NCBI GenBank assembly: GCA_030706405.1
Contig: JAUZOO010000008.1
Location: forward strand, 1 to 64,000
Length of the DNA: 64,000 bases
From: Bacteroidota bacterium
Lineage (GTDB): Bacteria > Bacteroidota > Bacteroidia > Bacteroidales > JAAUTT01
Direction of reading: 5' to 3'
The position numbers and the translations under genes were made by a program. Under the pieces are notes generated by a model, which was not told the DNA's origin, did no database searches, and saw only the letters and a list, made by a program, of their open reading frames with translations. Below are positions 1 to 64,000 of this stretch, in pieces (position 1 is the stretch's first letter; every line of letters starts with the position of its first letter).

Positions 1-101
1 ACCAGCCATCGTCGAAAACTTGTTTCGTACTTCGAATAATCAACTTTTTCTTGTTTAAATCCTTCCATATTTTCGGAAAGGTTCGGTGTTTGCTTTTCCA
101 T
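1..101 (-). CDS. N-terminus of an unidentified protein (cut by window edge)
   Basis: An ATG at 99-101 (minus strand) opens a frame that runs off the left edge after 33 codons without a stop. It begins MEKQTPNLSENMEGF and continues with a charged stretch ending near SFRRWL. I do not recognise the family from this much. It is divergent from the methyltransferase gene at 291, with about 190 bases between them. The frame is short, so it could be chance, but its codon use resembles the neighbours. Confidence 0.45.
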   Translation of the reverse strand, partial: MEKQTPNLSENMEGFKQEKVDYSKYETSFRRWL

Positions 102-147
102 TTTCTTGACTTTTTATGTCAAGCTAGATTAGGAGAAGACAAATAAC

Positions 148-163
148 CCTTCTAAAAGGGTGA
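148..163. other. Small hairpin in the 102-290 intergenic gap
   Basis: The gap between the edge gene and the methyltransferase gene holds one clear short inverted repeat, ACCCTT-CTAA-AAGGGT, followed by a run of A on the plus strand. On the minus strand the run becomes T. It could be a weak structure in the leader of either divergent gene. I see no other feature in the gap. Confidence 0.35.
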
Positions 164-290
164 AAAAAACTTTGATATAGTAAACATAAGCTTCGAAGTG
201 TGCGAAAAAATTGACTATCGAGTCATAAACTGATGCAATTCGATGTAAAAATTACAAAAAAAACCGTAGGTTTGAACCAAACAAAATAAA

Positions 291-992
291 GTGAACGGAA
301 AATTATATCTCATTCCCAACCTTTTGGGCGAAGGTCGCCCCGAAGAAGTGTTGCCTCCCAACGTTTTAACCATCATCCGGTCGTTACGATATTTTATTGT
401 GGAAGATGTCCGCACCGTGAGGCGCTTTTTGGCTAAGACTGGTCTTCCCCACCCTATCGACTCCCTTACGTTTTATACCCTTAATGAACATACCACCCCC
501 GCAGAAATAACGCATTACCTCGATCCTATAAAGGATTCCGATATTGGCATAGTTTCCGAAGCCGGAGTCCCCGGTGTTGCCGATCCTGGCGCCGATATTG
601 TACGACTTGCCCATCAAAAAGGAATACAAGTAGTGCCATTGGTTGGACCGTCATCTATCCTGATGGCGGTAATGGCTTCGGGTATGAACGGTCAGAGCTT
701 TGCTTTTAACGGATACCTGCCGGTAAAGAATCCCGAGCGTTCCCAGAAAATCAAATTCTTTGAAAAACGAGCCCTTGCCGAAGGTCAAACCCAGCTTTTC
801 ATCGAAACTCCGTATCGAAACAATCACCTGCTGGGCGATATTCTTTCGGTATGTGCACCAACAACGATGATTGGCATCGCTGCCGACATTAGTCTGCCAA
901 CGGAATTTATCCGTACCATGTCAGCTTCGGCTTGGAAAACACAAATTCCCGAGCTCCACAAACGTCCGGCAATATTTATGATTGGACGGTAA
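291..992 (+). CDS. Tetrapyrrole-methylase-family SAM-dependent methyltransferase (RsmI/YraL-like)
   Basis: A 233-residue protein of the tetrapyrrole methylase (PF00590) fold. It has the family's SAM/substrate motif SEAGVPGVADPG at residues 89-100 and the PLVGPSS turn at 116-122. It is shorter than canonical RsmI, which methylates the ribose of C1402 in 16S rRNA, and lacks the C-terminal extension, so it fits the short second paralogue common in Bacteroidota. The substrate is therefore uncertain: rRNA methylation is plausible by family only. The start used is GTG at 291, because no ATG gives the beta-strand MNGKLYLIPN expected at the N-terminus. A strong terminator follows. Confidence 0.85.
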   Translation: MNGKLYLIPNLLGEGRPEEVLPPNVLTIIRSLRYFIVEDVRTVRRFLAKTGLPHPIDSLTFYTLNEHTTPAEITHYLDPIKDSDIGIVSEAGVPGVADPGADIVRLAHQKGIQVVPLVGPSSILMAVMASGMNGQSFAFNGYLPVKNPERSQKIKFFEKRALAEGQTQLFIETPYRNNHLLGDILSVCAPTTMIGIAADISLPTEFIRTMSASAWKTQIPELHKRPAIFMIGR

Positions 993-1028
993 AGACAATA
1001 TGTTCTAATGCGACAATTAGATGTCATA

Positions 1029-1069
1029 AAAAGTCCCGTATTTATTAAGAAAAATACGGGACTTTTTTA
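1029..1069. terminator. Bidirectional intrinsic terminator
   Basis: AAAGTCCCGTATTT and its complement AAATACGGGACTTT flank a short loop. Runs of A upstream and T downstream make it functional in both directions. It sits between the convergent methyltransferase (+) and ferritin (-) genes. Confidence 0.85.
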
Positions 1070-1089
1070 TTAAAGACGTTTATTTATTT

Positions 1090-1602
1090 TCAGGCACCAG
1101 CTTCATTAGCAGCCTCAGCAGCGCGAAGGCTCATAATGTCACGATCGAAAAGGTATAGGTTGTTTTCGCCCAAAATTTTAAGTTTATCAAGAATGGCACG
1201 TGCCGATTTCTCTTCTTGGATTTGTTCGTTTACAAACCATTGAACCCAGTTCTGCGTGGTGAAATCTTTTTCGGCAATACAAACAGCCACAATTTCGTTA
1301 ATGGATGCCGAGATAAATTCCTCATGTTTTAACACCTGCTCGAACATCGGCTTTACGCCGGCATATTCCACCGGAGGCTTTTCAAACGCAGGAATACTGG
1401 CCGTTCCGCCACGTTCGTTCGTGTAATGTATAAGTTTGAGCATGTGAGTACGCTCTTCTTCGGATTGAACATAAAGCCAAGTGGAAATACCTTCCAAACC
1501 TTGGCCTTCAGCCCATGATGCCATGGCAAGATACAGGTTGGACGAATATCCTTCCTTTACAATCTGAGAAACTAATGCTTCTTCTACTTTTTTTGGTAAC
1601 AT
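1090..1602 (-). CDS. ftnA: Bacterial ferritin (iron storage)
   Basis: A 170-residue non-haem ferritin that oxidises Fe(II) and stores it in a 24-subunit cage in the cytoplasm. The ferroxidase residues are in the places expected for FtnA: E17, Y24, E50, H53, E94 and Q127, with a nearby E130. Length is typical of the family. It is monocistronic: icd lies upstream on the same strand but about 100 bases away, across a large stem-loop, and a terminator lies downstream. No clear Fur-type operator was seen. Confidence 0.93.
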   Translation of the reverse strand: MLPKKVEEALVSQIVKEGYSSNLYLAMASWAEGQGLEGISTWLYVQSEEERTHMLKLIHYTNERGGTASIPAFEKPPVEYAGVKPMFEQVLKHEEFISASINEIVAVCIAEKDFTTQNWVQWFVNEQIQEEKSARAILDKLKILGENNLYLFDRDIMSLRAAEAANEAGA

Positions 1603-1633
1603 AGCGGTATGGTTTTAAAGGGAAATGTTAAAA

Positions 1634-1697
1634 TTTACGATTGACGATGTGGATTGACAAGTATTTTAATTGTCAATCTGAATTCGTCAATCGTAAA
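1634..1697. repeat. Nested inverted repeat between icd and ferritin genes
   Basis: Two palindromes are nested. The outer arms are TTTACGATTGACGA (1634-1647) and its exact complement at 1684-1697. The inner arms are GATTGACAA (1652-1660) and TTGTCAATC (1670-1678). Read on the minus strand it follows the icd stop codon and is trailed by TTTTAA, so it may terminate or stabilise the icd message. The shared GATTGAC core in both levels also suggests a REP-like element. Confidence 0.7.
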
Positions 1698-1702
1698 TAA
1701 AA

Positions 1703-2929
1703 TTACATATTTTTAATAATCTCGTCGCCAAATTCGGAACATTTAAGCTTGGTAGCTCCTTCCATAAGGCGTTCGAAATCGTAAGTTACATGTTTTTTGA
1801 GAATAGCACCTTGCAAACCGTCAACAATTAATTCGGCAGCTTCGTTCCATCCCATATATTTGAGCATCATCATACCCGAAAGGATTACCGAACCTGGGTT
1901 TACCTGGTCTTTGCCTGCATATTTGGGAGCAGTTCCGTGGGTCGCTTCAAAAATAGCATGACCGGTGATATAATTGATGTTTGCTCCGGGAGCAATGCCA
2001 ATACCACCAACGATAGCAGCCAAAGCATCGGAAATATAATCACCATTGAGGTTTAAAGTAGCAATTACCGAATAATCAGCCGGACGGGTAAGGATTTGTT
2101 GCAGAAATGCGTCGGCAATCACGTCTTTGATAACGATTTCGGTGCCGGTGTGCGGGTTCTTGAATGAGCACCATGGGCCGCCATCAATCGGGGTTGCGCC
2201 AAATTCGCGTTTAGCAAGGGCATAACTCCAATCGCGGAAACCGCCTTCGGTAAATTTTTGGATGTTGCCTTTATGTACAATGGTAACTGAGGGAAGATCG
2301 TTGGTTACGGCATATTCGATAGCGGCACGTACCAGACGTTCGGTTCCTTCAACCGAAACAGGTTTGATACCGATAGAAGAAGATTCGGGGAAACGGATTT
2401 TCTTAACACCCATTTCATTCTGAAGAAACTCAACCATTTTTTTCACTTCGGGAGTTCCTGCCATCCATTCAATACCGGCATAAATATCTTCGGTATTTTC
2501 GCGGAAGATAACCATGTTGGTTGTAGTTGGGTCTTTTACCGGTGAAGGAACACCATCGAAGTAACGTACCGGGCGCAGACAAACATACAAATCGAGGATT
2601 TGACGCAATGCCACGTTGAGCGAACGGATGCCGCCACCTACCGGTGTGGTAAGGGGACCTTTGATAGCAACAAGGCAATCGTTGATAACGTCGAGGGTTT
2701 CCTGCGGAAGCCATTCACCTTTGAGGTTAAACGCTTTTTCGCCGGCAAGTACTTCTTTCCATACAATTTTGCGTTTGCCTTTATAGGCTTTTTCAACGGC
2801 AGCATCCAAAACTCTAACCGAGGCAGCCCAAATATCGGGGCCGGTACCGTCGCCTTCAATGAAGGGAATAATTGGAAAATCGGGAACGTTTAATTTCTTA
2901 TCCTTAATGGTAATTTTTTGTCCTTCCAT
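1703..2929 (-). CDS. icd: Isocitrate dehydrogenase (NADP-dependent type)
   Basis: A 408-residue homodimeric IDH that oxidatively decarboxylates isocitrate to 2-oxoglutarate in the TCA cycle. The [11 protein letters not shown] signature is at residues 24-34. The isocitrate-binding, regulatory serine region reads RSLNVALRQ, with S103 and N105. The catalytic lysine region is [11 protein letters not shown], and the coenzyme loop [17 protein letters not shown] lies near residues 335-350. The HGTAPKYAG and downstream K/Y pattern is that of NADP enzymes. Length matches prokaryotic type I IDH. It is upstream of ferritin but separated from it by a nested stem-loop. Confidence 0.95.
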
Positions 2930-3025
2930 AGTTTTTATATTCTGATAATTTATTTAACAAATTTCTAAAATATTGAAATAGCAATAAAATTTATATGCTG
3001 CATTTTGGAGCTAAGTTCAACCAAA

Positions 3026-4759
3026 TCATCCGAAATCGAGTCCGAACTGTTGTTTAAAGTTAAGTAAAGCCGGGTTCTTTTCCGCCAAAAGTTCAAATTT
3101 TTCCCTGTCATTCAGTACTCTTCTTGTTCCAACGGGGGCTTCAGCAATCGACGTTGCCAGATCAATCTTATTATTCGACAATTCTCGTTGCAGATAACTC
3201 ACCAGTACAGGCTTAAGTTTTTGTACTTCTTCTTCCTGAAGGCTGTTGTTTAGGGTAAATTCAATCTGGAAATTATCTTTAAGAACCGGAGGAACCGTGG
3301 TAAGGGTGCTGTACATGCGGGGGTCGTTATCCTTAAAACGATCGGAGAATTTCTCCCAAGCAGCAGTAAGCTGATCCTGAGTAAACGGACGGGCTTCGGT
3401 AACCTGGTAAAAAGGTCGTGGTGCTTCTTTTACTTCTGAGGTTTGTTCCTTGGGAGATGAAGATTCTTTGGGAGCATTAACCATCCCGTTTTTTAAACCA
3501 TCCTTGATAGAAAAAGAAGGAATAGCCGGATTGGATTTTATCTCATTAGCGGTGACTTTTGCCGCAGCACTGGGATTAGCCCGGATTCCCGGAACCGATG
3601 GCGTTGGAACTCCTGTTGAGGTTGTTTTAGCCGGTGCCGATTGGCTTAGTTCAGATTTTTTTTTTTCTGGGTCAATATTGCAGAGCAATATCAACGCCAA
3701 TTCAACGTGCAACCGTTGGTTTTTACTTGCCTTATACTGGACATCGCTTTGACTGCAAATCCCCAAGGCTTCGAAGATAAAGGGCGGGGAACATCGCTTC
3801 GCCTGCGTTTTGTATTGTTCTTTGATGTTTGCCCCGACTTCGAGCAATTGCAGCGTAACTTCATCTTTACAAACCAACAGGTCGCGGAAATGCGAGGCCA
3901 GTCCGTTGATAAAATTATGTCCGTCGAAACCTTTGTCGAGGATGTCGTCGAAAATCATCAGCGCTTTGGGGATGCTCTTTTCGAGAAAGGCATCGACCAT
4001 GCGGAAATAATATTCGTAATCGAGAATGTTGAGGTTGTCGATAACCCCTTTATAGGTAATTCTGCTCCCGGAGAAGCTGACGATCTGGTCGTAAATGGAC
4101 AAAGCATCGCGCATACCGCCATCGGCTTTCTGCGCGATAACATTCAGCGCGTCTATTTCATAATCAACACTTTCTGATTTGGAAATATGTTCGAGGTACT
4201 GAACGGTATCTTCGATCTTGATACGGCTGAAATCAAAAATCTGGCATCGCGAAAGGATCGTTGGGATAATCTTATGCTTCTCGGTGGTAGCCAGAATGAA
4301 AAAGGCATGAGCAGGAGGCTCTTCGAGCGTTTTCAGAAACGCGTTGAAAGCCTGGTTCGAGAGCATGTGAACCTCATCGATGATATAAATGCTGTACTTA
4401 CCAACCTGGGGCGGGATGCGTACCTGATCAATAAGGTTACGGATGTCTTCTACTGAGTTGTTTGAAGCCGCATCGAGCTCGTGGATGTTGAATGATCGCG
4501 ATTCGTTGAACGAACGGCACGATTCGCATTCGTTACACGCTTCGGTATCGGAAGTGCGGTTAAAACAGTTGAGCGTTTTGGCAAAGATACGGGCGCAGGT
4601 AGTTTTACCAACCCCGCGCGGCCCACAAAACAGGTACGCGTGAGCAAGGTGATTACTACTAATGGCATTTTTCAGCGTTGTAGTAACGGAATGTTGTCCA
4701 ATCACCGAATGAAACGTTGCCGGACGATATTTTCTGGCCGATACAATAAAATTCTCCAT
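3026..4759 (-). CDS. dnaX: DNA polymerase III tau subunit (with possible slippage-derived gamma form)
   Basis: The clamp-loader ATPase that loads the sliding clamp and, as full-length tau, tethers polymerase cores to the replisome. Visible parts: P-loop GPRGVGKT (46-53), zinc site C65, C75, C78 and C81, Walker B DEVH (128-131), and a low-complexity linker from about residue 365 leading to a C-terminal tau-like domain; 577 residues in all. I chose ATG at 4759 over an upstream TTG at 4771 because it starts the conserved MENFIVSARKYRP and lies just downstream of a -7 box (4778-4785). An A11 run at codons 365-368 sits at the end of domain III, and both shifted frames stop immediately (see findings). 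Confidence 0.95.
   Translation of the reverse strand: MENFIVSARKYRPATFHSVIGQHSVTTTLKNAISSNHLAHAYLFCGPRGVGKTTCARIFAKTLNCFNRTSDTEACNECESCRSFNESRSFNIHELDAASNNSVEDIRNLIDQVRIPPQVGKYSIYIIDEVHMLSNQAFNAFLKTLEEPPAHAFFILATTEKHKIIPTILSRCQIFDFSRIKIEDTVQYLEHISKSESVDYEIDALNVIAQKADGGMRDALSIYDQIVSFSGSRITYKGVIDNLNILDYEYYFRMVDAFLEKSIPKALMIFDDILDKGFDGHNFINGLASHFRDLLVCKDEVTLQLLEVGANIKEQYKTQAKRCSPPFIFEALGICSQSDVQYKASKNQRLHVELALILLCNIDPEKKKSELSQSAPAKTTSTGVPTPSVPGIRANPSAAAKVTANEIKSNPAIPSFSIKDGLKNGMVNAPKESSSPKEQTSEVKEAPRPFYQVTEARPFTQDQLTAAWEKFSDRFKDNDPRMYSTLTTVPPVLKDNFQIEFTLNNSLQEEEVQKLKPVLVSYLQRELSNNKIDLATSIAEAPVGTRRVLNDREKFELLAEKNPALLNFKQQFGLDFG
3656..3666 (-). promoter_or_regulatory. A11 slippery run inside dnaX
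   Basis: On the coding strand E365-K-K-K368 is encoded by G followed by eleven A, then TCTGAA. Adding one A gives AAA ATC TGA; losing one gives AAT CTG AAC TAA. Either slip ends the protein at about 369-370 residues, just after the ATPase and oligomerisation domains. Homopolymer slippage making gamma is established for Thermus dnaX; here it is inferred. Confidence 0.6.
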
Positions 4760-4777
4760 GTTTCTTTGCAAGCGCTA

Positions 4778-4785
4778 CAAAGATA
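4778..4785 (-). promoter_or_regulatory. -7 box upstream of dnaX
   Basis: TATCTTTG on the minus strand matches the Bacteroidota TAnnTTTG -7 consensus. It leaves a leader of roughly 12 bases before the ATG at 4759, which supports that start over the TTG four codons upstream. The -33 box was not clearly identified. Confidence 0.55.
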
Positions 4786-4857
4786 ATTTTTTCTTTCTTC
4801 CGAAATGGCGGGTGTTGATAAAATTAGAAAACTGTTTACAGGATACCTCTTATATAC

Positions 4858-5619
4858 TTACAGCTCAAGCACCAGCCCGTCATAAGCAAAATGTATATTT
4901 TCAGGAAGTTCGGCCTCTACCTCACGATGAAAGCCCATTTGGTGACTGATGTGTGTTAAATAAGCTTGCTCGGGTTTTATTTCGTCGATAATTTGAATTG
5001 CTTCTTTCAACGAAAAATGAGATATATGTTTTTCTTTCCGAAGTGCATTTAATACTAAGCACTTAACACCAATAAGTTTTTCGAGTTCCTGTTTGGCAAT
5101 ATGGTTAGCATCTGTAATATACGCAAAATCACCAATACGGTAGCCCAGTAATGGAAGCCTGAAGTGCATGGCCCTTACCGGAATTATAGTTACACCTTTA
5201 ATACAAAAGGTATGATTATCGATTGAATGTAAATTAACTTCGGGCACACCTGGATATTTATTTTCAGCAAAAACATACGAAAACTCCTGTTTTATTGCCC
5301 ATTGAACCCTTTCTTCGGCATACACATCGGCGGGTTGTTTTTGTACATAATTATAAGCCCTTACATCGTCGAGACCGGCAATATGGTCTTTATGTTCGTG
5401 GGTAAAGAGGATAGCATCCAGGTGCAGTACGTTGGCCCTCAACATCTGCTGACGGAAATCGGGGCCGGAATCAATCACAATGTTGCGGCCTTCAACTTCG
5501 ATCATCACCGATGAGCGCAGGCGTTTGTCCATTTCGTCCGAAGAATGACAAACAGCACACGGGCAAGCAATTACCGGCACCCCCTGAGATGTCCCTGTAC
5601 CTAAAAATGTTACTTTCAA
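4858..5619 (-). CDS. Metallo-beta-lactamase-fold hydrolase (PhnP-like)
   Basis: A 253-residue MBL-fold hydrolase. Metal ligands are THEHKDHI (H74, H76, D78, H79) and a later TDANH segment. An extra CPCAVC site (C19, C21, C24) resembles the structural zinc site of PhnP-type phosphodiesterases, which hydrolyse cyclic phosphate esters. No phosphonate (phn) genes are nearby, so the substrate is unknown. Proteins like this are widespread in Bacteroidota as housekeeping genes. It lies about 100 bases downstream of dnaX on the same strand but reads away from it, so the two are not clearly an operon. Confidence 0.85.
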   Translation of the reverse strand: MKVTFLGTGTSQGVPVIACPCAVCHSSDEMDKRLRSSVMIEVEGRNIVIDSGPDFRQQMLRANVLHLDAILFTHEHKDHIAGLDDVRAYNYVQKQPADVYAEERVQWAIKQEFSYVFAENKYPGVPEVNLHSIDNHTFCIKGVTIIPVRAMHFRLPLLGYRIGDFAYITDANHIAKQELEKLIGVKCLVLNALRKEKHISHFSLKEAIQIIDEIKPEQAYLTHISHQMGFHREVEAELPENIHFAYDGLVLEL

Positions 5620-5781
5620 AACTAAAATGTATTAATGCATTAAAGAGGCTCATCATCCGTAGTTACAACAGACCTATGACCTGATAAAGTTAACAGCCTT
5701 TGGATTATTGAAAATTGTGTTAACTTTACTTTTTGTAAAAGTAATCATTTACGATATTTCGTAAAACAAAAACAGAACGAT

Positions 5782-6696
5782 ATGTTTTTTAAGTTAAAAA
5801 CTTATTCCTCAACGCCTTTAATACTTAGCGCTATGCTTTTAATGGCTGCCTGTAATTCCGGCGGAAGTAAAAAAACAACGGAAGTGAAGGTTGATTCTGC
5901 CGAGTTGGCAAAGGATATCTTTTCAGATATCAGCAACGCGAAGCAAATTTTTTATTCCCTTCCCTCTCCCATGGAGTCGGCAATGCTGATAAAATCGGCC
6001 GGGGCAACCTATAACGAAAAGTATTTAAATCCGATAAGCAACGTATCCAAGTACACTTCAAATAAAAGTATGGCCCTAAACTTAGGCTCGTATATCACCG
6101 ACCTTAGCTATGCCAGTATGTTTGACCAGTCGCAAACGACCCTCAAATATATGGAGGTAGCCAAAAAGATGGCCGACGGTTTGGGAATTACCGAGGCTAT
6201 TGATCAAAATACCATCAAAAAATTAGAAGAAAACATTAATAATCGCGAAGCTATTCTCGATATTATTTCTGAAACGTTTATGTCGTCAACGGCATTTCTT
6301 CAGGAAAATGACCGTCAGTCATTAGCCGCCATAGCACTTACAGGTGGGTGGATTGAAGGTTTATACCTTTCTACCCGACTGGTTGGCAATGAACCAATAG
6401 CTAAAAACAAAATTGTAAACCGCATTGTTGATCAGAAATTATCGCTCGATATTCTTGTTAAACTACTGAATAACAACAAATCGAACAAAGATATTGCTGA
6501 GATAATGCCACAAATCAACAATCTCAAAAAGATTTATGATAAGATAATAATCAAGTCTTCGGAAATAAAAACCATTGAGGATGCCAAAAGCAAGATCACC
6601 ACATTAAAATCTACAACATCGTCAAATATTTCGCAACCAATACTCAATGAACTTAGCGAATCGGTAAAAAACATCAGAAACAACTTTACGCTTTAA
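5782..6696 (+). CDS. Uncharacterised lipoprotein
   Basis: A 304-residue exported protein. A signal peptide ends in the lipobox LLMAAC with the lipidated cysteine at residue 24. The mature part is mostly helical and rich in K, N, S and I; I recognise no domain. It begins a run of three exported-protein genes on the plus strand (12-base gap to the next gene), which suggests a shared envelope role. Function unknown. Confidence 0.8.
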   Translation: MFFKLKTYSSTPLILSAMLLMAACNSGGSKKTTEVKVDSAELAKDIFSDISNAKQIFYSLPSPMESAMLIKSAGATYNEKYLNPISNVSKYTSNKSMALNLGSYITDLSYASMFDQSQTTLKYMEVAKKMADGLGITEAIDQNTIKKLEENINNREAILDIISETFMSSTAFLQENDRQSLAAIALTGGWIEGLYLSTRLVGNEPIAKNKIVNRIVDQKLSLDILVKLLNNNKSNKDIAEIMPQINNLKKIYDKIIIKSSEIKTIEDAKSKITTLKSTTSSNISQPILNELSESVKNIRNNFTL

Positions 6697-6708
6697 ATTT
6701 CTGCTATT

Positions 6709-7158
6709 ATGAAAAAAATCTTATCCCTATTAGCTTTAACACTAATTATATCGGCAGCTTCGTTTACAGCTTCGGCCCAATGTAAAGGATTTGCCAAAAA
6801 AGTATGCAAGCTCGATCTTATACCTTATATCCACGACGGAAATTACCATGCAGCTATCCTCACCGAAGGCGAAGAAGCTGAGCTTTATAAAACATTTTAT
6901 GCCGATCAGGAATATCGTATTGCCATTTGCGTGGTTGATGCTTTTCCTCAAATCGAATTCAAAATTTACGATTCGAACCGTAAATTGATTTATAACAACC
7001 GCGACCACCACATGTCCCGGATTTGGGATTTTAAACCCGAAGCCAGTCAGCAGTTAAAAATTGTAGTAAAAGTTCCGGCATCAGGCTCTAAAAAATCTGA
7101 CAGCGAAGTTATTAGCGGATGTGTAGCCATTATGTTCGGGATTAAAGATAAAAAATAA
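6709..7158 (+). CDS. Small secreted protein, unknown function
   Basis: 149 residues with an N-terminal signal peptide, likely cleaved after ASA at residue 23 before QCKGF. The mature part has three cysteines and alternating beta-like strands (QIEFKIYDSNRKLIYNN). This pattern is seen in small Bacteroidota periplasmic proteins, but I cannot name a family. It follows the upstream lipoprotein by 12 bases and is closed by an intrinsic terminator. Confidence 0.75.
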   Translation: MKKILSLLALTLIISAASFTASAQCKGFAKKVCKLDLIPYIHDGNYHAAILTEGEEAELYKTFYADQEYRIAICVVDAFPQIEFKIYDSNRKLIYNNRDHHMSRIWDFKPEASQQLKIVVKVPASGSKKSDSEVISGCVAIMFGIKDKK

Positions 7159-7187
7159 CACTTTTGATAGACCAATATTTTGACAAC

Positions 7188-7211
7188 AAGGGGCTTAATG
7201 CCCCTTTTTTC
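7188..7211 (+). terminator. Intrinsic terminator
   Basis: AAGGGGC-TTAAT-GCCCCTT followed by a T run. It ends the transcript of the two exported-protein genes upstream and separates them from the DUF4197 gene. Confidence 0.85.
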
Positions 7212-7231
7212 TTACAACTAATTTATATATC

Positions 7232-8035
7232 ATGAAAAAACTGCTATGCGTTTTATTCTCTACATCATTATTCCTGACCTCGTGCGAGTATATGAATAAA
7301 GTTGCTACAATTGCCAACAACTCAGGAATTTTAAACACAGGTACTGCAACAGGTTCTCTTACCCAGACCGACATTATAAAAGGCTTAAAAACAGCCCTTA
7401 CCATTGGTACCGATAGTTCCGTCTTTAAAACGTCGGCACTAAACGGATATTTTAAGGATCAGGCCATCAAAATATTGTTACCACCTGAAGCCGATGTTAT
7501 TGTAAGCAGCATCAATAGTGTGCCCGGTGGAAAAAAACTGCTGGACAACGTTATCCTCGGAATAAACCGCTCGGCCGAAGATGCTGCAAAATCGGCAGCC
7601 CCAATCTTTAAAAATGCAATTACGTCAATGTCTATAACCGACGGACTTGCCATCCTTAAAGGTCAAAACCCGGCGGCGTCCGTTAAAAGTCAGCGATTTG
7701 ATTCTACCGCAGCAACCGGTTATCTTAAAACAACAACCAATGCCCAACTGGTACAGGCATTCTCGGTACCTATTAACCAATCGCTAGATAAAAAGCTGGT
7801 GGCCGGCATTTCAACCAACAAAGCCTGGACAAACCTAACTTCGGCTTATAATATGGTAGCCCCGGTTCTCGGAAAATCAAAAGTAACCACCAATCTTGGG
7901 CAATACGTAACCCAACGAGCTCTGGACGGTTTATTTCTGAAAGTTGGCGAACAGGAACTCAAAATACGTCACGATCCTTGGAAATGGGCTTCTACAACGG
8001 TAGGAAATATCCTTACCAGAGTATTTGGAAAGTAA
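7232..8035 (+). CDS. DUF4197 lipoprotein
   Basis: 267 residues with a lipobox ending at C18 (LFLTSC). The mature part matches the DUF4197 family pattern: a GLKTAL helix, the ILLPPEA motif near the middle, ATGYLKTTTNAQL and a C-terminal VTQRALDGLF helix. DUF4197 proteins are exported and uncharacterised. It sits just after a terminator, so it probably has its own promoter, and is followed by a second terminator. Confidence 0.85.
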   Translation: MKKLLCVLFSTSLFLTSCEYMNKVATIANNSGILNTGTATGSLTQTDIIKGLKTALTIGTDSSVFKTSALNGYFKDQAIKILLPPEADVIVSSINSVPGGKKLLDNVILGINRSAEDAAKSAAPIFKNAITSMSITDGLAILKGQNPAASVKSQRFDSTAATGYLKTTTNAQLVQAFSVPINQSLDKKLVAGISTNKAWTNLTSAYNMVAPVLGKSKVTTNLGQYVTQRALDGLFLKVGEQELKIRHDPWKWASTTVGNILTRVFGK

Positions 8036-8044
8036 CCAGAAGTG

Positions 8045-8071
8045 TTGAGCTGAACTTGTAATTCAGCTCAA
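8045..8071. terminator. Hairpin terminator between DUF4197 gene and rsmE
   Basis: TTGAGCTGAA and its complement TTCAGCTCAA flank a 7-base loop, followed by a T-rich stretch. It separates two convergent genes. Confidence 0.75.
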
Positions 8072-8089
8072 TTTCCAAATTTTTGATCC

Positions 8090-8788
8090 TTAAAGATTTA
8101 AAAAGCTAATGGAATGACAGGCCGCAATGCCTGCTGTTTCGGTACGCAAACGACTTTCGCCAAGAGTTATGGGAATAAATCCTGTATTTTTGGCTAGAGA
8201 AACTTCTTCTTCCGTAAAATCACCTTCCGGGCCAATCAGTATCATCACTTTTTGTCCTGGCTTATAACAGTTCCGGATAAATTCCCTTTCACCTTCGCAG
8301 CAGGCAATCAATTTTACCTCGTCCCCAGCCCTTTCCACCAGGTCGGTCACTTTGGTAAGTGGGTTTAAAACCGGATGAAACGCTTTTATCGACTGCTTCA
8401 TAGCCGATTCAATAATACGGTTGCAACGTTCAGGATTTACATTTTTCTTCTCGGTACGGTCGCAATGCAAGGGGGTAATCTCGTCAATACCCATTTCTGT
8501 GGCTTTTTCGAGGAACCACTCGAACCGATCAGCGTTTTTGAGTGGCGAAATGGCAATATGAAGGTGGTAATTCCATTTTTCGAAATTCGGTTTAACATTG
8601 GTAACTAAAATCTTACAGCGTTTGGGATGTGCATCGGCAATGACTGCTTCGTAAAAATTTCCTTTGCCATCGACCATATAAATGGGATCGCCCAAGGCCA
8701 TTCGCAACACCCTGATGGCGTGTTTCGACTCATCTTCGCTCAGAAAATATTCCATTCCTGAAATATCGGGAGTATAAAAAATCTGCAT
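8090..8788 (-). CDS. rsmE: 16S rRNA m3U1498 methyltransferase
   Basis: A 232-residue SPOUT-class enzyme that methylates N3 of U1498 in 16S rRNA. The C-terminal knot motif reads LIGPEGDFTEEEV, followed by LGESRLRTETAGIAA, both diagnostic. The N-terminal PUA-like part contains HAIRVLRMALGDPIYMVDGKG. Length is typical. It is divergent from the YfcE-like gene; the roughly 90-base gap contains an imperfect inverted repeat with ATGGTC/GACCAT arms. Confidence 0.95.
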   Translation of the reverse strand: MQIFYTPDISGMEYFLSEDESKHAIRVLRMALGDPIYMVDGKGNFYEAVIADAHPKRCKILVTNVKPNFEKWNYHLHIAISPLKNADRFEWFLEKATEMGIDEITPLHCDRTEKKNVNPERCNRIIESAMKQSIKAFHPVLNPLTKVTDLVERAGDEVKLIACCEGEREFIRNCYKPGQKVMILIGPEGDFTEEEVSLAKNTGFIPITLGESRLRTETAGIAACHSISFLNL

Positions 8789-8876
8789 AAAACAGGTACT
8801 TTTGACTTTTAATATTGTAATGGTCTATAACCGACCATAAATTCTCCGCAAAATAACACAGAAAACCTGAATTATC

Positions 8877-9371
8877 ATGAAACAAATAGGGCTGCTTTCG
8901 GATACGCACGGATTTATTGACGAACGCCTTTTTACTTTTTTCGAAAACTGCGACGAAATATGGCATGCCGGAGACATCGGCAACATTGCTACTGCCGGAA
9001 TTCTTGGAGGTTTTAAAACCTTAAAAGCTGTTCACGGTAATATCGACGGGTATGAAGTTCGCCTGCAATACAAATCCATGATCCGTTTTACATGCGAAGA
9101 CGTGGATGTTCTGATGACCCATATTGGCGGTTATCCGGGACACTACGATTTTGTTGTTAACGAAATACTTAAAGATAAAGCTCCCAAACTGTTTATAAGC
9201 GGGCATTCCCATATCCTTAAAGTAATGTACGATAAACACTTTAATCTTTTGCACATTAACCCCGGAGCTGCCGGAAATTCGGGCTTCCATAAGGTTAAAA
9301 CAGCTGTACGCTTTGTCATCGACGGGAGTGAAATCAAAAATATGGAGATATGGGAATCTCCAAGAGGGTGA
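8877..9371 (+). CDS. YfcE/MJ0936-family metallophosphodiesterase
   Basis: A 164-residue calcineurin-like phosphoesterase. The metal and catalytic motifs appear in order: SDTHG (8-12), HAGDIG, HGNID, a histidine in MTHIGG, and SGHSH near the C-terminus, then NPGAAG. Family members are dimeric Mn-dependent phosphodiesterases acting on artificial or nucleotide-like diesters; the physiological substrate is not established. It is monocistronic and ends at a long bidirectional hairpin. Confidence 0.88.
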   Translation: MKQIGLLSDTHGFIDERLFTFFENCDEIWHAGDIGNIATAGILGGFKTLKAVHGNIDGYEVRLQYKSMIRFTCEDVDVLMTHIGGYPGHYDFVVNEILKDKAPKLFISGHSHILKVMYDKHFNLLHINPGAAGNSGFHKVKTAVRFVIDGSEIKNMEIWESPRG

Positions 9372-9403
9372 TGCTATAATTCTGGATTCTAATAAAGAAC
9401 CAC

Positions 9404-9440
9404 GAATTAAACAACATTAACCCAGTATGTTGTTTAATTC
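9404..9440. terminator. Long bidirectional hairpin
   Basis: Perfect 14-base arms (GAATTAAACAACAT at 9404-9417 and its complement at 9427-9440) flank a 9-base loop between two convergent genes. The following TTATTTTTT on the plus strand fits a terminator. Confidence 0.75.
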
Positions 9441-9449
9441 ATAGCTAAA

Positions 9450-12400
9450 TTATTTTTTCACATTTCCGGGTTTGTCGGCGGCTTTTCCCTTTGGAGTTGC
9501 CGCAGGTTGATTCTTTTTGGAAGAGTCGTCAGTTTTGGGCTTTCCGGTTGCAGGCTGTGCACTTCGCAACTTGTTGTAATCGCGGATAAAGTTGCCGTAT
9601 TTTGCATCCGTTGAAATTAAATAAGCATACGGAGTTTGCCCACGCGGAACATTCATTTCGCGGAGTTTACCTTTTATCTTATCAATTTCGAGTTTAAACT
9701 CCTGATTTGACGAAGTAGCCTGCATGGTTCCGCGGGTGTAACCAAAATAGTAATAGGTATTGTCATCAAGTTTCAGATAAATATCCATCAGGTCACCACT
9801 TCGTTTTTTGGTGATTTCCACCAAACCTTCAACCATGCGATTTACCGGAACATTCAAAACATTTCCTACACCAATGAGGCCTTCCGATATATACGAATGG
9901 CGCTCCTCATTCCACTTTAACCGGAGTTGTGTAAAATATATAGTATGACTTAATCCGGCAGGAAATTCCTTCGAACTAAAGATAGGAGAAGCCGATTCCG
10001 AGCGAAACTTTGCCGCTCCTTTTTCGCCCAACATTTCCCTTATTCCTTTACCATATAACAGCTTAGCGGTATCCAGCTTGGCAAGATTAGGAACATTAGA
10101 AATCTGATAAGCCATGTTCTCCAACGATTTAGGTGCAAACATAAAATCGACGCTCAACATAACGTCGAGTGCCATCTGGCGCGTTTCAACATCCATGTTT
10201 ACATTGCCATAAGCTCCAAGCTTTACCTGACCAAGATCGGCCCCGAGATTTAGCCTGCCTTCGCCGTGCTCGGTTTTGTCTGCAGGATTAAGACTCACGT
10301 AATTACCCAAGCTATCGAGACTCATCAACCGCTGTTTCGATGCTATTTCGTAAACAGAAAGAAATTTGTTATAGCGTAAATATCCCTGCGCTGAAGCTAT
10401 ATATTTGTCGCTGTAAGTGCGACGCCCCGACAGAAACGACGGATAGACGTGAATAGAATCCGAAGCAATGAAAATACCGGCATAAATCTTATTGTTATTC
10501 ATACTTACCGGGACATCTGATACCGGTATAAACGCATTTTTGGGGTCAATTTCCGATTCGAATTTTAAGAGCGAAGGTTTTAACCTGTTATAGTTTGTAT
10601 AGACTTCGGCTCCGCCTTTAAACGTTAACAACTGTCGAGACGAGTTTACAACAATATCACCCTGGAACCCTAAATAAGGATTAATCTTAAAGCTATCGGG
10701 TTCAAGCACTTTCGTTGTGGCAATGGTGTGCAGGGCGGTATCTACCTTTATTTCAGTCATGTCGAGTACCCTGACTTTATTATTTTCATCAACATAATCG
10801 TATTTGCCCTGACCGGTAAACCGCTGGCGACCGGTAATATTTACCTCGGCCGAATACAAAGTATGATACTTCTGCTGATAATTGGCCACGATACGGGTAT
10901 TGGAAAGCTTCTCCATCTGTGCATCGAGGGCAATATTCACCTTTCCGTCTGACGGATAGATGATTGCATCGGCAACACGAATAAGTTTAACTTCCGAAGT
11001 TCTTATAATGTTGTTCTTATAATCATAAATAGCCTTTGGTGCTATAAAATTGAGCGAATCTTGCTTGGGATGTACAGAGATATAACGTGGCCCATCCGTT
11101 TCCTCGGCAAAACTAAACTGACGGTCATACTTCTCCTTCTCTCCACCTTTACTTACCAGCGGACCGATGTGCTTCTGCGAACCAAGCTCAAGTGTTTTAT
11201 CGTCCATATTCCACTTAAAGTAGTTGATAAAACTGATATACTTGTTTTCCGGAAAATCAATCCGCGCATAAACATCGTTTGCAGTAAACTCTCCCTTTTG
11301 GGCAATAAAATCGATATGCGCATTTACATTGTCCTTGGTAAGTACTGTGTACCCTTCTTTGGTAAGCGATTTTAACAAAAACCGGGCAGTATCGGCATCG
11401 ATAATTTCAGATTTGTAGCGGAACAGCCTCGATTGCATCTCCGCCGTGGTAAGGTTCATCTGTCCTGCTCCACTCAGGCCCTTAGGTTCAAGTACTAACT
11501 TTCCGGTAAGCGATGTCTGGTCATTAAACATCCGGAATGGCTTGGCACCACCGGCAATAAGCATTTTATTTTCAGGAATTTTCCACTCGATGGCATTACC
11601 GGCCGTGTTGGTTTGCGGAAATTCGACACCTCCAACCTGACGGGCTACCACAAAACTGTCGGCCTTAGTTGTCATAACTTTAGGATAAAACAGGAAATCC
11701 TTTGAGGTAGTGGTTGATGTAATATATTGAAGCTTTCCCGACGATCGTAACCCGTTATTGGTTAGGTTAACAACTCCCGAAATATGGCCTTTCCCTTTAT
11801 AAACATCCAATCCTTCAGGTCCCATTACATGCTTAAATCCAAGCGAATAATCCGGTTGAACGGTAAGTGTTTCCGCAATCTTAGGCAAAATATCCGACGA
11901 TTGAAAATTTCCGGCAAATCTTACACCTGCTTTAGTAAAGTTGTCAAGACTATCGATAGAAAAAGGTGCTAACTCAAAAAAGAAACTTGTATCGGGATAA
12001 ACTCCATTCTGAATTGATTTACGGTTGTAATACACGTACGATTTTTCGCGACTGTTAAATATTGGGTATTCGGGAAAATTCTTTCGTCCTGATTTGTTGT
12101 TGGGTTTATCAATCAGCAATTCTCCTGTAAGATGGTTAATGGTGCTGTAAATTTTCTGAATCAACGGACGCCCCAGATTATCGTACTTGCCGGTAAGTAC
12201 ACTTAACGTTACCGAATCTACATTCTGAAGGTTTATTTTAAATTCTTTATAATCAAAGAAAAAGTTATGTCCATAAAACGTAAACAAACCGGCATCGACA
12301 ACCCCATCGAACTGAAAACTGCGGTTTTCTTTCATGACAATTCTATTTTTGGCCGGATATATTACCACATTCTGAGAATCGCTCACCGAGACACTAGGAA

Positions 12401-14051
12401 TACCATTAATGGTAAGGTCGTACGTTTCGGTATTAATGATTCCATTTACAAGCGGGGCACGGGTATTGGAAACAATATCGAGTACGTCAAAATCGATAGA
12501 TCCGATGCTGGAATTTAAACAGTCGTTTAACCGTCTCTTAAACGTTACCAAATCGGTTCGGCTGTTATAATAAATATACCCACTTTGAGCCAATTCCATG
12601 AGTGACTGCCGGGTTTCATTAAATTGCCGTCCTATATAATGGGCAAATTGTTCGGCAGTAAATTTCTCCGATTTAATCACACGCGAAAACTTACGCAAAG
12701 CAACCAGTGGATGTATGCTGTTCATCCCCTGGAGGGCATCGAATTCCACCTGCCGAAAAAAGTTGTGCGACTCAAACTTAGCTTTCCCAACCGAAACAAT
12801 CTTAGGAATGGTTAGGTAAATGTTGGGTTCCGAAATTTTCCAGTTTAACTGGTCGAACGTCATATCTACCTTATGATAGGAATTAAAATAAGGACTTTTA
12901 GACGAATAATCGTCGCTTTGCGTAAGATTTACTTCCTGTTTAGCCACATTATAGGTAAATCCCAAATCGGAGTGATAGATAGAATCGTGATGAAGGTAAA
13001 TTATCACACCGCAATTATAGCCTTTAAGCCATTCGTCACTAAAAGCAAAATATTTCGATTGCACTTTCATCACCACTCGGCCCATCTTTTTAACAGATAT
13101 GCGGGCATCCTCGGTTTCGCTTCCCGAACCTATTATTTTTGCGCCTTTCATCGAAAAACCGCCTTCATAATCAACATTTTCGTACAGACCGGGCATTACA
13201 AAGTGCTTATTATACGAATCAAACTCGGGATAAATAGCAGATTCTTTTGAATTTACAACCAAAACCTTATCGGTAATAGTACCAAGCACAGGCTTTTTAA
13301 AATACTTACCAAACGTAAAGATGATGGAATCGGCAGTATATTCAAATCGGTTTAAATCAATTTTGTACCGTTTAAGCTGAGCATTTACCTCGTCGGATTT
13401 ATGCCCTGCTCTCTCCCATGTTACCAATCCGCCATTTCCTTTCCACTTTTTTTCGACCGGATAATACACTCCCGATGTATTTTGAATCCCAATACTATCG
13501 CGTTTCGAATAACATTTTAAATTGCCTGGCGGAACAAGCACCGACAACGTTTCCTTTTCTAGCCTAAAGACAAAATCACCGCCAATATATTTCCATTGCA
13601 GTAATGAATTATTGTTCAAAAAACTACCTCGTTGAAGATCAAGAATAGTCCCAATAAAATCAGCGATAGCACTGATGGAAACTCTTCTGCCTTTAATATA
13701 AATTGGCATATAGGATAGCCAGACAGTAAAATTGACAGGACTTTTCTTTTTTAATGTTATTATAAGATAAAGCAACGATTTGTATTGCAAAGGATTGGCC
13801 TTACGTTCGTATAAAAGGTTGGATATTGAGGCAATTTGTTCCTTTTCTGAGGCATCGTAAACATTTTTGCCCCAATCGATAGTGAACGTATCCATAACGG
13901 CCATTTCATCCTTAGCTAAATAAGTAAGGATGATAGCTTTAATTTCCTCCGGGAACTGTGTACCATCAGGCTTAAACCCCACCTTTTTTTGGGCAGAAAC
14001 AGGACCTAAAACAAGTATAAACAAAACGCCAAACACAACTCGTTTTATCAT
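9450..14051 (-). CDS. Giant exported protein of unknown function (1533 residues)
   Basis: A signal peptide (residues 1-20, ending PVSAQ) precedes about 1470 residues with beta-strand-rich, alternating hydrophobic character, and a K/P/A-rich tail (about the last 45 residues) that looks disordered. No transmembrane helix follows the signal. Recurrent segments of the type 'strand-turn-G-strand' resemble long periplasmic or surface beta-structures, but I find no named domain. It is the largest gene in the window, transcribed alone, with a short leader after prmA's terminator. Proteins of this size and make-up are found in Bacteroidota as conserved hypotheticals. An envelope or lipid-bridge role would be speculation. 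Confidence 0.85.
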   Translation of the reverse strand: MIKRVVFGVLFILVLGPVSAQKKVGFKPDGTQFPEEIKAIILTYLAKDEMAVMDTFTIDWGKNVYDASEKEQIASISNLLYERKANPLQYKSLLYLIITLKKKSPVNFTVWLSYMPIYIKGRRVSISAIADFIGTILDLQRGSFLNNNSLLQWKYIGGDFVFRLEKETLSVLVPPGNLKCYSKRDSIGIQNTSGVYYPVEKKWKGNGGLVTWERAGHKSDEVNAQLKRYKIDLNRFEYTADSIIFTFGKYFKKPVLGTITDKVLVVNSKESAIYPEFDSYNKHFVMPGLYENVDYEGGFSMKGAKIIGSGSETEDARISVKKMGRVVMKVQSKYFAFSDEWLKGYNCGVIIYLHHDSIYHSDLGFTYNVAKQEVNLTQSDDYSSKSPYFNSYHKVDMTFDQLNWKISEPNIYLTIPKIVSVGKAKFESHNFFRQVEFDALQGMNSIHPLVALRKFSRVIKSEKFTAEQFAHYIGRQFNETRQSLMELAQSGYIYYNSRTDLVTFKRRLNDCLNSSIGSIDFDVLDIVSNTRAPLVNGIINTETYDLTINGIPSVSVSDSQNVVIYPAKNRIVMKENRSFQFDGVVDAGLFTFYGHNFFFDYKEFKINLQNVDSVTLSVLTGKYDNLGRPLIQKIYSTINHLTGELLIDKPNNKSGRKNFPEYPIFNSREKSYVYYNRKSIQNGVYPDTSFFFELAPFSIDSLDNFTKAGVRFAGNFQSSDILPKIAETLTVQPDYSLGFKHVMGPEGLDVYKGKGHISGVVNLTNNGLRSSGKLQYITSTTTSKDFLFYPKVMTTKADSFVVARQVGGVEFPQTNTAGNAIEWKIPENKMLIAGGAKPFRMFNDQTSLTGKLVLEPKGLSGAGQMNLTTAEMQSRLFRYKSEIIDADTARFLLKSLTKEGYTVLTKDNVNAHIDFIAQKGEFTANDVYARIDFPENKYISFINYFKWNMDDKTLELGSQKHIGPLVSKGGEKEKYDRQFSFAEETDGPRYISVHPKQDSLNFIAPKAIYDYKNNIIRTSEVKLIRVADAIIYPSDGKVNIALDAQMEKLSNTRIVANYQQKYHTLYSAEVNITGRQRFTGQGKYDYVDENNKVRVLDMTEIKVDTALHTIATTKVLEPDSFKINPYLGFQGDIVVNSSRQLLTFKGGAEVYTNYNRLKPSLLKFESEIDPKNAFIPVSDVPVSMNNNKIYAGIFIASDSIHVYPSFLSGRRTYSDKYIASAQGYLRYNKFLSVYEIASKQRLMSLDSLGNYVSLNPADKTEHGEGRLNLGADLGQVKLGAYGNVNMDVETRQMALDVMLSVDFMFAPKSLENMAYQISNVPNLAKLDTAKLLYGKGIREMLGEKGAAKFRSESASPIFSSKEFPAGLSHTIYFTQLRLKWNEERHSYISEGLIGVGNVLNVPVNRMVEGLVEITKKRSGDLMDIYLKLDDNTYYYFGYTRGTMQATSSNQEFKLEIDKIKGKLREMNVPRGQTPYAYLISTDAKYGNFIRDYNKLRSAQPATGKPKTDDSSKKNQPAATPKGKAADKPGNVKK

Positions 14052-14097
14052 AAACGACCCAAATTATAAATTAATTAAGCCCTCATATAAAAATAGC

Positions 14098-14136
14098 AAA
14101 AGCGGTTATTACAAAAATAATGTAAAACCGCTTTAT
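14098..14136 (-). terminator. Intrinsic terminator after prmA
   Basis: Arms AAAGCGGTTATTAC and GTAAAACCGCTTT form a stable stem. On the minus strand it is followed by TTTTGCTATTTTT. It closes the DUF6452-DUF6048-prmA operon. Confidence 0.75.
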
Positions 14137-14157
14137 ATTTTCAGAAAAACAAAGTTA

Positions 14158-14997
14158 CTATTTCATATACATCAATGCCACCCACTTATTTTTCTCTACC
14201 AACGAGCAATATTTAAACCCGTTTTGCTCAGCCGCCTGATTGATTATCTCAAAATCGGTACGATATATTCCACTCATCAGCAAAATTCCATTGCTATCAA
14301 GAGCATCGGCATACGACGGCAGTTGAGCTAAAAGAATATTGCGATTAATGTTAGCAAGGATGATATCGAATTTTAGACCGTTAATTTTGTCAATATCTCC
14401 CAATAAAACGTCTACATTAGACACATTATTGGCAGCACAATTTTCGAGGGTATTATTGTATGACCATTCGTCGATATCGATAGCCAAAATATGTGCTGCT
14501 TTAAGTTTCGAAGCCATAATTGCCAGCACGCCTGTACCGCAACCCATATCAAGCACCTGTTTTCCTTCAAAATCCAAAGCAAGCATCTGCTCCACCATCA
14601 GGCTGGTAGTCTCATGATGGCCTGTTCCAAAAGCCATCTTAGGCTCAATCACAAGGTCGAAGTCGGCATTCTTGTTCGGCTGGTGAAACGGGGCACGGAT
14701 ATAGCACTGACCGGCTATAAGTACCGGTTCAAAATTTTTTTCCCACTCTTCGTTCCAGTTTTGATCCTTAATCAGTTTCCACGAAAAAGAAACAGTTCCC
14801 AAGTTTAAATCTCCAAAAAATGTGATATTCTGCAGGCTGGCTTCTTCAAAATCAGCTCCTTTGATATAAGCGTTAAGTCCGTCTGCGGTTTCGGTAAAAC
14901 TCTCGAAACCAATAGTACCAAGGTCGTACATCAGCATCTCGCGAACCAATGCTTTATTTTCGGCAGTTATTGCACAGGTAAGTTGAATATAATCCAT
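14158..14997 (-). CDS. prmA: Ribosomal protein L11 methyltransferase
   Basis: 279 residues. The SAM-binding motif I is DMGCGTGVLAIMASKL, preceded by the PrmA-specific MAFGTGHHETTSLM. The ILANINRNILL segment corresponds to the NPPY-like motif. It trimethylates amino groups of ribosomal protein L11. The N-terminal roughly 60 residues form the L11-binding domain. The start lies 2 bases from the end of the DUF6048 gene, so translation is probably coupled. Confidence 0.94.
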   Translation of the reverse strand: MDYIQLTCAITAENKALVREMLMYDLGTIGFESFTETADGLNAYIKGADFEEASLQNITFFGDLNLGTVSFSWKLIKDQNWNEEWEKNFEPVLIAGQCYIRAPFHQPNKNADFDLVIEPKMAFGTGHHETTSLMVEQMLALDFEGKQVLDMGCGTGVLAIMASKLKAAHILAIDIDEWSYNNTLENCAANNVSNVDVLLGDIDKINGLKFDIILANINRNILLAQLPSYADALDSNGILLMSGIYRTDFEIINQAAEQNGFKYCSLVEKNKWVALMYMK

Positions 14998-14999
14998 AA

Positions 15000-15737
15000 T
15001 TACTTTTTAACGTTTTTAACTCCTTTAACATTCTTTTTTTCAACCGGTTTAGCCTTTACCTTCATTAGTGGCAACTGGTAATAAACAGAGTAATTCAAAC
15101 CATAATTAAACTTATTGCTTCCGTCACCAAAACCGGGCATGTAATCGGGATAATTCAAATTTTTCTGCGAAAAGATAAGAAAACGGCCTCGGGCAGAAAG
15201 GCCCAAGAATATATTTTTAAGTAATTCCACCTTCACTCCAAAAACGCCCTCAATCCAGTGTCCTGTTAATGTTTCGGTAGCGAGACTTCCCGAAGTATTT
15301 CCCCAATACCCTTCAGGAATAAAGTAGCTATCGGTACGTTGGGTTACAGAATAAAAACCATAACGGGCTCCAACGTAAACAATATCCTTACTTTGAGGAT
15401 TATCGTGTCGGGAAAAAATATTGTGGTCGATACCTATACGGCCATAAAAACCATTGGAGGTGTAATCGACACGGTTGCTTTTATCTGAAACTTTTTCGGC
15501 ACCAACTTCGGCAGTAACAAAAAGGTTTCGCTTCCATTCTGTATCGATGGAGAACTCAACACCCTTACGTTCAGGCTGAAAGGTTGAAAGTGCGAAACGC
15601 GAAAGGTCACACCCAAGGCGTATTCCCCGCTCCCAATCAACGTTGACTGTTTTTTCCTGGGCATTCAGGTTAAAGGGTACTGCCAGCAGCAGGCTTAAGG
15701 TAAATCTTACAATTTTCGTAAGTGACATCGGACACAT
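15000..15737 (-). CDS. DUF6048 outer-membrane-type protein
   Basis: 245 residues: signal peptide (cleavage after NAQ, about residue 27), then an all-beta pattern with aromatic-ended strands typical of a small outer-membrane barrel (GRIGIDHNIF, YVGARYGFYS, GVFGVKVELLKNIFLGLSARGRF). It matches the DUF6048 family, which in Bacteroidota is found beside DUF6452 proteins. The signal peptide fixes the start at 15737 or 15728, so the gene overlaps the upstream DUF6452 gene by 59-68 bases in another frame. The basic tail (VEKKNVKGVKNVKK) is unusual for a barrel. Confidence 0.82.
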   Translation of the reverse strand: MCPMSLTKIVRFTLSLLLAVPFNLNAQEKTVNVDWERGIRLGCDLSRFALSTFQPERKGVEFSIDTEWKRNLFVTAEVGAEKVSDKSNRVDYTSNGFYGRIGIDHNIFSRHDNPQSKDIVYVGARYGFYSVTQRTDSYFIPEGYWGNTSGSLATETLTGHWIEGVFGVKVELLKNIFLGLSARGRFLIFSQKNLNYPDYMPGFGDGSNKFNYGLNYSVYYQLPLMKVKAKPVEKKNVKGVKNVKK

Positions 15738-16182
15738 TTGGATGGGTTATAACAATAGAATCAAAAGGAGTTTGGGGCTTGATGTCCAATTTTTCGATAT
15801 TGAAATTGGTACGGTACCCGCATTTATAACTAATAAATACAAGGCTGCGCTTATAAACCGCGCAAAACGTATCGGTAAGTGTTGAATTGATGGTAACTAC
15901 AAACTTTGTAGTATCAGACAATTGCGACAGTGGTAAATTAATAGTTTTAATACTCTTGGTATTATACAATACACTATCCTTACCTGTCCCCTTTACAACA
16001 ATAGTGGCAAGAGAACTATCTTTGGCAACCCAGCGGCTTCCCGACTTGTAGGCCGTATAAAAGCCAATACTAAGGTGGTTAGCCGTTTGTTCCTTGCAAC
16101 TGCCCGTGGTATCGTCGCAGGAGGCTAAACCCAAGGCTAGTAACGAAACACCTGTTAAAAAAGATACTACTTTAACAATCAT
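15670..16182 (-). CDS. DUF6452 lipoprotein
   Basis: 170 residues with a lipobox LGLASC (lipid cysteine near residue 22) followed by a CKEQTANHLSIGFYT segment typical of DUF6452. The mature part is a beta-rich domain with further cysteines (FCAVY, YKCGYRTNF). It is the partner of DUF6048, with a long overlap, so the two are almost certainly made together. Likely an outer-membrane lipoprotein and barrel pair; function unknown. Confidence 0.82.
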   Translation of the reverse strand: MIVKVVSFLTGVSLLALGLASCDDTTGSCKEQTANHLSIGFYTAYKSGSRWVAKDSSLATIVVKGTGKDSVLYNTKSIKTINLPLSQLSDTTKFVVTINSTLTDTFCAVYKRSLVFISYKCGYRTNFNIEKLDIKPQTPFDSIVITHPNVSDVTYENCKIYLKPAAGSTL

Positions 16183-16299
16183 ATCAATAAACTTAATATT
16201 CGCTTCAAAGCGGATAAGAGTTCAAATATAGTGGTAATCTGCCAAAGTCAGGGGAACAGCTTTTATTATTTTTGAAATTTGACGGAAAACAGTAAGCTG

Positions 16300-17076
16300 C
16301 TAGAATAATTTTTCAATAAAAAGGTTTATTACTTCAACAAGAATAAGCAAGATGATGATAATTTCCAGTAAATCGCTACGTCGGTGTTGCATCAGGTCTT
16401 TAAAGAGCTGTAAATTTTCGGTGACAATCTGTAAGTTATAATCCAAATCTTTAAATCGTATTTTTAAGTCGAACGTACTTCTAAGCCCCTGGTCAATTTT
16501 GTTCAGGTACTCATCGTCCCATGTTTCGTCAGGAGTATCAAATACATACAAATTTTCGACAATACGATTTTTTACGTTAAGGGTTTTACCAATAAACCGG
16601 AGCAACGACTTATTATTAATATTGAGTTTACCTTGCCGTTCGAGTTTCAGTGTGTAGTGGTTGGTTTCTTCGAGCAGTTGCACGGACTGTTGCGAAAAGT
16701 AATCCAATGCTGCCGACTGCCCTACATTTAGCATTATAATCCGTAGCACAAGTAGGTCGAAACGCGACACATTGATAGAGCTGTATTCAAAACGGTCGTT
16801 ATCCGATTTTTCGTTAATGACAAACTCCTCGGAAATATTTTCAGGAAGAATATTTTTACAGAAAGGCTTTATATAATCAATAACGGAATTCATCTCACTG
16901 GTCGTATAGCCCGAAAAGACTACAACTCCATACGAAAAAATGTATAAATGGCAGCCCTTTTCGCCGGCAAAAAAAACCTCGGAAGTTGTTCCATACAACT
17001 CCGTTCCCGTAAATTCCTTTCTAAATTTACGAATATCAATATTTTCGGCAATCTGATAAGCTAAAACTGTAAGCAT
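16300..17076 (-). CDS. DUF155 (RMD1/YagE-family) membrane protein
   Basis: 258 residues. The segment SDNDRFEYSSINVSRFDLLVLRIIMLNVGQSAALDYF and the C-terminal hydrophobic anchor (about residues 238-256) fit the RMD1/DUF155 family. Yeast members (RMD1, RMD8) and bacterial members are uncharacterised tail-anchored proteins. It stands alone on the minus strand, divergent from the V4R/histidine kinase pair. Confidence 0.8.
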   Translation of the reverse strand: MLTVLAYQIAENIDIRKFRKEFTGTELYGTTSEVFFAGEKGCHLYIFSYGVVVFSGYTTSEMNSVIDYIKPFCKNILPENISEEFVINEKSDNDRFEYSSINVSRFDLLVLRIIMLNVGQSAALDYFSQQSVQLLEETNHYTLKLERQGKLNINNKSLLRFIGKTLNVKNRIVENLYVFDTPDETWDDEYLNKIDQGLRSTFDLKIRFKDLDYNLQIVTENLQLFKDLMQHRRSDLLEIIIILLILVEVINLFIEKLF

Positions 17077-17251
17077 AGCCCACCTTTTTCACTATTCAAA
17101 AATAATACTTATACCATTAATTTACAATAATTTAATATTATATTATCAACAAACCAGATAGCCTGTAGCTTTACCAGATTTTAAATTTTTCAACACCCCC
17201 CCAAAAATATTTGGTATCATTAGTTTTCTCTTTATATTATATTGAGGTTTG

Positions 17252-17260
17252 CTTATCTTT
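17252..17260 (+). promoter_or_regulatory. Probable -7 box for the V4R-kinase operon
   Basis: TATCTTTAC about 45 bases upstream of the ATG at 17303 matches the Bacteroidota -7 pattern loosely, after an A/T-rich stretch. Confidence 0.4.
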
Positions 17261-17302
17261 ACAAGGATGAAGGGTTTTATCTTTTATAAAATTTAATCAA
17301 CA

Positions 17303-17824
17303 ATGTTAAACGACGATTATAACTTTCAATGGAAAGACATTGGCGATATCATGGAAGGCCGACCTAATCTGGGAAACCAGACTCATGTTGCTGCTTACCG
17401 GCTGATGCAATATACCATGCGAAGCGTCCTCAACAAACGATTAGGAGGAAAAATGGCTGAAGAGCTATTTTTTGAGGCAGGGAAACTCGCTGGCGAAGAA
17501 TTTTGCAAAAATATACTCGACACAGCCCTCGACTTCTATCCGTTTATAGCTCAGCTACAACAAAAGCTTCAGGAGCTGAATATTGGAATTCTGCGGATTG
17601 AGGAAACCAATTTAGAAACCATGAAATTTATCTTTGTGCTTGCCGAGGATTTGGACTGTTCGGGTTTACCGCTTACCAACGAAACAGTTTGCGATTACGA
17701 TGAAGGATTTATCTCGGGACTTTTTAAAGCTTATACTCAAAAAGATTTTGATGTAAAAGAAATTGATTGTTGGTCGTCGGGAGAGCGGGTTTGCAGGTTC
17801 AAAATATCTTTAAAGGATGAGTGA
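17303..17824 (+). CDS. V4R-domain small-molecule sensor protein
   Basis: 173 residues. The C-terminal half (about 95-170) has the V4R (4-vinyl reductase) domain pattern: an EETNLETMKFIFVLAEDLDCSG strand-cysteine unit, then VCDYDEGFISGLF and the terminal CWSSGERVCRFKI. The N-terminal helices (ETHVAAYRLMQYT) resemble the family's preceding helical region. V4R domains bind small hydrophobic ligands or metal in regulators. The gene overlaps the histidine kinase by 8 bases (ATGAGTGA), so it most likely feeds signal into that kinase. Confidence 0.8.
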   Translation: MLNDDYNFQWKDIGDIMEGRPNLGNQTHVAAYRLMQYTMRSVLNKRLGGKMAEELFFEAGKLAGEEFCKNILDTALDFYPFIAQLQQKLQELNIGILRIEETNLETMKFIFVLAEDLDCSGLPLTNETVCDYDEGFISGLFKAYTQKDFDVKEIDCWSSGERVCRFKISLKDE

Positions 17825-19373
17825 GCGTCAAATTATTCAGAATATTACGCAAATTATTAACGAGCTTTCGGCCGGAAATTTTGATTTTTCTACCTATAAT
17901 CTGGAAAACGAAATTGCCAGTTGCAACAGCACCGAATTAAAAGAACTCTATCAAAGCGTAAGCCATTTAATTGATAAGCACCGAAATGCCAAAGACTTCA
18001 TTTTAAACCTTTCAAAAGGAAACCTCGAAATTGAAGTTCCCAAGACCAATAACTTAATTTCGTCATTTAAAGAACTTCACTCCAACCTTCGTCACTTAGT
18101 TTGGCAAACCCACCGCATTGCCGAAGGCGATTACAATCAACATATTGACTTTTTGGGCGACTTTTCCAATTCGTATAATAAACTGATTGCCGGATTAAAA
18201 GAAAAACAAATCATCGAAAAGGAACTCGAAGCTAGTGAGACGCAATACCGCATCCTTGCCGAAAATGTTTCCGACGTCATCTGGAAACTCGACCTTTTTT
18301 CCGGAAGATTTACCTATATCAGCCCTTCTATTTACGCCTTACGGGGCTATTCTGTTGAAGAAGCCATGGCTCAAACAATGGAAGAATCCCTCACACCGGA
18401 GTCTGTTCGTTATATCCAGGAAAACCTGCCGAAAAGAATTCAGGCATTTTACACAGGCGACGAATCTGCCCGGGCCCAAATCTCTGAAGTACAACAACCC
18501 TGCAAAGATGGCTCCATTATCTGGGTTGAAGTGGTTACTACCTTTATCACCAATAAAGACAATAAAATAGTTGAAATACTTGGCGTTTCGCGGAACATCG
18601 AAAGTCGGAAAAAAGCCGCGGAACAACTGCAATTATATGCCATGCAGTTAGAAGAACTCAACGCTACCAAAGACAAGTTTTTCTCCATCATTGCTCACGA
18701 TCTGCGTAACCCTTTTGGGGCTATACATAATTTAGCCGAACTCCTTTTAGAAAATATTGAAATTGATAACAAACAGCTTGTCTCAAAAATTGCCAAGTTA
18801 CTATACGACAGCTCAAAACACACGTTCGAGTTGCTTCAAAATCTGCTGGAATGGGCTAAAATTCAGCAAGGAGGTCTAAATTTTAAACCGGAACTGTTAG
18901 ACTTGTCGTTTATACTAAACGAAGAAACAGAAACATTAGCTCCGCTTATAAATCAAAAGGAAATTTCTTTAGAATTGTCAATACCTGCTGATATACAGAT
19001 TACTGCAGATAAATATATGCTCAGGTCTATTTTTCGAAATCTGCTGACGAATGCGGTTAAATTCACTCCAAACAATGGCAGCGTAACTGTTAAAGCACTA
19101 AATGATAACAATAATATTATTATTGCCGTTAAGGATACCGGTATCGGACTAAGCAGCGATGAGCAAGAACGCCTTTTTAAAATTGACAGGGTAATATCGA
19201 AAAACGGCACGAACAATGAGAGAGGCACAGGCCTCGGATTAATGCTGTGCAACGAATTTGTAAAAAAACATAACGGCGAAATCAGTGTCGAAAGTACTTC
19301 GGGCAAAGGAAGCACTTTCCGCATTGTTATTCCACAAGAAAAAAACACGCATTTACTGATTTCAGAAAAATGA
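17817..19373 (+). CDS. Cytoplasmic PAS-domain sensor histidine kinase
   Basis: 518 residues with no transmembrane segment. The first roughly 140 residues are helical, possibly HAMP-like. A PAS domain spans about 144-262 (ETQYRILAENVSDVIW, then the PAC motif at the end). HisKA has H294 in FFSIIAHDLRNPFGA; HATPase_c shows the N-box NLLTNAVKF, G1 DTGIGLS and G2 GTGLGL. It starts inside the stop region of the V4R gene, so the two form a sensory pair. No response regulator is adjacent. Confidence 0.9.
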   Translation: MSERQIIQNITQIINELSAGNFDFSTYNLENEIASCNSTELKELYQSVSHLIDKHRNAKDFILNLSKGNLEIEVPKTNNLISSFKELHSNLRHLVWQTHRIAEGDYNQHIDFLGDFSNSYNKLIAGLKEKQIIEKELEASETQYRILAENVSDVIWKLDLFSGRFTYISPSIYALRGYSVEEAMAQTMEESLTPESVRYIQENLPKRIQAFYTGDESARAQISEVQQPCKDGSIIWVEVVTTFITNKDNKIVEILGVSRNIESRKKAAEQLQLYAMQLEELNATKDKFFSIIAHDLRNPFGAIHNLAELLLENIEIDNKQLVSKIAKLLYDSSKHTFELLQNLLEWAKIQQGGLNFKPELLDLSFILNEETETLAPLINQKEISLELSIPADIQITADKYMLRSIFRNLLTNAVKFTPNNGSVTVKALNDNNNIIIAVKDTGIGLSSDEQERLFKIDRVISKNGTNNERGTGLGLMLCNEFVKKHNGEISVESTSGKGSTFRIVIPQEKNTHLLISEK

Positions 19374-19408
19374 TATTCTTAATCCGATAAATCCGTGTTC
19401 TTTATTTC

Positions 19409-20293
19409 TTACTTGCCCGATTTTATCGATTCCAATTCAACCTCAAAAATCAACGAAGTAAACGGAGGTATAATTCCAGTAGATGAGCCGGTAGTTCCAA
19501 ATCCCAGTTCCGAAGGCATTATAAACAATGCTTTTTCACCTTCATGCATCATCCCGATAGCCTCTTCCATTCCCTTAATAACTTGCCATTGCTGACCGTA
19601 AACAAACTGGAAAGCCTCGTGGCGTTCGCGTGTGGAATCAAAAAACTTACCATTAAGGAAACGCCCTTCGTAATGTACAACCACCGTGTCGCCAACTTTA
19701 ACCGCTCGTTCATTACCAGCTTTAAGCACAAGGTGGTACATTCCCGAAGCCAAAGGAGCAGACTTAATCTTGGCTCCGTCAATATATTGTTTTAAGATAG
19801 TTTTTTCGTACTCGCCAAAATCGTCAATCCACCGCAGAAAAGCCTCTTTTTCTTTGGCATATTGTTTAGGAGTCTGGATGTCAATTATCGAAACATCAAC
19901 CTTAATTTTATCCCCCTCTTTCAGAAATGAGGGTAGATTGGACGAAAGCGTCTTTTTAAAGAACTGCGAGGCAGAGATAATAAAGCTTGCCGAGTCGTCC
20001 TTGGCTAAAAAGGTCAAACACTCATCGATAGCTCCCGGAAAATCGGGTTTCGAAATCTGGAACTTTCGTCGTCCGGAAAAAAACAACGAATCTTTAATGG
20101 TCTTATAGTTAATATCAACCGTCACATAATCATTATATTGACATTTAGGAGCTTCATCGCCTATTTTTATCAGCTTATAAAAAAATCCGTTCTGGTGAGG
20201 TGTATAGCCGGGATATTCCGACTTTTTTTCCCCACAGGTTGAAAACCCTAAAACAACCAAAAGGCATAACGATAAGATAAGGGTGTGTTTCAT
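19409..20293 (-). CDS. FKBP-type peptidyl-prolyl isomerase lipoprotein
   Basis: I start at ATG 20293, where a signal peptide and the lipobox GFSTC follow at once; the open frame extends upstream without such a signal. Mature part: an N-terminal domain with a YVTVDINYKT segment, then a C-terminal FKBP domain (VKVGDTVVVHYEGRFLNGKFFDST, VIKGMEEAI and GIIPPFTSLIFEVEL). It catalyses prolyl isomerisation in the periplasm or outer membrane. Paralogous FKBP lipoproteins in Bacteroidota include GldI of gliding motility; no other gld gene is here, so I do not assign that name. About 95 bases downstream of the next FKBP gene. Confidence 0.88.
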   Translation of the reverse strand: MKHTLILSLCLLVVLGFSTCGEKKSEYPGYTPHQNGFFYKLIKIGDEAPKCQYNDYVTVDINYKTIKDSLFFSGRRKFQISKPDFPGAIDECLTFLAKDDSASFIISASQFFKKTLSSNLPSFLKEGDKIKVDVSIIDIQTPKQYAKEKEAFLRWIDDFGEYEKTILKQYIDGAKIKSAPLASGMYHLVLKAGNERAVKVGDTVVVHYEGRFLNGKFFDSTRERHEAFQFVYGQQWQVIKGMEEAIGMMHEGEKALFIMPSELGFGTTGSSTGIIPPFTSLIFEVELESIKSGK

Positions 20294-20387
20294 CCGTACA
20301 AAATTGTTTTTTAAAGGTCGGATGCAGCTCGCATGTTGGTTTTGTTCATGCGCGGTTGCGTTTTTCCATAAGCATGCTCGGTTCATA

Positions 20388-20921
20388 TCAATTTTCGAGT
20401 TTAATAAGTTCTACTTCGTAAAGGATAATTGCGCGCTCGGGTATTTTATTGCCATCGCCCACGAGTCCGTAGGCAAGATGTGGAGGCAAAATAAACCGGG
20501 CTTTGTCGCCAACTTTTAACAATAACATACCTTCTTCGAGGCCCGATTCCACGCCGCCCTGCCCAAGGCGAAACCGCTTAGCGCCGGATTCTTCAGACGA
20601 ATAACATAGGGTGCCGTCGAGCAGCCATACCTTATAATAAAGCGTAACCGTTTTCCCTAAACTGGCTTTAGCTCCGTTTCCATTCTGATAAATCATATAC
20701 CACAGCCCGGCTTTGGAAACCTGCATATCCCAATTACGACGTTTGATGTATCCCTTAATAATATCGGCATCCTTGTTTACCAGATATTTATTGGCTTTCA
20801 TCAGTTTCTCCTGCGTACTTTCATTATCAACCATCTGTTTGTCATTTGGTTGACGATTGCCACACGAAGCAACAACTGTTAATGCAGATAATGCAAAAAA
20901 TAGGCGGAATATATTCTTCAT
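20388..20921 (-). CDS. FKBP-type lipoprotein (GldI-like)
   Basis: I start at ATG 20921, giving a signal peptide with lipobox VVASC; the upstream frame is an overlap with the DHH gene and lacks a signal. 177 residues: a helical N-terminal part, then an FKBP domain (GKTVTLYYKVWLLDGTLCYSS, GVESGLEEGMLLLKVGDKARFILPPHLAYG). It is 34 bases downstream of the DHH phosphoesterase and in the same direction as the second FKBP lipoprotein, so the three likely form an operon. Confidence 0.87.
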   Translation of the reverse strand: MKNIFRLFFALSALTVVASCGNRQPNDKQMVDNESTQEKLMKANKYLVNKDADIIKGYIKRRNWDMQVSKAGLWYMIYQNGNGAKASLGKTVTLYYKVWLLDGTLCYSSEESGAKRFRLGQGGVESGLEEGMLLLKVGDKARFILPPHLAYGLVGDGNKIPERAIILYEVELIKLEN

Positions 20922-20955
20922 TTTAATTTTCTTTCCCCGATGGTCATTATTTAAA

Positions 20956-21987
20956 CTACCGCATGTTCTCATTAAGCTGTTGAGCATATTGAGGCAATAA
21001 ATCTACAAATTTTTTCACGGTTTCGTCCAATGAAAGTCGCGATTCACCACCGGCGGCATTAGTGTGCCCTCCTCCCGAAAAATATTTTTCGGACAAAGCA
21101 TTAACCGGAAACGAACCTCTCGAGCGAAATGAAATCTTAACTTTATCCTTATTTTCAATAAACATTGCAGTAAAACAGATTCCTTTTATTGATAATGGAT
21201 AATTGACAAAGCCTTCGGTATCGCCGCTTACAAAGTTATACAGCTTTTGTTCGTCGAGGCTTAGGGATATTAACGCTGTGTTATACTCGGGGAATACCTG
21301 CATTTTCTGCCCTAGGCAATAGCCCAACAAACGCATCCGGTGAGCCGAATAACTATCGTAAATACGACTGTAAATCACATCTTTTTCTATTGAATAATTT
21401 AAAAGATCTGCTACAATCTCAAACGTACGCGGGCGCGACGAGTTATAACTGAAACAGCCGGTATCGGTCATTATACCGGTATAAATGCACTCTGCAACCG
21501 ACTTATTCATCCAGGCATGTCCGTCCATGGCCATGATAAACTCATAAATCAGTTCGCTGGTAGAGGATACTTCTGTAAATGAGAATGAATAGTCGACAAT
21601 CATTTGCGGAAACGGATGATGGTCAATCATCACCTTACAACATTGAGCTGCGTCTATAGAGTCTTTCATTTCAGCAGCCCGCCGGGTATCGTTATAATCC
21701 ACCAGAAACAAAAAATTGGCTTCGTTAATAATCTGTTCGCACTTTTTACGATTTTTATAAAAATCGATAACAATGTCGTTTCCTGGAAGCCAAAACAAAA
21801 ATTCGGGATAATCGTTGGGCGAAATGGCAGTAACATCAAATCCCTGATTTCGGAAAAACCAATACAAGGCCAACATCGACCCCAGAGCGTCGCCATCGGG
21901 GTTTTGATGCGTTGTTATGACTATCTTAGACTGGACGGTTAGCCGCTCCTTCAACTCACTTATCCCTTCACTTTCTTTTACAATCAC
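20956..21987 (-). CDS. DHH-family phosphoesterase (NrnA-like oligoribonuclease/pAp phosphatase)
   Basis: 343 residues. The DHH domain has H27, D31 and D33 in THQNPDGDALGS, then VDYND, IDHHPFP and MTDTGCF. The DHHA1 domain ends in SGGGHTNAAGG. These are the Mn ligands and substrate loop of NrnA-type enzymes, which degrade nano-RNA, pAp or linear dinucleotides. It heads an operon with the two FKBP lipoproteins. Divergent from ndk. Confidence 0.9.
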   Translation of the reverse strand: MIVKESEGISELKERLTVQSKIVITTHQNPDGDALGSMLALYWFFRNQGFDVTAISPNDYPEFLFWLPGNDIVIDFYKNRKKCEQIINEANFLFLVDYNDTRRAAEMKDSIDAAQCCKVMIDHHPFPQMIVDYSFSFTEVSSTSELIYEFIMAMDGHAWMNKSVAECIYTGIMTDTGCFSYNSSRPRTFEIVADLLNYSIEKDVIYSRIYDSYSAHRMRLLGYCLGQKMQVFPEYNTALISLSLDEQKLYNFVSGDTEGFVNYPLSIKGICFTAMFIENKDKVKISFRSRGSFPVNALSEKYFSGGGHTNAAGGESRLSLDETVKKFVDLLPQYAQQLNENMR

Positions 21988-22038
21988 AATACTTTATATT
22001 ATAAGGTTATAAATCATCTTGTTGAGGCTACAATTTTA

Positions 22039-22046
22039 TACATTTG
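22039..22046 (+). promoter_or_regulatory. -7 box upstream of ndk
   Basis: TACATTTG is an exact TAnnTTTG match and gives a leader of roughly 110 bases to the ndk start. Confidence 0.45.
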
Positions 22047-22166
22047 CCATAAAGCCCCCTTTAAAATAAGTCTAGATAAGCATTAAATATAGAAATTATG
22101 TACAATATGTTTTAAAACATAAAAATTAATTTCTACATTCGGTGGTCAAACATTAATACATACCCC

Positions 22167-22586
22167 ATGTCTTCAAATTATACATTTACCATCATTAAGC
22201 CCGATGCCGTTAAAAGCGGATATATCGGCGAAATATTGGCGATGATGAACCGGGGCGGATTCAAAATATCGGCCTTAAAAATGTTGCAACTCGCCCAAAG
22301 TGAAGCCGAAGCATTTTATGCAGTACATAAGGAACGTCCTTTTTTTGGCGAATTGGTTAAATTTATGAGTTCCGGACCAATCGTAGTAGGCATTCTGGAA
22401 AAAGAAAACGCCGTAGAAGATTTTCGTAAATTCATTGGGGCAACCGACCCTGCCGAAGCTGCCGAAGGTACTATCCGCCGAAAATACGCTCATTCGAAAG
22501 GCGAAAATGCCGTGCATGGTTCCGATAGCGACGAAAATGCTGCCATTGAAGCGTCATTCTTCTTCTCGACAAGCGAAAGATTCTAA
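22167..22586 (+). CDS. ndk: Nucleoside diphosphate kinase
   Basis: 139 residues. The active-site NAVHGSDS places the phosphorylated H117. [10 protein letters not shown] at the start and the [14 protein letters not shown] strand are diagnostic. It balances NTP and dNTP pools with a phospho-histidine intermediate. Length is typical. Convergent with the DUF721 gene, separated by a hairpin. Confidence 0.97.
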
Positions 22587-22587
22587 T

Positions 22588-22642
22588 TTGTTAATTGTTA
22601 CGGATTTCCGGTTTCCAGAACTGGGAGTCCGTAATAATTAAC
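22588..22642. terminator. Bidirectional hairpin between ndk and DUF721 gene
   Basis: TTGTTACGGA and its complement TCCGTAATAA flank an inner smaller repeat, overlapping the DUF721 stop. The T/A-rich arms fit a shared terminator for convergent genes. Confidence 0.6.
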
Positions 22643-22928
22643 GAAATACAATATCATCAATCACGCTCTCTCCGGCTTTGTCATTCAGCGATTTAATAAT
22701 CCCTGTCTTCAACATCATCAATTCGTTCCTCACCACCGACGATTTCATGTGAACAAACAGTATCCTGTTTTTAATGTACATCTTTAAAGTGGCGCGTGCT
22801 ACATTTTTTCCGAGAGTTTCTTCCCATGAGTTTATAACCCTCATTTCCTTGAACTTATGTTCAAGATTAAGCTCTTTTAAAAGATCCCCTACTACCTCGC
22901 TTATATTCTGAATGTTACCTCTGCGCAT
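22638..22928 (-). CDS. DUF721/DciA-like protein
   Basis: 96 residues matching DUF721: GNIQNISEVVGDLLKELNL at the start and a basic segment with VIDDIVFR at the end. DciA proteins in other bacteria recruit the replicative helicase DnaB. It lies 18 bases downstream of recF on the same strand, a pairing common in Bacteroidota and consistent with a replication role. Possibly a short DciA, so I leave the symbol empty. Confidence 0.85.
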   Translation of the reverse strand: MRRGNIQNISEVVGDLLKELNLEHKFKEMRVINSWEETLGKNVARATLKMYIKNRILFVHMKSSVVRNELMMLKTGIIKSLNDKAGESVIDDIVFR

Positions 22929-22946
22929 AAAACTAAAATTTAAATT

Positions 22947-24053
22947 TTAGGAGTTAACTCCTTCTTCCGAAATGTGGAACAAGCGGTACTCTCCGTCAAT
23001 TTGTTTAAGAATTTCGCTCATTCGTTCCGAACTGGTATCGGTAATAAAAATCTGGCCAAAATTTTTACTGGCAACAAGATTTATGATTTTAGCCACCCGG
23101 TGAGCATCAAATTTATCAAAAATATCGTCCAGTAGCAGTAATGGAAAAGTACCAGCTTCCTTTTTAATATAATCGAACTGAGCAAGCTTTAGCGCCACCA
23201 GAAAAGTCTTTTGCTGCCCTTGAGAACCAACCCTTTTTATCGGAAACCCGCTAAGGCTAAGCAAAAGATCGTCTTTATGAATACCAACAGAGGTATGTTG
23301 GAGCTTCCGGTCTTTTTCAATCGAATTCTTTAGCATATTGGCAAAATCGCCCGTCAACAGGCGTGATTCGTAACTAAGCTCAACTTTTTCTTTTCCTCCC
23401 GAAACAAATTCGTAATATTCTTGAAAAACAGGTATCAAATTACTAATAAACAGTTTACGCTTTTCAAAAATCCGAACACCCGAAGCTACCAGCTGCTCAT
23501 CCCACATCTCAACCATATCCGCATCGAACCAGTTAGAACGGGCAAAATCTTTCAGCAACAGATTTCGTTGGGTGAGTACACGATTATAGCGCAGTAAATC
23601 ATCAAGATACTGATGATCGAACTGAGAAAGTACCGCATCGATAAATTTGCGTCGTTCCTCGCTTCCTTCAATAATCAGTCCTGAATCGGCCGGCGAAACC
23701 ATTACCACAGGCAATAGCCCTATGTGCTCCGATAATCGGTCGTATTCCTTATTATTACGACGAAATACCTTTTTGAAGCCTTGTTTGACCCCGCAATAAA
23801 TATTTTCCGTCTTATCCTCGCGGGCATATTCGCCCTGAATTACAAAGAATTCGTGACCGTGCCGGATATTCAGACTATCAACACCGGAAAAAAAGCTTTT
23901 ACACAACGACAGGTAATAAATTGAATCGAGAATATTCGTTTTCCCGATGCCGTTATCGCCTACAAAACAGTTTATTTTGTCACAAAACTGCAACGAAACG
24001 TCTTCGTAATTTTTAAAATTGAGTAAAGTAAGATTTCGTAAAAATGTATGCAT
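22947..24053 (-). CDS. recF: DNA replication and repair protein RecF
   Basis: 368 residues from ATG 24053, which begins the conserved MHTFLRNLTLLNFKNY; an upstream in-frame ATG is not preferred because it precedes this conserved start and overlaps the promoter region. Walker A is GDNGIGKTN (32-40) and the ABC-type signature and Walker B are GSQGQQKTFLVALKLAQF and LLLLDDIFDKFD. It binds DNA and helps load RecA at gaps with RecO and RecR. Divergent from the TPR gene. Confidence 0.96.
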   Translation of the reverse strand: MHTFLRNLTLLNFKNYEDVSLQFCDKINCFVGDNGIGKTNILDSIYYLSLCKSFFSGVDSLNIRHGHEFFVIQGEYAREDKTENIYCGVKQGFKKVFRRNNKEYDRLSEHIGLLPVVMVSPADSGLIIEGSEERRKFIDAVLSQFDHQYLDDLLRYNRVLTQRNLLLKDFARSNWFDADMVEMWDEQLVASGVRIFEKRKLFISNLIPVFQEYYEFVSGGKEKVELSYESRLLTGDFANMLKNSIEKDRKLQHTSVGIHKDDLLLSLSGFPIKRVGSQGQQKTFLVALKLAQFDYIKKEAGTFPLLLLDDIFDKFDAHRVAKIINLVASKNFGQIFITDTSSERMSEILKQIDGEYRLFHISEEGVNS

Positions 24054-24071
24054 AGGAAAACGCGTCTGGCG

Positions 24072-24079
24072 CAAAGATA
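24072..24079 (-). promoter_or_regulatory. -7 box for recF
   Basis: TATCTTTG on the minus strand lies about 20 bases upstream of the chosen recF ATG. It supports that start and matches the Bacteroidota -7 motif. Confidence 0.55.
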
Positions 24080-24118
24080 GAAAAAGCCACCTGATGTTTG
24101 TGCCAAAAAAATGTAACA

Positions 24119-24153
24119 TTTGTTTTAGATATTTTCCAAAACTGTTACATTTG
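24119..24153 (+). promoter_or_regulatory. Promoter for the TPR-ribH genes (-33 and -7 boxes)
   Basis: TTTG (24119-24122) and TACATTTG (24146-24153) match the Bacteroidota -33/-7 consensus with 23 bases between. It faces the recF promoter back to back. Confidence 0.6.
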
Positions 24154-24187
24154 CGTTCTAATATTCAAAAAATCTAATAAAGAAACA

Positions 24188-24883
24188 ATGGCTAACTCAA
24201 ACAACGACGCTGTAGAACATAAACTCGAAGGAATTGAACATGCCTTAACCAGAACCGAGCAATACATTGAAGATAATCGTAAAAGCTTGTCCATTATTGC
24301 AGGGGCTATTATTGCAGCGGTTGCAATTTATTTTGCATTCAACCAGTTTTACCTGAAACCTCAGGAAGCTGAGGCTCAGAAACAAATGTATGTTGCCGAA
24401 CAATATTTTGAAAAGGACTCATTGAAACAAGCACTTAATGGCGACGGCAACTATCCCGGATTTCTTGGTATTATTGACCAATATAGCTTGACCGATGCCG
24501 CTAACCTGGCTCATTATTATGCCGGTATTTGTTATAAGAACATGGGAAAATACAACGAAGCCATTGAATATCTCAAGAAATTCGATTCCAACGACGTAGT
24601 TGTTTCAAACATTGCTTTAGGTTCTATTGGCGATTGCTATGCCGAACTTGGCGATACTGACAAAGCTCTGAAATTCTATAAAAAAGCCGCCGAAAACAAG
24701 AAAAACGACTTCACTTCTCCGCTATACCTCATGAGAGCTGGTCTTTTACTCGAAGACAAAAACGAATTTAGCAAGGCGCTTGAAATGTATCAGCGTATTG
24801 AAAAAGAGTACAATAAAAGCTACGAAGGCCAACAAGTTGAAAAATACATTACCCGCGTAAAAGTAAAGGGTAACATTAAATAA
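24188..24883 (+). CDS. Membrane-anchored TPR protein
   Basis: 231 residues from ATG 24188. One N-terminal transmembrane helix (about 35-55, SIIAGAIIAAVAIYFAFNQF) is followed by tetratricopeptide repeats, with the YYAGICYKNMGKYNEAIEYL and IGDCYAELGDTDKALKFYKKA units easy to see. The arrangement resembles YfgM-type periplasmic TPR anchors. The neighbouring ribH is probably read from a separate promoter, because an intrinsic terminator lies between them. Confidence 0.85.
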   Translation: MANSNNDAVEHKLEGIEHALTRTEQYIEDNRKSLSIIAGAIIAAVAIYFAFNQFYLKPQEAEAQKQMYVAEQYFEKDSLKQALNGDGNYPGFLGIIDQYSLTDAANLAHYYAGICYKNMGKYNEAIEYLKKFDSNDVVVSNIALGSIGDCYAELGDTDKALKFYKKAAENKKNDFTSPLYLMRAGLLLEDKNEFSKALEMYQRIEKEYNKSYEGQQVEKYITRVKVKGNIK

Positions 24884-24910
24884 AAGTCAAATCACAGCTT
24901 ACAACAAGGG

Positions 24911-24935
24911 AAGGGACTTTAAGTCCCTTTTTTTG
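24911..24935 (+). terminator. Intrinsic terminator
   Basis: AAGGGACTT and AAGTCCCTT form a compact stem followed by T. It lies between the TPR gene and ribH. Confidence 0.8.
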
Positions 24936-24994
24936 TATTTGGAAGTTGAGATAATAGTTATCAATATCATCAGAAACTTTAACATCAGAATACT

Positions 24995-25504
24995 ATGGCA
25001 AGCAGTTTAAAGAACCTGTCGGATTACGACATTAACGCGGTACCTTCCGCCAAAGGATTACAGTTTGGCCTTGTTGTGGCCGAATGGAACAACGAAATTA
25101 CTGAAGCTCTGGCCAACGGTGCTATCGATACACTTCTGGAACACGAGGTAAGCAAGGAAGACATCTTTATTAAAAGAGTTCCCGGAGCCTTCGAATTGAG
25201 CCTTGGAGCACAGTTCTTTGCCGAATATACCACCGTCGATGCGATCATCTGCATTGGTTGTGTCATCGAAGGCGGCACTCCGCATTTCGAGTACATTTGT
25301 CAGGGCGTAACCCAAGGCATTACTAAAGTAGGCCTCGATTATAATATCCCTGTAATATTTGGTGTACTCACCACCAACAACCTCGAACAAGCACAGGAAC
25401 GTGCCGGCGGGATACACGGAAACAAAGGTGTGGAAGCCGCTGTAACGGCTATAAAAATGGCTGACCTTCAGGAAGAAATGATGGACGCCAGCGAAGACGA
25501 ATAA
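24995..25504 (+). CDS. ribH: 6,7-dimethyl-8-ribityllumazine synthase
   Basis: 169 residues. Lumazine synthase condenses 5-amino-6-ribitylaminouracil with a 3,4-dihydroxybutanone phosphate in riboflavin synthesis. The substrate loop EWNNEIT, the [13 protein letters not shown] segment, [16 protein letters not shown] and the terminal [17 protein letters not shown] are all present, including the catalytic histidine in PHFEY. Other rib genes are not in the window. Confidence 0.96.
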
Positions 25505-25533
25505 TTTAAAAGTCTCTTTAAAATTTATGACAC

Positions 25534-25575
25534 TCATGCGCAGGTGGAATTCATATGAATTTCACCTGTGCATGA
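25534..25575 (+). repeat. 42-base near-perfect palindrome after ribH
   Basis: Left arm 25534-25554 and right arm 25555-25575 are complementary at 19 of 21 positions, and in the plus-strand transcript the two exceptions are G-U pairs. The stem therefore has no gap and almost no loop. No T run follows. It overlaps the first codons of the open frame from 25527, so the TonB-domain gene more likely starts at 25572-25596. Confidence 0.75.
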
Positions 25576-26516
25576 CTAAAATGAGAACTCCTAAAATGGC
25601 ACAGTTCAAAGTATTGTTATTTTTCCCTGTTATCGCAGCATTGCTGATGGCTTTCGCCAATCCCAAACCCATCGCCCAAAAGGCCGAACAATCGCTAAAA
25701 ACCGTTTTTCCTGCATTAGCTGAAAAAGCCCCCCATAAAGGCATAGCCCAAACTCATTCAGAAATGGCTGTCGCGGATTATAAATCTACTCCCACAGTCA
25801 TAGATGACACAACTAAAAAAGACCCAATCTACCTACAAGTCGAACAGATGCCGGAATTTCCTGGAGGAATGACCGAATTGGTAACTTTTTTAGGATCACA
25901 TTTGAGGTATCCATTAGAAGCTGACCAAAAGGACATTGAAGGAAAAGTATTTGTAAGATTTATTGTGGACAAAGAAGGCAACGTTAAAGAACCTGAAATA
26001 GCAAGAAGTATAGGTGGAGGCTGCGATGAAGAAGCAATTAGGGTAGTAAAATTATTTCCCAAATGGAAACCAGGATATCAAAATGGAAAACCTGTAAATG
26101 CATATTTTGTATTACCAATAAAATTTCAATTAATTCCAAAAAGGAATGAGACTAAACTTGAAGAAAGAGAGGTTACCAATGAAAACAATATAGTATTTCT
26201 GCAGGTTGAAAAAATGCCGGAATATCCCGGAGGTATTGAAGAATTAATAAAATTTATTAACAATAACCTTAAGTATCCACAAAATGCAATAGATCTAAAA
26301 ATAGAAGGACATGTTTTTGTCAAATTCATAATAGATAAGGAAGGAAATATTTCAAAACCAACAATACTGCGCGGTATAGGAGGCGGATGCGATGAAGAAG
26401 CAATTCGAATAGTAAATTTATTTCCCAAATGGAAACCTGGCTCACAAAATGGTCACTTAGTTAATGTTTCTTTTACATTACCTATTAATTTTAAACTATC
26501 CAGTAAAAAGAAATAG
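25572..26516 (+). CDS. Tandem TonB-domain protein (M56-peptidase tail, likely truncated)
   Basis: Start uncertain; ATG at 25572 avoids the palindrome covering the longest frame (25527). A transmembrane helix (KMAQFKVLLFFPVIAALLMAFA) precedes two TonB C-terminal domains (around PEFPGGMTELVTF...FPKWKPGYQNGKPVN and a second copy PEYPGGIEELIKF...FPKWKPGSQNG). In Bacteroidota, BlaR1/M56-type membrane peptidases end in exactly such a helix followed by TonB domains, but here the HEXXH peptidase part is missing. Either this is a domain-swap derivative or a truncated remnant. Proteins with two TonB domains may bind receptor or cell-wall partners. Confidence 0.7.
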   Translation: MTKMRTPKMAQFKVLLFFPVIAALLMAFANPKPIAQKAEQSLKTVFPALAEKAPHKGIAQTHSEMAVADYKSTPTVIDDTTKKDPIYLQVEQMPEFPGGMTELVTFLGSHLRYPLEADQKDIEGKVFVRFIVDKEGNVKEPEIARSIGGGCDEEAIRVVKLFPKWKPGYQNGKPVNAYFVLPIKFQLIPKRNETKLEEREVTNENNIVFLQVEKMPEYPGGIEELIKFINNNLKYPQNAIDLKIEGHVFVKFIIDKEGNISKPTILRGIGGGCDEEAIRIVNLFPKWKPGSQNGHLVNVSFTLPINFKLSSKKK

Positions 26517-26605
26517 CCTTCAAAACACAAATAACAGCTTATAGCAGGCTTTCAATAATCTGGAGGATAGTCTGCATTCTTCTATCTTCGCTGACTACTC
26601 TAACT

Positions 26606-27192
26606 ATGAAAAAGATACTTATACTACTATTTTGGGCTAATTCAATATGGTCATCAAATGCTCAAAACATTTCGGTTACCGATTCAGCCCGATTGTTTCT
26701 TCAATCCTATAATTACAGCAAAGCATTACAAGTCATTAACCAACAGTTAAACCCAAATAATAACAATGTTAATCTTCTAATTCTTAAAGGAACTGCGTTA
26801 AAAGGATTGCTAAAATATCCGGAAGTCATCTATACTTTTGAGTGGGCTCTGGGTATCGACTCCTCCGGTTACCAAACCTATATGGGCATTGCCTTATGCC
26901 ATAAAGCCCTTAGCAATTACAACAAAGCGCTGTCCAATTTCAAAAAGGCAAAGGCTTTAAATCCCGAAAATATTGTCATACCCATTGAGATTGCAGGCAT
27001 TTTGTACGTTTCCGAGAACTACGAACAGGCCAATACCCTGATAAACCGATTCATTGGAAGATGCCTTTGCTTATCAGGGTATTTTTTTCAAAACACTTTC
27101 CCAATTATTACAATCTTTCTATCTTTAACGTTTCTAAAATATGCTTTTGCAAGGACTTACCCGAACAAATCCAACAAAAGCACTATCAATTA
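26606..27192 (+). pseudogene. Broken tetratricopeptide-repeat gene
   Basis: A signal peptide and several TPR units are clear up to about codon 150 (for example YNKALSNFKKAKALNPENI). After NTLINRF the frame turns into a hydrophobic tail without TPR character. In another frame the next bases read LEDAFAYQGIFFK, which resumes TPR-like sequence before a stop, and a third frame contains KALSIKLLYEY. The simplest reading is at least two frameshifts in an original longer TPR gene. It could also be a short functional protein with a new tail. Confidence 0.6.
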
Positions 27193-27201
27193 AGCTATTA
27201 T

Positions 27202-27639
27202 ATGAGTACTAAAAAAATTGAGTTTACCAGCGAACAGTTTACCGAGTTATTAAAAGTGGTTTATTTGGGTCATTGGATGGCCAATTCGCACCGCGATGAA
27301 CCAAACAATACGTTTGAAGAAATTGAGCAACATATTTATTCAAACGCACATTCGTTCGGGCTTAACCATTATACCGAATTTGACCAAGAATCTCAAAAAT
27401 ATCTTCCTTCGCCCGAATTGGAAGAAGAAACTGATCCTATTATCGAAGATTACGACGACAATACCTTCTGGGACGAACTGGCTTGGCGCATGGCCGAACG
27501 CGACTTTAGCAATAAATATGACGAAGCCAAGGTATTGTGCATGACCGGAGACGAAATCTTTCGCGAAAAGAACACTTTGGCTGACAAATATTTTGAAGAA
27601 TTCTCGACTAATGGAATTCAAAAAATGACGTTAAAATAA
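27202..27639 (+). CDS. Uncharacterised acidic protein
   Basis: 145 residues from ATG 27202 (the open frame upstream is remnant of the broken TPR gene). Acidic and rich in E, D and aromatic residues (DDNTFWDELAWRMAERDF); no signal peptide, no membrane segment. The family is unknown to me; close homologues may be restricted to Bacteroidota. It lies 20 bases upstream of the next unknown gene, so the two may be co-expressed. Confidence 0.7.
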   Translation: MSTKKIEFTSEQFTELLKVVYLGHWMANSHRDEPNNTFEEIEQHIYSNAHSFGLNHYTEFDQESQKYLPSPELEEETDPIIEDYDDNTFWDELAWRMAERDFSNKYDEAKVLCMTGDEIFREKNTLADKYFEEFSTNGIQKMTLK

Positions 27640-27659
27640 ACTCGCCTCCTCTTTTCAAT

Positions 27660-28601
27660 ATGGAATTGGACAATACCTCCCAAGAGTCAGTTAAATATCT
27701 TACCCAACAAGGAATGGATATTTACCTGGCTGTTTCCGCAAACGAAAGCCGGTGCACCGGTTTGCTGGAAAAGGTAGATGTGTCCAATATAGGCCATAAA
27801 ATAGCACTTTCGTTTACCGACCAAAAAAAGACACAAATCCGGGAACAAAACGACAACCGTTTCAAATCCTTGGGGTTTATCCTTACAGGAGTGCCATCGT
27901 GCGAAGTATCAGTCCTTCACGAAATTCTTGACCCGATATGTATTCAAAATTTTAAAGATAAATTCAATATACTCATCGATTATTCGTGCATGACACAGGT
28001 TTGGTATAACGAAATTATCAACTATTTTCTCAAACTCGAAGAGCAGTGCTCCAATATCAGCCTATGGTTTGCATATTCCCCGGCGGCATACAACAAACCG
28101 GAAACAATATTGAATAAATTCTCTTATCAGGCAATTCCTGAGGGTAAGCCTGATAAACCATTAGCCCTGATCATCGGGCTAGGTTACGACAAAGGACGAA
28201 CCGAAGAACTTGCTCAGAAAATAAATGCTCAAGCCGTTTACGCGTTCTATCCCGACCCGTCTATGGATGACAGGTATGTAAACGATTTACTAAAACACAA
28301 CTTAGGGTTACTAAAGAAGATAGACCAATCGAATATTGTACCCTATCCATTATACGACCTGAACTCAACAAATTCACTGATTACAGCGTTGTGTGTCAAT
28401 TTGCGGCTTAAGTACAGGATAGTACTGGCATCGGTTGGTCCTAAAACGTTTTCGTTGCTCAGTTATATTCTTTCGGCCAGATACCCTGATATTACTATCT
28501 GGAACGTAACGGCAGGCCCTAATCAGGCAAACGATCGTAAGCCCAACGGCGACCTGCTTTTATATAAAGCCGAATTCACTTCCGAAGAAGTAGATTACTG
28601 A
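27660..28601 (+). CDS. Unknown protein with Rossmann-like segments
   Basis: 313 residues, no signal peptide or membrane helix. Two parallel strand-loop-helix segments, KPLALIIGLGYDKGRTEELA near residue 160 and RIVLASVGPKTFSLLSYIL near residue 255, suggest two Rossmann-like halves. SCMTQVWYNEIINYF near residue 105 is another conserved-looking patch. I do not recognise the family. Position in an accessory stretch with a broken TPR gene invites comparison with defence-associated sensor proteins, but there is no direct evidence. Confidence 0.7.
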   Translation: MELDNTSQESVKYLTQQGMDIYLAVSANESRCTGLLEKVDVSNIGHKIALSFTDQKKTQIREQNDNRFKSLGFILTGVPSCEVSVLHEILDPICIQNFKDKFNILIDYSCMTQVWYNEIINYFLKLEEQCSNISLWFAYSPAAYNKPETILNKFSYQAIPEGKPDKPLALIIGLGYDKGRTEELAQKINAQAVYAFYPDPSMDDRYVNDLLKHNLGLLKKIDQSNIVPYPLYDLNSTNSLITALCVNLRLKYRIVLASVGPKTFSLLSYILSARYPDITIWNVTAGPNQANDRKPNGDLLLYKAEFTSEEVDY

Positions 28602-28645
28602 TAAAGTGACAGTGATAAAAAATTAAGTATTTAAGAGATTAAGTA

Positions 28646-29599
28646 ATGAAAACAAACAACAAAATTTGCACTCTTTTTAATATTAAATACCCTGTAATTC
28701 AAGGAGGTATGGTTTGGTGCAGTGGATGGAAACTTGCATCAGCTGTTAGCAATGCCGGAGGGTTGGGGTTAATCGGAGCCGGCTCAATGCACCCCGAGGT
28801 ACTTACCGAACATATCCGCAAATGCAAAGAAGCCACTGATAAACCTTTTGGAGTAAATGTTCCGCTGATGTATCCTGAAATCGACAAAGTAATGAATATC
28901 ATTGTTGAAGAAGGAGTTAAAATCGTCTTTACCTCTGCCGGAAGTCCTGCCAAGTGGACTCCTTTTCTGAAAGAAAAAGGCATTACCGTAGTTCACGTAG
29001 TTTCGAATACCAAATTTGCCATTAAATGTGTTGAAGCTAAGGTTGATGCTATTGTGGCTGAAGGATTTGAGGCTGGCGGACATAACGGTCGCGAAGAAAC
29101 CACTACCATGGTATTGATTCCGCACGTTCGTAAGGTTGTAGACCTCCCGCTTATCGCAGCCGGAGGCATTGGCACCGGACGGTCCATGCTTGCCGCCTTT
29201 GCTTTGGGAGCCGATGGTGTTCAAATGGGTTCCCGTTTTGCCGTAACCACAGAGTCTTCTGCTCACGAAGATTTTAAACGAAAAGTATTGGAAGCCGGAG
29301 AAGGCGACACATCCTTGACATTAAAACAACTAGCCCCTACCCGACTTATCAAAAACAAATTTTATGAATTGATACAAGAACTCCAAGCTCGTGGAGCCAC
29401 TACCGAAGAAGTTCGTGAGCTTTTGGGAAAAGGCCGCGCAAAAAAAGGTATTTTTGAAGGAAATCTTGATGAAGGCGAGCTCGAAATCGGACAGGTTGCT
29501 GCAATGATCGATGTTATCAAACCTGTAGCTGAGGTTATGCAAGAAATTATTACAGAGTTTAATGAGGTGAATAGAGATCTATCCGTTTTATCCTTTTAA
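28646..29599 (+). CDS. Nitronate monooxygenase / FabK-like flavoenzyme
   Basis: 317 residues with the TIM-barrel FMN-binding pattern of the NMO family: YPVIQGGMVW at the start, then EGFEAGGHNG, IAAGGIGTG and MGSRF. The EAGGHNG histidine is catalytic in related proteins. The family includes both nitronate monooxygenase and FabK (enoyl-ACP reductase II), which are hard to tell apart by motifs. Its length matches FabK. An insertion with REETTTMV and an extended C-terminus favour the FabK-like group, but this is an inference. Confidence 0.85.
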   Translation: MKTNNKICTLFNIKYPVIQGGMVWCSGWKLASAVSNAGGLGLIGAGSMHPEVLTEHIRKCKEATDKPFGVNVPLMYPEIDKVMNIIVEEGVKIVFTSAGSPAKWTPFLKEKGITVVHVVSNTKFAIKCVEAKVDAIVAEGFEAGGHNGREETTTMVLIPHVRKVVDLPLIAAGGIGTGRSMLAAFALGADGVQMGSRFAVTTESSAHEDFKRKVLEAGEGDTSLTLKQLAPTRLIKNKFYELIQELQARGATTEEVRELLGKGRAKKGIFEGNLDEGELEIGQVAAMIDVIKPVAEVMQEIITEFNEVNRDLSVLSF

Positions 29600-29601
29600 A
29601 T

Positions 29602-29655
29602 AAAAAAATAGAAAGTCACGGAGTTCTCATTTAATCTGTTGCTTTCTATTTTTTT
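29602..29655. terminator. Hairpin terminator
   Basis: AAAAAAATAGAAAG and CTTTCTATTTTTTT flank a short spacer, ending the flavoenzyme gene and serving the convergent small gene. Confidence 0.7.
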
Positions 29656-29677
29656 GAATCAACTTATTGGCTATAAG

Positions 29678-29806
29678 TTAATCCTCCAAATCGCGACGAT
29701 TCTTTTCTTCCTCATTTCGTTCTTGGTTACGTCTGTAAACCAAATAGATTAGCACTATTATTAAAGCTAGGATTATTACATGGGTAAAATTATAATAGGT
29801 ATACAT
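29678..29806 (-). CDS. 42-residue single-pass membrane protein
   Basis: ATG at 29806 to TAA at 29678. The protein starts MYTYYNFTH, has one hydrophobic helix (about 9-24, VIILALIIVLIYLVY) and ends in a charged tail rich in R, N and E. This layout is typical of small membrane proteins that modulate larger partners. It sits upstream of the terminator and downstream of the NlpC/P60 gene with its own space. The initial sequence is weakly supported by any promoter. Confidence 0.6.
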   Translation of the reverse strand: MYTYYNFTHVIILALIIVLIYLVYRRNQERNEEEKNRRDLED

Positions 29807-29868
29807 ACGCTTTAAATTATTCCCGTATCCAGGAAGGTTTTCTCAATATTAATAAAAAAACATCGATT

Positions 29869-30624
29869 TTAAACGATTCGTTTTATTATTCTGAGTTTAT
29901 GCGTATATTTTTTTATCTCATAATTATAAATTCCAGATACATCCAGCCTGTCGATATGCACCCAGCCTGAAGCATGGATAATTTCTGAATTTTCGAGTAC
30001 AATACCAGTGTGCGTAATACGGCCTTCCTGATTTTCGAAAAATGCAAGGTCGCCCGGACGTACACCTGCTAATTCCACCGTCACACCAAGCTCTGCCTGC
30101 TGATAAGCATCGCGGGGAATCGCTATTCCATTCGATTTATACACCAGCTGCGTAAACCCGGAACAATCGATGCCAAAAATGGTACGTCCTCCCCAAAGAT
30201 AGGGTGCATTAAGATATTGTTTGGCTGTTGTAATTAGGTCGTACGGCATACCTGGCTGATACACCGAAACCTGTTTATCCCGCACAATATTCCGAAGCCT
30301 ATCGGGCAAATTGCTTCCTCCTGCAAGAAAAGTCGCGGGAAAGCCGGCTTCCTCGGGAATAACCTCACAAACCGGACTTTTAACTACCGACCCATATATT
30401 TTCGGATAATTCTCAAACTCAGCCTCGGACAAAGGAGTTATCATGGCCGAGGTTACCCAGCCTTCATAACCGTCGAAGGAACTTCTTATCAAACTCCAGG
30501 AACCATCGATATCTAAAATTTCAAATGTTTCACCAAACAATAGTTGGGTAGTCATTTCGCTGCGCTCTGAGGCCGTTTTTCGAACAGGAATGAGGGACAA
30601 GTGGCATATTCCAAAACTAGGCAT
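29869..30624 (-). CDS. SH3-domain NlpC/P60 peptidase
   Basis: 251 residues. An N-terminal SH3b-like domain (residues about 15-65, LFGETFEILDIDGSWSLIRSS, GYEGWV) precedes an NlpC/P60 domain with C in GIDCSGF, H in RITHTGIV and a third polar residue in IIHASGW. Such enzymes cleave peptidoglycan peptides, typically at the D-Glu-Dap bond. No signal peptide is evident, as in the cytosolic recycling-type members of this family; that would suit peptide recycling, linking it loosely to the murU/amgK cluster 4 kb away. Confidence 0.87.
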   Translation of the reverse strand: MPSFGICHLSLIPVRKTASERSEMTTQLLFGETFEILDIDGSWSLIRSSFDGYEGWVTSAMITPLSEAEFENYPKIYGSVVKSPVCEVIPEEAGFPATFLAGGSNLPDRLRNIVRDKQVSVYQPGMPYDLITTAKQYLNAPYLWGGRTIFGIDCSGFTQLVYKSNGIAIPRDAYQQAELGVTVELAGVRPGDLAFFENQEGRITHTGIVLENSEIIHASGWVHIDRLDVSGIYNYEIKKYTHKLRIIKRIV

Positions 30625-30837
30625 ATACGTTTATTTTAATTCAAACAAAAATAAGCAAATCCACTTCGATAAACCAAACGATACCTCATTATGCGTTTTG
30701 AACCCAATAAAGAACTCTAATAATACCAAAAATGTATGCACTATTTAGAATGATTACTGATAAACACCTATTTGCCAGTACATAGGATAAGGTTCTAATT
30801 TATACAACATTCCAGAATAATTTAACCCCGATTGAAG

Positions 30838-30845
30838 TAAATTTG
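30838..30845 (+). promoter_or_regulatory. -7 box before the double-glycine peptide gene
   Basis: TAAATTTG matches TAnnTTTG 37 bases upstream of the ATG at 30882, supporting expression of the small gene. Confidence 0.5.
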
Positions 30846-30881
30846 TAACAATAGCTTTTACGAATAATCACTTAAAAATTC

Positions 30882-31028
30882 ATGCCCATGACGATAATCA
30901 ACTTAAACGTTTCTTCCAAAAGCAATTTAAGCGGCAACCCATCAGTCGTAATTTTGGCTAACAAGGCGTCCCTCAAAGGAGGTGACTGCGGATGTGGCAG
31001 TTGCGGATGTGGCGGCGGCGGTAACTAA
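30882..31028 (+). CDS. Cys/Gly-rich peptide with a double-glycine leader (RiPP-like)
   Basis: 48 codons, ATG 30882 (or 30888) to TAA 31028. A 34-residue leader-like part (ending ANKASLKGG) carries the LKGG motif that C39 peptidase transporters cut, and the remaining 14 residues, DCGCGSCGCGGGGN, hold four cysteines and seven glycines. The unit has its own promoter and a strong terminator. Resembles the GG-leader natural-product precursors of Bacteroidales. No modification or export enzymes are adjacent. It could alternatively bind metal. Confidence 0.7.
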   Translation: MPMTIINLNVSSKSNLSGNPSVVILANKASLKGGDCGCGSCGCGGGGN

Positions 31029-31041
31029 ACTGGTTTAAATG

Positions 31042-31073
31042 AAAATGGGCGATATTATTATCGCCCATTTTTT
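31042..31073. terminator. Strong bidirectional terminator
   Basis: AAAATGGGCGATA and TATCGCCCATTTT form a stem with a 4-base loop and A/T tails. It closes the small peptide gene (+) and the glycosyltransferase gene (-). Confidence 0.85.
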
Positions 31074-31080
31074 ATTCACC

Positions 31081-32202
31081 TTAGGCTATTAATAATTTTT
31101 CTATTTGTTCACTTTCAGTTATATGAGAAAATCGGGTTTGAGCTTGTGTGCCGGCCTTTATCGCAATTTCTCTTGACTCATCGGGGTGCTGAAGTATTTT
31201 CACCAGTTTTGAACAGAAATCATCGAGGTTTTCATATTCGTACAACTCACCTAGCTCACCGAAATTAAGAATTTCCGGCGTTCCGGCCGAATTGGTGGCA
31301 ATAATAGGAATCTGCGAGAGCATGGCTTCAATGGTAACCATTCCATACGTTTCGCCATGCGATGCCAAGGCAAAAACATCAATGGCATTATAAAACATGC
31401 TAACATCATTGGTAAACCCTCGTAAATGGATTTTTTCAGACAAGTTATTAGCCGCAATAAAATCAATCAGTTCCGAATAATAAATACCCGCTTCTGGGTC
31501 GTTTACAGTAGGTTCTCCTAAAACAAGAAGTTCAACTTTCACCCCCACTTTTTTGAGCTCGTTTACTGCTTTTGTCAGAAATAATTGGCCTTTTTTGGGG
31601 TCGATACGCCCCATTATCCCAATTAACGGAGCTTTAGTTTTGATGTTTAGTTTACGACGGGCTTCTTCTTTTGAATATTTAGCTTTGATGAACTTTTCGG
31701 TTTCGGTACCAAGCGGAATTACCTTTATTTTGGAAGGTTCAAGATGTGTTTTTGCCATCACCTCTTTCTTTAAAAGATCTAAAGGCGAAATCCAATAATC
31801 AATAGCCGAAAATCTCAGGGTATGCAACCAATCTCTTTTACTAACGCCAACAAGCATGTGCTGTTGGTAAATTACTTTTATTTTGTTTGATAATATACGC
31901 TTAGTAAGAAACATAAAATCCAAATCACGATTATCAAAAATCATAATACGTTCAATAACAGCCTCTTTAAGCTTTTTGCCAAAGCGAAAAGCCGCCTTAA
32001 AATCAAAATATTTACGATGATTTTCGATAGATTCCAGCATTACCGGATAATCCTTTGCATTAGCATATATTTTTGAATCTTTCAGGGCGTAAAGCGTCAC
32101 TTTCCAGCCGCGTTCGTTTAACCATCCGGCAAGCCGCAACACGTTCAATTCCAGCCCCCCCCATCCGGTAGAGGTAATTAAAAAACCTATCTTGTCAGTC
32201 AT
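31081..32202 (-). CDS. GT4-family glycosyltransferase
   Basis: 373 residues with two Rossmann domains. The N-terminal acceptor domain begins ITSTGWGGLELNVLRLAG. The C-terminal donor domain shows GIMGRIDPKKGQ, LRGFTNDV and the E-rich HGETYGMVTIEAMLSQIPIIATNSAGTPEIL. It is a retaining GT-B enzyme for a nucleotide-sugar donor. It stands alone beside a small cysteine-rich peptide gene, convergent across a terminator. The acceptor is unknown; sugar addition to the peptide is an idea only. Confidence 0.9.
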   Translation of the reverse strand: MTDKIGFLITSTGWGGLELNVLRLAGWLNERGWKVTLYALKDSKIYANAKDYPVMLESIENHRKYFDFKAAFRFGKKLKEAVIERIMIFDNRDLDFMFLTKRILSNKIKVIYQQHMLVGVSKRDWLHTLRFSAIDYWISPLDLLKKEVMAKTHLEPSKIKVIPLGTETEKFIKAKYSKEEARRKLNIKTKAPLIGIMGRIDPKKGQLFLTKAVNELKKVGVKVELLVLGEPTVNDPEAGIYYSELIDFIAANNLSEKIHLRGFTNDVSMFYNAIDVFALASHGETYGMVTIEAMLSQIPIIATNSAGTPEILNFGELGELYEYENLDDFCSKLVKILQHPDESREIAIKAGTQAQTRFSHITESEQIEKLLIA

Positions 32203-32396
32203 AATTAATTACTTTAAAGATTTAAACCCTCATTTGCCTCTTTGACGGTTTAAAAATGCTAAGGTTTAATCGGTATGAAAAAAATAGAGAAAAGTCAAAA
32301 AGCTGTCATCCTAAATCGCTGGAAAAATATGGATGTCAATATATCGTAATAAACCATTAATTTTCCGGACAAAAACAGTGCCTAAATTCAAAAAAC

Positions 32397-33158
32397 ATGT
32401 TCTTCGTTCTATCTAAGGTATTATTATTTGTACTTACCCCTATTTTTTGGGTTTTGATTTTATTATTTATCGCTATTATCGCCCACAACCCTCAAAAAAG
32501 AAAGCGCTATCTGATAATAAGTATAGTTGTCTTGTACTTATTTTCAAACGAATTTATATTTAACCGAATAGCCCGTAAATGGGAAGTTGCGCCGGTAAGG
32601 TATGAAACACTTGGAAATTATGATTATGCTATCGTTTTAGGCGGTTTCTCGACATTCGACACCACCTGTTCGAAACTAAAGCTCAATGAAGACGGCGACC
32701 GGATATGGCAGGCCGTTCAGCTTTATCATCAAAAAAAAGTTAAAAAACTATTCATCTCCGGAGGTTCCGGACAGTTAATGCATCAAAATGAAACCGAGGC
32801 CGACAAGGTAAAAACGTTTCTTTGCTCCATAAACATTCCCGATTCAGCCATTGTTATGGAAGCTAAATCACGAAATACGCATGAAAATGCTGTCAATACG
32901 GGAAAATGGCTGAAACAACATCACCCGCATGCAAGCTGTGTACTTGTAACCTCAGCTTACCATATGCGCAGGGCAGCAGGATGTTTTAAGAAAGAAAACA
33001 TAACCTTTATCCCCTATTCCACACGAACGCTATCCGAACCACAAAAATACGACCTTGATTTACTCTTGCTACCTCAATCAAATATCCTGCATAAATGGGA
33101 TTTACTATTAAAAGAATGGGTGGGATACATTGCATATAAATGTGCCCAATACCAATAA
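32397..33158 (+). CDS. YdcF/ElyC-like (DUF218) membrane protein
   Basis: 253 residues. Two N-terminal transmembrane helices (about 5-27 and 37-53) are followed by a DUF218 domain with the family strands and loops YAIVLGG, KLFISGGSGQ, ESKSRNTHENA-type (here EAKSRNTHENA) and LVTSAYHMRRA. ElyC relatives affect undecaprenyl-phosphate or envelope processes. It stands alone upstream of fabF. Confidence 0.88.
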   Translation: MFFVLSKVLLFVLTPIFWVLILLFIAIIAHNPQKRKRYLIISIVVLYLFSNEFIFNRIARKWEVAPVRYETLGNYDYAIVLGGFSTFDTTCSKLKLNEDGDRIWQAVQLYHQKKVKKLFISGGSGQLMHQNETEADKVKTFLCSINIPDSAIVMEAKSRNTHENAVNTGKWLKQHHPHASCVLVTSAYHMRRAAGCFKKENITFIPYSTRTLSEPQKYDLDLLLLPQSNILHKWDLLLKEWVGYIAYKCAQYQ

Positions 33159-33204
33159 TTTAAGGCAAAGATCCAAAAACAGGTGTTATTTAAAGGGCTT
33201 TTTT

Positions 33205-33212
33205 TATCTTTG
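33205..33212 (+). promoter_or_regulatory. -7 box for fabF
   Basis: TATCTTTG on the plus strand, about 90 bases upstream of the fabF ATG. Confidence 0.45.
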
Positions 33213-33302
33213 GCAATTCCGGACAAAGCTTGGTATTGATGATTAAAACCATCTGTTCCTTGTAATTTTCCGGACCCTAAAATCTGAACTGAGCCATAAA
33301 AT

Positions 33303-34553
33303 ATGATGAGAAGAGTTGTAATTACAGGCATAGGGGCAGTTACACCAATTGGCAATACTGCACCCGAATTTATTGAAAATGCAATTAGTGGAAAAAGTGG
33401 CGCAACGCCAATAACAAAATTCGACACCACTAATTTTAAAACTAAATTTGCCTGCGAAGTCAAAAATTTTGTACCAGAAAATCATTTCGACCGCAAGGAA
33501 TTACGGAAACTCGATCCTTTCTGCCAATATGCCCTTGTAGCTGTTGAGGAAGCGCTAAGCAATTCCGGTCTTGACATTTCCAGCATTGACCCGGCCCGCG
33601 CCGGAGTAATCTGGGGATCGGGTTATGGCGGAGTTACCACCATGTTTGAACAAACCATGAATTTTGCGGATAATGGACGGTTGCCCCGGTTTACCCCCTT
33701 TTTTATCCCGCGTTCCATCATCAACATGGCCGCTGGACTCATATCTATTAAATACGGATTTAAAGGAATAAACTTTGCACCGGTTGCTGCCTGCGCTACA
33801 TCCAACGTTGCTATCCTCGAAAGTTTAAACAATATCCGTTGGGGAAAAGCCGACATCATTGTTTGTGGTGGTTCGGAAGCTGCTATTGACGAAGGCGGAA
33901 TAGGTGGCTTTAATGCTGCAATGGCCTTATCCACCAATAACGACAGCCCCGAAACTGCATGCCGTCCGTTCGATGTTACCCGCGACGGGTTTGTAATGGC
34001 CGAAGGTGCCGGTGCGCTCATCATAGAAGAACTGGAACACGCCCAACGGCGCGGAGCAACCATTCTTGCCGAACTTGCGGGTGGAGCTATGACTTGTGAT
34101 GCATATCACATCACCGCTTCGCATCCAGAGGGCGAAGGCTCTAAAAATGCCATGAAACTTGCTTTGGAAGATGCCGGATTAAAACCGGAGGATGTTGATT
34201 ATATCAATGCGCATGCCACGTCAACTCCATTGGGTGATGTTAGCGAAATTAATGCCATTATGAGCGTATTTGGAGAACACGCTAAAAAATTGAATATCAG
34301 TGCAAGCAAATCAATGACCGGTCACATGTTAGGAGCTGCTGGTGCTGCAGAAGCAATTCTCTGCGTAAACTCGGTAAAAAACGATATTATCGCACCAAGC
34401 ATTAATGCCCGAAACATCGACCCTCAGATTCCGGAAGGTCTAAACCTTACGCTCGACAAAGCCCAACAACGCACAGTTAATGTTGCTCTTAACAATACCT
34501 TTGGCTTTGGTGGCCACAATGTAATTACAGTCTTTAAAAAGTTTCGGGAATAA
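33303..34553 (+). CDS. fabF: Beta-ketoacyl-ACP synthase II
   Basis: 416 residues. The condensing-enzyme triad is in place: C164 in VAACATSN, H in NAHATST (near residue 300), H in SMTGHMLG (about 337). It extends acyl chains during fatty acid synthesis, joining malonyl-ACP to acyl-ACP. Unusually it is not next to acpP or fabG. A second paralogue (62663-63910) is present in the window, so one of the two may be a pathway-specific enzyme. Confidence 0.92.
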   Translation: MMRRVVITGIGAVTPIGNTAPEFIENAISGKSGATPITKFDTTNFKTKFACEVKNFVPENHFDRKELRKLDPFCQYALVAVEEALSNSGLDISSIDPARAGVIWGSGYGGVTTMFEQTMNFADNGRLPRFTPFFIPRSIINMAAGLISIKYGFKGINFAPVAACATSNVAILESLNNIRWGKADIIVCGGSEAAIDEGGIGGFNAAMALSTNNDSPETACRPFDVTRDGFVMAEGAGALIIEELEHAQRRGATILAELAGGAMTCDAYHITASHPEGEGSKNAMKLALEDAGLKPEDVDYINAHATSTPLGDVSEINAIMSVFGEHAKKLNISASKSMTGHMLGAAGAAEAILCVNSVKNDIIAPSINARNIDPQIPEGLNLTLDKAQQRTVNVALNNTFGFGGHNVITVFKKFRE

Positions 34554-34558
34554 TCAGA

Positions 34559-35287
34559 TTACCAAACTTTTTCTACATAAGGCTCGGCTTCGGCAAGGTT
34601 TTCGACCCTGCCGAGGTCGAGCCAAAAATTTTGGTCGTGACGCCAGGTCATGATCTTATTTTCGCGAGCCAGTCGCAAATACGAATCCATTATCGAAAAA
34701 ACACCCGTTTCTGTTATCAACGAAAAAATATCCGGGCTAAGCACATGTACCCCACTGAATGCAATGGGCTGCAAATCTTTTTCTTCGCCTTTTGAAATAA
34801 TCGTTTTCCCCGTCTGGTTATTCTTCCACCCGCTTAACTCGCCCTTATCATTAACAAGCAGAGACCGTGATGTATTACGACTTTTCACTGCCAAGGTAGC
34901 CAATGGACGGTGCTGAAGATGGAAATTATACAATTCCGTTAAGTCAAAATCAGTAAGGATATCGACATTATGAACCAGAAAGGGCTCGCCATCACTCAAA
35001 AGAGATTGAGCCCTGAGCAATCCTCCGCCGGTATCGAGCAGCAAATCTGTTTCGTCCGAAATATTAATAGTTACTCCAAAATTTCGATTTTTCTCCAAAA
35101 AGCTGATTATCTGTTCCGCAAAATGGTGAACATTGATCACAATATCGGTAAACCCATATTTTATAAGACGTTTTATAACGATTTCGAGCATCGGTACACC
35201 CTTCACCTCTACAAGGGCTTTGGGTTTGGAAAACGTAAGTGGCTGCAAGCGCGTTCCCATGCCTGCGGCAAAAATCATAGCTTTCAT
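34559..35287 (-). CDS. murU: MurU-like sugar-phosphate uridylyltransferase
   Basis: 242 residues of the nucleotidyltransferase family: AAGMGTRLQPLTFSKPKALVEVKGVPMLE at the start has the P-loop G-x-G-T-R and the invariant lysine, and FLVHNVDILTDFDL carries the metal aspartate. Its start abuts the stop of a small zinc-ribbon gene, and the AmgK-RapZ fusion is upstream in the same transcript. This setting supports MurNAc-1-phosphate uridylylation in cell-wall recycling, but a mannose- or glucose-1-phosphate substrate cannot be excluded. Confidence 0.85.
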   Translation of the reverse strand: MKAMIFAAGMGTRLQPLTFSKPKALVEVKGVPMLEIVIKRLIKYGFTDIVINVHHFAEQIISFLEKNRNFGVTINISDETDLLLDTGGGLLRAQSLLSDGEPFLVHNVDILTDFDLTELYNFHLQHRPLATLAVKSRNTSRSLLVNDKGELSGWKNNQTGKTIISKGEEKDLQPIAFSGVHVLSPDIFSLITETGVFSIMDSYLRLARENKIMTWRHDQNFWLDLGRVENLAEAEPYVEKVW

Positions 35288-35437
35288 TTATTCGTTGTCT
35301 TTATCCTTAATCTTTTTAGGCTTGCACAGGTGCTTTTCCTTTTTAGCGATAGATCCGCACTTTTTGCAGTAATACTTTGCGTCGGTTTGTTTTTCGGCAA
35401 TTTCGTCTTTGTCCATGCCACAAATAGTCTTGCTCAT
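35288..35437 (-). CDS. 49-residue zinc-ribbon protein
   Basis: Start ATG at 35437 gives MSKTICGMDKDEIAEKQ, then YYCKKCGSIAKKEKHLCKPKK, and a basic D/K-rich end. CxxC and a third, later cysteine (plus a His) can bind zinc. It is wedged between amgK-rapZ and murU, both in the same direction, with zero spacing to murU. The longer reading frame to 35536 would overlap the amgK-rapZ end, so I prefer the shorter one. Confidence 0.75.
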   Translation of the reverse strand: MSKTICGMDKDEIAEKQTDAKYYCKKCGSIAKKEKHLCKPKKIKDKDNE

Positions 35438-35529
35438 ATCATAAAAGTTAGAGGTTATTGATATAATCCGAACAATATAAACCGTAACAATGTTCAACAA
35501 GCCTCTGCCAAAAATCAAAGACGTATTTT

Positions 35530-36981
35530 TTACCAACCTTTAACTTCAAGTTCCCTGTGCCGTAATTTAAAAATAACATTGCTGTCGCGAAATTTTTGGG
35601 ACAGATGTTTATAAAGCTGCTCTGCCGAATATACCGATCTGTGCTGTCCTCCGGTACATCCGAAGTTAATCATAAGACTGGTAAAGCCGCGACTGAGGTA
35701 CTTCTCAACCGAGCGGTCAACCAGAGCGGTTACATTTTCCAGAAAGTCGTCCATCTCCGGTTCGTTACGAAAAAATTCCTGAACAGGCTCGTCCTTCCCG
35801 GTAAGCATCTTATATTGTTCATATCTCCCAGGGTTATGCACACTGCGGCAGTCGAAAACAAAACCGCCGCCATTAGACGATTCGTCCACCGGAATACCCC
35901 TGCGGTACGAAAAACTATTGATAGCAACTCTGAGCGAAAGTTGATTCTTTGCCAGCTGGCGAATATAATCCGATTCGGTAAGATACTCCCAAACCTTTCG
36001 AAGCTCAGGAACATCAACCGGAAGGGTTACATTATCGAGCAGCCAGTCCAGATGATTTAAGGCCAATGGAATACTTTGCAGAAATAGCTCTTTTTTCTCG
36101 TAAAGTCCGCGAAAACCATAAGCTCCCATGGCCTGCATCAAACGAATATAAACATACCCGTAAAAATGTTTCAAGAACTCATCCTTGCTTACAGGCATCA
36201 GCTTATTTAACGACTGCAGGTAATGATCGAGCAATTCTTCGCGCACATCGGGCAGAAGACTTGTCTTGGCCTCGAACAGAACTGAAGCAATATCATAATG
36301 CAAGGCTCCTTTCCGGCCTCCCTGATAATCTATAAAATAAGGCTTTTCGTTATGTATCATTACATTCCGACTCTGAAAATCGCGGTAAAGAAAATGATTA
36401 CAATCGGCCGAGAGCAAATAATCGCAAAAGGTATTAAAATCATTTTCGAGCGCTTGTTCGTCAAAAGGAACGCGGGCTAACTTCAGAAAATAATATTTAA
36501 AATAATTCAAATCCCACATCATCGACTGCCGGTCGAAAGCATGACGCGGATAACAATTGGAATAATCCAATCCTTCTCCACCCAACACCTGAAACCGCGG
36601 TAATTCTTCCAGAACCCGCTTATACATGGCAATGACCTCAGGTTTCACTTCCTGCGGATAATCCAACTGCTGAATATGGCTCAACAGAGTTACATCACCC
36701 AAATCTTCAAGCAGATAAATATTATTTTCAAGAGCTTCGGCCAATATCTGCGGCACAGGAAGACCTTTCTCAAGGAAATGTCGGGTAAACGATAAAAAGG
36801 CTTTGTTTTCGGCTTTATCCTCGTTATACACGCCGATAATAGTACGGTTTTCACCCCAAAGCCGATAATACTGCCGGTAAGAACCGGAAGCCGGAAGCTT
36901 TGCTATTGATTCGCAGTTGAACTCTAAGTTTTTTTTCGCTAAACTTTTTAATTGCTCTTCGGGGGTAAGTATCTGTGACAT
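35530..36981 (-). CDS. AmgK-RapZ fusion (sugar kinase plus RapZ C-terminal domain)
   Basis: 483 residues. The N-terminal part (about 1-330) is an aminoglycoside-phosphotransferase-like kinase: YRDFQSRNVMI holds the Brenner-type aspartate and FIDYQGGRKGALHYDIA the metal loop, as in AmgK, which phosphorylates MurNAc/GlcNAc at C1. The C-terminal part (about 350-483) matches the C-terminal domain of RapZ, with FGCTGGQHRSV. The RapZ N-terminal P-loop domain is absent. With murU two genes on, the cluster supports MurNAc recycling and offers a sensing domain for amino sugars. Confidence 0.87.
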   Translation of the reverse strand: MSQILTPEEQLKSLAKKNLEFNCESIAKLPASGSYRQYYRLWGENRTIIGVYNEDKAENKAFLSFTRHFLEKGLPVPQILAEALENNIYLLEDLGDVTLLSHIQQLDYPQEVKPEVIAMYKRVLEELPRFQVLGGEGLDYSNCYPRHAFDRQSMMWDLNYFKYYFLKLARVPFDEQALENDFNTFCDYLLSADCNHFLYRDFQSRNVMIHNEKPYFIDYQGGRKGALHYDIASVLFEAKTSLLPDVREELLDHYLQSLNKLMPVSKDEFLKHFYGYVYIRLMQAMGAYGFRGLYEKKELFLQSIPLALNHLDWLLDNVTLPVDVPELRKVWEYLTESDYIRQLAKNQLSLRVAINSFSYRRGIPVDESSNGGGFVFDCRSVHNPGRYEQYKMLTGKDEPVQEFFRNEPEMDDFLENVTALVDRSVEKYLSRGFTSLMINFGCTGGQHRSVYSAEQLYKHLSQKFRDSNVIFKLRHRELEVKGW

Positions 36982-37138
36982 AATAAATAGCTAACATTTT
37001 AAAACGGTACAAAGTAAGCGATAATCAGACGAATAACCAACTATTTGTTGATTGGTGATGGAGGATTGACGATTCAGGACATCTCACCATTAAAATTATC
37101 AGCAAAAAATTGGAGGGAATATTATTTTCTTTATATTT

Positions 37139-37203
37139 GGACAATTATTGTCCTAAAAAATAACGTCCCAATAATTTAAGTCTAGAAAAAAAATGTCCGG
37201 ACA
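37139..37203 (+). promoter_or_regulatory. Palindromic operator sites before the XRE regulator
   Basis: GGACAAT-T-ATTGTCC (37139-37153) is a perfect 15-base palindrome. A second palindrome, TGTCCGGACA (37194-37203), covers the start codon, and a CGTCCC half site lies between. The shared GGACA/TGTCC half-site suggests direct binding by the HTH protein encoded next (autoregulation); this is inferred from position and symmetry. Confidence 0.6.
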
Positions 37204-37525
37204 AACAAATGTCTTTTTCGGCGAATATATACGCGAACTGCGGACCTTGCGCAAGCTACCCTTGCGTAAAGTTGCGTCGGAACTGGACATTGATCCGTCA
37301 ACTCTGGGAAAAATTGAGCGTAGCACTCGGCGTCCGCCTAAAGAAATCATCGATAAACTGGCGTCTATTTTCAACGTAGACCTTGCCCGCCTAAAGAGTA
37401 TTTACCTGAGCGATAAAATATCATTCGAAGTTCTGAGCGAAGGACTCGACAAAGAAGTATTGGAAGAAGCTGAACAAAAAATTAACATACTTAAAAGTAG
37501 AAATGCCTATGAAAAGAATAGTTAA
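37193..37525 (+). CDS. XRE-family helix-turn-helix regulator
   Basis: 110 residues. The HTH domain (about 8-70) reads FGEYIRELRTLRKLPLRKVASELDIDPSTLGKIERSTRRPP, with the typical recognition helix DPSTLGKIE. A C-terminal helical region with charged residues may dimerise. It overlaps the next gene by 23 bases, so that secreted protein is likely its co-regulated partner. Two operator-like palindromes lie at its 5' end. Confidence 0.85.
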   Translation: MSGQTNVFFGEYIRELRTLRKLPLRKVASELDIDPSTLGKIERSTRRPPKEIIDKLASIFNVDLARLKSIYLSDKISFEVLSEGLDKEVLEEAEQKINILKSRNAYEKNS

Positions 37526-38048
37526 CTTGGTGGCAATATGCGCAGTTGTATTGCTATTTTCGGGAATGGCCCCCGAAAACTCATCCACCAATTCGGCATG
37601 GATTAAAGCGATTGTTAATAAGCTGGAAGTGAGCGACTATTTTCTAACTACCGATGTAGAAGGAAACCTGGTGATTACCGGTAACTTCATCAATCAGGCG
37701 ACCTTTCAGGACAAAACCCTGCATGCTGTGGGAAACTTCGATATTTTTGTAGCAAAATATACTCCCGGAGGTACGTTACTGTGGGTGCAGCAAGGCGGAG
37801 GCAGCGAGTATGATATGGCCAATGTTATCCGTACCGATAATATCGGAAATATCTATATAACAGGCTACATTACCGGAATATCCTTCTTTGGCGATTATAT
37901 TATTAAGGCAAAAGGCAAACACAATGTCTTTACCGGCAAATATAACAAGGACGGGAAGTTACAATGGATACAGGCCGACGGAGCTGAGATTTATTATGAA
38001 ATAAACCCCAAGAAACGGGAAAAACTTTTGTCGAAACTGTTTGATTAG
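37503..38048 (+). CDS. Secreted SBBP-repeat protein
   Basis: 181 residues starting in the end of the XRE gene. A signal peptide (to about residue 24) precedes two beta-propeller-like SBBP repeats: DVEGNLVITGNF...TFQDKTL...DIFVAKYTPGGTLLWVQQGG and DNIGNIYITGYI...NVFTGKYNKDGKLQWIQADG. This is a fragmentary propeller; most family members carry many more repeats. It is tied to the regulator by overlap. Confidence 0.75.
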   Translation: MPMKRIVNLVAICAVVLLFSGMAPENSSTNSAWIKAIVNKLEVSDYFLTTDVEGNLVITGNFINQATFQDKTLHAVGNFDIFVAKYTPGGTLLWVQQGGGSEYDMANVIRTDNIGNIYITGYITGISFFGDYIIKAKGKHNVFTGKYNKDGKLQWIQADGAEIYYEINPKKREKLLSKLFD

Positions 38049-38731
38049 AGGGGTGGGAGTTCACCATAATCGCGTTCGCCAAACACCTTACTGCCTACAC
38101 GGACTAAGGTGCTGCCTTCTTCCATGGCGATATGGTAATCGTCGGACATCCCCATCGACAACTCTTTAAAGTCGGGATCGTCGGCGAAACGTTCGGCTTT
38201 TAGCTTCTTAAAAATAGTGGCGAGACTTCGAAACTCACTCCGGATTTTAGCTTCATCATCAGTATTTGTGGCCATACCCATCAGTCCAACAACACGCACA
38301 TGGTCTAAAACCCTAAAGGTTGGCGAATCAATGAGTGCAAAAACTTCGGCTTCGCCCAATCCAAATTTTGTCTGTTCTTCCGCAACATGAATCTGTAAAA
38401 GGCAGGATATAACCCTGTTAGAGCGCTTTGCCTGTTTGTCAATTTCAATTAGAATGGCCAGAGAATCAACAGAATGAATGTAATGCACAAACGAGGCTAT
38501 GTATTTCACCTTATTGCTTTGTAAATGACCAACCAGGTGCCATTCAATATCTTTTGGGAGTTGATTATATTTTGGAACCAGTTCCTGCACTTTGTTTTCA
38601 CCAAAAATGCGTTGCCCCGCCTGGTAGGCTTCCATAATCTCGTCAACACTTTTTGTTTTAGAAACGGCAACTAACCGGGTTTGAGCCGGGAGTTCTGCAA
38701 GTACGGATTGTAAGTTTTGGGCAATGCTCAT
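38045..38731 (-). CDS. YggS-family PLP-binding protein
   Basis: 228 residues. Alanine racemase-like TIM barrel: K25 in AVSKTKS binds PLP; FGENKVQELVPK, WHLVGHLQSNK and SMGMSDD are diagnostic for YggS/PROSC. These proteins keep PLP and amino-acid pools balanced; no enzymatic reaction is established. It overlaps the SBBP gene end by 4 bases in convergent orientation. Confidence 0.94.
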   Translation of the reverse strand: MSIAQNLQSVLAELPAQTRLVAVSKTKSVDEIMEAYQAGQRIFGENKVQELVPKYNQLPKDIEWHLVGHLQSNKVKYIASFVHYIHSVDSLAILIEIDKQAKRSNRVISCLLQIHVAEEQTKFGLGEAEVFALIDSPTFRVLDHVRVVGLMGMATNTDDEAKIRSEFRSLATIFKKLKAERFADDPDFKELSMGMSDDYHIAMEEGSTLVRVGSKVFGERDYGELPPL

Positions 38732-38756
38732 AATTATGCTATAAAATTCGAAGATA

Positions 38757-38764
38757 CAAAGATA
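38757..38764 (-). promoter_or_regulatory. -7 box for the YggS gene
   Basis: TATCTTTG on the minus strand, 25 bases upstream of the start at 38731, matches TAnnTTTG. Confidence 0.5.
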
Positions 38765-38986
38765 ACTGGATTTTGAAGCTGATGAAATTTCATTTTAGAG
38801 TTTAATGCCTGCCAATATTTTGGTTTCTTTGCAGAATTATTGAAAGTTATAAAATCTATATAGTTATATTACAATGCCGTTCAGTTTGGCATTTGTTTTG
38901 ATTAAAAGCGCTCGCACTAAAAGAGAGCCAACTTTCAGTAGCTAAACAACATTAATTCATCATAATCCTAAACCAAACTAAGAATC

Positions 38987-40129
38987 ATGGCTATTGATTA
39001 CTCGAGAGTTCCCTCATCGTGTTATGTTATGGACGAAGGGCTGTTGCGCAAAAATCTCGAACTAATCCGTTCGGTGAGTGAAGCTGCCGGTGTTGAGATT
39101 ATCCTTGCATTTAAAGGCTTTGCAATGTGGAGTGCTTTTCCGGTAGTACGCGAATACATTTCCGGGGCTGCGGCAAGCGGCTTGCACGAGGCACGTCTGG
39201 CTTTTGAAGAAATGGGTACGCGGGCACATACATTTTCGGCCGCTTTCTCCGAAGCAGATTTCGATGAAGTGTTGACCTACAGCAGTCATGTGACATTCAA
39301 CTCGGTAAATCAGGTTAAACGCTTCATGCCTTTGGTAAAGAAATCGGGTAAAGCTGTTTCAGTGGGTTTGCGCGTGAACCACGAATTCTCGGAAGTAGAA
39401 ACAGCATTATATAATCCATGTGCACCGGGTTCGCGGCTTGGAGTTTTGGCCAGTGAGCTGGACGGAAAACTGCCTGAAGGTGTTGAAGGCTTGCATTTTC
39501 ATTCGCTCTGCGAAGCATACCCCGAAGACCTTGAAAAAGCATTGGCAGCTTTCGAAGATAAATTCAGTGATCTTATTCCGCAGGTAAAATGGGTAAATTT
39601 TGGCGGCGGCCACCTGATGACCCGCAAAGGTTATGATGTTCAGCGGCTGATCGATATTCTGAAAAAATTCAAAAACAAACATAATGTGCATGTTATTCTC
39701 GAACCTGGAAGTGCATTTGCGTGGGAAACAGGCGTACTGGTTTCGACGGTGCTCGATGTGGTAGAGAATAAAGGAATTAAAACAGCTATTTTAAACGTTT
39801 CATTTACCGCGCATATGCCCGATTGCCTCGAAATGCCGTATAAACCGCGCATCGTAGGCGCCGACTTTGAGCCTGTTGCCGGAAAACCAACATACAGAAT
39901 GGGTGGGAATAGTTGTTTGGCTGGCGATTATGTGGGTGATTGGTCGTTTAACAAAGAATTAAAACCCGGTGATTTGATTATTTTTGAAGATATGATCCAT
40001 TATACCATGGTAAAAACGACCACTTTCAATGGTGTACAGCACCCATCTATCGGAATATGGAACGATACTACCGGATTTCGTTTGGTGCGTAAATTCGGGT
40101 ATGAAGATTACAAAAACAGGCTAAGCTGA
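38987..40129 (+). CDS. nspC: Carboxynorspermidine decarboxylase
   Basis: 380 residues of the ornithine/DAP decarboxylase-like fold-type III. K43 in LAFKGFAMW is the PLP lysine; HFHSLCEAY, the glycine-rich WVNFGGGHLM and EPGSAFAWE bind PLP phosphate; the C-terminal GNSCLAGDYVGDW carries the catalytic cysteine. This set identifies NspC, which makes (nor)spermidine from carboxy(nor)spermidine. The partner dehydrogenase gene is not here. Confidence 0.94.
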   Translation: MAIDYSRVPSSCYVMDEGLLRKNLELIRSVSEAAGVEIILAFKGFAMWSAFPVVREYISGAAASGLHEARLAFEEMGTRAHTFSAAFSEADFDEVLTYSSHVTFNSVNQVKRFMPLVKKSGKAVSVGLRVNHEFSEVETALYNPCAPGSRLGVLASELDGKLPEGVEGLHFHSLCEAYPEDLEKALAAFEDKFSDLIPQVKWVNFGGGHLMTRKGYDVQRLIDILKKFKNKHNVHVILEPGSAFAWETGVLVSTVLDVVENKGIKTAILNVSFTAHMPDCLEMPYKPRIVGADFEPVAGKPTYRMGGNSCLAGDYVGDWSFNKELKPGDLIIFEDMIHYTMVKTTTFNGVQHPSIGIWNDTTGFRLVRKFGYEDYKNRLS

Positions 40130-40159
40130 TTCTCAATCCGAACAAATATTAAACAATAT

Positions 40160-41260
40160 ATGGAAAGTTCAAAAGTTTACTTTATTGATTTCAGAACAAA
40201 TCCCAAACAAAACATTCTGGCCAAGCTTCGGAAGCTATGTACCAAGGCCGGGCTTTCTGACATTGAGATGGCTAAAAAATTTGTTGCGATAAAACTTCAT
40301 TTCGGAGAGCCAGGAAATATGTCGTACCTCCGACCCAACTATGTTGCAGTTGTGGTTAAGATGATTCAGGAAAACGGAGGTCTGGCATTTTTAACCGATG
40401 CCAATACACTCTATAAGGGACGCCGCTCCAACGGTGTTGATCATATTCAAAGTGCCCACGAAAACGGATTCAATTCCATTGCGGTAGGCTGCAACATTGT
40501 GATTGCCGATGGCATTAAAGGTACTGAATACCGCGAAATAGAAATCAACCAGAAACATTGCAAAACAGCTAAGATTGGCTCTGCCATTGCCGATTCGGAT
40601 GTGGTGGTAACCCTCTCCCACTTTAAGGGTCACGAGATGACCGGTTTTGGTGGTGCGCTCAAAAATGTTGGTATGGGCTGTGGATCGGTGGGTGGAAAGC
40701 TGGAAATGCACTCCAACGCCAAACCAGCCATCGACACCGATAAATGCACGGCCTGCAAGGTTTGCGAACGTAATTGTAACCACGATGCGGTGCATGTAAT
40801 CGACAAAAAAGCGGTGATTGATTACGACAAATGCGTTGGCTGCGGGCAATGTATCGCGGTTTGCGTTTATGGAGCTGCCCAGGCTCAGAATGATTCGGAA
40901 GGTTTGCAGGAGAAAATTGCCGAATATTCTTACGCTGTGCTCAAAGACAAACCGGCTTTCTTCGTCAACTTCCTGATGGATATTTCGCCCGAATGCGATT
41001 GCTGGCATTTCAACGACACGCCTATTGTTCCAAACATTGGAATTCTGGCTTCAACCGACCCTGTGGCTATCGATAAAGCCTCGGCCGATTTGGTTAACAA
41101 AGCGCAGGCAAATCATAACTGCATGCTCGATGACCACACACATTCGTCGGACGATAAGTTTAACGCGCTTCACCCCACTACCGACTGGAAACTTTGCCTT
41201 AACTACGCTGAAGAACTTGGTCTTGGAACTCAGCAATATGAACTGATTAAAATTGATTAA
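40160..41260 (+). CDS. DUF362 protein with two 4Fe-4S clusters
   Basis: 366 residues. A DUF362 N-terminal domain (VAIKLHFGEPGN, LTDANTLYKGRR, LSHFKGHEMTGFGGALKNVGMG) is followed by two ferredoxin motifs, CTACKVCERNC and CVGCGQCIAVC, then more of the DUF362 region. It is probably a cytoplasmic redox protein. It is 30 bases from nspC and probably cotranscribed; the reaction is unknown. Confidence 0.9.
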   Translation: MESSKVYFIDFRTNPKQNILAKLRKLCTKAGLSDIEMAKKFVAIKLHFGEPGNMSYLRPNYVAVVVKMIQENGGLAFLTDANTLYKGRRSNGVDHIQSAHENGFNSIAVGCNIVIADGIKGTEYREIEINQKHCKTAKIGSAIADSDVVVTLSHFKGHEMTGFGGALKNVGMGCGSVGGKLEMHSNAKPAIDTDKCTACKVCERNCNHDAVHVIDKKAVIDYDKCVGCGQCIAVCVYGAAQAQNDSEGLQEKIAEYSYAVLKDKPAFFVNFLMDISPECDCWHFNDTPIVPNIGILASTDPVAIDKASADLVNKAQANHNCMLDDHTHSSDDKFNALHPTTDWKLCLNYAEELGLGTQQYELIKID

Positions 41261-41268
41261 CGATAAAT

Positions 41269-41298
41269 AAAACGCCGGACACATTGCCCGGCGTTTTA
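41269..41298 (+). terminator. Intrinsic terminator after nspC-DUF362
   Basis: AAAACGCCGG and CCGGCGTTTT separated by a 10-base loop; ends the operon. Confidence 0.85.
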
Positions 41299-41397
41299 TT
41301 CTAATCAACATTAAATATTTCCTTCTTGTTTAGCCTTATTGCCCCAGGGCAAACGCATTTAACTATATTAATTCTAAAATTACAACAAGTGCATATT

Positions 41398-41590
41398 GTT
41401 CTTTTCTTGCTTGATCAAGAAAAGAACCAAAAGAAATCAAGACTTCGCCCGGTTCACACAAAAAACTACGGGTCAAAGGCTGAAATCGCCTAAACTCATT
41501 TCCTCGTTCCTCGGAAACTCAAACAAAGGCGATTTTTAACCGCCTTTATCCCTTGTTTTTTGGCTTACCGGCCAAGGTCAATCCCGCTTT
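41398..41590. repeat. REP-like intergenic repeat cluster
   Basis: In the 350-base gap 41261-41611, GTTCTTTTCTTG (41398-41409) is repeated as its complement at 41416-41427. A second nested structure follows: AAATCGCCT and AGGCGATTT with an inner TTTCC/GGAAA, then an A/T-rich tail. Repeats with this GTTCTTTTCTTG core are found in many Bacteroidota intergenic regions. I see no gene here. Confidence 0.6.
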
Positions 41591-41611
41591 TCATTTCAAT
41601 CTCTGAAATTT

Positions 41612-44422
41612 TTAAATGCGTTTGCCCTGCTTATTGCCCCCTCCGCTTTTGTAAGCCCGAATATTATAGGTAAAACTGAACATTAAATGCCGCCGGAAAG
41701 TATTGGTTTGTGAATCCTCAATATATGTGTCAGTAGCCGTATGATTAACATTATCGTTTTGATTTAATACATCATACATACTAACCTTTAACTCCCCGGC
41801 GTTACGTTTAAAAAACTTCTTGCCCAGCGATATGTCCCATTGCAGGTAATCCTTATTGTATCCGCCAGCCATACCACGGTTCATGCGCTCAGCAACGGAA
41901 TTCTGCAACACAAGTTTATTCCAAAAAATAAAATTCGAGCGAACCGAAATGACATGGTTCCAGGTTTGAGTATTTAAACTCTGTTGAATGGAATTGGTCT
42001 GATTCTGGTAGTTAACAGTATATCTCACCGTAAAATCGACATTTGGGTTGATGTTGCTGGTTATTGCGGTTTCATTCTTTACATTATACACATTACTGGT
42101 GCTCAACTTTTTATTAACAAACCGTGGCGTAGTCGAATATCCTCCACCGATTATCAGGTTTACATTGCATTTAATGGGTTTTATCTGTATGCCATACGAA
42201 AGTAAGCTATTCAGATTCCAGGCATCCTGATCAATGTTTACCGGCATGGAAAGTTGAGCTCCTGGTTGGAGATGAATCCGTCCCTGAATCACGGTATCGC
42301 TATTTCCAACAATAAAGGTGGAATTTCCAATCATATTTTGGGTCAATCCACCATAGATCCTGAAATTTAGACTTATCGAATGTTTCGGGTCTGCCAGCTT
42401 TAATTCCGTAGAAGCCTGATGACTATAGACCTGCCTGAGTTCGGGATTTCCGCTGCTCACATATAACGGGTTGGAATTATTGACCACATTCTGCAACTGG
42501 TTGATGGAAGGCTCGGTTGTTAAAGCTTTATATTGAATTTTAAGGTTCGACTTTACTGAAAACTGGTACATAACCATAAAATTGGGAAGAAAATTTTCAA
42601 ATCGTTTGTCAACCTCCGATGCCCTCGGATAATGCTGGTCACCGCTAAGTTTTGATTGCTGATAATCAAGACCGAAACTTCCTTGTAATTTTTTCCCGCT
42701 TTTAAACCGGTAATTTGTTCCTAACCGCTGAACGTCGTATCGATTATCAAACACGTTCGATGTCAGCGTATCGATAGTTGGCGGGGTTTCCAGCTGGTTG
42801 TACGAATACTTATCGGTGCTGTTTTTGCTAAACGATGGGCTATAATTAAACTGAAGCAATCCATTCATCCCAATTGGTTCAGTGTACGAGATATTCGGCG
42901 ACATCCGAAAACCTTTACCATCGGTATCCTTTTTAAGGTTAATGGTATCGGAATGGGGCGTTCCTGTAAAATACTGATATTTTGCATTCTGATATTCTTC
43001 AAAATTTTGGTTATTCCCCCAAACGGTAAATCCAACGGCGATGGTTCGTCCCGGCTTTTGAAACTTATGGCGTACAATAAAATCGGAGGTATAAGTGTAT
43101 GCCAAACCATTGGTTCTACTGTTAATATCCGATTTATTCAAGGGACTTTCCTCGGTATAATATTTATAGGTATGGCTGTACGAATTTCCCGAATTCTGCT
43201 GCGTTGTAAACCGCGGGTTCCACATCAGCGTATTGGCCGAATCGATGGCTACTTCAAATTTTAAATCGAACCGATGATTGTAGTTGTTGCTGCCAGAAGC
43301 TTTGTTCTGATTATAAAACTGGTTAGGATTGGGAGCCAGCATATATTCGCGGTTAAGTTTCGTTTCGGTGTTATTGCGCTGATTATTGAACGAATAAGTG
43401 CCGCTAATGGTAATCTTCTTCCCGATGGAACCATTATAGTTCAAAGCCACCATGTGCGTGGTATTTAAGCCTCCCTGTTTGCTTACATACGAGCTTCCGC
43501 CGGGACTACTCCCCCCTCCCATTACACCAAGCATATCCTGGGTGGTAAAGTTTTGCTGGTTTATATTGTTGCTAAGCCCGGTAATGGTAATACGACGATT
43601 AGGGTTACTCAGGTTAAGCCGTCCGCCGGCAATATAGTGGTTTACATAATCGTGGCCAACGGTAAACTGACCGGTTGTGCCATTACGTTTATCCGGCCGG
43701 GTAATAATATTAATTACTTTGGAAGACTGCCCGTCATCAAACCCCGTGAATTGAGCCTGATCGCTCATTTTATTAAACACCTGGACTTTATCGATAACCT
43801 CTGCCGGAAGATTTTTCAATGCCATGGCAACGTCGTCGCCGAAGTAAGTCTTCCCGTCAATCATAATTTTTTTGATTTCTTCCCCATTGGCTTTTACGGT
43901 TCCGTTTTCGACGCTTATTCCGGGCATTTTTTCTATCAAATCATGAGCATCGGCATCCGGATTTACTTTAAAAGCACTGGCATTCATCTCGGTAGTATCG
44001 CCTTTCTGAACTGCCGTCGGGGCCTGACCGGTAACGACAATTTCCTTCAAAACATTGTTTTTATTAACCAGATAAAGCGTTCCTAAATCTAACGACGGAA
44101 TAGTAACCTTCAGATTCCGAACCGAATCCTTATATCCCATAAAAGACAGTTTTAATAAAAAGTTGCTTCCTTTTACTGTATTAAAGGAGAACTTTCCATC
44201 GAAATCGGTGGTGGTAACTAATTTTTGAGCCTGATTAACACTATTCACCAGAACTACCACAACCCCGGGTATCGAAGTACTGTCGGTTTGGTCGGCTACA
44301 CGCCCCGAAACTTGTGCATAGGTAACGGTTTTGACAAATGATAAAATGACCAGTAAAATTGTTGTTTTTAAAAGTCGTGATTTTTTAAAATTGATCCTTG
44401 CGGAATCCTGAAAAAGGTTCAT
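41612..44422 (-). CDS. Outer-membrane receptor (carboxypeptidase-regulatory plug + beta-barrel)
   Basis: 936 residues. Signal peptide, then a CarboxypepD_reg-like/SusC-like domain (VSGRVADQTDSTSIPGVVVVLV...), a TonB plug (residues around 130-215, GTVKANGEEIKKIMIDG, FNKMSDQAQFTGF) and a long beta-barrel ending in aromatic strands. It is of the TonB-dependent family, though a separate energised role is not certain. It is not followed by a SusD partner, so it is not a classic polysaccharide utilisation pair. Possible siderophore or peptide uptake. Confidence 0.85.
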   Translation of the reverse strand: MNLFQDSARINFKKSRLLKTTILLVILSFVKTVTYAQVSGRVADQTDSTSIPGVVVVLVNSVNQAQKLVTTTDFDGKFSFNTVKGSNFLLKLSFMGYKDSVRNLKVTIPSLDLGTLYLVNKNNVLKEIVVTGQAPTAVQKGDTTEMNASAFKVNPDADAHDLIEKMPGISVENGTVKANGEEIKKIMIDGKTYFGDDVAMALKNLPAEVIDKVQVFNKMSDQAQFTGFDDGQSSKVINIITRPDKRNGTTGQFTVGHDYVNHYIAGGRLNLSNPNRRITITGLSNNINQQNFTTQDMLGVMGGGSSPGGSSYVSKQGGLNTTHMVALNYNGSIGKKITISGTYSFNNQRNNTETKLNREYMLAPNPNQFYNQNKASGSNNYNHRFDLKFEVAIDSANTLMWNPRFTTQQNSGNSYSHTYKYYTEESPLNKSDINSRTNGLAYTYTSDFIVRHKFQKPGRTIAVGFTVWGNNQNFEEYQNAKYQYFTGTPHSDTINLKKDTDGKGFRMSPNISYTEPIGMNGLLQFNYSPSFSKNSTDKYSYNQLETPPTIDTLTSNVFDNRYDVQRLGTNYRFKSGKKLQGSFGLDYQQSKLSGDQHYPRASEVDKRFENFLPNFMVMYQFSVKSNLKIQYKALTTEPSINQLQNVVNNSNPLYVSSGNPELRQVYSHQASTELKLADPKHSISLNFRIYGGLTQNMIGNSTFIVGNSDTVIQGRIHLQPGAQLSMPVNIDQDAWNLNSLLSYGIQIKPIKCNVNLIIGGGYSTTPRFVNKKLSTSNVYNVKNETAITSNINPNVDFTVRYTVNYQNQTNSIQQSLNTQTWNHVISVRSNFIFWNKLVLQNSVAERMNRGMAGGYNKDYLQWDISLGKKFFKRNAGELKVSMYDVLNQNDNVNHTATDTYIEDSQTNTFRRHLMFSFTYNIRAYKSGGGNKQGKRI

Positions 44423-44560
44423 TAATACGATTTTTGGAGATTTGGTAATAATAGTGCCGGCTAAAAATCAAAAAACATGCCGTAATGATTGTCTTTTATA
44501 AATTATCCGGAGAAATATCCGAAACAATAACTTTATTACTTTTGATGAAAACCAGATTTC

Positions 44561-45175
44561 ATGCAAATTATAGACCTTACACAAACCATTGTCCACGGGA
44601 TGCAGGTGTACCCCGGCGACGAACCGCCTTCGCTTGAACAAATCAATTCGCTCGAAAAGGATACGTTTACCAATCACCGTTTTTCAACGGGAATGCATGC
44701 AGGCACGCACATCGACGGGCCGTGGCACATGGTTGGCGACAAACGTTTTATTGCCGATTCGCCGCTGGATTATTTTATTGGGAAAGCCAGTGTTATTGAC
44801 ATCCGAAATACTTCTGTATTTAGGGATGCAAGTCTGGTAAAAGAGAAAGCCTCCGGGTGTTCCATCGTACTTTTTTATACCGGTATGGGCGAGAAGTTCG
44901 GCACACCACAGTATTTAGCCGATTATCCCCTCGTTGGGGAACAGATTGCCGAGGTTTGCGTGGAAATGGGTATTAAACTTTTGGGAATCGATACCCTCTC
45001 GCCCGATGTTGCCCCTCACGAAACCCATAAAATACTCCTTGGCAATGGGGTGCTGATTGCCGAAAACCTGTGCAACCTGCATCTTCTGCTCGATAAAAAC
45101 GACATTGAAGTGATTGCCCTTCCCCTGAAAATAGCCGCTGATAGTGCTCCGGCACGGATTATTGCCCGGGTGTGA
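44561..45175 (+). CDS. Cyclase-family (kynurenine formamidase-like) hydrolase
   Basis: 204 residues. The metal motif HAGTHIDGPWH gives H46, H50, D52 and H56, typical of cyclase-family zinc hydrolases such as arylformamidase and isatin hydrolase. LLGIDTLSPDV and a terminal IIARV also match. Substrate unknown. Its transcript ends at a GGGGCTG hairpin directly before the palindrome array. Confidence 0.87.
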   Translation: MQIIDLTQTIVHGMQVYPGDEPPSLEQINSLEKDTFTNHRFSTGMHAGTHIDGPWHMVGDKRFIADSPLDYFIGKASVIDIRNTSVFRDASLVKEKASGCSIVLFYTGMGEKFGTPQYLADYPLVGEQIAEVCVEMGIKLLGIDTLSPDVAPHETHKILLGNGVLIAENLCNLHLLLDKNDIEVIALPLKIAADSAPARIIARV

Positions 45176-45226
45176 GGGAAGATTTAGGTAATTAGTACAG
45201 AGTACTGAGTACCAAGACAACAATGA

Positions 45227-45258
45227 GGGGCTGTATCCGAAAGGAGCAGCCCCTTTTT
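45227..45258 (+). terminator. Intrinsic terminator before the palindrome array
   Basis: GGGGCTG and CAGCCCC flank a 13-base loop and are followed by five T. It ends the hydrolase gene 9 bases before the first array unit. Confidence 0.8.
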
Positions 45259-45267
45259 CGTTACACC

Positions 45268-45584
45268 CGCGAACGTACATTCGTGTCACCCACGAACGCA
45301 CGTTCGTGTCACTCGCGAACGCACGTGTGGGACACTCACACACGTATTAGTGAGGCACCCTCACTCGTATTAGTGAGGCACCCTCACTCGTGCGTGTGAG
45401 ACATCCTCACTCGTGCGTGTGAGACGCCATCACCCAGACATTATTGACACCCTATACCGAGCGTTATAGACACCCTATACCGAGCGTTATAGACACCTTA
45501 TACCGTACGGTAGTGACACCCTATACCGGGCAATAGCGACAGGCACTAACGTACGTTAGCGTTACCCACTAACGCTCGTTAGTG
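45268..45584. repeat. Array of 14 palindromic units with a 23-base period
   Basis: Fourteen units of an 18-base imperfect palindrome plus a 5-base spacer, most often of the form NCACC, span 317 bases with no indel. Palindromes: CACGAACGCACGTTCGTG (unit 2), CTCACTCGTATTAGTGAG (5), CTCACTCGTGCGTGTGAG (6, 7), CTATACCGAGCGTTATAG (9, 10), CACTAACGCTCGTTAGTG (14), for example. The stem arms change from one family to the next along the array while staying complementary. The arms also pair across the spacers. It is not a CRISPR, as there are no unique spacers. The rest of the gap, 45585-45837, holds nothing clear. Confidence 0.85.
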
Positions 45585-45837
45585 CCCGACGCTAAAAAAT
45601 GGAGGGAAAAAACTCCCGGTAAGCATTATTGATTATTTTTGGGATTAACAAAAACTAACTGTTAATGCCACATCGGTTATATGCGGATTTTAACTACCCA
45701 AACTTTAGGATGTTTTTCCCTTCGGATAAGGAGGAAATAAATGCAATAAAATGAGAGGGGCGTATATACAGGTGTTACGGGCAAACCTAATCATCAAATA
45801 ACGACAAACTGAAACTTAATATTTACAAATTAATAAA

Positions 45838-46404
45838 ATGAAAAAGGAAAAAAAAATTGATTTTCTTATTGCATCAATAAATGATATCCAATCAACTACA
45901 CGAGCTTTTGATAACAAAATCATTGCTATTATGGTAGTAATCATTTTTCCTCTATCACAATTGAAATTACTAATTTCAATATATACAAAAATAATTTCTG
46001 ATTATCAATTGATTGGGATTATTGGATTAAGCCTTTTTATTATCACTTGGCTATTGAGTTTAATATTTTCTTTCTTATGTATTTTGTCAATTGATAATCC
46101 ATCCAATAAAATAAACAATGATTGTAATGCGAAAGGAATATTTTATGGTACAGGATTATTTAGAATAGACTTTAAGTATTTGTTATTCCGAAAAAAAATA
46201 TCATCACAAAAGAGTATAAGTGCTTATGCTAACAAATTTAAATTCAAAGAGCTTGAGAAGGAATTAGTTTATGAACAAATGAAACTAGCTTTTATTCGAG
46301 ATGTAAAATCAAAAAGACAAAAAACAGCATTAATATCGGCATTCTGTAGTATTATGATAGGTATTTTAAGTTGGATTTTTGTACTACTAAAGTATAATAT
46401 TTAA
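45838..46404 (+). CDS. Pycsar-like transmembrane effector (PycTM/DUF5706-type)
   Basis: 188 residues with three predicted membrane helices: about 27-49, 58-83 and 163-184. FDNKIIAIMVVIIF before the first helix pair, the loop between them and the helical SISAYANKFKFKELEKELVYEQMKLAFIRDV fit the PycTM pattern as I know it. The gene is visibly A+T-richer than most neighbours, and only 5 bases separate it from the cyclase. Family knowledge: PycTM effectors sense cUMP or cCMP and damage the membrane to stop phage. The order (effector first) differs from most described systems. Confidence 0.75.
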   Translation: MKKEKKIDFLIASINDIQSTTRAFDNKIIAIMVVIIFPLSQLKLLISIYTKIISDYQLIGIIGLSLFIITWLLSLIFSFLCILSIDNPSNKINNDCNAKGIFYGTGLFRIDFKYLLFRKKISSQKSISAYANKFKFKELEKELVYEQMKLAFIRDVKSKRQKTALISAFCSIMIGILSWIFVLLKYNI

Positions 46405-46409
46405 TAATT

Positions 46410-47171
46410 ATGAATTTAGAATTGAACTCAAAAATTGAAAACGAAGTCAATAAAGCTCTTGATAATGCTGAAAATATTTGGAATGAAGTTGGTGACCAGT
46501 TTGTTCTTAAAAAAGGTGTAAGAATGTTTTCAGAAGGAGCAAAAGTTCCTTCCCAAATACCAGGTCACAAAATTTTGACAGAAGGGAAACCAGAGGTTGG
46601 TAATTTTATTGCCTTAGTACTTGATATACGTAATTCGACAGATCATCTTTTAGTCGCAGCTAAAGCAAAGGCTACTCAATTAGAACGTGTTTTATATGAA
46701 ACAACAGCAGTAAACGCAGCAGGTGCAGTAATTATTGAACACTATAACGGTGGCTTAACAGAGTATTTAGGCGATGGATTCTTAGCATTATTTAAAGTTG
46801 AGGATGAAAAAAATTCTAAAACAATCATATATAGTGCGCATGATGCTGCAAAATACTGTCTAAATGAGGGGCTAAAAATTGTAAATGATATAATTTATAA
46901 CCGATATCAATTACCAAAATTATCTATGGGTATTGGCTTAGCCTATAGTAAAGCGATTGTCACTATTGTTGGCATTAATGACAATTTACATCCAAAAGCT
47001 ATCGGTGAGTGCGTTTTTCGGGCATCCAAGTTGGCTGGTGGGCATAATGAAATCCATATTGATGAACACCTAAAATATTTATGGCCCAAATCAGATGATG
47101 GTCAACTAAGATTTATTTACACAAACAGATTTCAAAAAATTAAGGGCTATCTAATAAGTAGGAAGAATTAA
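46410..47171 (+). CDS. Class III nucleotidyl cyclase (probable PycC)
   Basis: 253 residues with an adenylate/guanylate cyclase catalytic domain (about 65-250). Metal aspartates are D72 in LVLDIRNST and D122 in YLGDGFLALF; LSMGIGLAYSKAIVTIVG and KAIGECVFRASKLAGG complete the core. It directly follows the three-TM gene. Such stand-alone cyclases beside a membrane effector are the signature of Pycsar, in which PycC makes cUMP or cCMP on infection. A plain cAMP/cGMP cyclase is possible, but no other signalling genes are nearby. Confidence 0.8.
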   Translation: MNLELNSKIENEVNKALDNAENIWNEVGDQFVLKKGVRMFSEGAKVPSQIPGHKILTEGKPEVGNFIALVLDIRNSTDHLLVAAKAKATQLERVLYETTAVNAAGAVIIEHYNGGLTEYLGDGFLALFKVEDEKNSKTIIYSAHDAAKYCLNEGLKIVNDIIYNRYQLPKLSMGIGLAYSKAIVTIVGINDNLHPKAIGECVFRASKLAGGHNEIHIDEHLKYLWPKSDDGQLRFIYTNRFQKIKGYLISRKN

Positions 47172-47285
47172 TGACGATATAAATAGGTATCACAATAAAT
47201 AGAAATTTAAGCTTCACGCAGTGCCCAGCGAGAAGCCTCGGTTAATATGGTTTAATTATTTGAAAATGATAATTAAAGAATAACA

Positions 47286-47312
47286 AAAAAGCCCAGCGTT
47301 AACTGAGCTTTT
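47286..47312 (+). terminator. Weak terminator after the cyclase gene
   Basis: AAAAGCCCAG and ACTGAGCTTTT form an imperfect stem about 115 bases past the cyclase stop. Confidence 0.4.
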
Positions 47313-47334
47313 CTTGCATCGTTCTATACAAAAC

Positions 47335-48348
47335 TTATTTCGTCGGGTCGACCATTTTTTTCAGACCTTCGGACATATAAACTTTAAAGTTTCCTTTTTC
47401 GTCGCTGTAAATCAAATAGGCTTCGAGTTCCTTATGTTTTTCGAGGATTTTTAAGGTTTTTTCGAAACCACTCACAATACAGGCTGTTCCGAAAGCATCG
47501 GCAGTCATGCAGTCGTTGGCAAGGATAGAAACGCTGAGCAACGTATTTTTAGAAGGGTAACCCGTTCTAGGATTGAGGTGATGGGCATATTTAACGCCAT
47601 TTTCCACAAAATAATTGCGGTAATTACCCGAGGTCGCCATAGCTTTATCCTTCAAATGAACGATGGTTTGAAGTTTAGCGCCAGCTTCCTGGTTGCCGTC
47701 AATAGGTTTGTCGATTCCCACGCGCCATTTTTCACCTCTGGCATTTTTTCCTTTGCCTTTGAGCTCTCCACCAATTTCAACCAGATAATTCTTTACCCCG
47801 TGTTTTTCGAGATACTCAGAAACTACGTCAACCGAAAAACCCTGTGCTATTGCATTAACATCAAGGATTATTCCCGGCGTTTGCTTAATGACTTTGTTGT
47901 TTTCGAGACGAACTTTTTCCATTCCCACATTTGCCAATAAAGCTTTGATTTCGGTGCTGTCCGGAACAGTTTTGGTCTTTTTATAAAAGCCCCATTTGCG
48001 CACCAACGGTCCAACAGTAATGTCGAACATACCGTCGCTGGCGAGGTTTACTTCTTTGGCTTTGCGGAACACCCGGCTAAAAAGACTGTCAACCTTTACG
48101 GTAGAATCGTTTTTATTGATACGCGAAATGATGGAAGTCGAATCCCATGCCGAAAGCGATTTGTCAAAAGCTTTCAGGATGCTGTCAATTTCTACGGCAA
48201 AATTCTTTTCGGATTGATAGGTGATGTGATACGTGGTTCCCTGTGCATCTCCCTGGGTGAATTTGTACTCGGCTTTCTTACAGGAAATAATTAATAAAGA
48301 ACAGGATAATCCAAATAGAAATAATCGAAACACTTTATTGGTTGACAT
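47335..48348 (-). CDS. apbE: FAD:protein FMN transferase lipoprotein
   Basis: 337 residues with lipobox LLIISC (lipid cysteine near residue 23). Family motifs: GTTYHITY, DGMFDITVGPLVRKWGF, GGELKGKG, HHLNPRTGYP and ADAFGTACIVSG, with metal ligands in the last two. It covalently attaches FMN to flavoproteins such as Nqr/Rnf subunits in the periplasm. A REP-type repeat lies between it and proC. Confidence 0.92.
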   Translation of the reverse strand: MSTNKVFRLFLFGLSCSLLIISCKKAEYKFTQGDAQGTTYHITYQSEKNFAVEIDSILKAFDKSLSAWDSTSIISRINKNDSTVKVDSLFSRVFRKAKEVNLASDGMFDITVGPLVRKWGFYKKTKTVPDSTEIKALLANVGMEKVRLENNKVIKQTPGIILDVNAIAQGFSVDVVSEYLEKHGVKNYLVEIGGELKGKGKNARGEKWRVGIDKPIDGNQEAGAKLQTIVHLKDKAMATSGNYRNYFVENGVKYAHHLNPRTGYPSKNTLLSVSILANDCMTADAFGTACIVSGFEKTLKILEKHKELEAYLIYSDEKGNFKVYMSEGLKKMVDPTK

Positions 48349-48366
48349 ATAGTTAATGATAAAATT

Positions 48367-48443
48367 ACTGTCATTCCGGGCTTACCCCTGAATCCATTTA
48401 AATCAAAATATCTATGGATTCCGGCCTGCGCCGGAATGACAGT
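48367..48443. repeat. REP-like inverted repeat
   Basis: ACTGTCATTCCGG at the left and CCGGAATGACAGT at the right, with an inner AATCCAT/ATGGATT pair, form a 77-base palindrome between apbE and proC. The TGTCATTCCGG core is a repeat I recall from many bacterial genomes, which may be mobile. Counts elsewhere are not available here. Confidence 0.75.
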
Positions 48444-48450
48444 GCCGTTT

Positions 48451-49245
48451 TTACTTTTTAAATACGCTGTAAGCCGCTTCAATACCCTTCATCACCGAAG
48501 AGCTGAAACCGGCGTGTTCCATTTCGTTGAGACCGACAATGGTAATTCCTTTTGGGGTACAAACTTTGTCAATTTCAACTTCGGGGTGCGAGTTGGTAGT
48601 CAAAAGAAGCTTGGCCGCGCCAAGTACTGTCTGCGAAACGATCAACTGAGCCAGGTCGGGTTTAAAACCAATTTCAACACCACCTTCAACCGTTGCACGG
48701 ATAAAGCGAAGAATGTAAGCTGTTTCGCACGAGCCGATAACGGTTGCGGCATTCATCATATCTTCGGGAATAAGGGCAGCTTTACCCAAAAGGTTAAATA
48801 CGGACATTACCAAATCCTTCTGTTCCTGGTTGGCGTTGGCATCGGCAATACAGGTCATCGATTCCTGAATAGCAATGGCGGTGTTAGGAATAGCCCTGAA
48901 AATAGGCAGTTTCCCGGTGGTAGCTTCGATATCGCTGATAGAGATTCCGGCAGCAATGGAAATTAAAATCTGGCGGGAATGAGCGATTTGGGGCTTAATC
49001 TCGTCGAGGATAGTTTTTACCAGGTAAGGTTTTACGGCAATGATGAGCACATCGGCAAAAGCAACGGCTTCCTTGTTGTTAGAGCCGGTATTAACACCTT
49101 TGGCTTTAAAATGATCCAAAGCTTCTACACGAAGATCGGTTATCCAAATGTTTGCAGGTTTGATGGCTCCTGTTTTCAGAAATCCTTCGGCAATGGCCGA
49201 ACCCATATTTCCTGCACCAATAATGCTGAATTTGAGGTTATTCAT
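48451..49245 (-). CDS. proC: Pyrroline-5-carboxylate reductase
   Basis: 264 residues. NAD(P)-binding IIGAGNMGSAIAEGF opens the protein; IIAVKPY, FRAIPNTAIAI and the C-terminal dimer segment with ARATVEGGVEIGF-type residues (here IRATVEGGVEIGF) and CTPKGITIVGL are diagnostic. It makes proline from pyrroline-5-carboxylate. It shares a direction with the arg genes upstream, with a roughly 65-base gap. Confidence 0.95.
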   Translation of the reverse strand: MNNLKFSIIGAGNMGSAIAEGFLKTGAIKPANIWITDLRVEALDHFKAKGVNTGSNNKEAVAFADVLIIAVKPYLVKTILDEIKPQIAHSRQILISIAAGISISDIEATTGKLPIFRAIPNTAIAIQESMTCIADANANQEQKDLVMSVFNLLGKAALIPEDMMNAATVIGSCETAYILRFIRATVEGGVEIGFKPDLAQLIVSQTVLGAAKLLLTTNSHPEVEIDKVCTPKGITIVGLNEMEHAGFSSSVMKGIEAAYSVFKK

Positions 49246-49312
49246 AACAAAAAGACTTAAGTATTAAGTACTGAGTAATGAGGACTCCCGGCCAATGGCC
49301 AGCAGCTGTTAA

Positions 49313-50098
49313 TTATAAAACAATGGTTGTTCCCGGAATGGCATTAGCCGATTTAAAGGCTTCGGGGCCACAGATGACAATGCTGGCTACACCGGCTTTT
49401 AAAGCTGCATAAGCGTTGTCGAGTTTGGGGATCATGCCCGAATGGATCACGCCTTGTTCCTTATATCCGACAAACGTTTTTTCGGTGATCTCGGGAATAA
49501 CGGTGGTATCGTCATCAGGATTGGAGAGCACGCCGTTCTTCTCGAAACAATAAATCAGTTTAACGCTGTACATTCCGGCCAAAGCAATGGCAACCGACGA
49601 AGCAATGGTATCAGCATTGGTGTTGAGCAGGTTTCCTTTGGTATCGTGGGTAATGGGCGCAAATACAGGCACCAGACCTTGTTTCAGCAATCCGCTGATA
49701 GTATTAGCATTGATTTTTGAAGTATCGATGTCGCCTACAAAGCCGTAGTCAATGGTCTTTACCGGACGTTTTACGGCAGGAATGGTGTTGGCATCGGCAC
49801 CGGTAAGCCCTATGGCATTGCATCCGCGGGCCTGAAGCTGGCTTACAAGGTTTTTATTGATGAGACCGGCATAAACCTGGGTCACAATTTCGAGCGTCTT
49901 TTCGTCGGTTATACGGCGTCCGTCAACCATTTTCGGCTCAATGCCAAGCTCTTTCATCAATACATTGGCAATTTTACCGCCACCGTGAATCAGGATTTTG
50001 TTTCCTTCCATAGCAGCAAAGCTGTCGAGTACCGATTGAAGCAGCGACGGGTTGTCCAAAACGTTTCCGCCGATTTTAATAATGGTGAGTTTGTTCAT
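49313..50098 (-). CDS. argB: Acetylglutamate kinase
   Basis: 261 residues of the amino-acid kinase fold. IKIGGNVLD, LIHGGGKIAN, GLTGADANTI, LLNTNADTIASSVA and HSGMIPKLDNAY match ArgB. It phosphorylates N-acetylglutamate (or N-succinylglutamate, which Bacteroidales may use). Part of the minus-strand arg operon. The 3' flank includes a 14-base-arm hairpin toward argD. Confidence 0.95.
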   Translation of the reverse strand: MNKLTIIKIGGNVLDNPSLLQSVLDSFAAMEGNKILIHGGGKIANVLMKELGIEPKMVDGRRITDEKTLEIVTQVYAGLINKNLVSQLQARGCNAIGLTGADANTIPAVKRPVKTIDYGFVGDIDTSKINANTISGLLKQGLVPVFAPITHDTKGNLLNTNADTIASSVAIALAGMYSVKLIYCFEKNGVLSNPDDDTTVIPEITEKTFVGYKEQGVIHSGMIPKLDNAYAALKAGVASIVICGPEAFKSANAIPGTTIVL

Positions 50099-50117
50099 AG
50101 TTTGAATTCGTTAAAAG

Positions 50118-50155
50118 CAATCAGACCATAGTCAACGCGGGCTATGGTCTGATTG
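50118..50155. repeat. Intercistronic hairpin between argD and argB
   Basis: CAATCAGACCATAG (50118-50131) and its exact complement CTATGGTCTGATTG (50142-50155) form a 14-base stem with a 10-base loop. No T run follows on the minus strand, so it may act on mRNA stability or processing rather than termination. Confidence 0.75.
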
Positions 50156-50162
50156 GTATCGT

Positions 50163-51311
50163 CTAAAGACTATTGACTTGAAGTTTAGATAAACACGTTT
50201 GCAGTTTCCCGACAAACATATCGACTTCGCTCTTACTCAAGCTTAATGGCGGAAGGAGGCGAAGCACATTCTTAGCCGAAGCAGCGCCGGTGAAGACTTT
50301 TTCTTCCTTAATTAACATGCTGCGAAGTTCGCCAACCGGAAACGGGAATTCGATACCGATCATCAGGCCGCGGCCTTTGATTTGTCCGATACCGGCAACC
50401 TTGGATAGACGCTCAATCAAGTAGTTGCCAACTTCTTCGGCATTCTGAACCAGATGATCCTTATCGATGATGTCGAGCACGGCAATAGCAGCGGCACAGG
50501 CCAGATGGTTTCCGCCAAAAGTGGTACCCAGCATTCCGTGTTTAGCAGTAAACTTTGGACTAATTAAGGTTCCGGCAATCGGAAAACCGTTGCCCATTCC
50601 TTTAGCCGTAGTGATAATATCGGGTTTAATACCAGCGTATTGGTGAGCGAAGAATTTACCGGTACGGCCGTATCCCGACTGTACTTCGTCGAGAATAAGA
50701 ACGGTATCGTATTTAGCGCAAAGTTCGCTGAGGCCTTTCAAAAATTCGTCGGAAGGCGAAACAATGCCCGCTACACCCTGAATACCTTCGATGATTACGG
50801 CACAGGCATCTTTCTTTTTAAGCTCGGTTTCAACGGCTTCGAGGTCGTTGAGCGGAAGAAAGGTTACATGATCGCGGGGATTAATGGGGGCACAAATATT
50901 TGGATTGTCGGTAACAGCCACAGCTCCGGCAGTACGTCCGTGGAAAGCACCCTTAAAGCTGATGATACGCGACTTTCCGTTATGAAATGAGGCAAGTTTT
51001 ATTGCATTTTCGTTGGCTTCTGCACCCGAGTTGCTTAAAAACAGGCTGTAATCAGGGTATCCGGATATTCTACCCAGCTTTTCTGCCAATTCGTTTTGAA
51101 GCGAGATAATGACCGAGTTTGAATAAAACCCTAATTTACTAAGCTGGTCCGAAATTTTCTTAACATAATAAGGATGGCTGTGGCCAATGGAAATAACCGC
51201 GTGACCACCGTATAAATCGAGGTACTTGGTACCTTCTGCGTCAAAAACAAAACAACCTTCGCCTTTAACAGGCTCAATGTTGATAATGGGATAAACGTCG
51301 AAAAGATTCAT
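50163..51311 (-). CDS. argD: Acetylornithine aminotransferase
   Basis: 382 residues of class III aminotransferases. PLP lysine in TTAKGMGNGFPIAG; EGIQGVAG, LILDEVQSGYGRTGKFFAH and GGNHLACAAA are typical. It converts N-acylglutamate semialdehyde to N-acylornithine. Located between argC and argB, with inverted repeats on both sides. Confidence 0.95.
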   Translation of the reverse strand: MNLFDVYPIINIEPVKGEGCFVFDAEGTKYLDLYGGHAVISIGHSHPYYVKKISDQLSKLGFYSNSVIISLQNELAEKLGRISGYPDYSLFLSNSGAEANENAIKLASFHNGKSRIISFKGAFHGRTAGAVAVTDNPNICAPINPRDHVTFLPLNDLEAVETELKKKDACAVIIEGIQGVAGIVSPSDEFLKGLSELCAKYDTVLILDEVQSGYGRTGKFFAHQYAGIKPDIITTAKGMGNGFPIAGTLISPKFTAKHGMLGTTFGGNHLACAAAIAVLDIIDKDHLVQNAEEVGNYLIERLSKVAGIGQIKGRGLMIGIEFPFPVGELRSMLIKEEKVFTGAASAKNVLRLLPPLSLSKSEVDMFVGKLQTCLSKLQVNSL

Positions 51312-51342
51312 AATTATTAAGCGTTTTTTTGATATGAGGTTT

Positions 51343-51434
51343 GTATTTGGGAAGTTAAAAGGAGTTAGTGAAGTTAAAGGAAGTTAGAGAATAAATCTTC
51401 TTTAACTTCCTCTGACTTTCTTCTAACTTCTCAA
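51343..51434. repeat. Imperfect long inverted repeat between argC and argD
   Basis: GTTAGTGAAGTTAAAGG-type units on the left and CTTTAACTTCC on the right fold back over about 90 bases, built of reiterated AAGTTA/TAACTT words. No coding potential seen in this gap. Confidence 0.6.
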
Positions 51435-52424
51435 CTAAAAAGAAATCGGTTTTAAATTTAATCCGGCCTTTTCGTCCAGTCCAAACATCAGGTTCATGTT
51501 CTGAACAGCCTGTCCGGATGCGCCTTTGGTAAGATTGTCAATAACCGAAGTAACCAGCACTTTGTTGTCGTATTTTTCTACGGTCAGGAAGCATTTATTG
51601 GTGTTAACCACGTCTTTAACGCTTATCTCCCTGTCGGAAACAAAGGTAAAAGCAGCATCCTTATAGAAATCTTTATACAAAGCCACAAGTTGGGCAGCAT
51701 CGAGACTGGTTTCGGTATAAGCCGAAAGGAAAATACCACGCGAGAAATTTCCCCTTAACGGGAGAAAGTTCAGTTTTGGCAACCCGGTAGTAGCAGCGGT
51801 TTCGAGTGTTAAACGCACTTCTTTCAGGTGTTGATGGGTAAATGCCTTATAGATAGACATGTTATTATTCCGCCAACTGAAATGGGTAGTTTCGCTCGGC
51901 GCTTGTCCCGCACCGGTTGAACCTGTGATACCATTAATATGTACTTCGTTTTTAATATTACCCGAAGCGGCGAGTGGCAACAGCGACAACTCGAAAGCAG
52001 TGGCAAAACATCCCGGATTGGCAATATTCTGAGCCTTGCGAATTTCGTCGCGCCTGAGTTCGGGCAAACCATAAACAAACGTTCTCGAAACACCTTGCGG
52101 GCTGGTATATTGACCTTTCAGGCGAAAATCCTGGCTGAGGTCGATAATTTTAACACTGGCGGGAATTTCGTTGTGATTCAGAAATTCTACCGATTTATTA
52201 TGGCCAAGGCAAAGGAACATCACGTCTACCGAGTTGTCGAGCTTATCGGTGAAAGTCAGCTCGGTTTCGCCCAACAAGTCGCTGTGGGCTTCGTAAAGCT
52301 TATGGCCGGAGTGACTGTTACTGTGAACAAAACTGATTTTGACTTCGGGATGGTTCAAAAGAATCCGCAATAATTCGCCGGCCGTATATCCGGCACCTCC
52401 TATAATTCCTGCTTTAATCGCCAT
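51435..52424 (-). CDS. argC: N-acetyl-gamma-glutamyl-phosphate reductase
   Basis: 329 residues. IIGGAGYTAGELLRILLNHPE opens; the catalytic cysteine is in IANPGCFAT; GSTGAGQ and HQHLKEV complete the ArgC pattern. It makes the N-acylglutamate semialdehyde. Its start is 2 bases from the stop of the GNAT gene, so translation is coupled. Confidence 0.95.
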   Translation of the reverse strand: MAIKAGIIGGAGYTAGELLRILLNHPEVKISFVHSNSHSGHKLYEAHSDLLGETELTFTDKLDNSVDVMFLCLGHNKSVEFLNHNEIPASVKIIDLSQDFRLKGQYTSPQGVSRTFVYGLPELRRDEIRKAQNIANPGCFATAFELSLLPLAASGNIKNEVHINGITGSTGAGQAPSETTHFSWRNNNMSIYKAFTHQHLKEVRLTLETAATTGLPKLNFLPLRGNFSRGIFLSAYTETSLDAAQLVALYKDFYKDAAFTFVSDREISVKDVVNTNKCFLTVEKYDNKVLVTSVIDNLTKGASGQAVQNMNLMFGLDEKAGLNLKPISF

Positions 52425-52426
52425 AT

Positions 52427-53050
52427 TTATTTACTGTCTTTATTATTGGTAAACAAACGTATAAAACGTTGCAAAACATTAAACTTCTCGTTGAAGTTAA
52501 ACTTCTTTTCTTCATGCGCCGGATCGAAAAGCATAGCGGTGCAAAGGCACATACGACGGTTGTTACGTTGAAGAATGTCGTAATTTACGCAGCTCTCACA
52601 GCCTTTCCAAAACGAATCGTCGTCGGTAAGTTCCGAAAAAGTTACCGGTTTGTACCCCAACTCAGTATTAATCTTCATTACTGCCAGACTGGTGGTAATA
52701 CCAAAGATTTTGGCATCGGGAAATTTAGTACGCGAAAGTTCAAAGGCTTTTCGTTTGATTAAACGGGCAAGCCCCGATTTACGGAACTGAGGATCGACGA
52801 TGAGCCCCGAATTAGCCACAAATTTTTTGTCGCCCCATGATTCGATGTAACAGAAACCGGCCAGTTGGTCGTTGCAGAAGGCTATCACGGCTTTGCCTTC
52901 CAACATTTTGTTTTGAATATATTCAGGTTTACGCTTGGCGATTCCGGTTCCGCGTACTTTAGCCGATTCTTCCATGAGACGGCAAATTTCTTCGGCATAC
53001 TGATAATGTATTATACCGGCAACCTGAACACTAAAATTCATTTTATCCAT
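52427..53050 (-). CDS. GNAT acetyltransferase heading the arg operon
   Basis: 207 residues with the GNAT core (FCNDQLAGFCYIESWGDKKFVANSGLIVDPQFRKSGLARLIKRKAFELSR), the FRKSGLA acetyl-CoA loop. A C-terminal Cys-rich stretch (CESCVNYDILQRNNRRMCLC) is unusual. In Bacteroidales a similar protein starts the arg operon and is a candidate N-acylglutamate synthase (possibly using succinyl-CoA). argG, often next to it, is absent here. Confidence 0.8.
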   Translation of the reverse strand: MDKMNFSVQVAGIIHYQYAEEICRLMEESAKVRGTGIAKRKPEYIQNKMLEGKAVIAFCNDQLAGFCYIESWGDKKFVANSGLIVDPQFRKSGLARLIKRKAFELSRTKFPDAKIFGITTSLAVMKINTELGYKPVTFSELTDDDSFWKGCESCVNYDILQRNNRRMCLCTAMLFDPAHEEKKFNFNEKFNVLQRFIRLFTNNKDSK

Positions 53051-53136
53051 AGCAAAAATGACTCAAAATAAAACAAAAAGATAACTAAGATGAAAAAATT
53101 GGAAAGAGCAGAATACGTAACCCTGCATAAGATATA

Positions 53137-53235
53137 TTAGCCCCGGCCGGGCCTGGGGGAATGATACTCACCTTTGCGGATGAAACGTCCGGTGGAGGAA
53201 GTGAAGATTTCTATATGAAACAGTTCGTTTTTCAT
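53137..53235 (-). CDS. Possible 32-codon small ORF
   Basis: ATG at 53233-53235 to TAA at 53137-53139: 32 residues starting MKNELFHIEIF and ending PRPGRG. Short, charged, without recognised domain. It lies in an otherwise empty 446-base gap (53051-53497); the remaining gap contains an open plus-strand frame of about 80 codons without a good start. I regard both as weak. Confidence 0.25.
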   Translation of the reverse strand: MKNELFHIEIFTSSTGRFIRKGEYHSPRPGRG

Positions 53236-53497
53236 AACAGGTCACAAATATAAAACGAATATGATAAATACAATCATCTTCGTTTCAATTTATCAACAAA
53301 AAGTGACGGAGATTGTTCACGGGGCGAGGATATCTCTGCTTATAACGTTCGCGAAATTAGGACAAGATGGTACGAGGAATTTGAAAACCTGGCAGCGTTT
53401 GAGTTTATGCCAATGTTTTGTATGCTTAAAACAACGTTGCTTAACGTTCAGAAAATGCCTTACTATCGCAGGAAAGCTTTCTTAATCGAAGAAAGCT

Positions 53498-54145
53498 TCA
53501 AACAACATTTAATATTCCTTTTTTAATCCACCGAAAAGCCTGGTATGGATCGGTAAACTGCCAAAATGCTTCGGCCTTTGGCGTTGTTTCAGCTTCAAAG
53601 CTGTCCTTTTTAAATCCATACGTTTCGGTAAGTAAACTGTATTTCCGAAGCCATATTCGTTTGGTGAGTATCCGGTAAACAGGAGCCTTTTCAACAGGCT
53701 TGGGTAAATATTCCTTATTGCCGTCCTCGTAAGCAAAGGTCCACAGTTCGTTGGTGGATATTTTGCCGGCATGCCAGAGTTTTATAACGGCTTTGCTGAC
53801 TTCTTCGTGCCTAATATTTCGGGTATATTCCCCTGAAGGATTATGGGTAATAATCAGGTCGAAATGAGTTGGGGGAAGCAACTGCATGATGGCGCCTTCT
53901 ACCTCTTTTTCATCCAACGGGGTTTGTTCAGGGCCATCATCAAGATCGCCCATGATCCCTTCGGATTTTAAGATGTTTAATGCTTTATAAAACCTGGGAG
54001 CCCGGTCTTTATCGCTTCCACGGCACAAACAAACAGTAAACCACCGCCATGATGGATGACTTAGTGCTATCCCTCCTGCCCATAATGTTTCATCATCCGG
54101 GTGAGCCACAATTATAGCTACCGACTTCGGAATCTTATTATTCAT
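53498..54145 (-). CDS. PIG-L-family deacetylase
   Basis: 215 residues. AHPDDE (14-19) is the metal motif of the PIG-L/LmbE family; THNPSGEYTRNIRHEEV holds the later ligand histidines. Family members remove acetyl groups from N-acetylglucosamine-containing substrates; the actual substrate is not predictable. Stands alone. Confidence 0.88.
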   Translation of the reverse strand: MNNKIPKSVAIIVAHPDDETLWAGGIALSHPSWRWFTVCLCRGSDKDRAPRFYKALNILKSEGIMGDLDDGPEQTPLDEKEVEGAIMQLLPPTHFDLIITHNPSGEYTRNIRHEEVSKAVIKLWHAGKISTNELWTFAYEDGNKEYLPKPVEKAPVYRILTKRIWLRKYSLLTETYGFKKDSFEAETTPKAEAFWQFTDPYQAFRWIKKGILNVV

Positions 54146-54208
54146 TGGTATACTTTTTCATGGTTAATCGTGCCATCATCTTGTGATTTACTAAAAACAG
54201 ATTGAAAA

Positions 54209-54331
54209 TTACAAAGTACCTACTTTGCTTTTTTCATCGCGTTTAGCGGCTTTTGCAGCCCTCTTTTCTTTCAGGTTTTTTGTTGGTGCCTTTTTCCCTG
54301 ATTTCTCTTTTCCTTCTTTTTCTTTCGACAT
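54209..54331 (-). CDS. 40-residue lysine-rich small protein
   Basis: ATG at 54331 to TAA at 54209. Sequence starts MSKEKEGKEKSGKK and ends SKVGTL, almost all K, E, A and R. Too basic and short for a fold; may be nucleic-acid-associated, as such small basic proteins often are. It lies directly before the PIG-L gene start region on the other flank, in the same direction. Confidence 0.5.
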   Translation of the reverse strand: MSKEKEGKEKSGKKAPTKNLKEKRAAKAAKRDEKSKVGTL

Positions 54332-54619
54332 TTTATTAAGTATAAAGATGATGATTTTTATAGCGGCATCTATAGCGCTATTATAAGAATAATAAACCCG
54401 GAATTAATTGGCTTATGGACAGATGTAGTTTATTCGTATCCGCTTTTCAGGATTGTTGAAATCATTTTATACCGTTCGTTTGCCCTATAGCATTTGAAGT
54501 GTGGGCTGGTATTATGATCGACTGACCCGTTTCAAGTAAATTAGATGTTCCTTTGATGACAATTTCGGCCTTGACATCAATAATTTAAACCAGTGCATCG
54601 AAGGGCGATATTCTTTCCG

Positions 54620-54730
54620 TTAGCCCTTCACCCACATCAAATAAAAAATGGTGATATTTCCTGCCGTTTTTTTCACAATCGTTCTGTAAACAACCGAATT
54701 GGGCACATACCCAATCAGGTCGATATTCAT
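54620..54730 (-). pseudogene. Fragment resembling the end of an SRPBCC/START-domain protein
   Basis: An in-frame 36-codon piece (MNIDLIGYVPNSVVYRTI...) with a strand-turn-P pattern, as at the C-terminus of START-like proteins. Upstream, the frame continues without a good start and with no domain. The roughly 500-base gap 54332-54841 otherwise holds nothing I can read. Probably a remnant. Confidence 0.3.
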
Positions 54731-54841
54731 GAACGCTTTTGATTTTTCAACTTCGGTATTATCAATGTTCTCTGAACCTTATTTTTAGGCTCAGACATTC
54801 AATACAATTTTCGAAAAACCTCTTAATAAAAAGAATGATAA

Positions 54842-55039
54842 TTAAAGTTCTTGAAAAATACGTTTCATTTCTGCCTCTGTCTTTCCAAGCTTAACACCAA
54901 TTTTCTTGATCATTTCGTACTTTCGTCCAGTTTCAAAATACAAATCCTCATCCGTAAGTTTTGAAAATTGTAATTGGAGTTTCTTTTTTTGCTCGTTCCA
55001 AATTTGGTCTACGCGCGATGGCATTGCATGTCTATACAT
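54842..55039 (-). CDS. CsbD-like small stress protein
   Basis: 65 residues (ATG 55039, or 55024). WNEQKKKLQLQFSKLTDEDLYFETGRKYEMIKKI has the CsbD helix pattern, KxKLxxxFxxLTDEDL, then a GKTEAEMKRIF segment. CsbD-like proteins are induced by stress in many bacteria; the action is unknown. It has its own space, upstream of the AraC regulator, which is divided by a roughly 95-base gap. Confidence 0.65.
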   Translation of the reverse strand: MYRHAMPSRVDQIWNEQKKKLQLQFSKLTDEDLYFETGRKYEMIKKIGVKLGKTEAEMKRIFQEL

Positions 55040-55134
55040 TTACTGATTTTATTTAGGTGAGTAAATCGAAACTTCAAAGGTAGGTCTTCAATTTAGTATA
55101 AGTGTTACAAAACCTTAAAAAAAAGTTACATCAT

Positions 55135-55695
55135 TCACACATTTCCTAAAGCGCTGTGTCTTTTAAGTTTAAAGTTTTTGAAGTAAGACGGGGTAAGCCC
55201 TGTCATCTTTTTAAATTGATTTGACAGATGGGCTACACTACTGTAATGCAGTTTATCGGCAATCTCGGTGAGCGTGAGTTCATCATACACCAGAAGTTCT
55301 TTTACCTTTTCTATTTTATGGGTGAGGTAAAATTTTTCAATGGTAGTTCCTTTAACTTCGGAAAAAAGATTTGCCAGGTAAGTGTAATCATAATTGAGCT
55401 TTTCGCTCAAATAATCGGAAAGGTTTATTTTGATTTGTTCATCTGTATAATGAACCAGCTCGATGATAATCGTTTTTATTTTCTCAACCAGTATACTTTT
55501 TTTATCATCCATCAGTTCAAGCCCGTTTTTTTTAAGGGCAATGCTCAAATGGTTCAGTTGCTCCGTCGAAATATCTTCAATAACATCGGCTTCACCCAAA
55601 TCAACCGTAACGTAATGTAATCCGAGTTTCTCCAACTCGGACTTCACTACCGTTTTGCACCGGATGCAAACCATATTTTTAATGTATATTTTCAA
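55135..55695 (-). CDS. AraC-type regulator with an N-terminal CxxC domain
   Basis: 186 residues. The N-terminal part resembles an HMA-like heavy-metal domain: MVCIRCK with C10 and C13. The C-terminal 100 residues are an AraC HTH (ITLTEIADKLHYSSVAHLSNQFKKMTGLTPSYFK; here the first residues differ slightly). Such proteins may sense copper or other soft metals. Another regulator lies at 60912. A -7 box precedes it. Confidence 0.8.
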   Translation of the reverse strand: MKIYIKNMVCIRCKTVVKSELEKLGLHYVTVDLGEADVIEDISTEQLNHLSIALKKNGLELMDDKKSILVEKIKTIIIELVHYTDEQIKINLSDYLSEKLNYDYTYLANLFSEVKGTTIEKFYLTHKIEKVKELLVYDELTLTEIADKLHYSSVAHLSNQFKKMTGLTPSYFKNFKLKRHSALGNV

Positions 55696-55731
55696 GCAAT
55701 TTAATATTCAGTTCCATCAATTCGATCAAAA

Positions 55732-55739
55732 CAAAGGTA
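55732..55739 (-). promoter_or_regulatory. -7 box for the CxxC AraC regulator
   Basis: TACCTTTG on the minus strand matches TAnnTTTG about 37 bases upstream of the start at 55695. Confidence 0.45.
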
Positions 55740-55924
55740 CAACAAATTTAGGTGTATTTAATGCTGAATATTAAGCACTTTAGCCGATAAGCCAAGTCTT
55801 TAAAAGTTATAGTACTCTATTCCGGAGGAATAACGGCTTTAAATAATTTAACTGAAATAGACTACCTCGCCGCAAACAACGGAGAATTTAACCCAAAGAG
55901 ATTAAATTTCTATCTTTACCTTTC

Positions 55925-55960
55925 CAAAACAGAAACTATGTCAGGCCTTATCGTAATATA
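55925..55960 (+). repeat. Partial copy of the AddA-like gene's 5' end (left)
   Basis: CAAAACAGAAACTATG-T-CAGGCCTTA, including an ATG and part of its codons, resembles the helicase start region at 56898-56932, with about four differences. The original promoter (TATCTTTACC at 55912-55921) lies just upstream. Together they look like a duplication flanking the gene at 55980. Confidence 0.7.
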
Positions 55961-55979
55961 GTAATAAGCTAAACTCTTC

Positions 55980-56885
55980 ATGAAAAAGTTATTGTGTATT
56001 TTATTGACATTCATAACCTACAATTTATATGGTATTAATACTGAATTTGTATGGACAGGTAAAATATTAACATCGTCAAACAATCCTATACCCAAAGCAT
56101 CAGCCAGTATCCGGACCAATCAAAAGAATATTATATTTATTGCCGATGAAGACGGCGGAATTGCAATTAGTTTTAATAATTATCTTTCTACCGATAGCAT
56201 AACATTTACATGTATCGGGTTTAAGCCATTAACAATCTCTTGCAACGAATTGCTTAAAAATACCCAAATTGTATTGGCTGAAAAAACATATAATATTGGA
56301 GAGGTAGTAGTAAAGCCACATAAATTAAAAATTATTAATATGGGGATTGCTCCACTTCTTTCATTATTAACTTCCGGGCAAGCTTATAATGAAAAACTGG
56401 TATTATATATACCTGCCAATGGACAATCGGGATTGGTTAAGAAAGTAAGATATAATTTGCGAAATAGCTTATTTTTTTCAAAGGGAGATGTAAAACATTT
56501 TCCGGTAAGAATACGGCTTTATAAAAAGAATCCTAAAAATAACGAGCCTGGAGAAGATATATTAAAAGACATAATAATAGCCCAAATGCCCAAGCATAAA
56601 AAATGGCTGGAGGTAGATTTATCGGCTTATAATATAGTATTACCTGAAGATGGAATATTTGTAGGCTTAGAAATTTTTAGTTATGAGTATTACGCTAAAA
56701 TATTTCCTAAACATCAAAAAATGGTACAAATTGGGAATGCAAATATTTTCAATTCACTTTGTTTGGGCATTTCCCGAAAAAAAGCAAACAATCAATCAGG
56801 TTATGAATCATGGATTAAATTCGGAAATACTTGGATTTATAAAAAAGATTCCAACTTTATAATTAATATAGATGTTGAAATTTAG
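55980..56885 (+). CDS. Exported protein with a carboxypeptidase-regulatory-like domain
   Basis: 301 residues, signal peptide to about residue 20, then a CarboxypepD_reg-like beta domain (about 23-108, GKILTSSNNPIPKASASIRTNQKNIIF...) and a C-terminal beta region that may be a jelly-roll (GEDILKDIIIAQM...). A+T-rich compared with the helicase gene. It sits between two near-copies of the helicase's start, so it looks inserted. Confidence 0.7.
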   Translation: MKKLLCILLTFITYNLYGINTEFVWTGKILTSSNNPIPKASASIRTNQKNIIFIADEDGGIAISFNNYLSTDSITFTCIGFKPLTISCNELLKNTQIVLAEKTYNIGEVVVKPHKLKIINMGIAPLLSLLTSGQAYNEKLVLYIPANGQSGLVKKVRYNLRNSLFFSKGDVKHFPVRIRLYKKNPKNNEPGEDILKDIIIAQMPKHKKWLEVDLSAYNIVLPEDGIFVGLEIFSYEYYAKIFPKHQKMVQIGNANIFNSLCLGISRKKANNQSGYESWIKFGNTWIYKKDSNFIINIDVEI

Positions 56886-56897
56886 TTAGTTACCGCT

Positions 56898-56932
56898 CAA
56901 AAACAGAAACTATGCCAGGCCTTACCATATAT
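56898..56932 (+). repeat. Start region of the AddA-like gene (right copy)
   Basis: CAAAAACAGAAACTATGCCAGG (split here into halves in reading) and CTTACCATATATA form the second copy, containing the working ATG at 56912. Confidence 0.7.
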
Positions 56933-59900
56933 AAAGCATCCGCCGGTTCGGGAAAAACCTTTGCCATCACGCGCGAGTACATCCGCCTTCTGTTCCGCGA
57001 CCCCGATAATTACCGGCGCATCCTTGGCGTTACCTTCACCAATAAGGCCACAGCCGAGATGAAAAGCCGCATTGTAGCCGAGCTTAACCGCCTGGCAACC
57101 GGACAAAAATCGGGCTACGAAGCCGACCTGCTTAAAACCTTCAACGTTGACCCGAAAGTATTGCAGCAACGGGCTTCACTCATCCTCTCGAAGATATTGC
57201 ACGATTATTCGCACTTTACCATCCTCACGATTGACAGTTTTTTTCAGCGGGTAATCCGCTCGTTTGCCCGCGAAATTGGTTTTTATCAAGGCTTTGACGT
57301 TGAACTTGACCAGAACAAAATCCTGACTGCCGCCGTTGACCAGATGATTTTCGAACTCGACAAAAATCCGGTACTCAAAGACTGGCTCGTGCGTTTTGCC
57401 GAGGATAAAATCGTGGAAGGTCAGAGCTGGGACATCAACCGCGATATTCAAAGCCTCGGAAGCGAAGTTTTTAAGGAAAATTTTAAAGAATTTGGCGATA
57501 CGCTCATCGCTAAAATTACCGATAAACAGTTTCTGGATACCTTTTATGCACGGCTCGATGTTATCAAATCGGGCTTTGAAAGTAATTTTAAGCAGAAAGG
57601 CTCCGAAGCGCTCGACATCATGCAGAAGTACGGGTTGGCGAAGGATGATTTTAAAGGAAAATCGCGGTCCATCGGTAATTTCTTCGAAAAACTGTCCCAA
57701 ACCGACCGGTTCTCGAAATGGGAATTGAAAGACACCACACGCAACCATTTTAATGATGTTGACCAATGGATTGGCAAAGCCTCGCCCAAAGAAGCCGAAA
57801 TACGCACCGCTTTCGACACCGGTCTCAACCGTCTGTTAGGCGAAATCATTGCCATGACCGACGACGAACTTCCACGTTACCTCTCGGCCGTTGAAGTTCA
57901 AAAACATCTCTATGTATTAGGCGTGGTGGCTGACCTGCTGGTGCATATCCGCGAGTACACCTCGGGCCGTAACCTGTTTATGATTTCTGACACCGCCCAA
58001 TTCCTGCGGAAACTCATCACTGGCTCCGATGCCCCGTTTGTTTACGAACGTACCGGAACATTCATCAAACACTTTATGATCGATGAATTTCAGGATACGT
58101 CGGCCTTGCAGTGGGCCAATTTCAAACCATTAATCATCAACAGCCTTTCGGAAAACAACGAAAACTGGGTGGTAGGCGACGTCAAACAGTCCATCTACCG
58201 CTGGCGAAACAGCGACTGGACTATCCTTTCCGAGAAAATTTTCGACGACATTCATCCGCACCCGGTCAATGTCGAAACCCTTCAATACAACTGGCGCAGC
58301 AGCCGCAACATCATCCGGTTTAACAACTCGTTTTTCCGCAATGCCATCGAAATTCTTATGAATTCGGTAATGGCATCGCACGAAGGCGTGAATGCCGACG
58401 GAATCGCCAATTTCGAACACCTGCTGACGAATGCATACAGCGACTTTGCCCAGCTTGTGCCCGACAATAAAAATACCGACCGTGGTTATGTAAACATTGA
58501 AATCGTCCCGGCAAGCGACGATAAAGATATTTCGTTCGACGATATGGCTTTGGAACGTCTTCCAAAAATCATTGAAAATGCTCAGGACCGAGGCTTTTCG
58601 CTAAGCGACATGGCCATCCTGATTCGTACCCGGGCCGAGGGCGATACCGTTTCGGAATACCTGCTAAAATACCAGAAACAGCAGTCCGGGAGTAAGTACC
58701 GGTACGATATTCTCTCGAACGACTCGTTACTGCTCAAAAATTCCGAAGCCGTAAAATGGCTTGTGGCAGCCTTCAAATACGTCACTTCGCCCGACGATTT
58801 ACTCAACAAAGCCTTTCTGGCCTACGAATATCAGGCTTATCTATTCGAAGAAGAACGGGACATCCAGCACGCCACATTCGATTTCAGCACGTCGGAGAAT
58901 CTTCCCGGCGAATTGGGCGAATTCTTTAACCAACCCGGGTTGAAACAATTTCCGGTTTACGAATTATGCGACAGCTTAATCGCCACTTTCGGCCTCACCC
59001 GTTTAAAAGGCGAATTGCCGTTTGTTCAGGCTTTTCAGGATATGCTTCAGGAATATTCGCGCAAGGAACCGGTCGATTTAAATTCGTTTCTGAACTGGTG
59101 GGACGAAAATATGGATAAACGCGTCATCAGCATGCCCGAAGGCCAGGATGCTATCCGCCTGATGACATTCCACAGTGCCAAAGGATTGGAATTTAAATGC
59201 GTGATTATGCCTTTTGCCGACTGGAATTTCATTAAAACCGGCTGGAACAGCAACATCCTCTGGTGCAACACAACTGCCGAACCGTTCAACAGCCTCGACC
59301 TGCTGCCCGTAAGCCTTTCGAAAGGCTTGCAAAACACCATTTTCAGCGGCGACTATTACCGCGAAAAAGCCATGTCGTACGTGGATAACCTCAACCTTCT
59401 TTACGTGGCTTTTACCCGCGCCGTGGATGCGCTTTACGTGATTGTCCCCGAACAAACGAAGGATTCGGTTGAAAATATGGCCGCACTCATTACGCAGTCG
59501 GTACAAAACCAGACTTTTGCTCCCGAAAATGTGGATTATCCGGCCATCAAGCTTACCGATTATTGGAAGACGGATGAAAACCGCTTCGAATATGGCGAGT
59601 TGCCTCTTTTAGAAGAAAAAAAGGCGCCCGAAGAAAACATCACCCTCGACGATACCGGTTATACCGTGCGCATGGTTTCGGACGTTGTAAAACAGGTGAT
59701 TCCGGCTGGCGATTATTTTGGCAACGAAGGGAAAATATTGGCATCGCGCATCAATACCGGAAAAATAATGCACGAGGTTTTTCAGCGGATAAAAACTCCG
59801 GAAGATGTTGACAATGCGTTGCTTGCCCTGCATCTGGAAGGAAAAATTTCGGAACAGGACTCAAAATCTTTAAATACAGATATTAAAAAATTGTTGAACA

Positions 59901-60199
59901 ACAAACAAGTTCTCACCTGGTTTTCTTCGGATTGGAAAGTCCGTACCGAAGCCGGTATTCTTCTAAAAGACGGCACCATCCCCCGCCCCGACCGGGTTTT
60001 GACCAAAGAAACAAAAGCCATAGTGGTCGATTATAAGTTTGGAGAAACCGAATCGCCATCGTACCAATGGCAGGTTCGCAATTACATGCGCTATCTCTCG
60101 CAAATGGGATATAAAGACGTTACCGGTTATTTATGGTACGTTGCCCTCAACAAAATTGAAACCGTTTCCACTGCGCCGGAACAAGGCCGGCTTTTCTGA
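56912..60199 (+). CDS. AddA-like UvrD/REP helicase-nuclease
   Basis: 1095 residues. Walker A GSGKT (12-16), VTFTNKATAEMKSRI (Ia), TIDSFFQRV, DEFQDTSALQW (Walker B), VGDVKQSIYRWR (III), then LMTFHSAKGLEF and VAFTRAVDALYV (V-VI). A C-terminal PD-(D/E)XK nuclease shows D1027 in RPDRV and D1040-Y-K1042 in VVDYKFG. It processes broken DNA ends with an AddB-like partner, normally downstream; here a gene on the other strand follows, so the partner is elsewhere. Confidence 0.92.
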   Translation: MPGLTIYKASAGSGKTFAITREYIRLLFRDPDNYRRILGVTFTNKATAEMKSRIVAELNRLATGQKSGYEADLLKTFNVDPKVLQQRASLILSKILHDYSHFTILTIDSFFQRVIRSFAREIGFYQGFDVELDQNKILTAAVDQMIFELDKNPVLKDWLVRFAEDKIVEGQSWDINRDIQSLGSEVFKENFKEFGDTLIAKITDKQFLDTFYARLDVIKSGFESNFKQKGSEALDIMQKYGLAKDDFKGKSRSIGNFFEKLSQTDRFSKWELKDTTRNHFNDVDQWIGKASPKEAEIRTAFDTGLNRLLGEIIAMTDDELPRYLSAVEVQKHLYVLGVVADLLVHIREYTSGRNLFMISDTAQFLRKLITGSDAPFVYERTGTFIKHFMIDEFQDTSALQWANFKPLIINSLSENNENWVVGDVKQSIYRWRNSDWTILSEKIFDDIHPHPVNVETLQYNWRSSRNIIRFNNSFFRNAIEILMNSVMASHEGVNADGIANFEHLLTNAYSDFAQLVPDNKNTDRGYVNIEIVPASDDKDISFDDMALERLPKIIENAQDRGFSLSDMAILIRTRAEGDTVSEYLLKYQKQQSGSKYRYDILSNDSLLLKNSEAVKWLVAAFKYVTSPDDLLNKAFLAYEYQAYLFEEERDIQHATFDFSTSENLPGELGEFFNQPGLKQFPVYELCDSLIATFGLTRLKGELPFVQAFQDMLQEYSRKEPVDLNSFLNWWDENMDKRVISMPEGQDAIRLMTFHSAKGLEFKCVIMPFADWNFIKTGWNSNILWCNTTAEPFNSLDLLPVSLSKGLQNTIFSGDYYREKAMSYVDNLNLLYVAFTRAVDALYVIVPEQTKDSVENMAALITQSVQNQTFAPENVDYPAIKLTDYWKTDENRFEYGELPLLEEKKAPEENITLDDTGYTVRMVSDVVKQVIPAGDYFGNEGKILASRINTGKIMHEVFQRIKTPEDVDNALLALHLEGKISEQDSKSLNTDIKKLLNNKQVLTWFSSDWKVRTEAGILLKDGTIPRPDRVLTKETKAIVVDYKFGETESPSYQWQVRNYMRYLSQMGYKDVTGYLWYVALNKIETVSTAPEQGRLF

Positions 60200-60221
60200 C
60201 TTTTAAAATAAGAGAATCTTA

Positions 60222-60878
60222 CTATTTTTTAGCGAGTTCTATAATATCGGTTCCTTCGAGCACCTGCTTTTTATAACCATATAAAGTAGCGTTTATCATG
60301 GAGTTAGCCAGTTCTTCCATGGTACAAAATCCATTGGGATATAGCTTTCGGCCTATCGGGAAGATCCAGCTGATATACTTATAAAACGAATGCGTTTGGT
60401 TTAAGCCTTTGATGGCTTTTATAAAACCGGGACGGGCAGCGAATACTTGGCGGAACGGAAGTTTCATCAAATCGTTTTCGGTTTTGCCTTTTACCCTGGC
60501 CCAACGAACACGGCCATTTTCAGTGCTGTCGGTGCCTCCTCCGGAAATATAACAGAACGTCATCGCCGGATTTAAACGACTGAGTGTTTCACCAACGTGC
60601 ATAGTCAGCGTGTAGGTAGTTCGGAAATAATCTTCGGCACTTATCCCGACCGAAGTGATTCCCAGGCAGAAATAACAGGCGTCGTAGCCAGTTAATTGCT
60701 CCTTTATCGAAGAGATATTAAATAAATCATGATGGATAATCTCTTTTAATTTGGGATGTTTCACTCCGCAGGAACGTCTCCCGAGTACCAAAACTTGTTC
60801 AATATCCGGATGTTGCAAACAAACATGCAGTACCCCCTCGCCTACCATACCGGTAGCCCCGGTTATAATAACCTTCAT
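60222..60878 (-). CDS. Atypical SDR (NAD(P)-binding epimerase-like) protein
   Basis: 218 residues. Rossmann GATGMVGEGV near the N-terminus, LGITSVG, and a C-terminal FAARPGFIKAIKGL segment, as in NmrA/HTATIP2-like atypical short-chain dehydrogenases. It lacks the YxxxK pair of active epimerases, or it is displaced. Downstream of the AraC gene on the same strand by 33 bases, so the two are probably co-regulated. Confidence 0.8.
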   Translation of the reverse strand: MKVIITGATGMVGEGVLHVCLQHPDIEQVLVLGRRSCGVKHPKLKEIIHHDLFNISSIKEQLTGYDACYFCLGITSVGISAEDYFRTTYTLTMHVGETLSRLNPAMTFCYISGGGTDSTENGRVRWARVKGKTENDLMKLPFRQVFAARPGFIKAIKGLNQTHSFYKYISWIFPIGRKLYPNGFCTMEELANSMINATLYGYKKQVLEGTDIIELAKK

Positions 60879-60911
60879 TTATATTATTGTTTATAATTTA
60901 TTATCATGTAT

Positions 60912-61706
60912 TTATACAAACGAAGGCGAAATACCAAATGCTTGTTTAAAGCTATACGAAAAATGCGATAGGTTTTCGAAACCAACTTCGAGGTAAACAT
61001 CCGAAGGTCTCCGGCCTCTTTCTTTAATCAGAAAATAAGCCTCTTTCAATCGTCGTTGTTGTAACCAGCGGTTTGGCGAAGTACTGAAAATCTTTTCGAA
61101 ATCGCGTTTAAAAGTTGCCAGACTGCGTCCGGTAAGATATGCAAAACGCTTCATCTCCACATTAAAATGAAAATTCTGGTTCATAAAAGCTTCCAAATCA
61201 ACCTTGCCCGGTTCGTTAAAATCAAAAAGAACATCTTTCAGTTCAGGGTTTATTTTCATCAAAAGCAAAAGCAACTCTTTAACTTTTAAGGTTATAATAT
61301 CCTTATTTTCAGCGTCGTTAAGGTCTTGATATGAGGCAATTGAATCTGCATAATTTTTATACAAAATATTATTAGACAAACGAATAACGCTCTCATGCGG
61401 AACATTTTTTTCAGCCACATAACCATATTCCATGCTAAAGTTTCGCAACGTTTCCTGATCCAGCATCACCGAAGCCGACTTGAATACACCTCCATCTGCG
61501 GGAATCTTAGCAAACTTGGCCAAATGATTTCGGGTTAAGAGTCGAAAATCGCCCTCCTTAAAAATATGAAGCTGGTTTCCATCATGTACTTCCATGGTTC
61601 CGGAAATCATATACCCGAAAAAATGCTCGGGAATAAACTGCTCTCCTGAGCGGCTTTGCTCAAAGTAACAAGAATGAAGAAGACGGGATTGCGGTTGAAA
61701 ACTCAT
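60912..61706 (-). CDS. AraC-family transcriptional regulator
   Basis: 264 residues. The N-terminal cupin-like sensor half (LFIPEHFFGYMISGTMEVHDG-type; here FIPEHFFGYMISGTMEV) is followed by an AraC HTH (residues about 165-264), with WLQQRRLKEAYFLI and LEVGFENLSHFSYSFKQAFGISP. It probably controls the epimerase-like gene. Confidence 0.87.
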   Translation of the reverse strand: MSFQPQSRLLHSCYFEQSRSGEQFIPEHFFGYMISGTMEVHDGNQLHIFKEGDFRLLTRNHLAKFAKIPADGGVFKSASVMLDQETLRNFSMEYGYVAEKNVPHESVIRLSNNILYKNYADSIASYQDLNDAENKDIITLKVKELLLLLMKINPELKDVLFDFNEPGKVDLEAFMNQNFHFNVEMKRFAYLTGRSLATFKRDFEKIFSTSPNRWLQQRRLKEAYFLIKERGRRPSDVYLEVGFENLSHFSYSFKQAFGISPSFV

Positions 61707-61727
61707 AAGCTCATTGATTTAATAAGG

Positions 61728-61735
61728 CAAAGATA
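61728..61735 (-). promoter_or_regulatory. -7 box for the AraC-epimerase pair
   Basis: TATCTTTG on the minus strand, 22 bases from the start at 61706. Confidence 0.5.
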
Positions 61736-61819
61736 ACAGATTATCAAACAAAAAACTTTGCTATAAAGCTCATAATTTGTTTGGTGAAAAGCTCAAATAC
61801 CCTGGATGGGATGTTTGTT

Positions 61820-62653
61820 TTAAGGTATTGCATATTCGCAAGGTACTTTTGTTTGGCATAATCCACAGCCCGACCCGGTTTTGTAATTTCCACCAAATGC
61901 AACCGCCCGTTGCCTCGATTCTTCGCCATAAACAAACTGATAGCATTTTATTTTGTCATGCCCATCTTTGGTTATAGCGCCCACCGGACATCTTTTAATA
62001 CAAGCCCCACACTTGCCTTTGCTACAAAACAGACAATACTCGTTATGATGTTGAACAGACCGTATATCGGGAGCTAAAACAGCATTTGTTACCACAGAAA
62101 CCAACCGAATGGCAGTTCCTCTTTCGGTAATAAAACCATCGTTTAAAGAAAATGCCCCATGTCCGGCCACATAAGCAATATGACGTTCGGACCAGTTCGA
62201 GGCCGGACCGTTGGCAGCACGTGATATAGAAAAATGCACTGAATGTGAAGGCGAAAAAGCCCGATATCCCTTTTGCTCAAAAACAGAAGCAATAAATACG
62301 CCCAAAGAATGCATAAATACCTCATCGCCAAAGGCTCGCAACAAAGCCCATTCTTTGGATGCAAAATCCCTTTGTGGTCGGTTGCTTTTCCGAATAGGTT
62401 CGCTAATTGGCAAAACCACACTCAGCACGCTTCCTCCATTGAAAGTATCCTTACCGAACTCCCTTTCAAAGACTTCGCGGGGAGTTAAATGCTCTGGGCC
62501 GATTATGTCTTTATATTCATAAAACAACTTATCTTCTGCGGAAGCAACTCTTACCAAAGGTTCTCCGAAAAATGGAATTTCGGCTATTGCCAACCTGTTT
62601 TGCGGACTTGTTGCTACAAACGTCTGGATGCTGCGGATAATTTCTTCTTTCAT
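61820..62653 (-). CDS. QueG-like ferredoxin-type protein
   Basis: 277 residues. C-terminal 4Fe-4S motifs: CLFCSKGKCGACIKRCPVGA and, later, GSGCGLCQTKVPCEYAIP. The N-terminal part is like the cobalamin/epoxyqueuosine reductase family (VAGHGAFSLNDGFITERGTAIRLVSVVT). It lacks the HEAT-repeat end of long QueG. It could be a short ferredoxin-domain partner of tRNA modification or another reductase. It follows the fabF paralogue by 9 bases, so the two are likely one operon. Confidence 0.75.
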   Translation of the reverse strand: MKEEIIRSIQTFVATSPQNRLAIAEIPFFGEPLVRVASAEDKLFYEYKDIIGPEHLTPREVFEREFGKDTFNGGSVLSVVLPISEPIRKSNRPQRDFASKEWALLRAFGDEVFMHSLGVFIASVFEQKGYRAFSPSHSVHFSISRAANGPASNWSERHIAYVAGHGAFSLNDGFITERGTAIRLVSVVTNAVLAPDIRSVQHHNEYCLFCSKGKCGACIKRCPVGAITKDGHDKIKCYQFVYGEESRQRAVAFGGNYKTGSGCGLCQTKVPCEYAIP

Positions 62654-62662
62654 GAAAAGCTT

Positions 62663-63910
62663 TTATTGATATTTTTTAAAGATGGAGCTTGCCGTATGTC
62701 CGCCAAAACCAAAAGTGTTATTCAGCACATAATTAACTTGTTGAAATCTGCATTGATTTATAACGATATCCAATCCTTCCGGATTATTTTTATCAAGATG
62801 CTGGGTATTAATGGTTGCCGGAATAACATTATCACGAATGGAAAGCAAAGAAATGATACTTTCTATAGCACCTGCAGCCCCAAGTAAATGCCCGGTCATG
62901 GATTTAGTTGCAGTAACCTTGATAGGTTGTTGGTCAAAAACCCGTTTAATGCCAATCAACTCACTTATATCTCCCATCGGAGTTGACGTAGCATGAGCAT
63001 TAACATAATCAATATGAGACGCTTCAACCCCTGCATCACTAAGGGCTTTACGCATACAAAGCGCGGCGCCAAATCCTTCAGGATGCGTTCCGGTAAGATG
63101 ATAAGCATCTGCGGCCATACCTCCACCTACGATTTCGGCATAAATCGGAGCATTCCGATCCAAGGCATGCTCCAGTTCTTCGAGCACCAGCGCACCAGCT
63201 CCTTCTCCAATTACAAACCCATCCCTGGTTTCGTCAAAAGGACGTGAGGCTCCCTGCGGATCTTCATTCCTTTTCGAAAGCGCTTGGGAAGCATTAAATC
63301 CTCCGATGGCTGATTCCGTGATCACCGCTTCTGAACCACCACAAATCATTACCATAGCTTTTCCCACACGGATGGTGTCAAAAGCATTGATAATGGCCGT
63401 GTTGGATGAGGCACATGCCGACACAGTAGCATAATTAGGACCGTACAAACCGTTACGGATAGAAATTACCCCGGCTGCGATATCGACAATCATTTTAGGA
63501 ATCATAAACGGACTAAACCGTGGTGTCCCATCTCCTGAATAGTACTCTTTCAGTTCCTTTTCAAACGTTGATATTCCGCCATTTCCAGAGGCCCATATAA
63601 CGCCTATTTCGGAACGTTCGTTTTCATCCATCAATTTCAGGCCGAGTTTTGAATCCATAATTGCCTGATCGGATGCGGCGATAGCATATTGCGTAAAAAG
63701 GTCGTATGTCCGCAACTCTTTTTTATCCAAAAACTCCTCAGGATGAAAGTTTTTTACTTCGCAGCCAAATTGTGTTTTAAAGCGTGAGGCTTCAATTTTT
63801 GTAAAGATTCCGGCTCCGCTTTTACCCTCCATAATATTTTTCCAAAATTCTTCAACCGTATTTCCCAATGGAGTTATCGCACCAACTCCTGTAACTATAA
63901 CTCTTTTCAT
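62663..63910 (-). CDS. Second beta-ketoacyl-ACP synthase (FabF-like)
   Basis: 415 residues from ATG 63910 (MKRVIVTG). Active-site C166 in TVSACASSN, H in NAHATST (about 305) and in SMTGHLLG. It differs from the other FabF in several loops, and is cotranscribed with an iron-sulfur protein rather than fatty-acid genes. Possible specialised acyl pathway. A TetR-like operator lies upstream. Confidence 0.9.
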   Translation of the reverse strand: MKRVIVTGVGAITPLGNTVEEFWKNIMEGKSGAGIFTKIEASRFKTQFGCEVKNFHPEEFLDKKELRTYDLFTQYAIAASDQAIMDSKLGLKLMDENERSEIGVIWASGNGGISTFEKELKEYYSGDGTPRFSPFMIPKMIVDIAAGVISIRNGLYGPNYATVSACASSNTAIINAFDTIRVGKAMVMICGGSEAVITESAIGGFNASQALSKRNEDPQGASRPFDETRDGFVIGEGAGALVLEELEHALDRNAPIYAEIVGGGMAADAYHLTGTHPEGFGAALCMRKALSDAGVEASHIDYVNAHATSTPMGDISELIGIKRVFDQQPIKVTATKSMTGHLLGAAGAIESIISLLSIRDNVIPATINTQHLDKNNPEGLDIVINQCRFQQVNYVLNNTFGFGGHTASSIFKKYQ

Positions 63911-63948
63911 TTTCAACAATTTTAAATTATAAACAGATACTTGTATCT

Positions 63949-63970
63949 AAATATACCAATCGGTATATTT
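63949..63970. promoter_or_regulatory. TetR-type operator before the second fabF
   Basis: AAATATACC-AATC-GGTATATTT: perfect 9-base arms with a 4-base centre, 39 bases upstream of the fabF start. The ATACC/GGTAT arms are typical of TetR-family operators; the regulator would lie beyond the right edge. Confidence 0.65.
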
Positions 63971-64000
63971 TATGATAAAAAATAGCCTTAAAGCTGCCCG

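Follow-up and report, generated by a model that had tools for sequence, protein, structure and literature searches.

Introduction

The gene of the RAYT partner adjoins some copies of REP elements. REP and BIME elements with RAYT carry GTAG/CGTC palindromes according to the accessible part of PMC3733652, and they are like the arrays described here in being short extragenic palindromes with genome-specific stems. The present family differs from REP/RAYT in its tandem 23-nt arrays and in its candidate partner, which is an HU-type protein and not a Y1 transposase. The other system, BrickBuilt of Porphyromonas gingivalis (Klein et al. 2015, PMC4596501), is in the accessible part of its description a spacerless 23-nt tandem unit, intergenic and multicopy, with long predicted stem-loops, and the present array is like it in these respects. 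However, the units of BrickBuilt differ by 0–11% within one element in that description, whereas the stems found here are locus- and genome-specific. The BrickBuilt unit sequence also differs from that of the present array, and the BrickBuilt leader, tail and IS5-type terminal repeats were not found here. The same part of the description mentions no link to genes with HU-DNA_bdg and DUF4469 domains (HU-DUF4469 genes), unlike the present arrays. BrickBuilt and REP/RAYT are the closest known systems, and each of them fails a defining feature.

The array studied here lies in a 64,000-nt stretch of a Bacteroidales genome, the whole of which is called the window. A sequence-only reading had described it as a strictly periodic array of 14 covarying palindromes resembling no named bacterial element. 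The last point was nearly right, but BrickBuilt has the same 23-nt period and the same two-dyad build.

Anatomy of the window array

The window array (45268–45584, no strand assigned) is a 23-nt palindromic minisatellite of 317 nt without any indel, with a GC content of 0.52. Period and dyad analysis agreed with the strict periodicity claimed for it. The identity at lag 23 is 0.738, compared with 0.15–0.36 at lags 21, 22, 24 and 25. Two dyad centres per period, one at the loop and one at the linker, stand out among the 46 possible ones. Their Watson-Crick fractions are 0.654 and 0.610, while the other 44 centres have a mean of 0.236 and a maximum of 0.397. The sequence-only reading had listed stems within units and stems across spacers. 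Both registers are present, but in any tandem repeat whose period holds one dyad, another necessarily lies half a period off, so they are a single property and not two. Some of the 14 units are not palindromes: the unit at 45429 has 0 of 8 within-unit pairs and those at 45337 and 45521 have 4 of 8 Watson-Crick pairs. The 5–8 of 8 pairs given for the across-spacer register hold for the 13 pairings once G-T is counted; with Watson-Crick pairs only, the range is 5–7.

When recut round the 5-nt loop, the array consists of 15 hairpins (45255–45597, + strand), each with an 8-bp stem, a 5-nt loop and a 2-nt linker. In this cut, the left end is T-rich and the right end is A-rich. The loops are mostly of the ACACC/GCACC/ACATC type. 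The arm families along the array are GAACG, CACACG/CTCACTCG, TATACCG and TAACG, and both arms covary, so the four families with arms changing together are indeed present. A CRISPR array was rejected, because the variable parts are complementary arms, without unique spacers between constant repeats. The final two units (45544–45584, + strand) have the stem CACTAACG/CGTTAGTG, a stem family common to the array next to an HU-DUF4469 gene on contig C8 of the same genome. An inverted-repeat scan found that the array ends in a fold-back, a long imperfect inverted repeat with 15 of 20 pairs (45556–45595, no strand). The corresponding ends have 19 of 20 pairs in the copy on contig C6 and 16 of 20 in the C8 copy. 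As the best inverted repeat of that size elsewhere in the window has 17 of 19 pairs, only the C6 fold-back end is exceptional by itself.

The array is one of a repeat family seen chiefly in Bacteroidales

The searches detected three arrays in the window genome, namely the window array (contig C20), one on C6 and one on C8. The C6 array has 10 hairpins with the arm families in the same order as in the window array (73% identity over 212 nt), and its downstream flank is partly similar. The C8 array has four hairpins and lies behind an HU-DUF4469 gene, with the cas9 3′ end 52 nt away. By reading of this locus (L009, 3071–6310), cas1 and cas2-like ORFs are located past the HU gene.

BLASTN over 119 genomes (the window genome and its relatives) detected no array outside the window genome. 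Since the arms drift too fast for sequence search, covariance models were used. Model R1 matched 6 of 393 genomes of the order, with the window genome counted and one match (G043) not array-like, and it detected arrays in two further families of the order. Model R2 matched 7 of the 393, again with the window genome counted and one match (G271) without a clear triplet. Model R3, built from 31 triplets, matched 2 of 395 genomes of the phylum, which are the window genome and one from another family in the class, whose array was seen by eye. The prevalence of the arrays is low. Among 16 chosen genomes, 15 were matched by R3, including one Treponema MAG, and often many times per genome. A two-unit pattern was scanned for in a collection with a single genome for each of 84,980 species. 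Of the 34 loci obtained, 15 have a Bacteroidales or Bacteroidia title. The carriers include termite-gut Tannerella MAGs, Parabacteroides distasonis, another Parabacteroides, Dysgonamonadaceae, Prevotellaceae, Bacteroidia MS495-6 and others. The other 19 loci look mostly like chance, except for a Treponema MAG with 23-nt repeats and weaker pairing. In the Treponema MAG G402 (L118, L214, L215), 17 dispersed matches to the array model have period 23, with weaker arm pairing.

The members of this family, mainly from Bacteroidales, have an 8-bp variable stem, a CG base, a 5-nt loop (often RYRYC) and a 2-nt linker. In an informal comparison with the GTAG/CGTC tags of REP elements, most stems had CG at the foot, and the dinucleotide linker after it was variable. 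The stems are largely genome-specific, and the loop and base are common across genomes. The window array has the period of 23, the CG-based 8-bp variable stems and the RYRYC-type loop. Homologous arrays in related genomes, which the sequence-only reading had proposed to look for, recur with the 23-nt period and with arm covariation in an alignment of 31 triplets (A3). In this alignment 85.9% of the cells are paired and double-change cells number 210 versus 78 in shuffles, figures that describe rather than test the pairing because the rows were selected for it. Neither random arm drift nor a collapse of the period in relatives, as expected of a chance low-complexity expansion, was seen in the homologous arrays. 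The description as covarying palindromes that are not due to chance is thus borne out, whereas the ideas of an RNA and of a link to defence that came with it are not.

For a survey of array loci, 54 further stretches were chosen by us from covariance-model matches and added to six earlier loci. Two of these 60 loci had no array and two had two arrays, giving 60 arrays, or 58 excluding Treponema. The array finder is biased to loop-centred pairing and RYRYC loops. The arrays are multicopy and mostly intergenic, often begin just past a stop codon, and several are near-identical within one MAG. For 47 arrays both neighbouring genes were called by simple ORF calls; the neighbours are tandem in 27 cases, convergent in 12 and divergent in 8, two Treponema arrays being among the divergent ones. 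An array of P. distasonis (L162, 2583–3638) lies within a DUF4922 ORF, which stays open and in frame, and it adds 18–21 residues in an alignment with eight homologues. At another locus (L106, 2130–4163), the array apparently lies between nifE-like and nifN-like parts; one ORF reads through it and matches Oxidored_nitro twice.

Some arrays lie directly behind HU-DUF4469 genes

In the ORF search of the 60 loci, an HU-DUF4469 gene adjoins 12 of the 60 arrays, in 10 genomes, and the array is on the 3′ side of the gene in 12 of 12. Several of the carriers are bacteria of guts, termite guts included. The gap between gene and array is −55 to +35 nt, where a negative value means that the array call runs into the gene. 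The stretches had been picked by array match, and the HU gene had already been noticed beside two arrays (L009 and L087, the latter identical to L213). Two further HU-linked arrays are at L089 and at L161, where the array is known by model match only. For 48 of the 60 arrays no HU-DUF4469 neighbour was found, some of these loci being cut by contig ends. The window array is not beside such a gene, whereas the C8 copy of the same genome is. HU-DNA_bdg plus DUF4469 is the commonest Pfam pair beside the arrays (7 of 85 flanking proteins), followed by Radical_SAM with 3. In 1.23 Mb (duplicates counted), the HU-DUF4469 protein was found only at array loci (including L089 and L161), at their duplicates and at loci retrieved for the protein.

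An independent set of 8 HU-DUF4469 genes was obtained by protein search of plasmid and phage collections. Records of a single P. distasonis strain supplied 5 of them, a Treponema saccharophilum plasmid 1 and phage-labelled scaffolds 2. In the 3′ 120 nt, lag 23 was the top one of lags 12–40 for 6 of the 8 genes (each p 0.0025 against shuffles). The dyad p was ≤0.0075 in 5 of these 6 loci and 0.065 in the Treponema one. The two exceptions are L264, with a period of 24, and L268, with no 3′ array. On the 5′ side, with gene starts approximate on two unannotated scaffolds, lag 23 was on top in 1 of 8 (L268, 0.40, without dyad), and L263 had a dyad p of 0.02. As a control, lag 23 behind the stop codon was ranked over the annotated genes of two 50-kb stretches, and the HU-DUF4469 gene came 1st of 33 in P. 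distasonis and 1st of 32 in T. saccharophilum. One other P. distasonis gene also had lag 23 on top, but weaker (0.41 versus 0.55 for the HU-DUF4469 gene). An array directly 3′ of HU-DUF4469 genes is found far above chance.

The HU-linked arrays span Bacteroidales and Treponema, and the HU-DUF4469 proteins are often only 26–35% identical. Five HU-DUF4469 paralogues of P. distasonis have different stems behind each. In one genome (G221, contig C14; L213, 2174–2930), the HU-DUF4469 gene is broken into two reading frames and the array is still behind it. The HU loci of G221 and of genome G301 may be paralogues, so array replacement at one site is not claimed.

Two single-protein scans for HU-DUF4469 in viral contigs gave no relative, and a literature search gave nothing resembling the HU-array link among the matches listed (in one case the best 20 of 949). 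PDB 4fmr is an uncharacterised protein with HU-DNA_bdg and DUF4469 domains. TDE_2259 of Treponema denticola has the same two Pfam domains and, judged by locus number, adjoins the leucine-rich-repeat (LRR) gene lrrA/bspA (TDE_2258) in the accessible part of PMC12724145. No array is mentioned for the HU-DUF4469 proteins in that part of the article, unlike the HU loci described here. The HU-DUF4469 gene of T. saccharophilum is followed by one small ORF and then an LRR gene (L266, 3732–5150). HU-DUF4469 genes are thus close to LRR genes in two Treponema species, the other site being TDE_2258/2259, and in one Bacteroidales genome (L208, 1010–2632; LRR by reading); LRR_4 was matched in 2 of the 85 flanking proteins.

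Likeness of dispersed and HU-adjacent arrays within genomes

The similarity between HU-adjacent and dispersed arrays was 0.725 within genomes (n = 30) and 0.495 between genomes (n = 474; permutation p 0.0002), a difference to which base composition, shared ancestry within genomes and the array-finding procedure may contribute. The own genome ranked 1st of 12 in 7 of 9 cases (L184 among them tied with another genome) and 3rd in the other two. The best match of the C8 array is the window array (0.84), compared with 0.69 for the best other genome. A dispersed array is thus more like the HU-adjacent array found in the same genome than like those of other genomes.

Arm similarity within arrays

Arm identity was followed in 13 diverged arrays, defined by our own cut-off (six or more units and a distance-6 identity below 0.72), with all arms written in one orientation. 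From distance 1 to 8 it was.742,.720,.622,.604,.544,.494,.430 and.395, a smooth fall whatever the orientation. The core arm identity between arrays is.312. In the diverged arrays, the opposite arm (.757 across the loop,.730 across the linker) was as alike as the next direct copy (.720); the bias of the finder concerns loop pairing, not linker pairing. When all 46 arrays of at least 5 units were taken, direct copies were more alike (.837) than opposite arms (.785 and.783), and the loop pair was ahead of the direct pair in 14 arrays, tied in 2 and behind in 30. Recent or plain tandem duplication would give this result, and the ladder is seen in the diverged arrays picked by the cut-off. Among the loops, 7 are the reverse complement of RCAYC and none is its pure reverse or pure complement; of the looser RYRYC loops, 8 are reverse complemented, 3 only reversed and none only complemented.

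Both the arm ladder and the flipped loops are as expected from fold-back template switching combined with slippage. In the accessible part of PMC8794818, such switching is reported to create, maintain and repair hairpin stems, and in that of PMC8604942 to homogenise arms and invert spacers. The likeness to template-switch and quasipalindrome mutation lies in arm homogenisation, spacer inversion and inverted copies. The cases in the accessible parts of these two articles are single inverted repeats, whereas here long arrays have neighbouring arms in a graded ladder. The loop and base motifs are conserved across families, which points to a sequence constraint beyond template switching alone.

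Explanations of the array

Building on the observed anatomy, family, HU link and stem matching, we lean on balance to reading the window array as one dispersed copy from a family of palindromic minisatellites linked to HU-DUF4469 genes, maintained at the DNA level and probably protein-bound. The arms would stay complementary through a DNA process, and not through selection on an RNA. In this process, fold-back template switching in replication would copy one arm from its neighbour, and tandem slippage would add to it. The HU-DUF4469 protein probably binds the array, and would do so as DNA in a bent, hairpin or cruciform form. Such binding would account for structure and spacing being retained while the sequence drifts, and the protein-binding scaffold suggested by the earlier reading fits the HU link. 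The HU-linked array would be the home copy, from which dispersed arrays such as the window array may have been seeded. Target duplications were not found, nor was a transposase partner, which was sought only as Y1 transposase.

A more specific version is offered tentatively, and we regard it as possible rather than probable. The HU-DUF4469 protein and the array would form a matched pair, in which every paralogue has a stem family of its own to recognise, with the array as its DNA docking and propagation site and the dispersed arrays as non-autonomous copies. If this is true, an HU-fold protein would run, without any known transposase, a repeat system of a selfish or nucleoid-organising kind in Bacteroidota and Spirochaetota. 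The HU link itself points to a previously unrecognised protein-plus-repeat pair. It gives an uncharacterised HU-type family a candidate DNA target, and the question of which protein keeps up a repeat family becomes directly testable.

The alternative that fares best, although we consider it rather improbable, is a neutral palindromic minisatellite produced by slippage and template switching alone, in which the HU link reflects a shared mobile neighbourhood or an insertion hot spot and no binding. The mutational signatures (equal registers, arm ladder, flipped loops and fold-back ends), the arrays behind many unrelated genes and the in-frame array in the DUF4922 gene of P. distasonis all suit it. 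It is harder to reconcile with an HU link that holds over both Bacteroidales and Treponema with such distant proteins, with the array being 3′ of the gene in every one of the 12 cases, and with a loop, base and period common across families.

A structured RNA is unlikely. According to this idea, which the sequence-only reading had raised as an RNA of linked hairpins, the array is transcribed as a 3′ UTR stabiliser, attenuator or decoy and its arms are under RNA selection. The predicted fold is very stable, with energy z values for 45225–45600, a stretch that takes in the adjacent terminator-like hairpin, of −11.4 (RNA, + strand), −8.5 (RNA, − strand) and −8.6 (DNA). The arm covariation is also strong, and the frequent start right after a stop codon would suit a transcribed element. 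However, RNA selection should clearly favour G-T mispairs, and on the loop strand of 376 units G-T (185) is barely above A-C (160), with 99 and 96 in interior units, which counts against the RNA reading. Read on the sense strand of the flanking tandem genes, A-C mispairs (85) outnumber G-T (48), which weighs against the RNA reading and also against the DNA-level one. The loop strand has a random orientation to flanking tandem genes (13 same, 14 opposite). As units within one array are not independent, these mispair and strand counts carry no formal p. Loop-centred and linker-centred pairing are equal (0.779 versus 0.778; better in 26 and 25 arrays, with 2 ties), yet an RNA could use only one register at a time. 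The covariance models of Rfam 15 gave only two sub-threshold matches in 44500–46500 (E 1.5 and 2.1) and no family. Covarying palindromic repeats are usually taken for RNA structure; here neither a strand nor a wobble signature accompanies the covariation, and some loops are flipped, so that the arrays are a candidate for a natural record of template switching by fold-back.

It is very improbable that the array is the internal minisatellite of an IS-derived, BrickBuilt-type MITE spread by an IS5-family transposase. The accessible part of PMC4596501 does describe a 23-nt unit that lies between genes, in multiple copies, in one species of Bacteroidales, and the BrickBuilt consensus, as computed here, has two dyads 11.5 nt apart. 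But this consensus, AGAYCATARTATCCTCTCRTRTG, has 0 matches in the window at ≤3 mismatches. The IS5-type ends, GAGACCTTTGCA, have 3 matches in 64 kb at 2 mismatches versus 4.0 expected, none of them flanking the array, and no common leader and tail were seen by eye in 60 array flanks. Least credible of all are REP elements moved by RAYT, a Y1 transposase, because, although the arrays are likewise short, extragenic, genome-specific and multicopy palindromes, Y1_Tnp was not found in the window genome (99.7% complete) or in 9 more of 15 array genomes and occurs in 21 of 25 genomes without a detected array versus 5 of the 15 with one, and RAYT was rejected as mobiliser, being contradicted in the window genome unless the gene was lost.

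Neighbourhood of the window array

The gene upstream of the array (44561–45175, + strand) belongs by profile match to a putative cyclase family, PF04199. Behind it, a terminator-like hairpin with a T-run (45227–45258, + strand) abuts the start of the array; it was recognised from the fold and is absent from the terminator-scan list. The array itself was rejected as an intrinsic terminator, because its T-rich left and A-rich right ends are the wrong way round and the terminator scan found none inside it. In a search of the genus, the matches outside the window genome (G001 and G004) were confined to the query's ApbE end; the cyclase gene and the array gap had no match there, which left no empty site to read.

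Downstream, a leader of about 100 nt (45627–45727, + strand) is followed by a PycTM-like membrane effector (45838–46404, + strand; PycTM E 3e-9) and a PycC-like nucleotide cyclase (46410–47171, + strand; PycC E 6e-9). The candidate defence operon seen by the sequence-only reading is therefore present as a Pycsar-type pair. PADLOC on 85 of the 96 ORFs flanking arrays matched 30 families (25 of them listed), PycTM among them, each in one protein. The 11 ORFs omitted from the scan include the cas9 adjoining the C8 array. Single strong matches were DpdF (1e-121) and mad3 (3e-49), and PADLOC gave no match behind the C6 array. A recurrent association of the arrays with defence was rejected, as no PADLOC family was found in more than one of the 85 flanking proteins. 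The Pycsar operon is AT-rich (GC 0.23–0.34 versus 0.36–0.48 around it) and, because of this and because no defence family recurs beside the arrays, it is probably an incidental neighbour.

The leader has further copies in the window genome, on contig C17 (L239, 1501–1602; 69% identity over 102 nt) and, in part, in the flank of the C6 array (L008, 3451–3488; 84% over 38 nt). It precedes accessory genes, which are the Pycsar genes on C20, a TIR-domain gene (PF10137) on C17 and, with part of the leader only, the gene that follows the C6 array. Its core TAnnTTTG is taken by us to be a promoter-like motif, and the leader is possibly a shared promoter or a cassette boundary of defence genes. Around the TIR gene on C17 (L246, 3704–6759), a 61-nt repeat (CCCTGTTAACCCGAGGCTATAAAATA...) occurs four times at intervals of about 0.2–1.8 kb, and the same stretch also carries short imperfect repeats of 21–22 nt.
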